Below, piece by piece: positions 1 to 51,010 of a DNA stretch of 51,010 bases. The DNA lies in NCBI GenBank assembly GCA_006226415.1, contig SBGZ01000075.1:1-51010 (forward strand). Reading direction: 5' to 3'. Positions within the stretch are counted from its first letter, which is position 1. Each line of letters opens with the position of its first letter. A model generated the notes under the pieces. It was not told where the DNA came from, did no database searches, and saw nothing but the letters and a program-made list of their open reading frames with translations. A program made the translations under genes and the position numbers. Source of the stretch: Alphaproteobacteria bacterium. GTDB lineage: Bacteria > Pseudomonadota > Alphaproteobacteria > M2410.

Positions 1-1647
<1,647 letters not shown>

Positions 1648-1676
1648 GCCGTTCAGCTCAGTCTGAAGTTTAAGAG

Positions 1677-1708
1677 CCCCGGGGTGAGCAATCACTCCGG
1701 GGTTTTTT
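1677..1708 (+). terminator. Rho-independent terminator of groEL
   Basis: A 10-bp stem (CCCCGGGGTG pairing with CACTCCGGGG through one G-U wobble) closes a 6-base loop and is followed by six T residues. It starts 30 bases after the groEL stop codon. The T-run abuts the stop codon (TCA on this strand) of the convergent hydrolase gene. It is a strong terminator for groEL but lacks a T-run in the opposite direction. Confidence 0.9.
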
Positions 1709-3996
1709 CATGGGATCTCTTCAAACCCAATGTCATCAAGCGCAATGACGCCGGAAGGCGAGCGGTCAAAGACGAAGCGGATTGATACCAGCGTGGAGGG
1801 ATCAAAGGCGCTATTGACCTCGGCAAATGCTGCCAGGGGCAAAGTAAACCGCTGCATGACAATTTCCGAGGTTGCATTGGTCGAGAAGAGCGGCAGACGG
1901 CTGGTTTGAGAAATGAGCTGCGGATGCAGGGGCTTGTCGTCGGACAGCTTCAAGGTTGCGGTTTGACCTGCGGCATCGACTGCGACAATGGACCAATCGA
2001 GAGGCTTTTCTACTTCATCCGCGTCAGGGGTCTTGTCTTTAGATGACGCCTCCTCCGCTGGCTCCCATCCATTGGGCTTCGTGCCCTCACCCAGAGCACT
2101 GGCGCTGAAAACCAGGCTCATCTCCTCATTCAAAGGAAGGGCGCCCGGCGCCCAAGTCAGACCAAACTCACCCGGATCTGATGAGACCTCCTGGTCCCAT
2201 GCCACCACAGCAACGATCGTATCCAAAGGGTTCCATTTAAGGTTTAAAAGGCTCTCGCGCCATTTCGACAGATGCGCGCCCTTAATCCGAATAGCGCCGC
2301 CCTCACCGGTTCCCGGATCCAAATCTTCATCGAAGGTCGCCAGTAGATGGGTGCGCGCACGTTTCATATTGTTGATGTAAACGTTATCAGGCAGCCAATC
2401 GGCGCCATATCGGGCATCGGCAAAGAGTGGCAGGTATTCTTCTTTGCCATTTAGCATCGCCTCCAAAAAGGCGGTGAAATAGACCTTTGCGATTTGCTCC
2501 TGCTGTGCCACGGGCATGATGTCGCGGGTGTTGAGGAGCCATCCATAGGGCAGGCCGGTATCATAGATGCCCCAGCTGCTATTGAACTGGCCATGATTGG
2601 CGCCCGCCACATAGAGGCTGGCTTTCGTGTTAGCGCTGCCCGGCGAAAACTCAATTCTTGAATATTGCGATGCGCCTGTGAAGGAGCTGACATCGCCATC
2701 CATGGCGCCATGGATGACAAAATAATTGATGTCCTTCAGGCGCGTCTTGTCCTCGCGAGGGTGATACTGACCATCGATTGGCGCAATGGCAATATAAGCG
2801 CCAATGTTGAAGTGATAATCAAAGGCGAGCGTCGCATCATCGGGATAATAATCGAGATTGTTAAAAGCCGCGGCAACGGCAACCGCCTCGCCGCCGCGCG
2901 AATGCCCCATGACGCCCAGACGATCCATATCGACCTTGCCAAACAGCGGGTGATCCGGGTCCTCGGCCCAAGTCTGCCAGAGTTTGAAATGTTCGAGTAA
3001 CATCCAGCCGCGGGCGTCGTTTTCCTCACCAATTCCGCCTTTGATCGGATCGATCATGTCGGCGGTTGAACCATTGAGGAAGTTTTCATCGACCGAGACA
3101 AAGATGTAGCCCTGGCTCGCCAGGTGCTCTCCCAAATAGTCGTACCCGGGATCAGAAAACTCCTCCATGGAGTGATTGCCATGCACAATCAAAACCAAGG
3201 GGAATGGCCCCTCGCCCTCTGGCATCCAGACCCGGCCTTGCACAGGCAGGTTGGTCGCATCAAAGCCCCAATATCGGCTCCGGTTCCAACCGATCAACCC
3301 ATCCCAGCCATCTATCAACCTCGACCCATCAACGGCCTGCGTTTTAAACCGGATACCTTCGGCATACTCAGGCCGATGTCGGTCCTCACCACTGCCATAG
3401 GTAAATGTGCTGACGGGGAAGGCACCTTTGGCGCCGGGGTCAGTCAGGGGCAGGGTCAAATCTTCCAGCGTGTAGTTTTCAAGCGTGGGGTTCAGGGGAT
3501 CGACCGGCTTTATTGCCATGTAGAGGAGCGCTGCGGCCATCGCCCCACCTATGGCCAGAAACACAGAAGCGTAGATGCGCGACAGCGTGCCCTGCCCGTT
3601 TCGCAGGGCGGCCCAAGGACCAAATATGAAACTCACCGTTAGTGTGAGGTAGAGGGCAAAGAACAATCCGCCCGGCATACCGCCCACCAGCAACCCAAGC
3701 AAGGTTGAGGGCAGGAGCGCGAATAAAAAGGCAGTCCGAAAAGAGGGTCTGATCGCGGCCACGATACGCAGCACAATGGCCAACCCCAAACTGATCATTC
3801 CCATGGTGGCCACAAAGACGCCAAAACCCATGAGCCGGCTGGTGGACCATTTTCCCCAGATCTCCGTCACCAGCAGCAACAAAATGAGCAGGGCCCAAAG
3901 AACCCAGTGGGCGCGTGTTGCGCCTTTCCATCCTGAAACGCTGGGGCCGAGCGCGGCGAGCGCCCTCTGCCAATAATACTTGACCGTATTCCACAT
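1708..3996 (-). CDS. Membrane-anchored alpha/beta hydrolase with C-terminal jelly-roll-like region
   Basis: Predicted serine hydrolase, substrate unknown. About five hydrophobic helices lie in residues 30-165. An alpha/beta-hydrolase core follows, with the oxyanion-side VLIVHGNHS near residue 275 and a nucleophile elbow GHSRGG (Ser about 366). The last ~200 residues look beta-rich and end VIALDDIGFEEIP, resembling a carbohydrate-binding-like jelly roll. Charges fit N-in topology, putting the catalytic part in the periplasm (inference). I prefer the ATG at 3996 (762 residues) over the one at 4011, because the six G residues after 4011 form a good ribosome binding site 7 bases before 3996. The gene stands 85 bases downstream of the TPR gene and converges on groEL. 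The exact enzyme class (esterase, lipase, dienelactone hydrolase) cannot be told from sequence alone. Confidence 0.8.
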   Translation of the reverse strand: MWNTVKYYWQRALAALGPSVSGWKGATRAHWVLWALLILLLLVTEIWGKWSTSRLMGFGVFVATMGMISLGLAIVLRIVAAIRPSFRTAFLFALLPSTLLGLLVGGMPGGLFFALYLTLTVSFIFGPWAALRNGQGTLSRIYASVFLAIGGAMAAALLYMAIKPVDPLNPTLENYTLEDLTLPLTDPGAKGAFPVSTFTYGSGEDRHRPEYAEGIRFKTQAVDGSRLIDGWDGLIGWNRSRYWGFDATNLPVQGRVWMPEGEGPFPLVLIVHGNHSMEEFSDPGYDYLGEHLASQGYIFVSVDENFLNGSTADMIDPIKGGIGEENDARGWMLLEHFKLWQTWAEDPDHPLFGKVDMDRLGVMGHSRGGEAVAVAAAFNNLDYYPDDATLAFDYHFNIGAYIAIAPIDGQYHPREDKTRLKDINYFVIHGAMDGDVSSFTGASQYSRIEFSPGSANTKASLYVAGANHGQFNSSWGIYDTGLPYGWLLNTRDIMPVAQQEQIAKVYFTAFLEAMLNGKEEYLPLFADARYGADWLPDNVYINNMKRARTHLLATFDEDLDPGTGEGGAIRIKGAHLSKWRESLLNLKWNPLDTIVAVVAWDQEVSSDPGEFGLTWAPGALPLNEEMSLVFSASALGEGTKPNGWEPAEEASSKDKTPDADEVEKPLDWSIVAVDAAGQTATLKLSDDKPLHPQLISQTSRLPLFSTNATSEIVMQRFTLPLAAFAEVNSAFDPSTLVSIRFVFDRSPSGVIALDDIGFEEIP

Positions 3997-4096
3997 AGAC
4001 TTACCCCCCATTCCCGCGACAAATGCTATTGCAGCGCCGATCAGAAGGCTAGCGTGAAACCGGCCTCACTTCTGACAAGGGGTATACATAAGCGGT

Positions 4097-5035
4097 TTAA
4101 AGCCCACTCAGCTCTTTCATGCGGGTCAGGCGCTCGGGCTCACTCTCTACGAGCCAGCTGTCTTTGGACAATTCCCCATAGGCACGTGCAAAATAAGTTC
4201 CGGCTTTTTCATTTTCGCCCATCAGAAGATAAAGTTCGCCCAGCTCTTCAAACACATAACCGTCAACGCCACCTTCTGCTTCATATTCAGCTTCCTGGCG
4301 AAGTTGCTCTTCCAGCGCTTCGTCGAGCTGCCCTTGAGCGCGCCAAACACGCGCCTTTGACCAGCGGGCAATGCGTTCCTGCGTGATCTGGCCCCGCTCC
4401 TCAAAGGCTCGTCGGGATCGCTCGAAAAGATCAAGAGCGGCGGCATAGTCGCCCGCATCGAATTTGTCCCACCCCAGATTATTGGCCAGGGCGCCGCCCC
4501 AGCCCCGGGCGCGCGGATCTTCTGCTTTCTCGGCCAACTCAAGGCCGATCAACGTCCATTTCTCACGGGTCTCGGCATCGCTTGCGGCGATGGCCAACAT
4601 GTGAGCGGCATCAACCGTGTGATATTCTTCGCCTGCTGCAAGCCCCATGTCGAAGGCCAGCCGAAATTCGCCGACAGCCTTTTCCTTGTCGCCAGCGGAA
4701 TTGTAAGCGCGCCCACGTTCCAGATGGTAGCGGATATCAACGCGCGGGTAAGCGCCCAGACGCGGCTTGATGCTGTCCAAAGTCGCATGAGCCGATGGAA
4801 AGTCCCGCTCCAGAGAATAGGTTCGGGCAATCTGGGTCTTGAGTTCAAGCTGATAGGCCTCGCCGCCTTCGTTGGCGAGCTGCAAAAAGGCTTCCCGTGT
4901 CGCAACCGGGTCTGCGTAGTTCCAAAGGTCATCGAAATTGACCGGGTCGGATTTTTCAGAACTTCCCATCGTGAACAAGCTCCCCCCTGCCAGCGCCACT
5001 ACAAACCAAAGCCTTTGTGCCCAAAGCCCTATCAC
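4097..5035 (-). CDS. Exported TPR-repeat protein
   Basis: 312 residues. A short hydrophobic N-terminus (FVVALAGGSLF) looks like a signal peptide or anchor. The rest is helical with TPR-like periodicity, for example the segment with ERGRAYNSAGDKEKAVGEFR near residue 110 and ALANNLGWDKFDAGDYAAAL near residue 185, and a final ELGELYLLMGENEKAGTYF repeat. TPRs are protein-docking scaffolds and no catalytic motif is visible. The start is GTG inside a GTGA overlap with the upstream gene, so the two are probably translationally coupled. A later Met (about residue 23) would delete the signal sequence, so I keep the GTG. The function is unknown and is likely tied to the coupled partner. Confidence 0.75.
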   Translation of the reverse strand: MIGLWAQRLWFVVALAGGSLFTMGSSEKSDPVNFDDLWNYADPVATREAFLQLANEGGEAYQLELKTQIARTYSLERDFPSAHATLDSIKPRLGAYPRVDIRYHLERGRAYNSAGDKEKAVGEFRLAFDMGLAAGEEYHTVDAAHMLAIAASDAETREKWTLIGLELAEKAEDPRARGWGGALANNLGWDKFDAGDYAAALDLFERSRRAFEERGQITQERIARWSKARVWRAQGQLDEALEEQLRQEAEYEAEGGVDGYVFEELGELYLLMGENEKAGTYFARAYGELSKDSWLVESEPERLTRMKELSGL

Positions 5036-5700
5036 TCGGGGATCACCTGCGGCGTTTGTTTGGCGGCCTCGGGCCGGCCGCGCACCACCAGAGCTTCATC
5101 CAGCCCCGCAAAGCGTACGAGAAACGTCTCGAAGTTGTAAAGGAGCCCCTCTGAGGGCGCGATGCGCGGGACCGCATGGTATTTGCCATATTCGGCGCCT
5201 TCCAGGAGCCAGAGATCTCCCATCTTGTCGGTCCCTTGTTGATCGCGGTCCAGATACCAGAAGTTCAACCGGTTGAGCTCATAATCAAAAAGGTTCATTT
5301 GTTCGATGGTCAGTTCCTGCTCGCCCTCGTCGATGACCTGGCCCCAATCCTCGGCCTGGAGACCTTCGAAGGTTTTCCAGATCAGACGTGCTTTTTCGGG
5401 CCCGGCAAATTCAACCCGTATGGCCAGCCCCTTGCGGTCGCCGGAAAGATAAAGAAATCGAAATAACCGCGTGTTGGGGTCGCGAGATTTTACCCACAAT
5501 GACGGCTCTTTGATGTTGTAGAGCCGACGATCCGCATAGGCGAAAAAATCTTTCTCGGTAAAGACATCCTGCGGCGCGCGGACAAAGCCGACATCACCGA
5601 CATTGACGGGTCGAGGATGCGCCAGCGCTGCCGCCGCCCCGCCAACAAAAATTGCGGCAGCAAGGCCGATTGACCAGATTCTGGAGCGATTTTTTGTCAT
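5032..5700 (-). CDS. Exported protein of unknown function
   Basis: 222 residues that I do not recognise. The N-terminus is a clear Sec signal peptide: basic MTKNRSR, a hydrophobic core, then a cleavage-like AAAALA-HPRP near residue 27. The mature part is soluble, rich in aromatic and charged residues (NRLNFWYLDRDQQG, LLYNFETFLVRFAG), with no cysteine pair or obvious catalytic motif. Its stop overlaps the GTG start of the TPR gene by four bases, so they form a two-gene unit. A periplasmic partner of the TPR protein is a reasonable inference but is not shown by the sequence. Confidence 0.65.
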   Translation of the reverse strand: MTKNRSRIWSIGLAAAIFVGGAAAALAHPRPVNVGDVGFVRAPQDVFTEKDFFAYADRRLYNIKEPSLWVKSRDPNTRLFRFLYLSGDRKGLAIRVEFAGPEKARLIWKTFEGLQAEDWGQVIDEGEQELTIEQMNLFDYELNRLNFWYLDRDQQGTDKMGDLWLLEGAEYGKYHAVPRIAPSEGLLYNFETFLVRFAGLDEALVVRGRPEAAKQTPQVIPE

Positions 5701-5897
5701 GTCATACTCTCAACCAGGATTTCAACAAATGACCTTTTCGGCCTTTTTGAACCTTTCAAATAAAGTTGGCGGTATTGTGGTCCAAAGCCAAGGCCTCCTG
5801 CAAGCCCTCAAAAATAATATGCGCCAACTGGGTTTTTCGCGGCGTCTGTGGCACTCTCGGCCCCCGACTCGGAAGTCCTGAGGAGCCCAGAATCAAT

Positions 5898-6959
5898 ATG
5901 GTCGATTATCCTGATTATCTGCAGCTGGACAGTTTGCTGTCCGCGCAGGCACTCGAAAGTGCCAAGCACGGCACCCCCGCACGCGATGAACTTCTGTTCA
6001 TCATCATTCACCAGACCTATGAACTCTGGTTTAAGCAAATCCTGCATGAGCTTGACCTGGTAGAGGCGACCTTTGCGGGCGAGCAGATGGATGATGCCTT
6101 TTTGTCGGATGCCGTGCACGGCCTTGGGCGCATAGTCTCCATCCTGAAGGTGCTGGTGAACCAAGTCGATATTCTTGAAACCATGACCCCACTCGACTTT
6201 TTGGAGTTTCGCGACCTACTGGTACCCGCTTCAGGTTTTCAAAGCTTTCAATGGCGGTTGATTGAAACCCGGCTGGGCCTGCGCCCAGAGGACCGCATTG
6301 CCTTTGACGGGCAGCCATTTGAAAAGAAGCTGCGCGCCCAGGAACAAGCCGCTTTGCTTGCCCTTTTGAAGGAAGCCTCTCTCGTCGACCGGATCGATGC
6401 CTGGCTCGCGCGTACGCCTTTCCTTGTCATGGAAGACTACGACTTCGCCGAAGCCTATCGAAAGGCCGTGGCCGAGATGTTCGAGAATGAACGGGCCATT
6501 GTGCAAAGTAATGACAGTCTGACCGAGGACGACAAGAACCGCCAATGCGCGGCCTTTGATGCGTCTGAGGCCTCTCTGACGCAAATCCTTGGAGACCAGG
6601 TGGCCGAGAGCGGTTGGCGCTTTTCTGACAAAGCCTTGCGGTCCGCCCTTTTTATCAATCTCTACCGGGACGAACCGGCGGCTCATTTGCCCTTCCAGCT
6701 CTTAAGCTTGCTCATGGACATAGACGAATTGATGGCCGCCTGGCGCCACCGACATGCGCTTTTGGTGCAGCGGATGATTGGCGCCAAAGTGGGCACAGGC
6801 GGATCCTCCGGGCACGGCTATCTGGCGGAAACGGCGACCCGATACCGGATTTTTGGCGATCTTTTTGCCCTCACAACTTACCTCATCCCCAGGTCGGCCC
6901 TGCCTCCCTTGCCTGGGGCTGTCCAATCTGCAATGCGATATCAATATTCGGCAAAATAA
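5898..6959 (+). CDS. kynA: Tryptophan 2,3-dioxygenase
   Basis: Heme enzyme that opens the indole ring of L-Trp to N-formylkynurenine, the first step of the kynurenine pathway. Family marks are YPDYLQLDSLLSAQ at the N-terminus, the distal-heme HQTYELWFKQILHEL, the substrate-binding DFLEFRDLLVPASGFQSFQ and the C-terminal WRHRHALLVQRMIGAKVGTG with the proximal His, then GGSSG. The reading frame is open upstream to 5766, but homology starts at MVDYPDY (ATG 5898), preceded by AGGAG 12 bases away. The product is 353 residues, a little longer than typical bacterial enzymes (about 280-300). The kynureninase-like gene follows after 12 bases, so the two are probably one operon. Confidence 0.95.
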   Translation: MVDYPDYLQLDSLLSAQALESAKHGTPARDELLFIIIHQTYELWFKQILHELDLVEATFAGEQMDDAFLSDAVHGLGRIVSILKVLVNQVDILETMTPLDFLEFRDLLVPASGFQSFQWRLIETRLGLRPEDRIAFDGQPFEKKLRAQEQAALLALLKEASLVDRIDAWLARTPFLVMEDYDFAEAYRKAVAEMFENERAIVQSNDSLTEDDKNRQCAAFDASEASLTQILGDQVAESGWRFSDKALRSALFINLYRDEPAAHLPFQLLSLLMDIDELMAAWRHRHALLVQRMIGAKVGTGGSSGHGYLAETATRYRIFGDLFALTTYLIPRSALPPLPGAVQSAMRYQYSAK

Positions 6960-6971
6960 GCGCAAGCTCTC

Positions 6972-8126
6972 ATGACCTGTCTGAAGAAACACTTCAATCG
7001 CACATTTGATCGGCCCCATGCCCCTTTGCATTTTGCCGCCCACAGCCATCATCCCTGGCCGGATGTGAGTTTTGAGGCCCATGCCCAGGCTTGGACAGAT
7101 GCGGCCATCTGGCTCGACCAAAAATGGGAAACAGTGGTGCCGCAACAGGAAAATGCGGCCAAGGCTCACATCGCGCGCTTGCTCAACCTTTCGTCTCCTG
7201 GCTCTGTTGTCTTTGGCCAAAACACGCATGAGTTTTTACTGCGCCTTTTGTCCTGTTTTGAAACCGGGACGGTCCGCATTCTGACAACGTCGAGCGAATT
7301 TCACTCCCTCAGCCGCCAATTGCTGCGGCTGGAAGAAGCGGGGCAGGCAGAGGTGACATATGTTGACTGCGCGCCGTTTGAGACCTTTACCGATCGGATC
7401 GCGGAAGCCGCAGCGAAAGGATCATATGATCTTATCTATGTCAGCCATGTCTTCTTTGATTCCGGTTTTGTCTTCGATGGCATCGAAGCGCTCATTTCTG
7501 CAACGCCTTCAACTGACACCTTCATTGTCATTGACGGCTATCACAGTTTCATGGCGATGCCGGTGGACCTGTCGACCATAGAGGCCCGGTGTTTTTATCT
7601 GGCGGGCGGATATAAATATGCCATGGCGGGCGAAGGGGTTTGTTTCATGCATTGCCCGCCGGGGTATGGGCCCGCGCCAGTCAATACGGGGTGGTATGCG
7701 GCCTTTGGCGATCTTGCAGAAACGCGCCGCTCGGGCGTGCCCTATGCCAAAGACGCACAGCGATTTAAAGGCGCCACATATGACCCTTGTGGGCTCTATC
7801 GTTTTAATGCGGTTCAGAACTGGCTTTTGGAAATCGGCGAATCGCCTCTGACGCTTTGGCGGTCGTCCATGGATTTGCAGACCGTTTTCCGAGACCACAT
7901 CAAAGAAAATATGTCCAGACACATACGGCCTGACGATCTTATCTCGCTACCACAGAGGACCTATTCCGCGCGATTCTTGACGTTTGAGTTTGGTCAAGCG
8001 AGTGACCTTCAGGCCACATTAATGGCGCAAAACATAATCACAGATTGCCGTGGCAATCGATTGCGCATAGGATTTGCGCCCTATCAAGACGAAGATGATG
8101 TGGGCCGCTTGATCACCTTCCTTTGA
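6972..8126 (+). CDS. Kynureninase-like PLP enzyme (aminotransferase class V fold)
   Basis: 384 residues, probably cleaving kynurenine (or 3-hydroxykynurenine) to anthranilate and alanine. Class V fold marks are a FIVIDGYHSF segment with the PLP-binding Asp near residue 183, the Schiff-base Lys in YLAGGYKYAMAGEG near residue 217, a WYAAF segment matching the WFGH position of kynureninases, and a C-terminal RLRIGFAPYQDEDD resembling their MRFGFTPLY. It directly follows kynA. Sequence similarity to characterised KynU looks modest, so the call rests largely on fold plus neighbour. No kynurenine formamidase gene is visible in the window, and the ribosome binding site before this ATG is weak. Confidence 0.75.
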   Translation: MTCLKKHFNRTFDRPHAPLHFAAHSHHPWPDVSFEAHAQAWTDAAIWLDQKWETVVPQQENAAKAHIARLLNLSSPGSVVFGQNTHEFLLRLLSCFETGTVRILTTSSEFHSLSRQLLRLEEAGQAEVTYVDCAPFETFTDRIAEAAAKGSYDLIYVSHVFFDSGFVFDGIEALISATPSTDTFIVIDGYHSFMAMPVDLSTIEARCFYLAGGYKYAMAGEGVCFMHCPPGYGPAPVNTGWYAAFGDLAETRRSGVPYAKDAQRFKGATYDPCGLYRFNAVQNWLLEIGESPLTLWRSSMDLQTVFRDHIKENMSRHIRPDDLISLPQRTYSARFLTFEFGQASDLQATLMAQNIITDCRGNRLRIGFAPYQDEDDVGRLITFL

Positions 8127-8169
8127 ATTTTTTTTAACATGTCAATTCGCTAGCGCGAGGAGTTTGACC

Positions 8170-8706
8170 ATGAGGTGGTTTGGTATTGGCTTTGGGATCG
8201 GCCTATTGTTTCTTATTGGCGGCTATTCCCTGGGTCTGTTTTTACCTGCAACCTATCAAGCAGATGTGAGCCGAGTTATTGACGCTTCGCGCAGCGAAGT
8301 CTGGGCGGCGATCAATGATTACAACGACAATCCAATTTCTGGGCGCATGGCGCAAAAGGTCACAACGCTGGAAAGTGACAGCAAGTTGGCCGAGTGGATT
8401 GAAGATATTGGCGCCTCTCAAATCACAGTGAAAGACCTTGAACGTCAAGGCAACAAAGTTATCAAACGCGAAGCGCGAGATAGCATTGTCCCCCTTTATG
8501 CAACAATCACTATTCGATTGGGCGACCGGGACGGCAAGACCGCCATCCACGTCACCAATGAAACCCGCATCAACAACGGCACCTGGCACGTTCCGCTGTT
8601 TCGTCTGAGCATGTATTTTACGTCTTCTCTTGAAGATGGACTGGAAAATTATCTGGACGAGTTGGAAGCCGACCTGGAAAGTCACAAGGTCGCCGACGCA
8701 GATTAG
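8170..8706 (+). CDS. Membrane-tethered SRPBCC (START-like) family protein
   Basis: 178 residues. One N-terminal transmembrane helix (about residues 5-25) is followed by a Bet v1/START-like domain, recognised by the opening ADVSRVIDASRSEVWAAIND and the later YATITIRLGDRDGKTAIHVTNE strand pair. Such folds bind hydrophobic ligands, and none is indicated here. I use ATG 8170, which has GAGGAG 7 bases upstream, rather than the in-frame TTG at 8164. The stop (TAG) overlaps the stop of convergent hisG within the four bases TTAG. It is not obviously related to either neighbour. Confidence 0.75.
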   Translation: MRWFGIGFGIGLLFLIGGYSLGLFLPATYQADVSRVIDASRSEVWAAINDYNDNPISGRMAQKVTTLESDSKLAEWIEDIGASQITVKDLERQGNKVIKREARDSIVPLYATITIRLGDRDGKTAIHVTNETRINNGTWHVPLFRLSMYFTSSLEDGLENYLDELEADLESHKVADAD

Positions 8707-9683
8707 TCGCGGGGAAGCGCCGATAGAAGTTCGGCAAAGAGCGGATTATCGCCGGTATAAATATAATCGAGATCCCGCACCGAGATGCTGCGGCAACCAC
8801 GCTCGCGCAAATCCGCCGAGACCGCATGCACATCTTTTCGGGCGACATGTAACACCAGATCCGTATCTCCCTGCATGGGCCCGCCAAAGGGCATTTCGAT
8901 CCTTGGATCGTCAATCAGGAATTGGCGGCCCTCCAGCAAAAGGTCTGATATATCGGCGCGCATTTCCTGCTTGTTTTCCGCCCGCTGACGCGCAATGACG
9001 TGATCCAGAATGGTGCGGGCCGCAGCCATAGATGTTTCGTCCCAGGTCGCCGTCAAGGAGGCGCTCAGGAAAGCTTCCGAATTTAAGATTTCGCCATCGC
9101 TGAGGATTTTCAAGCGATTGGCCACAAGTGTCGCTCCGGTCGATGTTATGTCGACGATGGCTTCGGCGGTGCCTGCGGCGGGCGCGCCCTCTGTGGCGCC
9201 GAGACTTTCCACAATGCGATAGTCAATGATGCCGTTTTCAGCAAAGAAGGCGCGGGTCAATCCAAAGTATTTGGTCGCCACGCGCAAGGGCCGGTGATGG
9301 CGTGCGCGGAAGTCTTCGCAAACCTCGCCCAGGTCACGCATGTTTTCCACATCCATCCAGGCATCCGGTACCGCGACGATGACACGTGCATGACCGAAAC
9401 CGAGTGCCGTCAGTAATTTGACAAAATCGCCAGGGATCGGCGCTTGCTCGTGCAAAAGATCACGCCCTGTGACGCCCATGTGCACTTCACCGGCCAGAAG
9501 CCCGCCCGCAATTTCGCCCGCCGACATAAAACGCACTTCGACGTTGTCAACGCCTGTAATTTTTCCAGTGTAATTTCGCGCGCCTTCCGCATGAGAAATC
9601 TTCATGCCGGACTTGGCGAAAAAAGCCGACGTGGCTTCCATCAGGCGGCCTTTGGAGGGAATGGCCAGGATCAAATTACTCAT
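8703..9683 (-). CDS. hisG: ATP phosphoribosyltransferase, catalytic subunit
   Basis: Catalyses the first step of histidine biosynthesis, ATP + PRPP to phosphoribosyl-ATP. N-terminal LILAIPSKGRL, the GVTGRDLL loop and the PRPP-binding stretch around EAIVDITSTGATLVANRL (about residues 173-190) identify it. At 326 residues it is about 100 longer than the HisZ-dependent short form (about 200-230). The tail (VHAVSADLRERGCRSISVRDL) faintly resembles the regulatory C-terminal domain of long-form HisG, yet hisZ lies directly upstream. The start ATG overlaps the hisZ stop (ATGA). It is the last gene of hisS-hisZ-hisG. Confidence 0.95.
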   Translation of the reverse strand: MSNLILAIPSKGRLMEATSAFFAKSGMKISHAEGARNYTGKITGVDNVEVRFMSAGEIAGGLLAGEVHMGVTGRDLLHEQAPIPGDFVKLLTALGFGHARVIVAVPDAWMDVENMRDLGEVCEDFRARHHRPLRVATKYFGLTRAFFAENGIIDYRIVESLGATEGAPAAGTAEAIVDITSTGATLVANRLKILSDGEILNSEAFLSASLTATWDETSMAAARTILDHVIARQRAENKQEMRADISDLLLEGRQFLIDDPRIEMPFGGPMQGDTDLVLHVARKDVHAVSADLRERGCRSISVRDLDYIYTGDNPLFAELLSALPRD

Positions 9684-10834
9684 GAGCCTACTCCCCCTGC
9701 ATCTGTAACAAGGGCCAGACGATCCGCGCGGATCATGGCGCCCACGGCAGGAATATCGCGCGGCGCGCCAAGCGCGCGCAACAGGCGATCATACCGGCCA
9801 CCCCCGGCAATTTGTCTTTCATTCCCCAGCTGCGGCGCTGAGAGCTCAAACACAAAGCCGGTGTAATATTCGAGATTTCGGCCAAATTCCGTCGCAAAGC
9901 TGATGCGGGTATTATCCAGCCCCAATTTGCTGATCGCATCGAACCGCTCGCCCAATTGCCCCACCGAATCAGGGAGGGTGAGGCCCGCTTCTTTGAAGAA
10001 ATCCGTCAGACGGCCCCTCACCTCTGACAGATTTCCGGATATGGCCAAATATCGATCAATCAACTCAACGACATTTTCTGGAATGGGCGGCGCCATGGCA
10101 TCAAGCGCCTTGGCTTGCAGGCGGGCGGTGATCTCGCTAATCGAGCGCCCGCCTTGTGGCTCAGCACCTTTCAGCTCCAGGATACCCTCAATGGCATCCT
10201 CTGCTTCAGCGCGCGGCATCTGGCTGATCATCTTCAGGAGACCTGACGTTTCCGCCTCATCATCGGCGAGGTGATGCAGTAACCGCGTAAATTCCTTCGG
10301 GCGCCAAAAGCTACGGGACAAGCGCTCTTTCCAGCGCGGTGCGATATCGATTTGCGAAATGAAATCAGAAAAAAGCGAAAGGTCACCGAGACGGACGTCG
10401 ACTTGGAACATGCCGGCAGCCTGACAAGCTGCCCAGGTTTCACAAAAAACCTCAATGTCCAGAGCCACAGGATTGTCACCGCCGAAGACCTCGATGCCGT
10501 GCTGAAGAAACTCGTTGGGGCGGGCCAGGCCGGGGCGCTGGCAACGAAAGGCCAGGCCGTTGTAATAGAATCGGCGTTCGTCGGCGGCGCCGTCGCTCAA
10601 GGACTGCAGATAATTCAGCGCCGTCGGGATGGTCAGATCCGGACGCAGGCACAACTCACGGCCATAGGCATCGGTAAATACATAAGTGCGTCTGCGGATG
10701 TCTTCCCCGGAAAGCTCCAGAAAAGGATCTGCAGGCTGAAGCACATCGGTTTCACAAAGTTCAAAACCAGCCTTCTCAAATGACACAGAGACAAGCGCGC
10801 GCTGATCCCTCAGCCGCGCGGGTTTCGCGCTCAT
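9680..10834 (-). CDS. hisZ: ATP phosphoribosyltransferase regulatory subunit
   Basis: HisRS-like paralog that has lost aminoacylation and acts as the regulatory partner of HisG, sensing histidine. 384 residues with class II synthetase-like core segments: [20 protein letters not shown] near residue 60, [18 protein letters not shown] near residue 95, and a C-terminal [12 protein letters not shown]. It is shorter than HisS and lacks the anticodon-binding domain. It is coupled on both sides by 4-base overlaps, with hisS upstream and hisG downstream, so the three proteins are made from one message. Confidence 0.93.
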
Positions 10835-12339
10835 TTGCCCGATCCCAGATTATAGCGCCCCAGGATCGATTGAACGCCCGATACCAGATCAGACCGACTT
10901 ACGGAAATCTGCGCGGGTTGTTCTTCGCGCCACTCTTTATTGTCATCAATCGTCTTGGACATTTCTGTGCCGAGCACCATGTCCTTGAGGGTCACCTCGC
11001 CCGCGGCTCTTTCATCTTCACCCTGAATAACCACCAGCGGCGCGCGGCGCTTGTCGGCATATTTGACCTGGGCCCGCATACCGCTTTCACCCAGATACAT
11101 CTCTGACCGGATGCCCGCGGCTCTGAGCTCCTGCACCATGGCCTGGTAGGATTTGATGTCGTCGCGGTCCATGACCAGAACGACCACTGGGCCGTACCCT
11201 TCTGTGTCATCTAGCCGACCGAGCGCACGAAGAGCCGCAAAGAGGCGGCTGACGCCAATGGAGCAACCGGTTGCCGGGACCTTGACGCCTTTAAAGCGTT
11301 CCACCAATCCGTCGTAGCGGCCGCCCGATCCGACCGAACCAAAACGCACCTGCTGGCCCTCTTCGTTGGTGGTCTCGAAAGTGAGTTCGATTTCCCAAAC
11401 CGGTCCGGTGTAATATTCCAAGCCGCGCACAATGCCCGGATCAAAGACGACCCTGTCATCGCCATAGCCGACGGCGGTCAGGAGCTCGTCGATTTCACGC
11501 AGCTCTGCTACGCCTTCAAGACCGGTTTGGCTATCGCCGACCACCGGTGCCAGCGCATCACAAATAGCGCTGCGGCTGGTGCCTTTCACTTCAAGAAAAG
11601 CGACAACGCCCGCGATCTGATCTTCTGAAAGCTCCGCGCCTTTGGTGAAATCGCCGGATTCATCCTTGCGGCCCTTGCCGAGAAGGAGCGTGACGCCCTC
11701 AATCCCCAAACGATCCAGCTTGTCGATGGCGCGCAGAACCGTCAGACGTTGTCCTTGTCCTGCCTCGTCTGACAGATCCAGACCAATGGTTTCCAAAACC
11801 CCATCGAGGATTTTGCGGTTGTTGACCCGCACTTCATAGTCCTCGCGGGCGATGCCGAGATTTTCCATGATGTCGGACATGAGAGAGCACATTTCCGCGT
11901 CCGCGGTCATGCCAGCGGCGCCGACGGTGTCGGCATCAAATTGCGTGAACTGGCGAAAGCGCCCTGGCCCCGGCTTTTCATTACGCCAAACCGGGCCTTC
12001 CTGATAGCGGCGGAAAGGCTTGGGCAGTGCGTCATAATTTTGCGCCACAAAACGGGCGAGCGGCGCGGTCAGGTCATAACGCAGCGACAACCATTGATCG
12101 TCATCATCCTGGAAGGAAAAGACACCCTCGTTGGGGCGATCCGCATCGGGCAGAAACTTGCCCAGCGCATCGGCGTATTCGAGTGCCGAGGTCTGAAGCG
12201 CCTCAAAGCCATAAAGATCGAAGACATGGCGAATGGCATCCAGCATCTGGCGTTGCTGAACGACGTCGGTGGCCCGTTCGTCCTGGAGCCCTTTCGGCAC
12301 GCGGGCCTTGGGGCGGAATGTCTTCTGTTTTTTGCTCAT
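10831..12339 (-). CDS. hisS: Histidyl-tRNA synthetase
   Basis: Class II aminoacyl-tRNA synthetase charging tRNA-His. The 502 residues include motif 2 ([20 protein letters not shown]), the HisRS-specific [11 protein letters not shown], motif 3 ([17 protein letters not shown]) and a C-terminal anticodon-binding domain (about residues 390-475). It is longer than E. coli HisS (424) because of an insertion and tail seen in many alphaproteobacterial enzymes. It is first gene of hisS-hisZ-hisG, and its stop overlaps the hisZ start by four bases. Putting charging and synthesis genes in one operon links tRNA-His supply to histidine production. Confidence 0.96.
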
Positions 12340-12490
12340 TTTTTCTGTCTTTTAGGCCGATATTCGCTTGAAAATCCGGGCTTTCCTAGCGCATCGGGGC
12401 CATGAGAGCAAGAATTGCGTCGGAGGCGTCAGAGCGCTAGCTTGAGCATCCGGTATTTCATTCCAGCCTTTGAGATGGGAGGTCTTCCTC

Positions 12491-12922
12491 ATGGACCAAA
12501 GAATAAGCGCATTAACCCTAGGCGTAGACGACCTGACCCGAGCCACACGCTTCTACACCGAGGGGCTGGGTTGGCAGCAAAATGGCGGAGAAGAAGGGGT
12601 CATCGCCTTTTTTCAACTCAACGGATTTGTGCTGGGCCTTTATGACGCGCAAATGCTGGCCGACGAGGCCTCTGGCGGCGCCAGAGGCTCAGGATTTGGC
12701 GGCATTGCGCTGGCTCACAATGTCACCAGCAAAGAGGCGGTGGATGCCCTCCTTGCCCAGGCGGTTGCGGCAGGAGGCAGCCTGATCAAACCCGCCGAAG
12801 ATGTCTTCTGGGGCGGCTATTCAGGTTATTTTGCCGATCCAGACGGCCACCGCTGGGAGGTCGCCTATAATCCCTATTGGCCAATCACCGAGGATGGCCG
12901 AACGCTCCTGTCAGACGATTAG
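12491..12922 (+). CDS. VOC (glyoxalase/bleomycin-resistance fold) family protein
   Basis: 143 residues. The paired beta-alpha-beta-beta-beta modules of the VOC fold are visible: first half ISALTLGVDDLTRATRFYTE, second half ending GGYSGYFADPDGHRWEVAYN, with the usual C-terminal metal-ligand Glu in HRWEVAYN. VOC proteins range from glyoxalases and dioxygenases to resistance proteins, and the substrate is not determinable here. ATG 12491 has GGGAGG 8 bases upstream and is preferred over an in-frame TTG at 12470. The stop overlaps that of the convergent transporter gene (TTAG). Confidence 0.85.
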   Translation: MDQRISALTLGVDDLTRATRFYTEGLGWQQNGGEEGVIAFFQLNGFVLGLYDAQMLADEASGGARGSGFGGIALAHNVTSKEAVDALLAQAVAAGGSLIKPAEDVFWGGYSGYFADPDGHRWEVAYNPYWPITEDGRTLLSDD

Positions 12923-14316
12923 TTGAGCAAGGCCCTCAAGGGGCCGGTCTCATACAAAAGGATGATCGCCACAGCGATGGGGGCCAGATAGCGCACCAGG
13001 ACCCGCCAGACCAAAAAGGTCGTGTCCGACATGGCTGGCAATTCGTCGCGGGACGATTGCCGCGTCATGACCCAACCGGCGATAAGAGCGATCAGCAACC
13101 CGCCGAGGGGCAACATGATTTTTCCGGTCACGAAGTCGATCAGTTCAAAGATCGTCATGCCCTGGAAGGTGGATAGGCGCCCGAGCGGGTGAAAGCCCGC
13201 CCATTTGTTGAATGAGAAGACGGTCAAAAGGCCCACAGCCCAAACAGCCAGCCCACCGACAATAACGCCGGTTTTGCGGCCCAGGCGGCTGCGCTCCTCG
13301 ACCCAGGACGCCAGAATTTCCAACATGGAAATGGACGAGGTGATGGCAGCCACCAAAGCCAGAACGAAGAAAGCCGCGCCGATGATATTGCCGAGTGGCA
13401 TTTGGCCAAAGGCAATGGGCAGCGTCACAAAGATCAAGCCTGGCCCTTCGCCCGGATTGAGGTTGAAGCCGAAGACCAGTGGGAAAATCAACAGACCGGC
13501 GATAATGGCCACAGCCGTGTCCGACAAGGCAATGATCAGTGCCGAGCCCGGGATGTGGGTATCGCGTTCCAGATAGGCGCCATAGGTCAGCATGATGGCA
13601 CCGCCGACGCCGACGGAGAAAAAGGCCTGACCCAGAGCCGACAAAACCACCGCGCCGGTGATCTTTGACAGATCAAATGTAAAGAGGAAATTCCAGCCAG
13701 CAGCGAAGTCGCCAATGAAAGCCGAAAAGATCGTCAAGGCGACAAGAAGCACGAAAAACAACGGCATGAGAATATTGACCGCTTTTTCGATACCGTTTTT
13801 GAGGCCGAGCACGACAATGAACACGGTCAGCGCCATGAAGATCGAGTGCCCTATGACCAGCTTGTTGACATCGGCCAATGTCTCGCCAAAGAGCAATCCA
13901 GCGCCCTGACTGTCGATGCCTTCAAATTCGCCAGACAGAATATTGGGGATGTAATCGATGAACCAGCCGGCGATGACCGAGTAAAAGGACAAGATCAGCA
14001 TGGCCGCGATCATGCCGTTCCAGCCCGCAAGGGACCATTTGGGTGACGCCTTTTCATCCAGAGCCACCTTGCGCACAGAGCCAACAGCCGAAAGTCGGCC
14101 GCGCCGACCAATCATCAGCTCGCCAATCAAAATCGGCAAGACGATCAAAAGAACGCAGATCAGATAGACCAGAACAAAGGCCCCGCCCCCGTTCTGCCCT
14201 GCCTGATAGGGAAAGCGCCAAAAATTACCAAGGCCGACGGCGGAACCTACCGCCGCCATAATAAAGGTAAAACGCGAAGACCAATGTGACGACTTTTGAG
14301 CTGTCGGAGCTGCCAT
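12919..14316 (-). CDS. Sodium-dependent transporter, NSS/SNF family
   Basis: Inner-membrane Na+ symporter of the LeuT fold. 465 residues with about 11-12 hydrophobic helices. Diagnostic is the first-helix region FIMAAVGSAVGLGNFWRFPY (about residues 18-37), whose unwound segment contributes Na+ and substrate ligands, followed by GGGAFVLVYL. Bacterial members carry amino acids or related compounds, and the substrate here is unknown. A strong terminator of the upstream receptor gene lies before it, so it has its own promoter. It converges on the VOC gene with overlapping stops. Confidence 0.92.
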   Translation of the reverse strand: MAAPTAQKSSHWSSRFTFIMAAVGSAVGLGNFWRFPYQAGQNGGGAFVLVYLICVLLIVLPILIGELMIGRRGRLSAVGSVRKVALDEKASPKWSLAGWNGMIAAMLILSFYSVIAGWFIDYIPNILSGEFEGIDSQGAGLLFGETLADVNKLVIGHSIFMALTVFIVVLGLKNGIEKAVNILMPLFFVLLVALTIFSAFIGDFAAGWNFLFTFDLSKITGAVVLSALGQAFFSVGVGGAIMLTYGAYLERDTHIPGSALIIALSDTAVAIIAGLLIFPLVFGFNLNPGEGPGLIFVTLPIAFGQMPLGNIIGAAFFVLALVAAITSSISMLEILASWVEERSRLGRKTGVIVGGLAVWAVGLLTVFSFNKWAGFHPLGRLSTFQGMTIFELIDFVTGKIMLPLGGLLIALIAGWVMTRQSSRDELPAMSDTTFLVWRVLVRYLAPIAVAIILLYETGPLRALLN

Positions 14317-14370
14317 GAGTTATCCCCTCAAATCATCCTGATTTGCACGGAGTATGTCATGAGACTCGGC

Positions 14371-14408
14371 CAAACAAAAGCCCGGGACTTGTTTCAAAGT
14401 CCCGGGCT
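14371..14408 (-). terminator. Rho-independent terminator of the TonB-dependent receptor gene
   Basis: A perfect 12-bp stem (AGCCCGGGACTT with its complement) encloses a 6-base loop. On the minus strand it is followed by TTTTGTTT. It lies 23 bases after the stop of the receptor gene and before the start of the NSS transporter gene, isolating the two. Confidence 0.92.
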
Positions 14409-14431
14409 CGAATGTGGAGATTTCCGTGCGA

Positions 14432-16627
14432 TTAGCGGCGGAAAGATACGCTCAGGCCAATGATCCGAGGTTCGTTGACATAAGCCGTGTTGTTGTTGAA
14501 GTCGATACCGCCTTTGACGTTATCTTCATCGGTGATGTTGCGGGCAAAGAGGGCAACTTCATAAGAGCCATCGTTGCGGGCGTAACCGATCTTCAAGCCA
14601 CCTTCGAACTGGTCGTCGGTTTGGAATTCAATCGATTCGTAGAGGAAGAGATTGACTTCCGTCTGGTAGTACCAGTCGGTGAAGAAGAAGAGTTCGTGAT
14701 CAGCACCCATGGGCACGCCATAACGAGCTGTCATGTTGTAGACCCACTCTGGGGCTTGCGGCAGCGGATTGCCATCAACAACGGCACGTTCATCCGGTCC
14801 GACAAACACAGTCGGGTCGGTCACGGTACATTGCGCGCAAATACCCACCAGGAGATCCGGATCGTCAATTTCCGTGTGATTGAGGCTGGCGCCCAAAGTC
14901 ATCAGGAAATTATCCGTCGGCGCCCATTCGGCATCAAACTCAAAGCCGTAACCACGGGCCTGACGGGCGTTGACCAGCTGGATCAGGTTCGCATCGCCAC
15001 CGACAGCCGAGAGCTGGATATCATCAATGGTGTAGGTGTAACCGGCACCGTTGATGCGGAAGGTTTTGCTCGGGTTTTCATACTTCGCACCGATTTCATA
15101 AGACATGATTGTCTCAGAGTCGGCGACCGAAGGCGCCCCGAAGAAGACCACATCGCGGCCCTGGATGGACGGCGCCCGGAAACCGGAAGCCACGCGGCCA
15201 TAGAGGTTCAGCTCATCGGCGATGTGCCACATGGCGGTCAGATCCCAGTCAACATGGTTGCCGGTCTTTTTAATTGTATAGGCCGGCCAGCCTTCTGCAC
15301 TGAAGCCTTTTTCGTCGTCGGTAAAGCGAATACCACCGGTCACGGTCCACTCTTCACCAAAGTCACGAGAGTATTGACCAAAAACGGCCCATGCTTCGTT
15401 GGTGTGCGTGACTTTTTGAGCGTTGAAGCCGGCATCGGTGAGGATGTCGAATTCACCGTCAAAATAGTAGAAGCCGTACTGCCAGGAATAACCATCGGTA
15501 TTCTGGCTGGCGACGCGGAATTCTTGCGTGAACTGATCCAAAGAGGTCAGTCCGTCTTCCGTATCTGACGGGAAAGGAATAAAGCCCGGACCCGCGCCGA
15601 CCTGACCGCCGTCGATATCACCACGGCTCGAGCCATCGGTGGTTTCAAAGGCGGTGATCGAGGTCACTGTGAAGTTGTCTGTCGCATCCCAGGTGATGTT
15701 GATCGAACCACCCTGGCCTTTATAAGCCTGCGGGTTGTTGTTGCCACCATCGAAGTAGACCTTGTCGCGATCATAGTTCGAGTTCAGCTTATTGCTGCCC
15801 GGCGTAAAGACGTTGGCGCGGAAGATCGCCGCGGAATTACCGTCCAGATCGCGCGCATGAACATTGAAGAGAATGTTCAGGTCATCATTGGCCTGGATTG
15901 ATAGCTGCGCCCGACCCGCGAATTCATCAAAGCCGCCCATGGCGTCTTTTTCAATTGGCGTATTGGTCAGGTAGTCATAATTGTCGATGTAGTCGTCGCG
16001 GTGCTGATAAAGCACAGACAGGCGACCGGTCACAGAGCCATCATCGTTGAGAGCACCGCCAACGGCGCCTTCCAGATTCAAAGTATTGTATTCACCATAG
16101 ACGCCGGTCAGATAACCGCTCTTTTCAGCGCTCGGCTTAACAGTGGTGAACTTCACGATACCGGCTGGCGTGTTACGTCCGAACAGAGTGCCTTGCGGAC
16201 CGCGCAGAACTTCAACCTGCTCAATATCGAAAATCGGAGAGCTCTTAAGCACAACGTTTTCAAGAACCACATCGTCCATGATGACCGATACCGGCTGCGA
16301 GGCGGCCAGGTCAAAGTCGGTGTTGCCGAGACCGCGAATATAGAAGCGCGGGGCAACACGGCCGTTGGAAGATTCAACGTTCAAGCTCGGAACACGGCCT
16401 GCCAGAGCAAGAATGTCCTGACCGCCAGCAAAGAGCGTATCGAGTGCTTCGCCGCTCTTGGTCGCGACAGAAAGCGGAACGTCGCGAATGTTTTCAACAC
16501 GGCGTGTCGCCGTCACTTTGATTTCGTCGAAGACAGCAAAAGCTGAAGTCTCAGCGAAAGTCGAGAGTGCGACGATGGAAGCTGCGCCTGCCAGCAATGA
16601 TCGCCGTCCCAGTCCTTTTTTAGGCAT
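14432..16627 (-). CDS. TonB-dependent outer-membrane receptor
   Basis: 731 residues. A signal peptide with a twin-arginine-like start (GLGRRSLLAGAA) ends near AFA at about residue 31. A TonB-box-like DEIKVTATRR follows, then the plug domain with VEVLRGPQGTLFGRNTPAG near residue 135, and a long 22-strand-type barrel. Barrel repeats include YGRVASGFRAPSIQGRD and the last strand PRIIGLSVSFRR. A CAQC pair near residue 600 may form a disulfide in an extracellular loop. It energises uptake of an unknown ligand through TonB-ExbBD, and nothing adjacent names the substrate. SD AGAAGGGG lies upstream of the ATG. A palindrome lies next to a -35-like element about 100 bases upstream, and a strong terminator follows. 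Confidence 0.93.
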   Translation of the reverse strand: MPKKGLGRRSLLAGAASIVALSTFAETSAFAVFDEIKVTATRRVENIRDVPLSVATKSGEALDTLFAGGQDILALAGRVPSLNVESSNGRVAPRFYIRGLGNTDFDLAASQPVSVIMDDVVLENVVLKSSPIFDIEQVEVLRGPQGTLFGRNTPAGIVKFTTVKPSAEKSGYLTGVYGEYNTLNLEGAVGGALNDDGSVTGRLSVLYQHRDDYIDNYDYLTNTPIEKDAMGGFDEFAGRAQLSIQANDDLNILFNVHARDLDGNSAAIFRANVFTPGSNKLNSNYDRDKVYFDGGNNNPQAYKGQGGSINITWDATDNFTVTSITAFETTDGSSRGDIDGGQVGAGPGFIPFPSDTEDGLTSLDQFTQEFRVASQNTDGYSWQYGFYYFDGEFDILTDAGFNAQKVTHTNEAWAVFGQYSRDFGEEWTVTGGIRFTDDEKGFSAEGWPAYTIKKTGNHVDWDLTAMWHIADELNLYGRVASGFRAPSIQGRDVVFFGAPSVADSETIMSYEIGAKYENPSKTFRINGAGYTYTIDDIQLSAVGGDANLIQLVNARQARGYGFEFDAEWAPTDNFLMTLGASLNHTEIDDPDLLVGICAQCTVTDPTVFVGPDERAVVDGNPLPQAPEWVYNMTARYGVPMGADHELFFFTDWYYQTEVNLFLYESIEFQTDDQFEGGLKIGYARNDGSYEVALFARNITDEDNVKGGIDFNNNTAYVNEPRIIGLSVSFRR

Positions 16628-16725
16628 GATATTGCCCCTTCTATTTGTTTAAAAATCCCAATCCCTTTTGGGCACGCGACTCGTGCGACCCAAGCAGATA
16701 CAGAATGCTAATCGGGACCTAAGAG

Positions 16726-16746
16726 AGTCAATGTAAGGCACCTTAC
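16726..16746 (-). promoter_or_regulatory. Candidate promoter -35 with abutting palindromic operator, upstream of the TonB receptor gene
   Basis: The perfect inverted repeat GTAAGG-TG-CCTTAC (minus-strand reading, 16746-16733) sits one base before a TTGACT -35-like element (16731-16726). The element is about 100 bases upstream of the receptor start. A convincing -10 is not visible, with CATTCT at 18-base spacing the best candidate. The repeat is a plausible regulator-binding site, and the regulator is unknown. Confidence 0.4.
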
Positions 16747-16862
16747 AGGGGGCGGCTCGGTGTCGGAATCCCACCTCATGAGGATTTTTTGTCACGGTTT
16801 CGCGGCAAAACAGCAGCATTACTGACCAATTGGACAGCGAAAGCCAGTGAATGCTCAGCCAC

Positions 16863-19800
16863 TTACAGGCCGCCAGCGGCCCCCGGGTCGAGGCAGAAAA
16901 GGGCAGCATTGCCACCTTGCGCGGTGATATTTTCGGTCCGCACTCGCTCAGTGGCGAAGCGGAACAGATAGTGTGGCCCACCCGCCTTTGGTCCTGTTCC
17001 CGAAAGGCCACAACCGCCAAAGGGCTGACACCCAACCGTGGCACCAATCATGTCGCGGTTCACATAAGTATTGCCAGCAGGCATGCCCGCAAAAACTTGA
17101 TCCGCGAAAGACTTTAATCGGGAATGAACCCCCAAGGTGAGGCCATAGTTCTTTTCTCTCAAGGCTTCGAGGAGGGTTGCCAGATCTCGCGACTCAAATC
17201 GCAAGACATGGAGAACCGGCCCGAAGGTTTCTCTTTCCATCGTATCGAGAGATGGAATTTCGACCAGGGCCGGACCAAAAAAGGTTGCCGGGCCAGCCGG
17301 TCTGTCGAGCTGTTTCAAAATAATTGCATCGTTTTCCATGCGGGCCATATGGGCGCCGAGCAAATCGAGGGCGGTTTGGTCGATGATCGGCCCCACATCA
17401 GTGGCTTGATGGCGCGGGTCCCCGACCACCAGAGCGTCCATGGCGCCTTTCAGTGTCTGGATCAATTTGTCGGCGATATCATCCTGAACAAATAATATCC
17501 GCAAGGCTGAACACCTTTGCCCCGCCGACCCAAAGGCAGAACGGATAACATCATCAACAACCTGCTCAATCAGCGCCGTCGAATCCACAAACATGCCATT
17601 GAGACCGCCGGTTTCGGCGATGAGCGGCACGATGGCCCCCCCGCGGGCCGCCAGGGTGCGATTGATCTTCTGAGCGGTTTCCGTGGATCCGGTAAAGGCG
17701 ACGCCCGCGATGCGCGGGTCCGCGACCAAAGCAGCACCAACGGCGCCATCCCCCAAGACCAGCTGCAATACCTCCTCGGGCAAACCCGCAGCCTTGAACA
17801 GGCGCAGCGCCTCGGCAGCGATGAGCGGGGTCTGTTCCGCCGGTTTGGCAAGCACGCTATTGCCCGCGGCCAGGGCGGCCATGAGCTGACCCGTGAAGAT
17901 GGCCAGGGGGAAATTCCAAGGGGCGATGCAGACAAAGGCGCCCCGCCCTTCAAGGGTCAGTTCATTGGTTTCGCCGGTCGGACCCGGCATCGCTTCGCCC
18001 TGCGTAAAATGCTTCTCTGCCTCACCGGCATAGTAACGACAGAAGTCGACCGCCTCGCGCACCTCATCGACACCATCTTGCCAGGTTTTGCCGGCTTCGC
18101 GTGCCAGAAGCCCGATCAGGCTCAACATATTTTCTTCCAGCGCATCCCCGCATTGGCGCAAGATTTTCGCGCGCGCCGCGCCGCCCAGCGCGTTCCAGGC
18201 CGGGAAAGCCCCCACCGCCCGGGTGACCATGTCGCCGATTTCCCCGAGCGCGGCATTGACGACCTTCCCTGCAGGAAGGGCCGGGTCTGCCGGATTGAGA
18301 ACGGGCTCGCCAGGCTCTCCAACGCCCGCTTGCCACTCTGCGTGATAGGCCAGATCAATGGCCGCCGACAATTTTTCAGCCGTGCGCGCATCGTCAATAT
18401 CCAGCCCTTTGGAGTTCTTACGGCCAGCGCCGTAAATATCTTCAGGCAAGGGAATGCTGGGATGGCGCCAAAAGGGGTTGTCTTCAAAGGCACCCAGGGG
18501 ATCTTTCACCACCTCGCTTACATCCACCCTGTCATCCAGGAAGGAATGAACAAAGGACGAATTTGCGCCGTTTTCAAGCAGTCGTCGCACCAGATAAGGC
18601 AAGAGATCCTCGTGACTCCCCACCGGGGCATAAACCCGACAACGGATATTCTCGCCGACCTCCTTCGACGCCGATTTATAAAGCAGATCCCCCATGCCGT
18701 GGAGACGCTGGAATTCAAAGTCCTTGTTTGCGCCCGTCATGTGCAGGATCGCTGACAGGGTATGAGCGTTATGGGTCGCAAATTGCGGATAAACCGCCTT
18801 GGGATTTGCCAGCAGCTTCTGCGCGCAGGTCAGGTAGGAAAGGTCGGTGGCCGATTTTGTGGTGAAGACCGGATAATCCTCCAACCCATGCTGTTGAGCG
18901 AATTTAATCTCCGTGTCCCAATAGGCCCCCTTGACCAGCCGGACCATGAGACGCCGGCCTGAGCGGTCCGCTAGGTCGGCAAGCCAATCGACGACATAAA
19001 CCGCGCGCTTTTGATAGGCCTGGAGGGCGAGGCCCAGTCCCTGCCAACCCTTCAATTCGGGCGCATGGGCGAGGGCTTCCAACAGATCCAGGGAAAAGGC
19101 CAGGCGGTCGGCCTCTTCCGCGTCAATGGTAAAGCCAATATCGTAATGGGCCGCCCGTTTGGCGAGCTCAAGCAAGCGTCCATAAAGCAGCGAGAAGGTC
19201 TTATCTTTCTGGGCAAACCTGTAGCGGGGATGGAGGGCGGAAATTTTTACCGAAATGCCCGGCCCGTCATAGACGCCTTTGCCAGCGGCTTCTTTGCCGA
19301 TTTCTTCAATGGCGTTGTGATAGCTTTCAAGATACCGACAGGCGTCTTCGTCGGTGCGGGCGCCTTCGCCCAGCATGTCGAAGGAATAAAGCAGATTGCC
19401 GGTGAGCTTGCGGCCACGCTTCATGGCACTTGCGATCGTGCGCCCCAGAACAAATTGTTCGCCCATGATACGCATGGCCTGCATCATGGCGGCGCGGATG
19501 ACCGGCTCCCCTGACTTGGAGACCAGCGAGCGCATGTAATCGCTTGTGTTGCGGTGAATTTGCGGCGCCAGTTCGATGACCCGCCCAGTCAACATAAGGC
19601 CCCAGGTGGAGGCGTTGACCAGCAGGGAATCCGATTTTCCGGAATGGCTCTGCCAATTGCCGGATTTGATTTTCTCGGCGATCAGCCTGTCGGCGGTTTC
19701 CGCATCAGGCACGCGCAGCAGGGCCTCGGCCAGACACATCAGGGCAATGCCTTCCTGGTTCGAGAGGCCGAATTCCTGCAAAAATGTATCGAGCGTGCCT

Positions 19801-19991
19801 CGGTCCTGTTTATTGGCGCGCGCGCGGGCGACAATGCTGGCGGCTACCGCGCCGATCCCGTCGCGTGCCGATTGTTCAAGCGTGAGTTGCGACAGAAGAT
19901 ATCTAAGTATCTCCTCCTCGCTTTCATGCTTGAAAGTTTCAAAATCCGCAAAATAGGCATTGCCGTGGGCGTGCTCTTCAACCAGTGCCAT
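16863..19991 (-). CDS. putA: Bifunctional proline dehydrogenase / L-glutamate-gamma-semialdehyde dehydrogenase
   Basis: Oxidises proline to glutamate, using FAD at the proline dehydrogenase barrel (about residues 180-480: DGPGISVKISALHPRY, MVRLVKGAYWDTEIK, YAPVGSHEDLLPYLVRRLLEN) and NAD+ at the aldehyde dehydrogenase domain (about 560-1030). The latter holds PWNFPLAIFTGQ, the general-base Glu in LIAETGGLNG and the catalytic Cys in SAGQRCSALR. At 1042 residues it is the compact PutA type: no N-terminal ribbon-helix-helix DNA-binding domain is visible, so it should not autoregulate as E. coli PutA does. ATG 19991 is chosen over an in-frame TTG at 20006, though neither has a strong ribosome binding site. 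It has no putP or Lrp-type regulator beside it. Confidence 0.97.
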   Translation of the reverse strand: MALVEEHAHGNAYFADFETFKHESEEEILRYLLSQLTLEQSARDGIGAVAASIVARARANKQDRGTLDTFLQEFGLSNQEGIALMCLAEALLRVPDAETADRLIAEKIKSGNWQSHSGKSDSLLVNASTWGLMLTGRVIELAPQIHRNTSDYMRSLVSKSGEPVIRAAMMQAMRIMGEQFVLGRTIASAMKRGRKLTGNLLYSFDMLGEGARTDEDACRYLESYHNAIEEIGKEAAGKGVYDGPGISVKISALHPRYRFAQKDKTFSLLYGRLLELAKRAAHYDIGFTIDAEEADRLAFSLDLLEALAHAPELKGWQGLGLALQAYQKRAVYVVDWLADLADRSGRRLMVRLVKGAYWDTEIKFAQQHGLEDYPVFTTKSATDLSYLTCAQKLLANPKAVYPQFATHNAHTLSAILHMTGANKDFEFQRLHGMGDLLYKSASKEVGENIRCRVYAPVGSHEDLLPYLVRRLLENGANSSFVHSFLDDRVDVSEVVKDPLGAFEDNPFWRHPSIPLPEDIYGAGRKNSKGLDIDDARTAEKLSAAIDLAYHAEWQAGVGEPGEPVLNPADPALPAGKVVNAALGEIGDMVTRAVGAFPAWNALGGAARAKILRQCGDALEENMLSLIGLLAREAGKTWQDGVDEVREAVDFCRYYAGEAEKHFTQGEAMPGPTGETNELTLEGRGAFVCIAPWNFPLAIFTGQLMAALAAGNSVLAKPAEQTPLIAAEALRLFKAAGLPEEVLQLVLGDGAVGAALVADPRIAGVAFTGSTETAQKINRTLAARGGAIVPLIAETGGLNGMFVDSTALIEQVVDDVIRSAFGSAGQRCSALRILFVQDDIADKLIQTLKGAMDALVVGDPRHQATDVGPIIDQTALDLLGAHMARMENDAIILKQLDRPAGPATFFGPALVEIPSLDTMERETFGPVLHVLRFESRDLATLLEALREKNYGLTLGVHSRLKSFADQVFAGMPAGNTYVNRDMIGATVGCQPFGGCGLSGTGPKAGGPHYLFRFATERVRTENITAQGGNAALFCLDPGAAGGL

Positions 19992-20127
19992 CGAAGTCAA
20001 ATCCAATCAGAATCTTGGGACGCAATGCGCGCAGGTTGGCTCGAAATATCGAACAGGGCAAGCCTTGTGATGCCTTTGAAATCTCTAGAAGAAATTCACG
20101 CCTGTCCGCGCAATTTTCGGTGCCGGG

Positions 20128-20598
20128 TCAGGGAAGCGGGATGGCCAAATGTTGCGTTGGCTCACAGGCCACAAATCCCTGCCAAACCGTTTGTAGCGTT
20201 TGCCGCTGGCTCTGGAATGGCAACCGCGTGAGCGCTTCTTCCAGGGTAAACCAACCGTACTCAGAATGCTCCTCATTGAGGGTCACCCTCTGCGGTCGGT
20301 CGATCCAGGCGACAAAGACCGGTATCAGCGTGATGACATCGGCAAAGGCATTGTAAAACTGCTCGCAAATATCGCCGGAATAAAAACGATCGGGGGCCAG
20401 GCCGGTCTCTTCTCGAAGCTCGCGCAAAACGCCCTCCCAGGCCTTTTCCCCCTTTTCCAGGCGGCCGGCCACCTGACACCACTCTCCGTCCAGTGGCGCG
20501 CCAATACGTTTGAGCAGCAAGACTTGCGGTTCGCCTCCCTCCAATCGCAGGACGAAACAGGACATGGCACGGCTGCGAACCGGTATTTCTGGCTTCAT
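20128..20598 (-). CDS. Nudix hydrolase
   Basis: 156 residues with an intact Nudix box, from GRLEKGE near residue 45 to RELREETGL, matching G-x5-E-x7-REU-x-EE-x-G-U. It therefore has the metal-binding glutamates needed to cleave a nucleoside diphosphate linked to another group, substrate unknown. ATG 20598 has AGAGGG 7 bases upstream and is preferred to an in-frame TTG at 20616. It runs divergently from gcdH, sharing a 138-base intergenic region, and ends about 120 bases before the putA start on the same strand. Confidence 0.88.
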   Translation of the reverse strand: MKPEIPVRSRAMSCFVLRLEGGEPQVLLLKRIGAPLDGEWCQVAGRLEKGEKAWEGVLRELREETGLAPDRFYSGDICEQFYNAFADVITLIPVFVAWIDRPQRVTLNEEHSEYGWFTLEEALTRLPFQSQRQTLQTVWQGFVACEPTQHLAIPLP

Positions 20599-20736
20599 GG
20601 GGGAGCCCTCTGACAAATTTCAACGTGATTGGCTTGAAAGTTCTTACTCTTTCGTTCGCAGGTATGGAACCCCCCGTCAATATGGGTTAAAGATGCGCCC
20701 AAACGACAAACCGATCTGCCCTTTCAGGAGAAATTC

Positions 20737-21915
20737 ATGGCTAGCACTGGCGGTTTTCAGTGGGATGACCCACTCGCCCTTGACACTCAATTGACTGAAG
20801 AAGAACGCATGATCCGCGATAGCGCCTATGCCTATGCGCAGGAGAAGCTCATGCCAAGGGTCCTGCAGGCCTATCGCAATGAGACGTTCGACCGGGATAT
20901 TATGACCGAGATGGGCGCACTTGGGTTTCTTGGATCAACCCTGCCGGAGGAATATGGCTGTGCCGGGGTCAATCACGTTTGTTACGGTCTCGTGGCACGG
21001 GAAGTCGAGCGGGTCGATTCCGGTTATCGGTCGGCCATGTCGGTTCAGTCTTCATTGGTGATGCATCCCATTTACACCTATGGCACCGAGGAGCAGCGGC
21101 AAAAATACCTTCCCAAGCTCGCCACCGGCGAATGGGTGGGGTGCTTCGGCCTGACAGAGCCTGATCATGGCTCTGATCCTGGCAGCATGAAAACCAATGC
21201 CCAGCAAACCGCCTCCGGCTATGTGCTCAATGGCGCAAAAATGTGGATCACCAATTCACCGATCGCCGACATTGCCGTGGTCTGGGCGAAACTTAATGGC
21301 GCGATCCGGGGCTTTATCGTCGAGCGCGGCATGGCAGGATTTTCGACCCCCAAGATTGAGGGTAAATTCTCCCTGCGGGCATCGGTGACGGGCGAAATCG
21401 TGCTCGACAATGTGGAAGTGCCGGAAGAAAACCTTCTGCCCAATATCGCCGGGCTGGGTGGGCCGTTTGGATGCCTGAACAAGGCGCGCTATGGCATTGC
21501 CTGGGGCGTCATGGGGGCGGCCGAATTCTGCTGGCATCAGGCCCGTCAATATACTCTGGACCGGACCCAGTTTGGGCGCCCGCTCGCGGCTAACCAATTG
21601 ATCCAGAAGAAGCTGGCGGACATGCAGACGGAAATCGCTCTCGGCCTGCAAGGCGCTTTGCAACTGGGGCGTATGCTGGACGCCAAACAAGGTGGCCCGG
21701 AAGCCATTTCACTGATGAAACGCAATAACTGCGGCAAGTCGCTGGATATTGCCCGGCTCGCCCGCGACATGCACGGCGGCAATGGGATCTCTGACGAATA
21801 TCACGTGATCCGCCACGCCATGAACCTTGAAACCGTCAACACCTATGAAGGCACCCATGATGTTCACGCCCTGATCCTGGGGCGGGCGCAAACGGGCATT
21901 CAAGCCTTTAAATAA
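20737..21915 (+). CDS. gcdH: Glutaryl-CoA dehydrogenase
   Basis: FAD enzyme that oxidatively decarboxylates glutaryl-CoA to crotonyl-CoA in lysine and tryptophan breakdown. 392 residues with the acyl-CoA dehydrogenase layout. Marks of the glutaryl subgroup are the [17 protein letters not shown] segment (binding-pocket Arg, near residue 94), [17 protein letters not shown], and the catalytic-base Glu in [20 protein letters not shown] near the C-terminus. AGGAG lies 6 bases before the ATG. It leads a likely four-gene unit (gcdH, CMD-family gene, enoyl-CoA hydratase-like gene, GntR regulator) with gaps of 10, -8 and 21 bases. Confidence 0.95.
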
Positions 21916-21925
21916 GGAGTTTCAA

Positions 21926-22525
21926 ATGGCGCGCCTCGACCCTCTTGACCGGCGGGACCTGAAAGAGCTGGAGCCCTTGTTGCAGCTTTTTGAAGCCTCC
22001 ATGGGGTTTCTCCCAAATTCGGTCCTGACCATGGCCCACCGCCCGGATGTGCTGACGGCCTTTGCGGGTCTTGCGGGGGCGGTTCTTGGACCGGGGGATA
22101 TCGATGCAGGCCTGAAACGGATGATCTCCGAGGTCGCCAGTAAGGCGGCGGGGTGTCAATATTGTGTCGCCCACACCAGTCACGGCGCCCATGCGGCCGG
22201 CGTGCCGCAGGCAAAACTGGATGACATCTGGGTTTTTGAAACAAGCCCCCATTTTACAGAGGCTGAGCGGGCGGCCCTGGGCGTGGCGATGAAGGCTGCC
22301 CAAGTGCCCAATCTTGTGGAAGATGCCGACTTTGAGGCCCTAAAAGCGCACTACAGCAATAAGCAGATCGCGGAAATTCTATCTGTCATTTCTCTTTTTG
22401 GCTTTCTCAACCGATGGAATGACAGCCTGGCGACACCGCTGGAGGATGAGCCTCTGGCCTTTGCCGAGGCCACAAACCCGGGCGGCAGCTGGTCACCGGG
22501 CAAGCATCGGGCGGGTAATGACTGA
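21926..22525 (+). CDS. Carboxymuconolactone decarboxylase / AhpD-like family protein
   Basis: 199 residues with the redox-type CMD motif: a Glu, then CQYCVAHTSH near residue 72. In AhpD and peroxidase-related relatives the CxxC pair and nearby His reduce peroxides or disulfides. It is all-helical with no signal peptide, so cytosolic. It is separated by 10 bases from gcdH with a clear AAGGAG site, and it overlaps the next gene by 8 bases, so it belongs to the glutaryl-CoA unit. A role there, such as peroxide defence beside a flavin dehydrogenase, is inference; it could equally be an uncharacterised CoA-pathway enzyme. Confidence 0.83.
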   Translation: MARLDPLDRRDLKELEPLLQLFEASMGFLPNSVLTMAHRPDVLTAFAGLAGAVLGPGDIDAGLKRMISEVASKAAGCQYCVAHTSHGAHAAGVPQAKLDDIWVFETSPHFTEAERAALGVAMKAAQVPNLVEDADFEALKAHYSNKQIAEILSVISLFGFLNRWNDSLATPLEDEPLAFAEATNPGGSWSPGKHRAGND

Positions 22526-23300
22526 CGATATCAAACTTATTCGACAGGGCGCGATTGGGCATTTGGTGTTGAACCGGCCTGACAAGCTTAACGCTCTTAA
22601 CAAAGCCATGTGGGCGGCGATCCCTGCGCTTTTGAAGGAGGCGGAGACCGACAAGGCCCTCAAAGTGCTCCTTGTGCATGGCGCCGACGAACGCGCTTTT
22701 GCCGCTGGCGCTGATATCTCTGAATTTGGTGAGGTCTTTGGCACTCGGGAAGCAGCGAAGGATTTCTCGAAAATCGTCACCGAAGCCCATGCGGCACTTC
22801 ACAATTTCCCCAAACCGACCATTGCCCGTGTCGAGGGGCGCTGCATCGGCGGCGGCTGCGGGCTGGCCCTTTGCTGTGATTTACGGTTTGCGGCAAAAGG
22901 CGCGACCTTTGGCATCACACCGGCCAAGCTGGGGCTTGCCTATCGGCTGCCAGAAACAAAACGGCTGGTTGACCTTGTGGGCGCTGCAAAAGCAAAGGAC
23001 ATATTGTTCAGTGGGCGGCTTTTAAGCGCAGAGGAATCTTTACAAATCGGGCTCATCGACAGATTGTTTGACAGCGGCGATTTGGAAGCGGAAACCGAGG
23101 CCTACTGCGCTCTTCTGGCGCAAAACTCACAATATTCCATTCGGTCCATCAAGCGCATTGTGAATCTAATCCTTGAAGGAACCCCCAAAGATACGGCAGA
23201 GTCGTTAACCTTAGAGGCAGGCGGGCCGGAAGGTGACGATTTTAAGGAAGGCACGCGCGCATTTCTGGAAAAAAGGAAACCTGTCTTTCCTTATTCATAA
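22518..23300 (+). CDS. Enoyl-CoA hydratase/isomerase (crotonase) family protein lacking the usual catalytic glutamates
   Basis: 260 residues with the crotonase fold: HLVLNRPDKLNALNKAMW, the oxyanion-hole AFAAGADISEF and GRCIGGGCGLAL. In classical hydratases the two catalytic Glu residues sit at GGGCE and FGQPE. Here they read GGGCG and FGITP, so neither Glu is present. The FGITPAKLGLAY segment instead recalls the FSMTPVNLGVPY segment that I remember for methylmalonyl-CoA decarboxylase. A crotonyl-CoA hydratase role after GcdH is therefore doubtful; a decarboxylase, isomerase or hydrolase-like activity is possible. ATG 22518 overlaps the previous gene by 8 bases. Confidence 0.85.
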   Translation: MTDDIKLIRQGAIGHLVLNRPDKLNALNKAMWAAIPALLKEAETDKALKVLLVHGADERAFAAGADISEFGEVFGTREAAKDFSKIVTEAHAALHNFPKPTIARVEGRCIGGGCGLALCCDLRFAAKGATFGITPAKLGLAYRLPETKRLVDLVGAAKAKDILFSGRLLSAEESLQIGLIDRLFDSGDLEAETEAYCALLAQNSQYSIRSIKRIVNLILEGTPKDTAESLTLEAGGPEGDDFKEGTRAFLEKRKPVFPYS

Positions 23301-23321
23301 CCCGCCAAGGAAAAAGTCCAA

Positions 23322-24092
23322 ATGGTTGATGAGAGCGCGAAAAACGAGAAGACTTCTGACAACCTCCCAAGGTACCAGCAGGTTGCCGCTGCCCTCATGG
23401 CTGACATCGAAAGCGGCCGGTGTCCTGTCGGGTCTCTCTTAAAAACTGAATACGAGCTGTGCGACGAATTTAAAGTTTCGCGCTATACGGTTCGCGAAGC
23501 CTTGCGATTGCTTTTCGAGGCGGGCCTTGTTTCGCGGCGGCGCGGCGCCGGGACGGTTGTCATCGCTACCAAACAGCCACCGACCTTCAATCATGCGCTG
23601 GATACGATTGACGATCTGGTGGAATATGCCAATGAAACGCATATTGAATTTTCGCAAGTCACGAAAGGGTCCATGCCCACGCAATTGGCCAAGAAATTCA
23701 AATTGCCATCTGGGAAATCCTGGATCTGTGCGGTCGGGCTGCGGTACAAAGACCTTGACCCGCGGCCGATGTGCGTCACCAACAGCTTTGTGGATGTGCG
23801 CCTTGAGGGCATTCAAAAATTCTTCGACAATCCGCCTAGAACTATTGCGGAAACCATCGAAGAAGAGTTTGGCGTATTGATTTCTCGCATTGAGCAATTC
23901 ATAGAGGCGGTCGCGCTCACACCCGAACAAGCCAAAGCTTTAAAGGCCGAAGCTGGAGGGCCAGGCCTTCGAATTGTCCGCCAATTTCTTGATGACGAGG
24001 GACAAACTGTTCAGTTGACGGAAAGTATTTACCCCGCCAGCCGGGTGTCGGTGTCTATGTCTTTTGACCGCAAAGACTTTAATCCTCAATAA
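23322..24092 (+). CDS. GntR-family transcriptional regulator (HutC/UTRA subfamily)
   Basis: 256 residues. The N-terminal winged helix (about residues 15-85) holds EYELCDEFKVSRYTVREALR and the wing GLVSRRRGAGTVV. The C-terminal UTRA ligand-binding domain spans about 100-245. It is co-directional with the gcdH unit (21-base gap, AAGGAA site), so it probably regulates that unit. Control of the convergent lutBC genes is an alternative. It is distinct from the window's other GntR protein, HutC (35855-36589). The effector is unknown. Its 3' end overlaps lutC by 14 bases tail to tail. Confidence 0.88.
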   Translation: MVDESAKNEKTSDNLPRYQQVAAALMADIESGRCPVGSLLKTEYELCDEFKVSRYTVREALRLLFEAGLVSRRRGAGTVVIATKQPPTFNHALDTIDDLVEYANETHIEFSQVTKGSMPTQLAKKFKLPSGKSWICAVGLRYKDLDPRPMCVTNSFVDVRLEGIQKFFDNPPRTIAETIEEEFGVLISRIEQFIEAVALTPEQAKALKAEAGGPGLRIVRQFLDDEGQTVQLTESIYPASRVSVSMSFDRKDFNPQ

Positions 24093-24747
24093 AAATGATA
24101 TGTTGCCGGCGTGGACCATGGGCGCCCATATACATGGTTTGCCCGATATCGGCAGAGCGCGATGGACCGGAGAGCCAATTGACCGTGCGCGGCATAGGTC
24201 CTGACTGGCGAAGGCGCTCCCAGGCCTCTTCATAGGAACCAACCAGATCGCTCTTTCGCACGATGACAACATGATTATCGGGCACAAAATTGAGCGTTGT
24301 CGGGGTCTGCGGGCCGGAGACCGCGACCATCGTGCCGGTTTCGGCAACCGCTACCGCCACAGGCGTCACAGACACTTCATCATCGGCGCGGGCCGGACCT
24401 TCGCGGCGCTCCAGAGAGGGGCCCTCTTCCCAAGGCAAGGCTGACAATTTTTCCGAAGGTGACATGACCACCTTGGCCGGCAAATTGTTGTCACGCAGAA
24501 AATCGGACACTGCCGCCACAGCCTCGGTTTCCGATTTGACACGCACAATGGTACAGGCTTGCGCCTTGGCGCGTGTTTCGAAGAAATCAACGCTCTCGCT
24601 TGAAGGCAATTGTGCCCGTGCGGGAATCACACCGCGGCCCGGATTTGCCAGCCGCTTTTGCAGGACGTCCTTTTGCTCGGGTGTACGTAAGTCCGCCCGG
24701 ATGCCTGTACGAATGCGGCCCAGGATGCGCTCTCTTGAGGTGCTCAT
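24079..24747 (-). CDS. lutC: Lactate utilization protein C (LUD domain)
   Basis: 222 residues of the LutC/YkgG family, part of the cytosolic iron-sulfur complex that oxidises L-lactate to pyruvate. Family features are VAVAETGTMVAVSGPQTPTT followed by FVPDNHVVIVRKSDLVGSYEEA (both about residues 125-175), a pattern shared with the LUD domain of LutB. The start overlaps the lutB stop in ATGA, so the two are coupled; an upstream in-frame ATG at 24780 lies inside lutB and is less likely. No lutA is adjacent. Confidence 0.9.
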   Translation of the reverse strand: MSTSRERILGRIRTGIRADLRTPEQKDVLQKRLANPGRGVIPARAQLPSSESVDFFETRAKAQACTIVRVKSETEAVAAVSDFLRDNNLPAKVVMSPSEKLSALPWEEGPSLERREGPARADDEVSVTPVAVAVAETGTMVAVSGPQTPTTLNFVPDNHVVIVRKSDLVGSYEEAWERLRQSGPMPRTVNWLSGPSRSADIGQTMYMGAHGPRRQHIIFIED

Positions 24748-26162
24748 GCGCTGCGTCCTTCCTTTTGGGCCTTTTTCCATGCGCTCTGGAAGGTCTCTCC
24801 TTCAGGGGCGGGCATGTCACGTGACAGCGTCCAGCCGCTCAGGAACGGCAGCGATTTAAACGCACCGCGGTTGGCGCCCCAGGCACCGAGCGCTTTCATC
24901 ATCCAGGCCGCGCCCAGGCTGTAGAGCCACGGGCGGCGGGCGAAAAAGGCCCAAAAGGCCAAGCCGCTGCGCTCGCCAACCGTCCCAAAACCCTGGCGAT
25001 GGGCCTCGGTGCGCCAATGGCGCAAAATTTTCGGGATCGGTATTCTGACCGGACAAACCGCCTCGCAGCGACCGCAAAGGGTCGAGGCATTGGGCAGATG
25101 TGCCGCCTCCATTGTGCCCAGCAGCAAGGGATCCAAGGCAGCGCCGATGGGCCCCTGATAGACCCAGCCATAGGCGTGACCGCCGATGGCACTATAGATC
25201 GGGCAATGATTGAGGCAGGCTGAGCAGCGGATGCAGCGCAAGACCTCCTGCACCTCGGTGCCGAGGTATTTGGACCGACCCGCGTCTAACAAGACCACAT
25301 GAAACTCGTCCGGGCCATCAAGATCATCAGCACGTCTGGGTCCTGTCGAAAGTGTGGTGTAAGCCGTGATTTCCTGACCGGTCGCGGATCGCGGCAGCAC
25401 GCGAATGAGCTGGGAAAAATCCTCCAGGGTCGGCACGACCTTTTCAATGCTGGCACAGACGATATGCACCTTCGGTAGGGTCTGGGTCAGATCCCCATTG
25501 CCTTCATTTGTGACAATGACTGTCGATCCGGTTTCGGCAATCAGGAAATTGGCACCGGTAATGCCGACATCGGCGGCAAAATATTTTTCACGCAGGACTT
25601 TGCGGCCTTCCGCCATCAAATCCTCGCCCTCGGTCCATCGCTGCGTTTTGTGGTGTTCGTAGAAGAGCTCCGTGACCTCTTCCTTGGATTTGTGAAATGC
25701 GGGTCCGATCAAATGGCTCGGCGTTTCGCCCGCCAACTGGATGATATATTCGCCCATGTCGGTTTCGATGGGCTCAATTCCATTTGCTTCAAGATGAGCG
25801 TTGAGACCCATCTCTTCGGTGATCATGGACTTGCCCTTGGTCACCGTCTTGGCACCGGCTGTTTGGCAGATCTTCAAAACCGTGTCGCGCGCCTCTTCGT
25901 GCGTTTCACACCAGTGAACGTGCCCGCCTTGCTCAATCACTTTCGCCTCGAAGGCTTCAAGATAGAAATCAAGATTCTCAAGCGTGTGATTTTTGATGTC
26001 ACGGGCCTGATCACGTAGCGCGTCAAACTCCGGCAGATTGGCCATGGCCATGGCGCGGCCAAGCGGCAGAACCTGGAGAATGCCCCCGAAAACCCGTTTC
26101 AGATTCTCATTTTGAAGCTCGGAGTGAACATTCTCCTTAAAGCTGCTGGTGGTCGATTTCAT
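24744..26162 (-). CDS. lutB: Lactate utilization iron-sulfur protein LutB
   Basis: 472 residues. The N-terminal LUD domain (about 55-290) has the GANFLIAETGSTVIVTNEGN signature. A ferredoxin-like region follows with two 4Fe-4S motifs, CIRCSACLNHCPIY and CGRCEAVCPVRIPIP (about residues 300-375). It passes lactate electrons through the LutABC complex. ATG 26162 has AAGGA six bases upstream and is preferred to a TTG at 26180. It is followed by lutC with a 4-base overlap. The 125 bases upstream are shared with divergent copA. Confidence 0.93.
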   Translation of the reverse strand: MKSTTSSFKENVHSELQNENLKRVFGGILQVLPLGRAMAMANLPEFDALRDQARDIKNHTLENLDFYLEAFEAKVIEQGGHVHWCETHEEARDTVLKICQTAGAKTVTKGKSMITEEMGLNAHLEANGIEPIETDMGEYIIQLAGETPSHLIGPAFHKSKEEVTELFYEHHKTQRWTEGEDLMAEGRKVLREKYFAADVGITGANFLIAETGSTVIVTNEGNGDLTQTLPKVHIVCASIEKVVPTLEDFSQLIRVLPRSATGQEITAYTTLSTGPRRADDLDGPDEFHVVLLDAGRSKYLGTEVQEVLRCIRCSACLNHCPIYSAIGGHAYGWVYQGPIGAALDPLLLGTMEAAHLPNASTLCGRCEAVCPVRIPIPKILRHWRTEAHRQGFGTVGERSGLAFWAFFARRPWLYSLGAAWMMKALGAWGANRGAFKSLPFLSGWTLSRDMPAPEGETFQSAWKKAQKEGRSA

Positions 26163-26249
26163 GCCCGGTCCTTTTTTCAATCACTATAGGTAAAATTCGG
26201 CTGAAAACGAGCGTTTTTGACGGGCTGCCTTGGTCGAAATCATAAGGCC

Positions 26250-26282
26250 TTGACCTTCTAGTGACTGGAAGCCACATATAAG
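26250..26282 (+). promoter_or_regulatory. CueR-type copA promoter, apparently leaderless
   Basis: The -35 element TTGACC (26250-26255), a 19-base spacer and CATATA (26275-26280) match the overlong MerR-family architecture. Overlapping the spacer is the dyad ACCTTCT-N7-GGAAGCC (26253-26273), very close to the E. coli copA CueR site, which I recall as ACCTTCC-N7-GGAAGGT. Transcription would start at about 26287-26288, the A of the copA ATG, implying a leaderless message. A cueR gene lies at the end of the same operon. Confidence 0.7.
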
Positions 26283-26287
26283 GTGTC

Positions 26288-28450
26288 ATGACAACGACCG
26301 CCCCCCAAAACGAACTGCACCACTTTCGCCTCAAAATCGACGGCATGTCTTGCGCCAATTGCGCCAAGTCGATCGAAAAATCCTTGCGCACGGTTCCGGG
26401 CGTGGAAATGGCGCAGGTCAATTTTGCACTTGAGAAGGCAGATATTCGCACGACCAGCGAAACGACGACGGAGGCGGATCTGATCCGTGCCGTTGAAGCA
26501 GCCGGATATGAGGGGCGTGACTGGCGGGAGGCGCAAAAGGGCGCTCAAGCGCCAAGCACCGGCCTTGGCGAAGGCACGATTTTGTTGCTCTCCATCCTGC
26601 TTTCTCTGCCTTTAGTTTTGCCGATGTTGCCCATTGGGGTCCCCATGGTGCCCCCACTTATGCAGCTCGCGTTTGCGGCGCCGGTTCAATTTCTCATTGG
26701 CGGCCGCTTTTATCTGGGCGCCTGGCGCTCGCTGCGATCAGGCACGGCCAATATGGATGTGCTGGTTGCCCTGGGTACGAGCGCTGCCTTCTTTTACAGC
26801 CTCTATCTGGTCAATGTGCCTGGTGCGCATCTTTATTTTGAAGCCTCGGCGGTGATCATCACGCTGGTTCTTACGGGCAAGTGGCTTGAAACGCGCGCCA
26901 AAAAAAGCGCGGCAGAAGCCTTGCGCCTTCTCTCTCAATTACGACCGGAAATTGCGCACCTTAAGCGCGGCGACGGGTTTGTTGATGTCGATGTGGAAGA
27001 AATCCTGGTCGGCGACATTGTTCTTGTGAAGCCTGGCGAGCGCGTGCCGGTGGATGGAGATGTTCTTTCTGGCGCGTCGGAAATGGACAATTCCCATGTC
27101 ACCGGGGAAAGCGTTCCGGTGGCCGTTGCGCAGGACAGTAAAGTATATGGCGGCGCCGTTAACGGCGCAGGCGCGCTGGAGATTGCAGTCACAGCCGGTT
27201 TTGAGCATTCGCTTTTGGGCCGGGTCATTCAACTCACCGAAGAGGCTCAATTGTCCCGGGCGCCGATCTTGCGCCTTGTGGACCGTGTCTCGGCGATTTT
27301 TGTGCCGACCGTCCTGATCGTTTCAACACTCACCTTCGCGGGCTGGTATTTCGGCGGCCACAACTTTGAAACATCCCTCTTGCCGGCGATTGCTGTCCTG
27401 GTGATCGCATGCCCCTGTGCACTTGGGCTGGCCACGCCGACAGCATTGGTGGCTGGTCTTGGCGTTGCCGCCCGCACCGGGGTCTTGATCCGAGACATGG
27501 AAGCGATTGAGCGCGCGGGCGGACTGACAACAATCGTTTTTGACAAAACCGGCACGCTCACGGTGGGGCACCCGGAAGTCACCCATATTGACGGGGAGGA
27601 CCCCCTGGAAGTCTTGCGTCTGGCCGCCTCGGCTCAAATCCAAAGTGAGCATATTATCGGCCGGGCCCTTCTCGGCGCTGCCGCAGCAAAAGGGATTATC
27701 CTCCCAAACGCAGAGAACTTTGACTATGTGGTTGGCGAAGGCGTTTTTGCAAAAGTCGAAGACGCCCCCATTGCGGTTGGAAACAGTGCCCTGATGCAGC
27801 GCGCGGGCGTCTCGCTTGAAAGTACGACCTCTCAGGGCAGCGATGGCACGCAAATCTTTGTCGCGCGCCACCACAAGCCACTGGGGTCGATCACCCTTAC
27901 CGATTCCCTTCGCCAAGAGGCGGCAGGCGCGGTCAAACTGCTTAAAGCGCGCGGCCTTAAAACAGCGCTCCTTTCCGGTGATCGTCCCGACATTGCCCGC
28001 AAAGTGGGCGATGAACTCGGCATCGATGTTGCGCAAGGCAGCATGAAGCCAGATGAAAAATTGCGCTGGATTGAAGAAGCTCAGGGGGCCGGGGAGCGCA
28101 TTGCCATGATTGGCGATGGCATCAACGACGCCCCTGCCCTCGCCAAGGCGGATCTGGGTATCGCCATGGGTGAAGGCACCGATATCGCCATGGCGACAGC
28201 TGACATTACGCTTTTGCGGAATGATCTTGAACTGATCGCCCGCTCTCTCGAAATCGCTCAGGCGACGCACCGGAAGATCTGGCAAAATCTCGGCTGGGCC
28301 TTTGTCTATAACATCATCGGCATTCCCCTTGCCGCCCTTGGCCTTTTAGCGCCGACCTTTGCCGCGGCGGCGATGGCGCTTTCCTCCATCAGCGTGGTCA
28401 GCAATTCGTTGTTGCTGGCGCGCTCCAAGCCGAAGGAGGCCTTAAGATGA
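26288..28450 (+). CDS. copA: Copper-exporting P1B-type ATPase
   Basis: 720 residues in the inner membrane, exporting Cu+ from the cytosol. One N-terminal heavy-metal-binding domain has GMSCANC (about residues 19-25). About eight transmembrane helices follow, with the ion-path CPC motif in VIACPCALGLATPTAL, the phosphorylation motif DKTGTLT and the hinge MIGDGINDAPALAKADLG. No ribosome binding site precedes the ATG, consistent with the leaderless promoter. cueR follows with a 4-base overlap, giving a self-contained copper response. It differs from the second ATPase here, CcoI (41695-43869), which serves oxidase assembly. Confidence 0.96.
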   Translation: MTTTAPQNELHHFRLKIDGMSCANCAKSIEKSLRTVPGVEMAQVNFALEKADIRTTSETTTEADLIRAVEAAGYEGRDWREAQKGAQAPSTGLGEGTILLLSILLSLPLVLPMLPIGVPMVPPLMQLAFAAPVQFLIGGRFYLGAWRSLRSGTANMDVLVALGTSAAFFYSLYLVNVPGAHLYFEASAVIITLVLTGKWLETRAKKSAAEALRLLSQLRPEIAHLKRGDGFVDVDVEEILVGDIVLVKPGERVPVDGDVLSGASEMDNSHVTGESVPVAVAQDSKVYGGAVNGAGALEIAVTAGFEHSLLGRVIQLTEEAQLSRAPILRLVDRVSAIFVPTVLIVSTLTFAGWYFGGHNFETSLLPAIAVLVIACPCALGLATPTALVAGLGVAARTGVLIRDMEAIERAGGLTTIVFDKTGTLTVGHPEVTHIDGEDPLEVLRLAASAQIQSEHIIGRALLGAAAAKGIILPNAENFDYVVGEGVFAKVEDAPIAVGNSALMQRAGVSLESTTSQGSDGTQIFVARHHKPLGSITLTDSLRQEAAGAVKLLKARGLKTALLSGDRPDIARKVGDELGIDVAQGSMKPDEKLRWIEEAQGAGERIAMIGDGINDAPALAKADLGIAMGEGTDIAMATADITLLRNDLELIARSLEIAQATHRKIWQNLGWAFVYNIIGIPLAALGLLAPTFAAAAMALSSISVVSNSLLLARSKPKEALR

Positions 28451-28836
28451 ACATCGGAGAAGCAGCTGAGCGCTCGGGCCTTCCGCCCAAGACCATTCGC
28501 TACTATGAAGAAATTGATCTTGTCATCGCGGACCGGCGCGAAAATGGCTATCGCGACTATAGCGATGTCCATATTCACAAGCTTAGTTTCTTAAGGCGGG
28601 CGCGCGGTCTGGGCTTTTCAATTCCAGAATGCCGCCTGCTCTTGTCTCTCTACGAGGACACGGACCGATCAAGCAGCGATGTCAAGGCACTCGCCCTTTC
28701 CAAGGTTGCTGAAATCGACCAGAAAATCTCTGAGCTCGCTGGATTGCGTCAGACGCTTAAGACCTTATCGGACAAATGCCACGGTGACGATCGGCCCGAT
28801 TGTCCCATCCTGGATGACTTGTCGAAAGCCCCTTAA
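28447..28836 (+). CDS. cueR: MerR-family copper-responsive regulator
   Basis: 129 residues. The winged helix (NIGEAAERSGLPPKTIRYYEEIDLV) opens the protein, followed by a dimerisation helix and a C-terminal metal loop KCHGDDRPDCPIL. The two Cys are 8 residues apart, as in CueR Cys112/Cys120. The Ser before DVK (SSSDVKAL) matches the residue linked to monovalent-ion selectivity in CueR. It overlaps copA by four bases (ATGA) and probably activates the promoter at 26250-26282. Its stop overlaps that of the convergent MscS gene (TTAA). Confidence 0.93.
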   Translation: MNIGEAAERSGLPPKTIRYYEEIDLVIADRRENGYRDYSDVHIHKLSFLRRARGLGFSIPECRLLLSLYEDTDRSSSDVKALALSKVAEIDQKISELAGLRQTLKTLSDKCHGDDRPDCPILDDLSKAP

Positions 28837-30185
28837 GGCCTGAGCCCGGCGAACCCTTCCGGCAAATTCTTGATGTGGATGTCGCGCTGCGGGAACGGGA
28901 ACTCAATGCCGTGCTCGTCAAAAGTCTTCCAGATTTCGAGGAGAACCTCGCTGGAGACATTGGCAACGCCCGCCTCAGGATCGCGCAACCAGAACCGCAC
29001 TTCCAGATCTATGGAATTGTCGCCAAAGCCTTTCAGAAGACACTTTACCTCCGGGTCTTTAAGGACCCGTTCAACGCGCCCCGCGGCCTCGATGACCAGA
29101 TCAATTGCTTTTGGGACATCCGTTCCATAGGCCACCCCGATGGGGCGCTTGACCCGCACCAAACGGTCAGAGAAAGACCAGTTGGTCACTGTATTCACGA
29201 TAAAGTCTTCATTCGGGATCAGGAACTCATGCCCGTCGCGGGTGACAACCGATGTATACCTTGCGCCGAGGGATTTGACCCAACCATAGGTGCCCAAGAC
29301 CTCAATCACATCGCCGGGCTTAATTGAACGGTCCATGAGCAGAATGAGGCCGGAGACAAAATTCCCGACAATCTTTTGCAAGCCGAAACCAACACCGATA
29401 CCGATGGCACCACCGAGTACGGCGAAGATGGAGAGGTCAATCCCGACACTGGTCAGTGCAATAAAGAGCGCCAGGGCGATCAAGCCGATCCGCGAAACCT
29501 TGCCCACAAGTATCCGGACCGAGGGGGTGAGAGCCGGCAATTTGTCGATCCGGTTCTGCAACAATCTGGAAAGAGAGTTCGCCAACCAAAGCAAGGCGAT
29601 GACCAGCGACACCGCCTGAAGCACAAGCAGGACTGAAATTCGGCCTTCCCCAAAGGTGAATCCGATCGCATCCAAAAAATCGGCCAGGGGCCCAAGCAGG
29701 CCCAGAATACTTAAAAAGGCCAGCCCCCAAGCAATGATCGCAACCGTGCGCGCCCAAAAGGGCTCGCCGATGAGGTTGGAGACCGCCCGAATAACCACCC
29801 AGGCAGCCAGGAGGCGGCTGGCAATCGACATCAGCGGCCTTGGCCACCCCAGCCCCGAGAACACCATGGAGGCAATAAGCACAAAGACCAGTGTCACGAA
29901 AGCGTAGAGAACCGGCATGACATAGTCATGAATCTCTGCTTCATCGATGTTCTTTAAGATGTATTTCTGAATGACCAGAATGAGCTTACGGGTCCAGCCC
30001 ATGAGCGCGAAGGCGAGAACAAAGGCGAACGCGATGACGCCCAGTTCAATCAGCGATTCCTTGGTGAGAAGAACTGCATCGATCCATTGCCAGATACGGG
30101 TGGCGAGATTGCCGAGACTCTCCGCTGAAATGCCGTCTTTCAGGGCATCTTCAAGAATGGTCGGGGGCGAATCACTTGTCTGCAT
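28833..30185 (-). CDS. MscS-family mechanosensitive channel
   Basis: 450 residues of the inner membrane, releasing solutes on osmotic downshock. About six hydrophobic helices lie in residues 40-260. The pore-lining helix and following region read AIGIGVGFGLQKIVGNFVSG, with the Gly/Ala spacing of MscS TM3. They are followed by the beta domain IKPGDVIEVLGTYGWVKSLG and RDGHEFLIPNEDFI. It is longer than E. coli MscS (286) because of extra N-terminal helices. The upstream 39-base gap to yejE, on the same strand, suggests possible read-through from the permease genes. Confidence 0.93.
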   Translation of the reverse strand: MQTSDSPPTILEDALKDGISAESLGNLATRIWQWIDAVLLTKESLIELGVIAFAFVLAFALMGWTRKLILVIQKYILKNIDEAEIHDYVMPVLYAFVTLVFVLIASMVFSGLGWPRPLMSIASRLLAAWVVIRAVSNLIGEPFWARTVAIIAWGLAFLSILGLLGPLADFLDAIGFTFGEGRISVLLVLQAVSLVIALLWLANSLSRLLQNRIDKLPALTPSVRILVGKVSRIGLIALALFIALTSVGIDLSIFAVLGGAIGIGVGFGLQKIVGNFVSGLILLMDRSIKPGDVIEVLGTYGWVKSLGARYTSVVTRDGHEFLIPNEDFIVNTVTNWSFSDRLVRVKRPIGVAYGTDVPKAIDLVIEAAGRVERVLKDPEVKCLLKGFGDNSIDLEVRFWLRDPEAGVANVSSEVLLEIWKTFDEHGIEFPFPQRDIHIKNLPEGFAGLRP

Positions 30186-30224
30186 GAGCCAAGTGTACCA
30201 AATCCTTTGCCAATGACCCTCTCC

Positions 30225-31262
30225 TCAGCGAGATCGCCGTGGGTCAAAGGCATCGCGTACCGCTTCCCCAATAAAAACCAGAAGGCTAAGAAGCACCGCA
30301 ATCGCCAGGAAAGACACCAGGCCCAACCAGGGCGCTTCTAGATGGTTTTTGCCCTGGCGCAACATTTCGCCGAGGGAGGGATAGGTCGCGGGCAGCCCAA
30401 AACCTAAAAAATCGAGCGCCGCCAAAGTCGATATCGAACCGCTGACGATAAACGGCAGGAGCGTCAGCGTTGCAACAAGAGCATTGGGAAGCAGTTGCTT
30501 GAAAATTATGCCGCCGGAAGATTGTCCCAGGGTGCGCGCCGCGGTGACATAGTCGAGATTTCGCCCCTTCAAGAACTCCGCCCGCACCAAACCAACCAGC
30601 GTGACCCAGCTGAAAAGGAGCAGGATCAAAATCAGCAGGGTGATCGAAGGTTTGAAAATTGCCGCAAAAATAATGAGCACATAAAGGGAGGGGACGGAGG
30701 TCCAGATTTCAATGAGCCGCTGCAGAATGAGGTCGACCCAGCCGCCGAAGTACCCTTGCACCGCTCCCGCGGCGACCCCAACGACCGAAGACAGAATAGA
30801 AAGCGTCAATCCGAACATCACAGACAACCGAAAGCCATGAAGGAGCCTGGCCAGGACATCACGGTGCTGGTCATCGGTGCCGAGCCAGTGACGCGCCGAG
30901 GGCGGCGCCGGAGCCGGTACATTCATGGCCACATCAACTGTGTCGTAACGAAAAGCGATGAGCGGCCAAATCATCCAGCCCTTCTCTTCGATCAAATCCA
31001 CAAGGTAAGGATCCTTGAAATCCGCCACCGTTGCAAAGTCGCCCCCAAAGGTCGTCTCGGGATAGGCTTTGGCCAATGGCAGATAGAAAGCGCCCTCGTA
31101 TCGTACCAACAAGGGGCGATCATTGGCGATGACATCCGCCAAAAGCGACACGCCAAACAACATCAGAAAAACACGCAGCGCCCATACGCCACGACGATTG
31201 GCGCGAAACGCCCGCAAGCGGCGCTCTGTCAAAGGGCTGAACTTGATCGTGACCGCGCGCAA
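30225..31262 (-). CDS. yejE: ABC transporter permease, YejE type (peptide/microcin C uptake)
   Basis: 345 residues, inner-membrane permease of the oligopeptide class. It has one N-terminal helix, a periplasmic segment with HWLGTDDQHRDVLARLLHGF (about residue 122), then five helices and the EAA-type loop YVTAARTLGQSSGGIIFKQLLPNA contacting the ATPase. The start is an unusual TTG at 31262, backed by a perfect AGGAGG 8 bases upstream; no ATG fits the conserved N-terminus. It follows yejB by three bases. Neither the binding protein (YejA) nor the ATPase (YejF) is in the window. Confidence 0.9.
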   Translation of the reverse strand: MRAVTIKFSPLTERRLRAFRANRRGVWALRVFLMLFGVSLLADVIANDRPLLVRYEGAFYLPLAKAYPETTFGGDFATVADFKDPYLVDLIEEKGWMIWPLIAFRYDTVDVAMNVPAPAPPSARHWLGTDDQHRDVLARLLHGFRLSVMFGLTLSILSSVVGVAAGAVQGYFGGWVDLILQRLIEIWTSVPSLYVLIIFAAIFKPSITLLILILLLFSWVTLVGLVRAEFLKGRNLDYVTAARTLGQSSGGIIFKQLLPNALVATLTLLPFIVSGSISTLAALDFLGFGLPATYPSLGEMLRQGKNHLEAPWLGLVSFLAIAVLLSLLVFIGEAVRDAFDPRRSR

Positions 31263-31265
31263 GGG

Positions 31266-32357
31266 TTAGACCTCCTGCGCGGTGAAAGTGATCCGCGGGT
31301 CGAGCCAGGTAAAGCTCACATCCACCACCAGATTGATGACAAGACCGACCAACGAATAGATAAAAAGCGATCCGAAGACGACCGGATAGTCGCGCCCGAC
31401 AATGGAATCGAACGCCAAGAGCCCCAGACCATCCAGCGAGAAGATGGTTTCAATGAGCAGAGATCCGGTGAAGAGGATTGCCATGAAAGCCGCTGGAAAC
31501 CCGGCGAGGATCACCAGAAAGGCGTTTCTTAGAACATGGCCATAGAGAATACGATCTTCCGACATGCCTTTCGCGCGCGCCGTCACCACATATTGTTTGC
31601 CGATTTCTTCCAGAAAGGCATTGCGGGTCATCAGCGTCAGTGTGGCAAAGGAGGCAATGGACAATGAAAGGAGCGGCAAGACCAGGTGCCAAAAATAGTC
31701 AGCCACCTTGTGAAAGAAGCCAAACTCTGACCAGCCTTCAGACACAAGCCCGCGCAAAGGAAAGATGTCGAGGAAGGAGCCGCCCGCGAAAAAGACCATG
31801 AGCAGCACGGCAAAAAGAAACCCGGGGATCGCATAACCCACCACGACCACAAAGCTGGTCCAGGCATCAAAGGCTGACCCTGCCCTTACCGCCTTGGTGA
31901 TACCCAGGGGAATAGAAACGAGGTAGGCCAGAAGGGTCGACCAAAGACCAAGAGAAATGGAGACCGGCAGTTTTTCGAGTATGAGGTCCAGAACCGGCTT
32001 GTCCTGAAAATAACTCTCGCCCAAATCAAAGTGGAGATAATTCCAGAGCATCTCCACATAGCGCTCATGGGCAGGCTTGTCGAAACCGTAGAGACGTTCA
32101 AGTTCGGCAATGAATTCCGGATCCAACCCCTGGGCGCCGCGATAGCTTGAGCCCTTGTCTTCGCCGCCCCCGACTGCCTGACTGCCGCCGCCGCCGCCAA
32201 TCGTGGCTGTTGCGGCAGCATCCATGCCGGAAAACTTTGCGGCCATGCGCTCGACCGGCCCGCCAGGCGCAAATTGGACAATGACAAAAGTCAGGGTCAG
32301 AATGCCGATCAAGGTCGGCACCATGAGTGCCAGGCGCCTTAAGATGTAACCCGCCAT
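31266..32357 (-). CDS. yejB: ABC transporter permease, YejB type (peptide/microcin C uptake)
   Basis: 363 residues. It starts MAGYILRRLALMVPTLIGIL and has the Gly-rich low-complexity insert (about residues 53-72) and QGLDPEFIAELERLYGFDKP segment typical of YejB. Five further helices follow, with an EAA loop YVVTARAKGMSEDRILYGHV, and the end is SFTWLDPRITF. It is paired with YejE as a heterodimeric permease for oligopeptides. Upstream, a terminator isolates it from the SYLF gene, so its promoter should lie within 32358-32390, where I see no convincing -35/-10. Confidence 0.92.
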   Translation of the reverse strand: MAGYILRRLALMVPTLIGILTLTFVIVQFAPGGPVERMAAKFSGMDAAATATIGGGGGSQAVGGGEDKGSSYRGAQGLDPEFIAELERLYGFDKPAHERYVEMLWNYLHFDLGESYFQDKPVLDLILEKLPVSISLGLWSTLLAYLVSIPLGITKAVRAGSAFDAWTSFVVVVGYAIPGFLFAVLLMVFFAGGSFLDIFPLRGLVSEGWSEFGFFHKVADYFWHLVLPLLSLSIASFATLTLMTRNAFLEEIGKQYVVTARAKGMSEDRILYGHVLRNAFLVILAGFPAAFMAILFTGSLLIETIFSLDGLGLLAFDSIVGRDYPVVFGSLFIYSLVGLVINLVVDVSFTWLDPRITFTAQEV

Positions 32358-32380
32358 CTTGCCCCTTCCCTGTCATCTGC

Positions 32381-32418
32381 AAAACCAAAAAGGGCGGCCT
32401 CTCCTTGAAAGGCCGCCC
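32381..32418 (-). terminator. Rho-independent terminator of the SYLF lipoprotein gene
   Basis: A perfect 9-bp GC-rich stem (GGGCGGCCT with its complement) has a 9-base loop and, reading the minus strand, is followed by TTTTTGGTTTT. It lies 38 bases past the SYLF stop and just before yejB. Confidence 0.88.
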
Positions 32419-32456
32419 CTCGCGAATTCAAATGTCGACCGCGCGCACGTCTGTCG

Positions 32457-33005
32457 TTAGCGGGCGACCTTGCTGATTTTTGTTCCTTCCAAGGAGACGT
32501 TGTACATCAGCCCCTTGTTGGAGAAGATAAAGCCTACGATCGGCTCTTGAACATTTTTTGTGTCGATTTGACCGCCAGCCCCAACGTTGACGACAGCAAC
32601 AGAACCATCCAGACCCACTTCCCAACCGTTGGAACGGCGGAAGTTATCGAGACTATGCGGATCCAGGAAAATCAGGATCTGCGACTTAACCTGCACGCCC
32701 AATTGGAAGCCAATAGAGCCCGAGGCCAGGTTGTAATAGTCGACTGTGCGGCCATTCATGAGCAGCGCCCCTTCGCCGTACTCGCCGCCGAGACCAATGC
32801 CGCCTTTGATAATGTCCGGGAAAACCAGAACGCCATCTGCCTTAGCCACCAGCGCGTCACCCCCCTTGACAGTTTCACTAAAGGCCACCAGCGCAGACTG
32901 GACCTTGGCATCAATTTCCCGGCGTGAGGATTCTTGTCCATGTCCGGTGCAGCCAGTAACCAGGACTGCTACAAACAAGGATGCGAAGAGGGTACGAAAC
33001 TTCAT
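32457..33005 (-). CDS. SYLF/YSC84-type lipid-binding lipoprotein
   Basis: 182 residues. The signal peptide ends in a lipobox, VLVTGC near residue 18, so the mature protein is probably lipid-anchored. The rest matches the SYLF/Ysc84 actin-binding-like domain, recognised by ADGVLVFPDIIKGGIGLGGE, YGEGALLMNGRTVDYYNLAS and LGVQVKSQILIFL. Bacterial members bind phosphoinositide-like or other lipids, with poorly defined roles in the envelope. ATG 33005 has GGAGG five bases upstream and is preferred over a TTG at 33017. It is a single-gene unit with its own candidate promoter and terminator. Confidence 0.88.
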   Translation of the reverse strand: MKFRTLFASLFVAVLVTGCTGHGQESSRREIDAKVQSALVAFSETVKGGDALVAKADGVLVFPDIIKGGIGLGGEYGEGALLMNGRTVDYYNLASGSIGFQLGVQVKSQILIFLDPHSLDNFRRSNGWEVGLDGSVAVVNVGAGGQIDTKNVQEPIVGFIFSNKGLMYNVSLEGTKISKVAR

Positions 33006-33024
33006 TATGGCCTCCAATTGGCAC

Positions 33025-33054
33025 TTAAAACTCGAAACGAATCAATTTCGTCAA
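33025..33054 (-). promoter_or_regulatory. Candidate sigma70-type promoter of the SYLF lipoprotein gene
   Basis: On the minus strand TTGACG (33054-33049) and TTTTAA (33030-33025) are 18 bases apart. The start point would be about 33018, leaving a leader of roughly 13 bases that contains the GGAGG ribosome binding site. Confidence 0.5.
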
Positions 33055-33124
33055 TCATGAATCGCGATGCGCCGAAATGCCAGTGTTTTTTTAGGTTTTA
33101 GCGCGATCGAGCGAGTCAAATTTG

Positions 33125-33138
33125 CAACAAATTTGTTG
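33125..33138. repeat. AT-rich perfect palindrome between hutI and the SYLF gene
   Basis: CAACAAATTTGTTG is a perfect 14-base palindrome, and a second CAAATTTG occurs a few bases to its left (33117-33124). It lies about 70 bases upstream of the candidate SYLF promoter and directly after the hutI 3' hairpin. It could be an operator; no regulator is indicated. Confidence 0.4.
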
Positions 33139-33159
33139 AGATTACAGAACGGTAATCTC
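33138..33159 (-). terminator. Hairpin at the 3' end of hutI
   Basis: A perfect 8-bp stem (GAGATTAC with GTAATCTC) and a 6-base loop overlap the last codons and the TAA stop of hutI. No clean T-run follows (AACAAATTTG), so it may protect the 3' end rather than terminate transcription. Confidence 0.4.
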
Positions 33160-34374
33160 CCCACCGCCCATGACAACTTTGTCCGGACGCGCGCCGGACA
33201 TCCAGTAACAAAGGTCGGCGGGTGCACCAATCTTGTAGTGACAAAAGTCCGCATCCATACCAACGGCCAAGCGCCCCTTACGCGTACTTTCTCCTAAGGC
33301 CTTGGCGGCATTGACGGTTACGCCTCGCAAGGCCTCTGTCGGGGTCAGACCGAAGAGCGTGCAGCCCATGTTGAGAATGAGACGCAATGAAGAAATTGGC
33401 GAGGAGCCGGGATTGCAGTCAGAGGCGAGCGCCATGGACACACCTTCCTTACGGAAAGTTTCGATAGGCGGGCGGCGCGTTTCTTTCAAAGTGTAAAAAG
33501 CGCCCGGCAGAAGGACAGCGACTGTTCCAGCTCTTGCCATGGCCTCAACCCCTTTCGGGTTTGTATATTCCAAATGGTCCGCGGAAAGCCCGTCAAAAGA
33601 GGCTGCGAGTGCAGCGCCGTCCAAATCGCTGAGCTGATCCGCATGGAGCTTGACCGGCAACCCCAGATCCTTTGCGGTTTCGAACACGCGGGCAATCTCG
33701 TCAGGGCTGAAGGCAATCCCCTCGCAAAACCCGTCCACAGCATCGGCAAGGCCCTCTTCAGCCAGGCGCGGCAGGATTTGTGAACATATCAGATCGATGT
33801 AGTCGCCCGCGCGGCCGGCATATTCTGGCGGCAAGGCATGGGCGGCCAGACAGGAGGTTTTTATGGTCAGGCCCAATTCGGCACCAATCGCTCGAGCGAC
33901 CTTGAGCATTTTGATTTCGCTTTGAAGATCAAGGCCGTAACCGGATTTGATCTCGAGGGTGGTCACGCCCTCCCGCAGGAGATCACGGGCGCGCGGCAGA
34001 GATGCGGCAAAGAGCTCTTCTTCGGAGGCAGCGCGTGTTGCTTTAACGGTGGAAAGAATGCCGCCGCCCGCGCGGGCGATCTCTTCGTAGGTTGCCCCTT
34101 CCAGCCGCATCTCAAATTCGCGGGCGCGATTGCCGCCAAATACGAGGTGGGTGTGGCAATCAATGAGGCCTGGAAAAACCCAGCCGCCGTTCAAAGACAC
34201 GATCTGGGGCGTTGCGGCAATTTTGTCCCTTGGCGCATCGACCTCCGCCCCCACCCAGACAATTTCATTGTCGCGGACGGCGATCAGCCCTTGCTCAATG
34301 AGACCGAGGCCCTCGCCCTCACAGGTGACGAGGCCCGCACCTTTCCATATTCTGTCCCAGGGTTTGTCTGACAT
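33142..34374 (-). CDS. hutI: Imidazolonepropionase
   Basis: Third enzyme of histidine breakdown, hydrolysing 4-imidazolone-5-propionate to N-formimino-L-glutamate. 410 residues of the amidohydrolase fold with metal ligands in GLIDCHTHLVFGGNRAREFE (His74, His76). Further signatures are EIKSGYGLDLQSEIKMLKVA, the downstream metal-site KLHADQLSD near residue 250, and ALASDCNPGSSP near 316. It is transcribed divergently from hutF over a 71-base gap that contains a HutC-like operator. The last codons form part of a hairpin. Confidence 0.96.
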   Translation of the reverse strand: MSDKPWDRIWKGAGLVTCEGEGLGLIEQGLIAVRDNEIVWVGAEVDAPRDKIAATPQIVSLNGGWVFPGLIDCHTHLVFGGNRAREFEMRLEGATYEEIARAGGGILSTVKATRAASEEELFAASLPRARDLLREGVTTLEIKSGYGLDLQSEIKMLKVARAIGAELGLTIKTSCLAAHALPPEYAGRAGDYIDLICSQILPRLAEEGLADAVDGFCEGIAFSPDEIARVFETAKDLGLPVKLHADQLSDLDGAALAASFDGLSADHLEYTNPKGVEAMARAGTVAVLLPGAFYTLKETRRPPIETFRKEGVSMALASDCNPGSSPISSLRLILNMGCTLFGLTPTEALRGVTVNAAKALGESTRKGRLAVGMDADFCHYKIGAPADLCYWMSGARPDKVVMGGGEITVL

Positions 34375-34404
34375 GGTCCCTTCGGCCTTGCTTTTCCAGC
34401 CTTT

Positions 34405-34439
34405 TTGGCTAATGGTATATATAACCCTATAACGATAGG
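34405..34439 (+). promoter_or_regulatory. hutF promoter with HutC-like operator in the spacer
   Basis: TTGGCT (34405-34410), a 17-base spacer and TATAAC (34428-34433) form a good sigma70-type promoter. The spacer holds TGGTATATATAACC (34413-34426), a near-palindromic HutC-like site that also lies in the hutI leader region on the other strand. A small repeat, CCTAT-AACG-ATAGG (34426-34439), follows. The predicted start (about 34440) leaves only about six leader bases before the hutF ATG. Confidence 0.65.
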
Positions 34440-34445
34440 TGCTTC

Positions 34446-35810
34446 ATGCGCAAGATTTTTGCCCGTTACGCCCTCAGCCCCATTGGCTGGCTTTCCAATG
34501 TTGAAATTCACATCGACTCATCAGGCCATATTGCGGCGCTGACGCCTCTCTCACAAGAGGTGCCTGACTGCAGCGCGCTGGTCTTGCCCGGCATGAGCAA
34601 TCTCCATTCCCATGCCTTTCAGCGGGCCATGGCCGGGCTCGGCGAAACACGCGGTCAGGCAGATGACGATTTCTGGTCCTGGCGCCACACCATGTACAGG
34701 CTCGCAAACAGCGTCACCCCCGATCAACTCAAGACCATCGCGTCTCATCTTTATATGGAGATGATTGAAGCCGGTTACACGGAAGTTGCCGAGTTTCACT
34801 ATTTGCACAGGCTTGTGCCGGACGAAGAGGTTCCCGGCTTTGCCGCGGCACAGGCGCTGATCGTTGCGGCCGAGGTTGCGGGTATCCGCCTGACACTGGT
34901 GCCGGTGCTTTATGAGCGCTCGGGTTTCGGGGCAAAGGGGCCCTTGGAGGAACAGGCGCGTTTTGCTCTGTCGCCTGAAGAATATCTTGAGCTGCTGAGC
35001 GCCTTAAAACCTCTTCAATCTTCGCAAATGCGCCTGGGTATTGGGTTTCACAGCCTGCGTGCTGTTCATGAAACCTCGATCGACCTGGTGCTGGCAGGTG
35101 CGGCGAAGCTGGGCCTTAGCGGACCCATCCACATTCATATCGCGGAGCAACAGGGCGAGGTGGATCAATGCCTGGAGGCACACCGCCAGCGCCCGGTGGA
35201 ATGGCTCTACAACAATGTGGACGTCAATGAGCGTTGGTGCCTCGTGCACGCGACGCACCTGAGCGACAAGGAGGCCGAACTCATTGCCCGGTCGGGCGCG
35301 GTGGCGGGGCTCTGCCCCACCACGGAAGCCAATCTTGGTGATGGCACTTTCGACCTCACCCGCTTTGAAGCGCTCGGCGGACACTATGGGGTGGGCTCAG
35401 ATAGCCATATTACGGTCGACCCCTTTGATGAGCTTCGCTGGCTTGAATATTCAAATCGGCTTCAGGCGCGCAAAAGGTTGATTGCCGGTCGCGCGGGTGA
35501 ACAGCCTTGCGGGCGGCAACTCTTCCAGCAGGCGCTTGCGGGCGGCCGGGCGGTCACCTGCGGCACAGGCGGGCTGGAGGTAGGGGCGCCTGCGGACCTC
35601 CTCCTGATCCAAAATGAAAACCCGCTTTTGGCCGGTCGCAGCGCCGATGAAATGCTCAACAGTCTGATATTTGCGGGTGCTAAAGGATTGATTTCTGAGG
35701 TGCTGGTAGGCGGCATTTCCATCGCGGTAAAGGGTGAACACCCCCAGAAATCTGCCCTTTTGCCCAGCTACACAGAAACGCTCCGACAGCTCATTGACCG
35801 CCATCCTTGA
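34446..35810 (+). CDS. hutF: Formimidoylglutamate deiminase
   Basis: Converts N-formimino-L-glutamate to N-formyl-L-glutamate plus ammonia, the branch used with HutG. 454 residues with the amidohydrolase/deaminase metal site GMSNLHSHAFQRAMAGLGE (His54, His56), then IHIAEQQGEVDQCLEAH (metal-ligand His), CLVHATHLSD and GSDSHITVDPFDELRWLE. The same frame continues to a TGA that overlaps the -35 region of the next promoter. It is the first gene rightward of the hutI/hutF divergence. Presence of HutF means that glutamate and formate, not formamide, are the end products. Confidence 0.96.
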   Translation: MRKIFARYALSPIGWLSNVEIHIDSSGHIAALTPLSQEVPDCSALVLPGMSNLHSHAFQRAMAGLGETRGQADDDFWSWRHTMYRLANSVTPDQLKTIASHLYMEMIEAGYTEVAEFHYLHRLVPDEEVPGFAAAQALIVAAEVAGIRLTLVPVLYERSGFGAKGPLEEQARFALSPEEYLELLSALKPLQSSQMRLGIGFHSLRAVHETSIDLVLAGAAKLGLSGPIHIHIAEQQGEVDQCLEAHRQRPVEWLYNNVDVNERWCLVHATHLSDKEAELIARSGAVAGLCPTTEANLGDGTFDLTRFEALGGHYGVGSDSHITVDPFDELRWLEYSNRLQARKRLIAGRAGEQPCGRQLFQQALAGGRAVTCGTGGLEVGAPADLLLIQNENPLLAGRSADEMLNSLIFAGAKGLISEVLVGGISIAVKGEHPQKSALLPSYTETLRQLIDRHP

Positions 35811-35835
35811 TATTGGTATATACCACCCTATTCTA
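35807..35835 (+). promoter_or_regulatory. hutC promoter with HutC-like operator in the spacer
   Basis: TTGATA (35807-35812) and TATTCT (35829-35834) are 16 bases apart. Between them is TGGTATATACCA (35814-35825), a perfect 12-base palindrome related to the site before hutF. Binding there would block RNA polymerase, which implies autoregulation of hutC and the genes after it. Confidence 0.68.
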
Positions 35836-35854
35836 ATATGAGATTCCAACTTCC

Positions 35855-36589
35855 ATGAACACTCAAAGCCAGCTATCCGACCCGCTCTACCTTAAGGTCA
35901 AGAAGCATATTCTCGAGCAGATCCGCAAAGGCGTTTGGGGGGCTGCTGACCGGATCCCTTCTGAAAATGCCCTGATTGAAGAGCTGGGCGCCTCGAAGAT
36001 GACCGTCAATCGGGCGCTACGGGAAATGGCGCAGGAAGGTCACCTCATCCGTATCGTGGGCGTGGGCAGCTTTGTGGCCGAATCAAAAGTTCAGGTGCAC
36101 CCGCTTGAGATCCGCAACATTGCCGACGAAATTGCCGAGCGCGGCCACGTCCATTCGGCCCGGGTAGAACATCTGGCCGAGGAAAAGGCCAATCAACGCC
36201 TCGCCGAGGATCTTGGCATTGCGCCCGGCGCGCCAGTATTCCATTCGGTCATCCTGCATCTTGAAAACGATGAGCCGCTTCAACTGGAAGACCGCTATGT
36301 CAATCCAGCGGCGGCGCCGGATTATATGTCCTGCGATTTCACGCAAGTGACGCCCGCAGAATATCTCATGAAAGTCGCGCCGCTGCAGGAAGTCGAGCAT
36401 ATCGTCGAGGCGCAAATGCCATCGTCTTACGTGGCGCGCCTGCTTGAATTGCAGCCCAATGAGCCCTGCCTTGTGGTTACCCGCCGCACATGGGCACTCG
36501 GTCATGTGGCCTCTGGCGCGCGCCTCTATCACCCCGGTTCCACCTACCGCGTGGGCGGACGCTTTTCGCCCGCCACCCCGCCGTCTTAA
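35855..36589 (+). CDS. hutC: Histidine utilization repressor
   Basis: 244 residues of the GntR family, HutC subfamily. The winged helix has RIPSENALIEELGASKMTVN followed by RALREMAQEGHLIRIVGVGSF (about residues 30-75). The UTRA domain (about 95-235) is where urocanate is bound in studied HutC proteins, relieving repression. The HutC-specific HPLEIRNIADEIAERGHVH and HPGSTYRVGGRF motifs are present. It lies inside the hut operon, and two TGGTATATA-type operators nearby are its likely targets. hutU follows after 12 bases. Confidence 0.95.
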   Translation: MNTQSQLSDPLYLKVKKHILEQIRKGVWGAADRIPSENALIEELGASKMTVNRALREMAQEGHLIRIVGVGSFVAESKVQVHPLEIRNIADEIAERGHVHSARVEHLAEEKANQRLAEDLGIAPGAPVFHSVILHLENDEPLQLEDRYVNPAAAPDYMSCDFTQVTPAEYLMKVAPLQEVEHIVEAQMPSSYVARLLELQPNEPCLVVTRRTWALGHVASGARLYHPGSTYRVGGRFSPATPPS

Positions 36590-36601
36590 AAGGACAACCT
36601 C

Positions 36602-38284
36602 ATGATCCAGAAATTTACCCGCCGCGACAATACGCGTCTTGTCCGCGCCCCGCGTGGGAGCGAACTCACTGCCAAAAGCTGGGCAACAGAAGCTCCCATG
36701 CGCATGCTGATGAACAACCTGGACCCGGAAGTGGCCGAGCGCCCTGAAGAGCTTGTGGTTTATGGCGGCATTGGCCGGGCGGCGCGGAACTGGGAGTGCT
36801 TTGACAAAATCGTCCAGACCCTGCGCGCCATGAATGAGGATGAAAGCCTGTTGGTGCAATCAGGCAAACCGGTCGCCGTCATGCGCACCCACAAGCAAGC
36901 GCCGCGCGTTCTCATCGCCAATTCCAATCTGGTGCCCCATTGGGCCCATTGGGAACATTTCAATGAACTCGATCGCAAGGGCCTCATGATGTATGGGCAG
37001 ATGACGGCGGGTTCATGGATCTACATCGGCAGCCAGGGCATTGTGCAAGGCACCTATGAAACCTTTGTCGAGATGGGCCACCAACACTTTGGCGGATCGC
37101 TTAAAGGCAAGTGGATCTTAACCGCCGGCCTTGGCGGTATGGGCGGCGCTCAGCCGCTGGCGGCCAAGATGGCCGGCGCCTCCATGATCGCCATCGAAGT
37201 TCAGCCGAGCCGCATCGAAAAGCGCCTGGAGACCGGTTATCTTGATACATCTACGGATAATCTGGAGGAGGCGCTGCGCCTGGTGGAAGCCGCTCACGCC
37301 GAAGGTAAAGCCATTACTGTGGGGCTTTTGGGTAATGCGGCAGAGCTTGTGCCCGCGATGTATGCCAAGGGTATTCGGCCAGATGCGCTGACGGACCAAA
37401 CTTCGGCCCATGACGTGACCAACGGCTATTGCCCCAAGGGATGGAGCGTCGCCCAGTGGGAAGCAAAACGCGAGAGCGCGCCTGAGGAAGTCGCTCAAGC
37501 GGCGCGTGCCTCGATCAAGGAACATGTGGCGGCCATGGTGGCCTTCTCCAAGGACGGCGTGCCCACCGTCGACTACGGCAACAACATCCGCCAGGTCGCC
37601 TTTGAAGAGGGATTAGAGGAGGCTTTTTGCTTCCCGGGCTTTGTACCGGCTTATGTGCGGCCACTCTTTTGCCGCGGCAAGGGTCCCTTCCGCTGGGTCG
37701 CGCTGTCCGGCGATCCGGAGGACATCTACAAGACCGATGCCAAGGTGAAGGAGCTCATCCCGGATGATCCACACCTTCACAATTGGCTCGACATGGCCCG
37801 CGAGCATATTCATTTCCAGGGTCTGCCGTCGCGCATCTGCTGGGTGGGCCTGGGCGATCGGGACCGGCTCGGCCTCGCCTTTAACGACATGGTGAAGTCA
37901 GGTGAACTGAAAGCACCGGTCGTGATCGGCCGCGATCATTTGGATTCCGGCTCAGTTGCCAGCCCGAACCGGGAAACAGAGGCCATGATGGATGGGTCCG
38001 ACGCGGTGTCCGACTGGCCGCTTCTCAATGCCCTGCTTTCCTGCGCCGGTGGCGCGACCTGGGTGTCGCTGCATCACGGCGGCGGTGTGGGCATGGGGTT
38101 TTCGCAACATGCCGGGCTCGTCATTCTTTGCGACGGTACCGAGGATGCGGCGACCCGTATTAGCCGCGTGCTGTGGAATGACCCAGCGCTTGGTGTCGTG
38201 CGTCATGCAGATGCGGGCTATCAGGAGGCTATCGACTGCGCGCGCGAGAAAGGCCTCAACATGCCGATGCTGGAGGGGAAGTAA
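36602..38284 (+). CDS. hutU: Urocanate hydratase (urocanase)
   Basis: Second step of histidine breakdown, urocanate to imidazolonepropionate, with tightly bound NAD+. 560 residues, the usual length. The nucleotide-binding glycine loop reads [20 protein letters not shown] (about residue 175). Other urocanase signatures are [19 protein letters not shown] near residue 265, the active-site Cys region [20 protein letters not shown] near 345-360, and [17 protein letters not shown] near 490. It has SD AAGGA upstream and hutH six bases downstream. Confidence 0.98.
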
Positions 38285-38289
38285 TCGCC

Positions 38290-39843
38290 ATGGCTCGCAA
38301 ACTTACTGTGACACCCGGTGACCTGAACTTCGCCATGCTGCGCGAGACTTTTCGTGGGCCGGTCGAGGTGCATTTGGCCGCTGAGGCCGATGGCCCTATT
38401 GATGCTTCGTGCCAAGCCATTGAGAATATTCTTTCCTCTGGCCAGACGGTCTATGGCGTCAATACCGGGTTTGGCTTGCTTGCCAACAAACGCATTGAGC
38501 CCGATCAACTTGCTGAGCTGCAGCGCAATCTGGTGCTTTCCCATGCGGCGGGCACAGGTTCGCCGCTTGAAGATGCCACGGTGCGCCTTCTGATGCTGCT
38601 CAAGATGAATTCGCTCGCGCGCGGACATTCAGGCGTTCGGCGGGAGGTCATCGACATGCTAGCGCGTTTTCTGGACGAAGAGCTATATCCCGTGATCCCG
38701 AGCCAGGGCTCGGTTGGCGCCTCCGGCGATCTGGCGCCGCTTGCGCATATGAGCGCGGCCATGATCGGGGAAGGCGAGGCGAAGCTTAAAGGCGTTACCA
38801 TGCCGGCGCGCGATGCTTTGAAAAAGATCGGGCTTGAACCTTTGGTGCTGGGCCCCAAGGAAGGCCTGGCCCTTCTCAATGGCACGCAGGTTTCAACTGC
38901 TTTGGCGATGAAAAATTACTACAAGATCAAACGCCTTTATAATGCGGCGATCCTGACCGGTGCCCTCTCCATTGACGCCATTAAAGGCTCGGATGTGCCT
39001 TTCGACGCGCGCATTCACACGGTGCGCGGCCAAAAAGGGCAAATCGAAGCGGCGCGGCTTTATCGCTCCATTCTTTTAAAGAGCGAAATCCGGCAATCCC
39101 ATGCAGATTGCGACAGGGTTCAAGACCCCTATTCCATCCGCTGTCAGCCGCAGGTTATGGGCGCGGCGCTCGATATGATGGATCACGCGGCGCGCATTCT
39201 CCTTATTGAAAGTAACGCGGTCTCTGACAATCCGTTGATTTTTTCCGAAGACGAGGATGTGCTCTCTGGCGGTAATTTCCATGCTGAGCCCGTTGCGATG
39301 GCGGCAGATGTTCTGGCCATTGCCGCTGCAGAAGTGGGCGCGATCACCGAGCGGCGCATCTCGCTCTTGATTGATCCTCACTTGAGTGAGCTTCCAGCCT
39401 TCCTCGTGAAAGAGAGCGGCCTTAACTCCGGTTTCATGATCGCGCAGGTGACGGCGGCAGCACTAGCCTCTGAGAACAAGAGCTATGCACATCCGGCGAG
39501 CGTGGACAGCCTGCCGACCTCGGCCAATCAGGAAGACCATGTTTCCATGGCTACCTTTGCGGCGCGGCGCCTCGGGCAGATCGCCGAGAATTTGGCGGGT
39601 ATTATCGCCATTGAGTATTTAGCGGCGGCACAGGGGATCGAGTTCCACCGCCCCTTAAAAACCAGTGCGCCGCTTGAGGATTTTATGGCGCTTCTGCGCG
39701 CCGAAGTGCCCCCTTATGACAAGGACCGCTTCTTCGCCCCAGACATCGAAGCCGCCAAACGGATCGTCATGTCGCGGGAGATCGACACCCTGATCGACAA
39801 GCACATGCCGGAATGGGGCGAACGGGACGCGCAACTCATATGA
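38290..39843 (+). CDS. hutH: Histidine ammonia-lyase (histidase)
   Basis: First step of histidine breakdown, non-oxidative deamination to urocanate. 517 residues. The MIO cofactor arises from Ala-Ser-Gly in GSVGASGDLAPLAH (residues 144-146). The Tyr region QTVYGVNTGFGLL near residue 55 and the QDPYSIRCQPQVMGA segment near residue 277 complete the active site. GGGGAAG lies 8 bases before the ATG. Its TGA overlaps the hutG start by four bases. Confidence 0.98.
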   Translation: MARKLTVTPGDLNFAMLRETFRGPVEVHLAAEADGPIDASCQAIENILSSGQTVYGVNTGFGLLANKRIEPDQLAELQRNLVLSHAAGTGSPLEDATVRLLMLLKMNSLARGHSGVRREVIDMLARFLDEELYPVIPSQGSVGASGDLAPLAHMSAAMIGEGEAKLKGVTMPARDALKKIGLEPLVLGPKEGLALLNGTQVSTALAMKNYYKIKRLYNAAILTGALSIDAIKGSDVPFDARIHTVRGQKGQIEAARLYRSILLKSEIRQSHADCDRVQDPYSIRCQPQVMGAALDMMDHAARILLIESNAVSDNPLIFSEDEDVLSGGNFHAEPVAMAADVLAIAAAEVGAITERRISLLIDPHLSELPAFLVKESGLNSGFMIAQVTAAALASENKSYAHPASVDSLPTSANQEDHVSMATFAARRLGQIAENLAGIIAIEYLAAAQGIEFHRPLKTSAPLEDFMALLRAEVPPYDKDRFFAPDIEAAKRIVMSREIDTLIDKHMPEWGERDAQLI

Positions 39844-40637
39844 GCGCCATGGCCCCCTATCACTTGACGGAGGGCGCGAGCCCTATCCTCATTTCAGTCC
39901 CTCACTGCGGCACATATATCCCTGACGAGGTCCTTGAGGGGATGACGGATGAGGCAAAGGCTCTGACTGACACGGATTGGCACGTGGACCGGCTTTACAG
40001 CTGTCTAACAGATCAAGACGTGACTTTGCTCTCGGCCGCACATTCGCGCTACGTCATTGATCTCAATCGCCCGCCTGACGGCCAACCTCTTTACCCGGGC
40101 CAGACCGAGACCGCGCTTTGCCCGGTTGAAACCTTTGCCGGTAAAGCGCTTTACTGTGTTGATCAAGAGCCCGGTCCTGATGAAATCAAGAGACGGCTTG
40201 AGACCTATTGGCAGCCCTATCACGCGGCCCTTGAGGGACAAATTGCCCGTCTTAAAGCCCTCCACGGCCAGGTTTTGTTGTGGGATGCACATTCTATCGC
40301 CAATGAAGTGCCGCGCCTCTTCGATGGCCGGCTGCCGGACCTAAATTTTGGGACCAATGGCGGGCTGGCCTGCGGCGAGACCCTGCTTGAAGCCGTGATG
40401 GAGGTCGCCTGCGCGCAAGATCGATATAGCTACATTGCCAATGGCCGGTTCAAGGGCGGCTATATCACTCGCCACTACGGCGATCCGAAAAAGGGAACCC
40501 ACGCCATACAGCTGGAGCTGGCCCAAGATACCTACATGGATCAAACGCCGCCGTTTAAATATCGAGACGACAAAGCGCCTCATTTTCAGGTCTTGCTGAA
40601 ACAGTTTATTGCGACTCTTTTGCAGAGATTCACCTGA
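39840..40637 (+). CDS. hutG: N-formylglutamate amidohydrolase (deformylase)
   Basis: Final step of this hut route, N-formyl-L-glutamate to L-glutamate and formate. 265 residues of the FGase family. Signatures are ISVPHCGTYIPDE near residue 20, DTDWHVDRLY, YVIDLNRPPDG near residue 72, LLWDAHSIANEVPRLFDG and the terminal HAIQLELAQDTYM. The frame is open further upstream inside hutH, but ATG 39840 gives the normal length and the 4-base ATGA coupling with hutH. It is last gene of the hutFCUHG run, and no clear terminator follows. Confidence 0.95.
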   Translation: MSAMAPYHLTEGASPILISVPHCGTYIPDEVLEGMTDEAKALTDTDWHVDRLYSCLTDQDVTLLSAAHSRYVIDLNRPPDGQPLYPGQTETALCPVETFAGKALYCVDQEPGPDEIKRRLETYWQPYHAALEGQIARLKALHGQVLLWDAHSIANEVPRLFDGRLPDLNFGTNGGLACGETLLEAVMEVACAQDRYSYIANGRFKGGYITRHYGDPKKGTHAIQLELAQDTYMDQTPPFKYRDDKAPHFQVLLKQFIATLLQRFT

Positions 40638-40731
40638 AAATAAGCCCCTTGGCGATTTCCTTATCTGTTGTAAGGTAATTAAAAAAAAGGCGCGTTTGCG
40701 GTCCCAAAGCGCTGGTTTTCAGGAGGATATC

Positions 40732-41535
40732 ATGACGACATCGACAGCTCCCCGCATGACGGAAACGTCCATGAAGCAGCTCGATATCGAGATCCACTCG
40801 ATTGAGGCCGAGGCCCCTTGGGAGTGGCTCGGAAAAGGCTGGCGGGATATGTGGAGCCAACCAAGTGTCAGCCTGACTTATGGCGCGATTTTTGCCGCGA
40901 TTGCCGCACTTCTCTCCGCGTTGCTGGCCTACTATCAAATCGAGTCGATCGTTCTGCCGCTCGCTGCCGGATTTCTGCTTGCGGGACCCATTTTTGCCAT
41001 TGGTCTTTATGAAGTTTCAAGACGTGAAGAGTTGGAGCTGCCCGTCAGTTGGGCCGAGATCATCTCACGTAGTCCCCGCTCGACAACTCAGCTTGGCTTT
41101 TTCGGCGTCGTGCTTTTGATAGCCTTCATGGCCTGGACACAGCTAGCCATCCTATCATTCGCGCTGTTTTTTGGCCTTCAGGGCTTTCCGCCAATTTCTG
41201 AGCTCATCACTCTTCTTCTCTTCACACCAACAGGGCTTATTTTTGTTGCCCTTGGCTCCCTCGTTGGTGCGGCCATTGCCTTCCTGATCTTCGCCATTTC
41301 GGCAGTTTCAGTCCCCATGATGATGGTGCGGGATGTGGACGCCATTACCGCAGCTCTGGTCAGCATTGAAAGTGTGCGCAAAAACTTTTGGCCGATGCTG
41401 CTCTGGGCCTGGCTGATTGCTCTTATGGTGACTGTTGGCATCGCCACGCTGTTTGTGGGGCTGGTGATAACATTTCCGCTGTTGGGACACGCGACCTGGC
41501 ACGCCTACCGGGACCTTATACGGGACAAGGTTTAG
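40732..41535 (+). CDS. DUF2189 family membrane protein
   Basis: 267 residues with about six transmembrane helices after a soluble N-terminus. The family-typical stretch PWEWLGKGWRDMWSQPSVSL near residue 33 is followed by the first helix and by FAIGLYEVSRREE. AGGAGG is 5 bases before ATG 40732. Function is unknown. It converges on ccoS with overlapping stops (TTAG), so it borders the cbb3 oxidase cluster but is not in its operon. The 94 bases after hutG, including an A-rich run, probably hold its promoter, which I cannot resolve. Confidence 0.85.
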   Translation: MTTSTAPRMTETSMKQLDIEIHSIEAEAPWEWLGKGWRDMWSQPSVSLTYGAIFAAIAALLSALLAYYQIESIVLPLAAGFLLAGPIFAIGLYEVSRREELELPVSWAEIISRSPRSTTQLGFFGVVLLIAFMAWTQLAILSFALFFGLQGFPPISELITLLLFTPTGLIFVALGSLVGAAIAFLIFAISAVSVPMMMVRDVDAITAALVSIESVRKNFWPMLLWAWLIALMVTVGIATLFVGLVITFPLLGHATWHAYRDLIRDKV

Positions 41536-41684
41536 TCTTCATCCGCTGGTTCATCCAGCAGCCCGCGTTCGGCGGCACCGTCCAGATCGTCAAATTGCCC
41601 GGACTTCAGGGACCATAAAAAGGCGACAAGGCCAAGCGCGCCCATAAAGAGGGCGACCGGTATCAGAAACAAAAGTGCGCTCAC
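41532..41684 (-). CDS. ccoS: cbb3-type cytochrome oxidase assembly protein CcoS
   Basis: A 50-residue protein with one transmembrane helix (LFLIPVALFMGALGLVAFLW) followed by the CcoS-typical LKSGQFDDLDGAAERGLL. It is needed for cofactor insertion in cbb3 oxidases of other species. The start is GTG at 41684, 10 bases after the ccoI stop, with GGGG upstream; an open frame to 41741 inside ccoI has no homology. It is last gene of ccoGHIS. Confidence 0.88.
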   Translation of the reverse strand: MSALLFLIPVALFMGALGLVAFLWSLKSGQFDDLDGAAERGLLDEPADED

Positions 41685-41694
41685 GTGAAGGCCC

Positions 41695-43869
41695 CTATTT
41701 CCTGCGCTCCCAGTTGAGGCGCATGGCATTGGCGGTGACAATCAGCGATGAGGATGACATGGCAATGGCGGCAAATAAAGGGGTTACGAAGCCGGCAATG
41801 GCAAGCGGGATGGCCACTGCGTTATAAAGAAACGCAAATCCGAAATTTTCAAGGATCAAGCGGCGGGCGAATGTGGCGGTGCGAATGGCCTTAACAACTG
41901 GACCCAGATTTTTCCCCTGGAAGATAAAGTCTGCGGCGGTCTGCGAAATATCCGCTGCCTCAGCGGGTGACATGGAGACATGAGCTGCCCGAAGCGCTGG
42001 CGCATCATTCAGGCCATCGCCGACCATGAGCACCTTGGCGCCCTCTTTCTTGAGGCGCTCCAAATAGGCGATCTTATCATTCGGGCGTTGCTGGGCATGC
42101 ACTTCATCAAACTTCAAATGCAGGGCCTGTGCGGCGACCACAGCCTCCCGATCTCCGGACAGGAGATGGGTGCGATAGTCATGCGCCAGGTAGTCAAGCA
42201 CGGCGGCGGCGTCTTCTTTAATGGTATCCGTCACCGCAATCCATTTGGGCGTATTTGACCCCTTGCGGATCCAAAGGCCCGATGTGTCGGCCCCATGACC
42301 CTCGACACCGCCGACCCATTCGGCATTGCCCATTCGAACTTCTTCGCCCTGATAGCGGCCGCTCAATCCCATGCCGGGCATTTCCACAAGACTTTCAAGA
42401 GGCAGAGCCTGGCAGTCCTTGAAACTCTCTGCAACGACTTTCGAAAGCGGGTGGCTGCTCTTGAGAGCCAGGCTCCTTGCCAGCGCCCTTTCTTCCTCAG
42501 AGAGCCCGGTTGCGGCTCGCAGCTTCAAATCGCCTGTCGTAATCGTGCCGGTTTTGTCAAAAACCACCTGATCAATATCCGCCAGACGCTCCAAACCATC
42601 GGCAGATTTGACCAAGACGCCTAGCCTGAGAAGTTTACCGCTGGCGACAACCTGAACAACGGGCACCGCCAGGCCGAGGGCGCAGGGACAGGTGATAATG
42701 AGAACCGCGATGGCCGACATGAGCGCGCCGTGTACTGTCGCGCCAAAAGCCAGCCAGCCCAGGAAAGTGCCCGCCGCCAAAATGTGAACGGCTGGCGCGT
42801 AGATGCGGGCAATTCGATCTGCCATCTGCACATAACCGGCACGGCCTTGCTCGGCGGCTTCCATCAGGCGCACGATTTCGGCCAAGAGGCTATCTTCATC
42901 ACTCTTGGTGACCCTCACTTCGAGCGGCGCCTCCTGATTGATCGTTCCGGCGAACACTAATGTTCCCGGCACAACGCGCTCCGGCAGGCTTTCGCCAGTG
43001 ACAAGACTGGCGTCCATGTGGCTAATACCTTTAACAACCTCGCCGTCCGCAGGCATGCGGCCACCGGCAGGCACCGCCACAAGATCGCCGGGCAAGAGAT
43101 CGCACACACCGACAGTCTCATAACTGCCATCGGCCAGGATGCGCTGGGCTGTTACCGCGCGCAGCGACATGAGGTTTTGTGCAGCGGAGCAAGCCCGGTT
43201 GCGCATGCGTATATCGAGATAGCGGCCAATCAGAAGGAAGAAGAGCAAACTGACACTGGCATCAAAATAGACATCGTGACCACCGCGAATGGTTTCAAAG
43301 AGGCTCATGCCTGTGGCAAGCAGAACCGCCAATGAAATGGGCACATCCATGTTGAGCGACCTCCCCTTGAGGGCGCGCACTGCAGAGGCGAAGAAAGGTT
43401 GCCCTGCATAGGCAACGGCCGGGATGGCGATCAGCGCAGAAAGCCAGTGAAACAGGTGGAGGGTTTCCGGGTCCATGTCGCTGGCCTGACCGGACCAGAC
43501 GGAAACAGAAAACAACATGACGTTGGCTGCAGCAAAACCGGCTACCGCCATGGCTCGCAAGAGCCGTCTGGCCTGATTTTCATCGGCGGTCGCCAGAAGC
43601 TTGGGATCGAAAGGGGTGGCTTCGAAGCCAATGTCTTTCATCTTCGTCAGGATGTCCCGGTCCGTGAGAGTTTTGCTCTCCCACTCCACATGAACGCGCC
43701 TGGTGGAAAGGTTGCAGCGCGCCTTGGAAACCCCCTCTAGCTCGCCAAGGCCGCGCTCGATCTTTCGCATGCAGCCAGCGCAGTGCATTCCGTTGACGAT
43801 CAGATCAAGTTCGTGGATCGGAGCTTTTGCTCCCTCACCCTGGATATCAACGGGATGCGCGAGTGCCAT
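41695..43869 (-). CDS. ccoI: CcoI/FixI copper P-type ATPase for cbb3 oxidase assembly
   Basis: 724 residues. The N-terminal metal-binding domain has GMHCAGC near residue 28. About eight helices follow, with the CPC motif in LIITCPCALGLAVPV, phosphorylation motif DKTGTITTGDL and MVGDGLNDAPALRAAHVSMS. CcoI-type ATPases move copper out of the cytoplasm slowly to supply the CuB centre of CcoN, unlike the detoxifying CopA at 26288-28450. The position between ccoH and ccoS assigns it to CcoI rather than CopA. It is 4 bases from ccoH. Confidence 0.95.
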   Translation of the reverse strand: MALAHPVDIQGEGAKAPIHELDLIVNGMHCAGCMRKIERGLGELEGVSKARCNLSTRRVHVEWESKTLTDRDILTKMKDIGFEATPFDPKLLATADENQARRLLRAMAVAGFAAANVMLFSVSVWSGQASDMDPETLHLFHWLSALIAIPAVAYAGQPFFASAVRALKGRSLNMDVPISLAVLLATGMSLFETIRGGHDVYFDASVSLLFFLLIGRYLDIRMRNRACSAAQNLMSLRAVTAQRILADGSYETVGVCDLLPGDLVAVPAGGRMPADGEVVKGISHMDASLVTGESLPERVVPGTLVFAGTINQEAPLEVRVTKSDEDSLLAEIVRLMEAAEQGRAGYVQMADRIARIYAPAVHILAAGTFLGWLAFGATVHGALMSAIAVLIITCPCALGLAVPVVQVVASGKLLRLGVLVKSADGLERLADIDQVVFDKTGTITTGDLKLRAATGLSEEERALARSLALKSSHPLSKVVAESFKDCQALPLESLVEMPGMGLSGRYQGEEVRMGNAEWVGGVEGHGADTSGLWIRKGSNTPKWIAVTDTIKEDAAAVLDYLAHDYRTHLLSGDREAVVAAQALHLKFDEVHAQQRPNDKIAYLERLKKEGAKVLMVGDGLNDAPALRAAHVSMSPAEAADISQTAADFIFQGKNLGPVVKAIRTATFARRLILENFGFAFLYNAVAIPLAIAGFVTPLFAAIAMSSSSLIVTANAMRLNWERRK

Positions 43870-43873
43870 CAGC

Positions 43874-44371
43874 TCAACCTTTCACGAAGAGCTTCTTTTC
43901 AAGACGGAACAATTCACCATTTGCTGAGGTCACAGTGACAAGTGCTTTCCAGTTCCCAGGCGCCGGCAAAGTAACTTCGCTGGTAAAAACACCCTTGGAT
44001 GACTCCGATAACGTTAGGTTGACATCCATCCCCTTCACCGTGGGACGCATCAACAGGACTTCGACCTTGGCGCCCGGCGCAGCCGCACCCTCCTTGCCAA
44101 GCACATCGACGCCAAGGGCCAGTCGGTTGCCGCCCAGGGCCACTGTGTTCAACGAAGCTTGCCAACTCAAGGCCGCCTGAGCGCGCGCGCCCTCAAGAGT
44201 GTCATTGTAATCACGGCCCTTGCGGTAAGCGTCTTCTGTCTCAACACCAGAGAAGGTGTTTATTGCCAAAAAAGTCATGATGCCGTTGGCGGCGAAAACC
44301 GTCACGAAAAACCCGACGAACAAAATTAGAACCATGCGGCCTGTCAGTTCTTTCTTTTGAACAGTACTCAT
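43874..44371 (-). CDS. ccoH: CcoH/FixH oxidase assembly protein
   Basis: 165 residues. A single N-terminal transmembrane helix (about residues 12-35: LILFVGFFVTVFAANGIM) is followed by a periplasmic FixH domain with TFSGVETEDAYRKGRDYND and a beta-rich tail. It stabilises cbb3 assembly intermediates with CcoI in other bacteria. The start overlaps the ccoG stop (ATGA), and ccoI follows after four bases. Confidence 0.92.
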   Translation of the reverse strand: MSTVQKKELTGRMVLILFVGFFVTVFAANGIMTFLAINTFSGVETEDAYRKGRDYNDTLEGARAQAALSWQASLNTVALGGNRLALGVDVLGKEGAAAPGAKVEVLLMRPTVKGMDVNLTLSESSKGVFTSEVTLPAPGNWKALVTVTSANGELFRLEKKLFVKG

Positions 44372-45927
44372 GATTTGGGTCCTCTAAATGTACTCATATT
44401 GGCGGCGGTCTTCGCGCCGGTTTCGTCCGTCAAAGTAAAACTCAAATCCACGGCTCCATCGCTGCCCAGGAGTGAGCGTTGCTCCTTCGGCAGAATGACA
44501 AAGAACTTGTCAGCCTGCTGAAGGTCCGCCGGGACAGTGACCGTTGTAACGCTGGCATCCACATTACCACCCCGAACAAGCCTTGCGCCCGGCAATCCCT
44601 CGACCGCTACCGAAAAGGTCTTGGCCTCATGCTCCTTGTTGAGCACACGCAGGGTATAACCATTACGGATCGACCCATCCGACAAAGTGACAAAGACCGG
44701 ACTGCGGTCACGCACCACGTTAAGCTCTACCGTGGCCCGGGTTGTCAGCGTGAACAGCATAAACAAACCAACGAAGGAGATCACTGCGGCATAAAGAAGC
44801 GTCCGGGGACGCAGGAGGTGCACCTTAACTTCGGTACCCCTGGCCAGGGCTTCGAGATTGGCTTCCGTGTCATAACTGATCAGGCCGCGGGGGCGTCCCA
44901 CTCTGTCCATAATGGCGTTGCAGGCATCAATACAAAGTGCACATTGGATGCATTCCAATTGGGCACCATCGCGAATGTCGATGCCCATGGGACAGGCAGC
45001 CACGCATTGATTGCAATCGACACAGTCGCCGCGCCCCTCCCAGGTGGTGCCTTTTTTGTGCGGCCCTCGCTGTTCGCCGCGGGTCGGGTGATAGGAGACG
45101 AGAAAGGTCTGCTCATCAAACATCGCGCCCTGAATGCGCGGCCAGGGGCACATATAGGTGCAGACCTGTTCACGGGCGATGCCGCCCATCAGATAGGTTG
45201 AGAACGTGAAAAAGGCGAGTGAGAAATAGGCGGTGAAGGGAGCCTCGCCTCTTGGCAGTTGATGCAAGAGCGTAGGCGCATCCGCAAAGTAGAAGATCCA
45301 GGCGCCGCCCGTGGCAAAGCCGATCAAAAGCCAGATGACGTGTTTGATCGTCTTTTTGCTCAGCTTGGATAGCGTCCACGGCTGCTTATCGAGCCGAATG
45401 CGCTGATTGCGATCCCCCTCAATAAAACGCTCCACATAGATCAGCAAATCTGTCCAGACTGTTTGCGGACAGGCATAGCCACACCAGACCCGCCCCGCCA
45501 CACTGGTCACCAGAAAAAGCGATAGAGCGGCCAGGATGAGCAATCCCGTGATGTAATAAAATTCCTGCGGCCAGATTTCGATAAAGAAGAAATAGAACCG
45601 CTGGTGCTGGAAATCGACCAGTACGGCCTGATCGGGAATGTCGCCTGCGCGGTGCCATCTCAGCCAAGGCGTTATGTAGTAAATCGCCAAGGTGCAGATC
45701 ATGACGATCCACTTGATCTTGCGAAAGCGGCCATTGACGCGCTTGGGATAAACCTTCTGCCGACTGGCATAGAGCTTGCGCTCTTCCTTGGCGTTAACGG
45801 GCTTAACCGGTTCTTCGCCGGGGCCTTTCCCAAGCGGAACCACGGTTTCAGCCGCCAGATTGGCGGCTTCCTCTGCCAGCGCTGACAGCGGTGATTGAAG
45901 GCTGTTCTGGGGTGCCTCGTCTTGCAT
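44368..45927 (-). CDS. ccoG: CcoG/FixG polyferredoxin-like oxidase accessory protein
   Basis: 519 residues of the inner membrane. About five helices span residues 70-360. A cytosolic polyferredoxin segment has CVDCNQCVAACPMGID and CIQCALCIDACNAIMDR (about residues 300-340), plus the earlier CGYACPQTVW. The C-terminal part is a periplasmic Ig-like region. CcoG is linked to reducing copper for CcoI. A 10-bp hairpin separates it from ccoP upstream, and it overlaps ccoH downstream. The nearest ribosome-binding-site-like sequence before the ATG is weak. Confidence 0.95.
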   Translation of the reverse strand: MQDEAPQNSLQSPLSALAEEAANLAAETVVPLGKGPGEEPVKPVNAKEERKLYASRQKVYPKRVNGRFRKIKWIVMICTLAIYYITPWLRWHRAGDIPDQAVLVDFQHQRFYFFFIEIWPQEFYYITGLLILAALSLFLVTSVAGRVWCGYACPQTVWTDLLIYVERFIEGDRNQRIRLDKQPWTLSKLSKKTIKHVIWLLIGFATGGAWIFYFADAPTLLHQLPRGEAPFTAYFSLAFFTFSTYLMGGIAREQVCTYMCPWPRIQGAMFDEQTFLVSYHPTRGEQRGPHKKGTTWEGRGDCVDCNQCVAACPMGIDIRDGAQLECIQCALCIDACNAIMDRVGRPRGLISYDTEANLEALARGTEVKVHLLRPRTLLYAAVISFVGLFMLFTLTTRATVELNVVRDRSPVFVTLSDGSIRNGYTLRVLNKEHEAKTFSVAVEGLPGARLVRGGNVDASVTTVTVPADLQQADKFFVILPKEQRSLLGSDGAVDLSFTLTDETGAKTAANMSTFRGPKS

Positions 45928-45944
45928 GTACTTTAATGACCTTT

Positions 45945-45968
45945 GAGGCCTCTCTTTCGAGAGGCCTC
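45945..45968 (-). terminator. Strong hairpin between ccoP and ccoG (GNRA loop)
   Basis: A perfect 10-bp stem (arm GAGGCCTCTC) with the tetraloop GAAA on the transcript strand fills most of the ccoP-ccoG gap. No T-run follows (AAAGGTCATT), so it is not a classical terminator. mRNA 3'-end protection or partial attenuation is more likely. Confidence 0.55.
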
Positions 45969-45983
45969 ATGTTACGCGAAGGT

Positions 45984-46868
45984 TTACTCGCCTCCCCCCA
46001 GGGAGTGGACATAAATCGCTAGTTCCTTGATATCGCCTTCGGTCAGACGGCCGCTCCACGCTGGCATCTGGCCGCGACGGCCATTCGTGATGGATTCCAT
46101 GATCGTGTCCCGATCTCCGCCGTAGAGCCAAATGGCATCTGTCAGATCGGGCGCGCCCATCATGGTCATCCCTTCGCCGCCCTCCCCATGGCACATGGCA
46201 CATTGATCCGCAAAAACGGTCGCGCCCGCGGCGGCTTTTGCCGCGTCATGGTTTTGGTCGCTTATTTGCAGCACGAATTCCACAACAGCACTGCCTTCTT
46301 CCGGTGTCAGGATTTCATCCTTGATGAAAGCAGGCATGTCGTTGATGCGGGTTTCATCATCGTCGTCCCAGCGAATGCCGTGAGAGATGGTCACCTGGAT
46401 ATCCTCCAGGGTGCCGCCCCAAAGCCAATCATCATCATTGAGGTTGGGGAAGCCAAGGGCTCCTTGCGCGCCCGAGCCATGACATGGGGCGCAATTGTCG
46501 CCAAACAGCGATTTGCCGCTGGCCAAAGCGACCTGGAACAGCTCATCATTGTTTTGGACCGCCTCAATGGGCTGCGCCGCGATCTGGTCGCGATAGACAT
46601 TGAGCGCAGCCTCATTGGCCGCAATCTGATCGGTGACCTTAACCCGCTGCGAATAACCAAGCAGACCCTTGGTATATTCCCAACCATTGGCGCCCGGGAA
46701 AGGCCAGGCTGGCATTAAAATCACATAGCCAAGCGACCAGATAACCGAAACTACAAAGGTCCAGACCCACCATTTGGGAAGTGGGGTGTTAAGTTCTTCA
46801 ATGCCGTCCCACGAATGACCCGTGGTCTCGACACCCGAGATTTCATCGATTTTGGGTTTGTCGCTCAT
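45984..46868 (-). CDS. ccoP: cbb3-type cytochrome c oxidase subunit III (diheme)
   Basis: 294 residues. One N-terminal helix (about residues 32-55, after NTPLPKWWVWTF) anchors two periplasmic cytochrome c domains with heme motifs CAPCH (about 127-131) and CAMCH (about 221-225). It carries electrons from cytochrome c to CcoO/CcoN. The start overlaps the ccoQ stop (ATGA). It is last gene of ccoNOQP, followed by the GNRA hairpin. Confidence 0.97.
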   Translation of the reverse strand: MSDKPKIDEISGVETTGHSWDGIEELNTPLPKWWVWTFVVSVIWSLGYVILMPAWPFPGANGWEYTKGLLGYSQRVKVTDQIAANEAALNVYRDQIAAQPIEAVQNNDELFQVALASGKSLFGDNCAPCHGSGAQGALGFPNLNDDDWLWGGTLEDIQVTISHGIRWDDDDETRINDMPAFIKDEILTPEEGSAVVEFVLQISDQNHDAAKAAAGATVFADQCAMCHGEGGEGMTMMGAPDLTDAIWLYGGDRDTIMESITNGRRGQMPAWSGRLTEGDIKELAIYVHSLGGGE

Positions 46869-47029
46869 TGTTGGGCCTCCGCGTCATCATCCAAAGGCAG
46901 CATGGCCGCCTGATCAAATTTCGACTTGTTACTGGGCCAGAGGGCATAGACCACTCCGCCCAGAAACATGGAAAGCAGGATCACCAGACCCCAGGTTTCC
47001 GAAAATTGTGCAACTTGGTGATAATCCAT
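46865..47029 (-). CDS. ccoQ: cbb3-type cytochrome oxidase subunit CcoQ/FixQ
   Basis: 54 residues starting MDYHQVAQFSETWGLVI with one transmembrane helix (about 14-31) and a short polar tail containing ALWPSNKSKFDQAAMLPL. Its place between ccoO (5-base gap, GAGG site) and ccoP (4-base overlap) makes the call firm. It stabilises the complex, notably CcoP association, in studied species. Confidence 0.9.
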   Translation of the reverse strand: MDYHQVAQFSETWGLVILLSMFLGGVVYALWPSNKSKFDQAAMLPLDDDAEAQQ

Positions 47030-47034
47030 GGCGC

Positions 47035-47769
47035 TTACCTCTGATTTCCGTCGGCTTCCGGTTCGAAGACGTCATAGTCAACGAGGGTACCGAGCATTTG
47101 CAAGTAAGCCACCAGGGCATCGAACTCCGAAATCATTTCCGGATTGCCATCAAAGTCACGGGTTACCGCACCGGGATACCGCTCCAGAAGCCCATCCCAA
47201 TCCGCATCCGGATCGCTTTGCGCTTTGAGATCTTCCTCAGCTGCGGCAATCATCTCATCCGTGTAAGGAACACCTGCCATCCGGTTCGCCTTCAACCGAG
47301 CCACCAGATCATTGTAGTTGAGCGGCGTTTTAGCGAGGAACGGATAGCCGGGCATAATGGACTCCGGCACAACAGCGCGAGGATCATCCATATGAACCCG
47401 GTGCCAATCGTCAGAGTATTTGCCGCCCACGCGCGCGAGATCCGGGCCAGTTCGGCGCGAACCCCACTGGAAGGGGTGGTCATACATGCTTTCGGCAGCC
47501 AGCGAATAGTGACCGTAACGCTCGACTTCCGCCCTGAGGGAGCGGATCATCTGGCTGTGGCAGACATAGCAGCCTTCGCGCACATAGATCTGACGACCCT
47601 CCAGCTCAAGCGGTGTATAGGGACGCATCCCTTCCACCTTCTCGATGGTGCTTTTGACCAGGAAGAGCGGGACGATTTCGACCAGCCCCCCGATCGCCAC
47701 AACAACCAGAATGCCTACCAGCAGAAGGATCGAGTTCTTTTCAAATTTCTCGTGAGAAAATTTAGTCAT
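47035..47769 (-). CDS. ccoO: cbb3-type cytochrome c oxidase subunit II (monoheme)
   Basis: 244 residues. One N-terminal helix (about residues 12-33) precedes a periplasmic monoheme cytochrome c domain with [18 protein letters not shown] (about residues 62-79). The usual [20 protein letters not shown] and the distal MPGYPFLA Met ligand are present. The frame is open to 47838 within ccoN, but [13 protein letters not shown] (ATG 47769) is the family start and has GGAGGAG upstream. Confidence 0.96.
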
Positions 47770-47785
47770 TGTTCCGAGCTCCTCC

Positions 47786-49441
47786 TCAAGCCGCCGCAAT
47801 CTGGCCGGTCGGAAGATCTTCCTCCCGAAGGTCGCCACGGATTGTCTTGTAGATGTTGTAGGCCATGATCAGCGAGCCGATCACAAAGAGCAGACCGCCC
47901 AGTGCCCGGATCCAATAGTAGGGGTTCATCGCCGCAACGGTTTCCGCGAATGAATATTCCAGGAAGCCCAGCGAATTATAGGTCCGCCACATCAAGCCTT
48001 GCATGATACCTGCAACCCACATGGAGCAGATGTAGAGCACGATGCCGATGGTCGCGATCCAGAAGTGCCAGGACACCATCTTGATCGAATAGAGCCGCTC
48101 GCGGCCCCAAACCCAGGGGACCAGGCAGTAGAGCGCGCCAAAGGAAACAAAACCAACCCAGCCCAGCGCACCGGAGTGCACGTGACCGATGGTCCAGTCT
48201 GTGTAGTGGCTCAAAGAGTTCACAGCCTTGATGGACATAACCGGGCCTTCAAAGGTGCTCATGCCGTAGAAAGCCACGGAAACCACCAACATGCGGATCA
48301 CCGGATCGGTGCGCAGCTTGTCCCAGGCACCGGACAAGGTCATCAGACCGTTGATCATCCCACCCCAGGACGGCATCCAGAGCATGACCGAGAAGACCAT
48401 GCCGAGGGTTTGCGCCCAGTCGGGCAGCGCCGTGTAGTGAAGGTGGTGCGGACCGGCCCAGATGTACAGAAAGATCAGCGACCAGAAGTGGATGATCGAC
48501 AGTCGGTAGGAATAGACCGGTCGCCCTGCCCGCTTTGGCACGAAGTAATACATAATGCCAAGGAAGCCGGCCGTCAGGAAGAAGCCCACCGCATTATGGC
48601 CGTACCACCATTGCACCATGGCGTCCTGGACACCGGCCCAGACAATTACAGACGAGGAACTCGTCAGGCTGAGCGGGATGGTCATATTGTTGACCAGATG
48701 CAGCATGGCGACGGTCACGATAAAGGCGAGGAAGAACCAGTTGCCGACATAAATGTGTGGCTCCTTGCGCTTCATCAGGGTGCCGAGGAAAACGAGCAGA
48801 TAAACCACCCAAACGACTGTCAGCCAAAGGTCCACATACCATTCGGGCTCGGCATATTCCTTACCTTGAGAGATCCCCAGAACGTAGCCTGTTGCCGCCA
48901 GAACGATGAAAAGCTGATAGCCCCAGAAAACAAACCAGGGCGCCAGGTTTCCGGCGAGACGGGTCCGACAGGTGCGCTGAACCGTATAGAACGACGTGCA
49001 CAAGAGCACATTCCCGCCGAAGGCAAAGATCACCGCCGAGGTGTGCAGGGGACGCAGTCGCCCGAAATTGGTAAAGGGCCAGTCAAAGTTGAGTGCCGGG
49101 GCGGCCAATTGCAAGGCAATGACAAGCCCGACCAGAAAACCAACAACGCCCCAAAAGACGGAGGCCACGGCGCCAAAACGCACCACAGAAAAATTATAGC
49201 CCTGATCGACTTCTTCGAAGGGATTAGCCTTGGTGGGGTTCAAATTCATTGCCAGATAGCCCAGCGACAGCGCGCTGGCCAATGTGAAGATCCAGCCATG
49301 GATTGCCATGCCAGTATCTGCGGCATTGAGTGCCCACAACAGCCCAAAGAGAGTCGCGAGAAGTGACGTGCCAAGTGCTGCGTAGCGCATCAATGGCGTT
49401 GAACCGCCCGTCGGAGAGCCGGCGGAGAGAGTCTCGCTCAT
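47786..49441 (-). CDS. ccoN: cbb3-type cytochrome c oxidase subunit I (catalytic)
   Basis: 551 residues with about 14 helices. This heme-copper subunit reduces O2 with high affinity. Heme and CuB ligands lie in [13 protein letters not shown] (His), [18 protein letters not shown], the [11 protein letters not shown] pair and the [19 protein letters not shown] pair. It starts the ccoNOQP run, with AGAGGAC before the ATG. The 199 bases upstream contain inverted repeats but no canonical FNR/FixK box that I can find. Confidence 0.97.
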
Positions 49442-49506
49442 AGTCCTGTCCTCTTGATTTCAAGTTCCCAAGATTGAGGCCAAGAATCAGCCCCAAACTC
49501 ATTTAA

Positions 49507-49550
49507 CCGCATATTGCATGCGGACCTAATGCAGCATACCGCGCATATTG
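49507..49550. repeat. Inverted repeat and repeated GCATATTG motif upstream of ccoN
   Basis: CCGCAT-ATTGC-ATGCGG (49507-49523) is a perfect 6-bp inverted repeat. GCATATTG occurs in it (49509-49516) and again 34 bases away (49543-49550), flanked by CGCGC and GCGCG. The spacing, about three helical turns, and the position 65-110 bases before the ccoN ATG suggest paired regulator sites. Confidence 0.4.
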
Positions 49551-49627
49551 ACGCAGCGCGGACTCACAAGGGTACTGGGCTCATTTGTCGCAGATTCCCA
49601 GTGAAATACTAAGGATTTTATGTGTAA

Positions 49628-49644
49628 TTGAGAACGGCTCTCAA
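49628..49644 (-). terminator. Possible 3' hairpin of the malyl-CoA-lyase-like gene
   Basis: TTGAGA-N5-TCTCAA is a perfect 6-bp inverted repeat starting at the lyase stop codon. No T-run follows on the minus strand (TTACACAT). It could be a weak terminator or an unrelated operator in the ccoN upstream region. Confidence 0.3.
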
Positions 49645-50684
49645 AAACCGTAGGCCGCGCCCCGCTCCGGGTCTTTATCAGCCACAAGGCGCGCCAGATC
49701 GACGATCACCTTGGCCTGTTTCCAGGTGGCATCATCCTGCATTTTGCCGTCAATCAGGACCGCCCCCGTACCGTCCGGCATGGCTTCGAGAATACGCTTG
49801 GCAAACAGGACTTCATCCACTTCCGGCGAGAATACCCGTTTGGCGATTTCGATCTGAGAGGGATGCAAGGACCAACCGCCCACACAGCCTTGCAAGAAAG
49901 CGTTGCGGAACTGCGCCTCGCAGGCATCCGGATCATCAAATGCACCGAAGGGGCCGTAGAAAGGCTTGATCCCCGCCGACATGCAGGCATCGACCATTTT
50001 GGAGATGGTGTAGTGCCAGAGGTCTTGCTGAAAAAACTGACGGGTCGCGCCTTCTCCGCCCGCATCCTCCAATACCCCGTAGAGAGGATGTCCGCCGCCG
50101 ACACGGGTTGTCTTCATGCCGCGCGAGGCGGCCAGGTCCGCCGGGCCAAGGCTGAGCCCATGCATACGCGGGCTGGCGAGGGCAATTTCCTCAACGTTCT
50201 TCACCCCTTGGGCCGTTTCGAGAATGGCGTGGATCATGATCGGCCGGGTGACGCCGTGGCGCGCCTCCAGCATGGCCAGATACTGATCCAGGAAATGAAT
50301 GTCCCAGGGGCCTTCGACCTTGGGCAGCATGATGACATCAAGCTTGTTGCCAATTCTTGAGACGAGCTCGGTCAGATCCTCGAGCACCCAGGGGCTGTCG
50401 AGGCAATTAATGCGGGTCCAACAGCCGGTTGCCCCGAAATCCACTTTTTCCACCACCTCAATGAAGCCGCGGCGGGCCGCCTCCTTGGCATCGGCGGGGA
50501 TGGCGTCTTCAAGGTTCCCCAGGAGCACATCCACCTGCTTCACCATATCGGGTACCTTGGCCCGCATTTTCTCCACATGCGGCGGCAGAAAATGGATCAT
50601 GCGCTCCAGCGCAACAGGCACTTCGCGGTATGGCTGCGGGGCGCCGATGGCCAGGGGCTTGAAGAAATTCTTGGGCTGTTTCAT
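49641..50684 (-). CDS. HpcH/HpaI/CitE-family lyase, malyl-CoA-lyase-like
   Basis: 347 residues, a TIM-barrel CoA-ester lyase. Motifs shared with malyl-CoA/beta-methylmalyl-CoA lyases are [81 protein letters not shown] and [19 protein letters not shown]. The acidic metal ligands in NLEDAIP and the ILETAQG segment are kept. Likely reactions are reversible cleavage of malyl-CoA or methylmalyl-CoA to glyoxylate plus an acyl-CoA, or a related thioesterase activity; the exact substrate is not determinable. An in-frame GTG at 50696 is an alternative start. No ethylmalonyl-CoA pathway gene is beside it. Confidence 0.85.
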
Positions 50685-50802
50685 GGGGGCGCGCACTTTC
50701 GTTGTGGTTCTTGTTGTTGGGTCCCTTGTTGAAGACAGGTTTTACGATGCCCTCTCCTGCTTGCCAAGGTTCAGCTGCCGCAATTGCCCGAAAATTTGTC
50801 TC

Positions 50803-51010
50803 TTAAAGCCCGATCGCGCGGCTGCCCAGCCAATAGAGTCCGATCATCACCAAAGCGGCGGACAATACAGACTGACCGAGGTTTCTTTGTTCCGTCGACA
50901 GGAGCCTCGCCATCAGGGCGGCGGCGGCCAGGATCAAGGCAACCGCGACAAGCTGGCCAAGCTCCACCCCCACATTGAAGCTGAACAAGGCGGCCACAAG
51001 ATTTCCGGTG
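50803..51010 (-). CDS. HupE/UreJ-family membrane protein, C-terminal fragment (cut by window end)
   Basis: The last ~68 codons of a gene that begins beyond the window. The visible part reads TGNLVAALFSFNVGVELGQL, then a hydrophobic helix (VAVALILAAAALMA) and a second one (VLSAALVMIGLYWLGSRAIG). FNVGVELGQL is characteristic of the HupE/UreJ-type proteins, which are integral membrane proteins linked to nickel or cobalt handling or of unknown role. The full length and partners cannot be seen. It lies 118 bases upstream of the lyase gene on the same strand. Confidence 0.6.
   Translation of the reverse strand, partial: TGNLVAALFSFNVGVELGQLVAVALILAAAALMARLLSTEQRNLGQSVLSAALVMIGLYWLGSRAIGL

Follow-up and report, generated by a model that had tools for sequence, protein, structure and literature searches.

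A conserved lopsided motif at the hut promoters of an uncultured alphaproteobacterial order is probably the HutC operator

Organization of the hut locus

The window, by which we mean the whole stretch of 51,010 nucleotides that was analysed, carries a hut cluster in which hutF, hutC, hutU, hutH and hutG are read in one direction, with hutC inside the cluster, and hutI is divergent:

33142..34374, minus strand: hutI, imidazolonepropionase, divergent (TIGR01224, 457 bits, cut-off 298; ATG at 34374)
34446..35810, plus strand: hutF, formimidoylglutamate deiminase (TIGR02022, 506 bits, cut-off 413; stop codon 35808-35810)
35855..36589, plus strand: hutC, histidine utilization repressor of the GntR/HutC family (TIGR02018, 289.4 bits, cut-off 220)
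36602..38284, plus strand: hutU, urocanate hydratase (TIGR01228, 964 bits, cut-off 375)
38290..39843, plus strand: hutH, histidine ammonia-lyase (TIGR01225, 701 bits, cut-off 539)
39813..40637, plus strand: hutG, N-formylglutamate deformylase (TIGR02017, 339 bits, cut-off 279; start codon uncertain)

The gene identities proposed in an earlier reading of the letters alone (the sequence-only reading) were borne out, with HutC, HutF, HutI, HutU, HutH and HutG each scoring above the curated family cut-off. For HutC, the TIGR02018 equivalog match was full-length (residues 12-237), and a second HutC model, NF011575, gave 256 bits, which is below its cut-off of 424. The intergenic gap between hutI and hutF measures 71 bp, the gaps from hutC to hutU and from hutU to hutH are 12 and 5 bp, respectively, and hutG overlaps hutH. 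Four genomes of the same order were compared, namely G000 (the genome of the window), G001 (a member of the same genus), G002 and G003; G000 and G001 are close relatives, their HutC proteins being 95-97% identical. All four genomes contain hutC, hutF and hutI, and the gene order appears to be the same in G002, where hutI, hutF and hutC were located by search and the remainder by eye.

Two genes from hutI lies a permease pair of the microcin C/oligopeptide YejB type (30225-32357), and similar ORFs were seen by eye at this place in G002 (locus L032). Also by eye, heavy-metal P-type ATPase-like genes were recognized on opposite strands at 26288-28450 and 41695-43869, both with N-terminal metal-binding motifs.

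Two operator-like sites in the hut cluster

The sequence-only reading had described two promoters, before hutF and before hutC, each enclosing a probable HutC site. When re-read from the sequence, its hexamers, spacings and operator letters were all exact. With the boundaries that we argue for below, the two sites are:

34413..34426, plus strand: operator F, TGGTATATATAACC, between the divergent hutI and hutF (motif before hutF in four of four genomes)
35814..35827, plus strand: operator C, TGGTATATACCACC, a 12-bp palindrome plus an invariant CC (motif before hutC in four of four genomes)

The perfect palindrome TGGTATATACCA occupies 35814-35825, between the hutF stop codon and the hutC ATG (35855), and an operator together with promoter-like sequence is present between these two genes. 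Site F differs from this palindrome at 2 of 12 positions. Its suggested position on the side of the divergent hutI was confirmed, since it falls within the 71-bp gap. The element TGGTATAT, previously taken as the shared core, occurs four times when both strands of the window are counted, where 0.30 would be expected; 0 of 100 shuffles reached this count. Three of these occurrences belong to sites F and C, the palindrome being counted twice, and the fourth is at 46670. TGGTATATACCA itself occurs once in the 2.45-Mb assembly, which is 84% complete.

The motif is conserved and nearly confined to hut promoters

An unaligned motif search in the 110 bp before the hutF and hutC starts of the four genomes returned TNGTATATANNACC in 8/8 regions, with a consensus that reads T-N-GTATATA-N-N-ACC. 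The score of 22.6 bits compared with a mean of 13.3 in 25 mononucleotide-shuffled sets (sd 0.46, maximum 14.8). Without the close relative G001 it was likewise 22.6 bits, against a shuffled mean of 15.0 (sd 0.41, maximum 16.0, 25 shuffles). This pattern-free search was made because the pattern used for genome scans, GTATATAYNACC, was written after six of the eight sites had been seen in a loose GTATATAC scan and was therefore shaped on them; it recovered the other two. Across the four genomes GTATATAYNACC matched nine places, of which eight were the hutF and hutC promoters, all in the sense orientation, and in G000 it matched the two hut sites only. The reversed control of GTATATAYNACC matched no place in the four genomes. 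The sole place outside hut (G003:C340:6055-6066, corresponding to L130 1556-1567) is possibly a chance match and, by eye, sits in the gap separating a minus-strand ORF from an AraC-like ORF on the plus strand.

A search of the genome and its relatives for the palindrome had been recommended in the sequence-only reading. The revised pattern GTATATAYNACC finds the hut sites; the 12-bp TGGTATATACCA proved a poor probe: allowing up to two mismatches it matched 43 places per strand of the assembly, versus 31 for the reversed control. The looser pattern DGTATATAYH gave no enrichment over its control, and the two of its places that were inspected (G000:C56:5364 and G001:C150:225) both lie within ORFs.

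We assign the sites to HutC because they are nearly confined to hut promoters next to hutC and resemble the known HutC core. Their conservation and genome-wide specificity beside a bona fide HutC agree with the earlier view that both are probable HutC sites, and we consider it very likely that sites F and C are HutC operators at which repression occurs by occlusion. Sequence comparison shows the identities of the genes as well as the motif, how well it is conserved and how specific it is to hut.

The conserved unit is lopsided

Alignment of the eight sites led us to redraw the operator. TGGTATAT was not upheld as the conserved core, since its second base is G, A or T across the sites (TGG, TAG, TTG). 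Nor did the perfect palindrome stand as the unit: the key position of the right half is C at four sites and T at four, while the ACC beyond it is invariant over all eight, and the 12-bp version of site C had omitted the last two letters of this ACC. By sequence comparison, the conserved unit is a lopsided 14-bp T-N-GTATATA-Y-N-ACC, rather than TGGTATAT or the 12-bp palindrome. The core takes the form GTATATAC at four sites and GTATATAT at the other four. The T form stands before hutF and the C form before hutC in G000, G001 and G002, and this placement is reversed in G003, so the two forms look interchangeable.

The Pseudomonas HutC operator Phut is described as TGTA-N2-TACA, with the sites PhutF and PhutU (PMC12977541, partial text). 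The sites reported here share with it the GTA-TA-TAC core and an overlap with the hutF sigma-70 elements. They are unlike it in three respects: the position preceding GTA need not be T, the right half-site is degenerate, and ACC comes after it. In numbers, the core GTnTAnAC is exact at four of the eight sites, including site C, and the remaining four, including site F, carry T for the last C. None of the eight fits both halves of TGTA-N2-TACA exactly: GTA is preceded by G, A or T, with TACC, TACT or TATA as the right half. The corrected operator boundaries thus matter for genome scans with the Pseudomonas consensus.

A lopsided operator has parallels in the same repressor family. Native sites of NagR (YvoA) from Bacillus, and the DasR dre-sites, are non-palindromic, with G-7 in one half (PMC4333415, PMC4918961; partial texts). 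In the NagR-DNA structure, Arg48 reads G-4, Arg38 reads G-5 and Gly69 anchors the wing at G-7, and in native NagR sites G-7 is found almost only in the half-site without the double G (PMC4333415, partial text). At these contact positions the HutC studied here carries N38, K48 and G69, and residues 1-232 of YvoA chain 2wv0 align to its residues 1-236. The two proteins appear to share residue numbering, and site C has the dre-site form TGGT-N4-ACCA. Applied to this HutC, the NagR scheme would predict a free base at -5 and a G-7 in the weaker half-site, and this G-7 pairs with the central C of ACC. By this analogy, Asn38, Lys48 and Gly69 would fit the free second base and the invariant ACC. NagR differs in its effector, which is an amino sugar phosphate and not urocanate, and in having Arg38/Arg48 where this HutC has Asn38/Lys48. 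The lopsided site and the Lys48 variant together offer a small testable case of co-change between operator and repressor in the GntR/HutC family.

No paper carrying TGGTATATACCA, GGTTGTATAGGG or TTGTATATGGAAC was found in a literature search that covered the running text of mostly open-access papers, and a term search of PMC12772324 gave no operator sequence. The lopsided HutC motif may nevertheless already be printed, in the B. abortus HutC paper or in the supplement of a Bradyrhizobium study (PMC10454721, partial text).

Placement of the probable operators relative to candidate promoters

The following promoter features were considered:

34393..34398, plus strand: candidate -35 of hutF, TTTCCA, 17 bp before TATATA; weaker than that of hutC
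34416..34421, plus strand: candidate -10 of hutF, TATATA within operator F
34405..34433, plus strand: rival hutF promoter of the sequence-only reading, TTGGCT (34405-34410), 17 bp, TATAAC (34428-34433), enclosing operator F; the -35 is TTAGAA in G001
34437..34441, plus strand: AGGTG, likely hutF ribosome-binding site
35794..35799, plus strand: candidate -35 of a hutCUHG promoter, TTGACC, 17 bp before TATATA
35817..35822, plus strand: candidate -10, TATATA within operator C
35807..35834, plus strand: rival hutC promoter of the sequence-only reading, TTGATA (35807-35812, overlapping the hutF stop codon), 16 bp, TATTCT (35829-35834), enclosing the palindrome of operator C

Promoters were scored with E. 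coli base frequencies, from which alphaproteobacterial promoters differ. A simple sigma-70 scan of 33000-38000 returned a single site, which is the hutC pair, whereas shuffled sequence gave 1.9 on average; taken as promoters, the two proposed pairs do not exceed chance. Likewise, neither of the two placements listed above scored clearly beyond shuffled regions (mean best 7.3, 95% point 10.8). We therefore state both placements as candidates and compare them across the eight orthologous promoters.

According to the sequence-only reading, HutC binds in the spacer between TTGGCT or TTGATA and TATAAC or TATTCT. These pairs are indeed the top-scoring ones in G000, with 9.6 versus 9.1 at hutF and 11.7 versus 10.3 at hutC when compared with TATATA as the -10. 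A good -10 recurs at the same offset before G001 hutF and G003 hutC, and the -35 part of this placement ranks 4 of 105 offsets over all eight promoters. It is not a conserved design, however. When the -10 was kept at this place and the spacer set to the best of 15-19 bp, the eight promoters scored 9.6, 11.7, 9.0, 0.6, -8.8, 7.5, 1.2 and 10.9; the three failures are G001 hutC (0.6), G002 hutF (-8.8) and G003 hutF (1.2), and at the -35 places G001 has TTAGAA and GTAAGA. Moreover, a start at about 34440, assuming seven bases after the -10, would leave hutF a 6-nt leader and cut off AGGTG, and hutF of G002 and of G003 would likewise lose its likely ribosome-binding site. As leaderless transcripts are common in Alphaproteobacteria, the loss of this site is only suggestive against the TTGGCT/TATAAC promoter. 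When the -35 part was scored alone over the eight promoters, the offset that makes the operator's TATATA the -10 ranked 1 of 105; ranks 2 and 3 were the same hexamers with other spacers. At the top-ranked offset the first position is T in 7/8 and the second in 6/8 promoters. The hexamer at this distance before hutC is TTGACC in G000 and G001, TTGATC in G002 and TTTACT in G003, a conservation that may be due to coding, as it overlaps the 3′ end of hutF. At hutF, the candidate -35 is good only in G000 and G001 (4.6 and 4.3) and poor in G002 and G003 (-1.6 and 1.6). For G002 hutF, TTGACC-N17-TACCAT, located further upstream, is a better candidate; with it, the operator would coincide with the start site. 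A hutF start at about 34428, as expected with TATATA as the -10, would keep AGGTG. We judge the chances about even that TATATA within the operator is the -10 with a -35 lying 17 bp upstream; this agrees better with the eight promoters as a group, although some of them do not fit. The spacer placement appears somewhat unlikely. Under either of them, HutC would cover promoter elements.

A different role for the letters downstream of ACC also has to be weighed. The CTAT element found there could be a third HutC half-site rather than a -10: TAT occurs 13-15 bp after the operator start in six of the eight sites (motif width 16), G002 hutC shares GTATAGGGTA on the other strand with the Rhizobiaceae upstream site, and three half-sites are reported for the Phut site of hutF in P. 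fluorescens SBW25 (PMC12977541, partial text). We think this doubtful, as the element is missing at G002 hutF (TGGAG), is CAT at G003 hutF, and in G000 and G001 hutC reads TATTC, a poor half-site; these letters would also fit a -10. That the conserved sequence is a hut promoter element only, with no repressor site, would agree with the uniform orientation of 8/8 sites relative to transcription, the TATATA within them and the conserved ACC. A housekeeping element, however, would be expected genome-wide, and GTATATAYNACC matches a single non-hut place across the four genomes; the sequence is also similar to the known HutC operator and to the Rhizobiaceae sites that flank hutC. We regard this explanation as very improbable. 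Still less credible is that another regulator binds the sites, for instance the second GntR/UTRA protein of the window (23322-24092). This protein is the second match to the HutC model in G000, but with 93.8 bits it remains far below the cut-off of 220 and it is not encoded beside the hut genes, while in each of the four genomes the motif sits at the hut promoters, adjacent to hutC. The neighbours of the gene for this second regulator resemble, by eye, an acyl-CoA dehydrogenase, an enoyl-CoA hydratase and a two-gene cluster of the lactate-utilization type.

Proposed regulation of the hut genes

Repression by HutC would then operate as follows. One HutC subunit may read the GTATA half-site with its recognition helix, while the second half-site, with a core weakened by C or T at the key position, may be held via the outer ACC, probably by the wing. 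HutC on the operator would cover the -10 region, most likely the operator's own TATATA. Bound at site F it would block hutF and, since this site is in the 71-bp gap, probably also the divergent hutI; bound at site C it would block hutC-hutU-hutH-hutG. Urocanate formed by HutH would release HutC and thereby induce the pathway. As the first gene of its own operon, hutC would be autoregulated. HutC binding, the wing contact, the start sites, the urocanate response and the control of hutI are what we infer here. For hutI, no convincing promoter was found in the four genomes, where the best scores were 6.4, 6.9, 7.0 and 7.9 against the shuffled mean best of 7.3.

A gap of 12 bp separates hutC from hutU, and hutH and hutG come next, so control by site C should extend beyond hutC to the catabolic genes. 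This layout makes site C the probable operator of the main catabolic operon, in which the repressor gene comes first. The sequence-only reading, which had predicted an autoregulation of hutC separate from hutF, was in this respect incomplete, and the main operon should be included.

In Pseudomonas, urocanate releases HutC, hutC is autoregulated and the hutF footprints cover promoter elements (PMC12977541, partial text). By analogy with this system, the predicted steric repression relieved by urocanate appears sound. The arrangement of the genes differs, as in Pseudomonas hutF diverges from hutCD, whereas here hutF, hutC, hutU, hutH and hutG are co-directional and hutI is divergent. Computed HutC regulons of Proteobacteria cover 113 genomes, and for the alphaproteobacteria among these they include HutC orthologues and hut targets (PMC5343134, partial text). 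What is new here is a HutC regulon in an uncultured order of alphaproteobacteria, now placed there by the comparison of four genomes; the regulatory logic itself is textbook, and occlusion is known for HutC.

Lopsided sites beside Lys48 HutC proteins outside the order

The candidate sites of Rhizobiaceae and relatives have in common with the present ones the left half TNGTATA and a HutC with lysine 48; AC at the same distance (GT-N7-AC) is shared by at least one site of each locus. Their right core is mostly GG, where it is AY in this order. We compared hutC loci by residue 48, using the best 80 of 110 loci found, of which 31 were Lys48 and 49 Arg48; an expression classed 76 of the 80 (45 R, 31 K), and L033, L055, L058 and L067 were assigned to Arg by the printed text. 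In a first, stricter count, GTATAT-N3-ACC occurred anywhere in the locus in 14/31 Lys48 loci and 1/49 others. The loosened pattern TNGTATA-N4-AC, which was shaped after looking at the Lys48 loci so that its counts are not independent of the data, was found no more than 260 bp upstream or 160 bp downstream of hutC in 31/31 Lys48 loci and 9/49 others. With the right core required not to be AC, the counts were 29/31 and 3/49. The two Lys48 loci lacking such a site are the order's own L031 and L032, in which the tested stretch holds the C form, and the three Arg48 exceptions that have a lopsided site are Rhizobiaceae. The symmetric pattern TnGTnTAnACnA did not separate the groups (3/31 Lys48, 11/49 others).

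For the 29 Lys48 loci that do not belong to the order but to Rhizobiaceae and relatives, a data-driven motif search found GGTTGTATA[TG]GG near hutC, a consensus that is printed on the other strand. The corresponding search in the Arg48 set gave a GC-rich, probably coding motif, which we rejected as an operator. The symmetric sites of the Arg48 loci were obtained by scanning from a symmetric consensus, an approach that favours symmetry.

The tree requires three Lys/Arg label changes, in this order, in the main Rhizobiaceae clade and in one further row. With so few independent events, and with the Rhizobiaceae exceptions, shared descent explains as much as residue 48, and Lys48 as the cause of the lopsided site is a lead and no finding. 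That Lys48 HutCs use a distinct class of lopsided operators, TNGTATA-N4-AC(C), with one half read in the major groove and the other held mainly by the wing, and that this order and the Rhizobiaceae reached it separately, strikes us as rather speculative. If true, the Lys48 class would be a natural test of how a change in the GntR recognition helix reshapes operator symmetry.

Lopsided TTGTATA[TG]GG sites flank hutC on one side or on both in L034-L075 (Rhizobiaceae and relatives), those upstream at some 130-200 bp from the matched hutC start and those downstream 0-15 bp past its end. The upstream site of these loci usually runs on into TACCATATGA.
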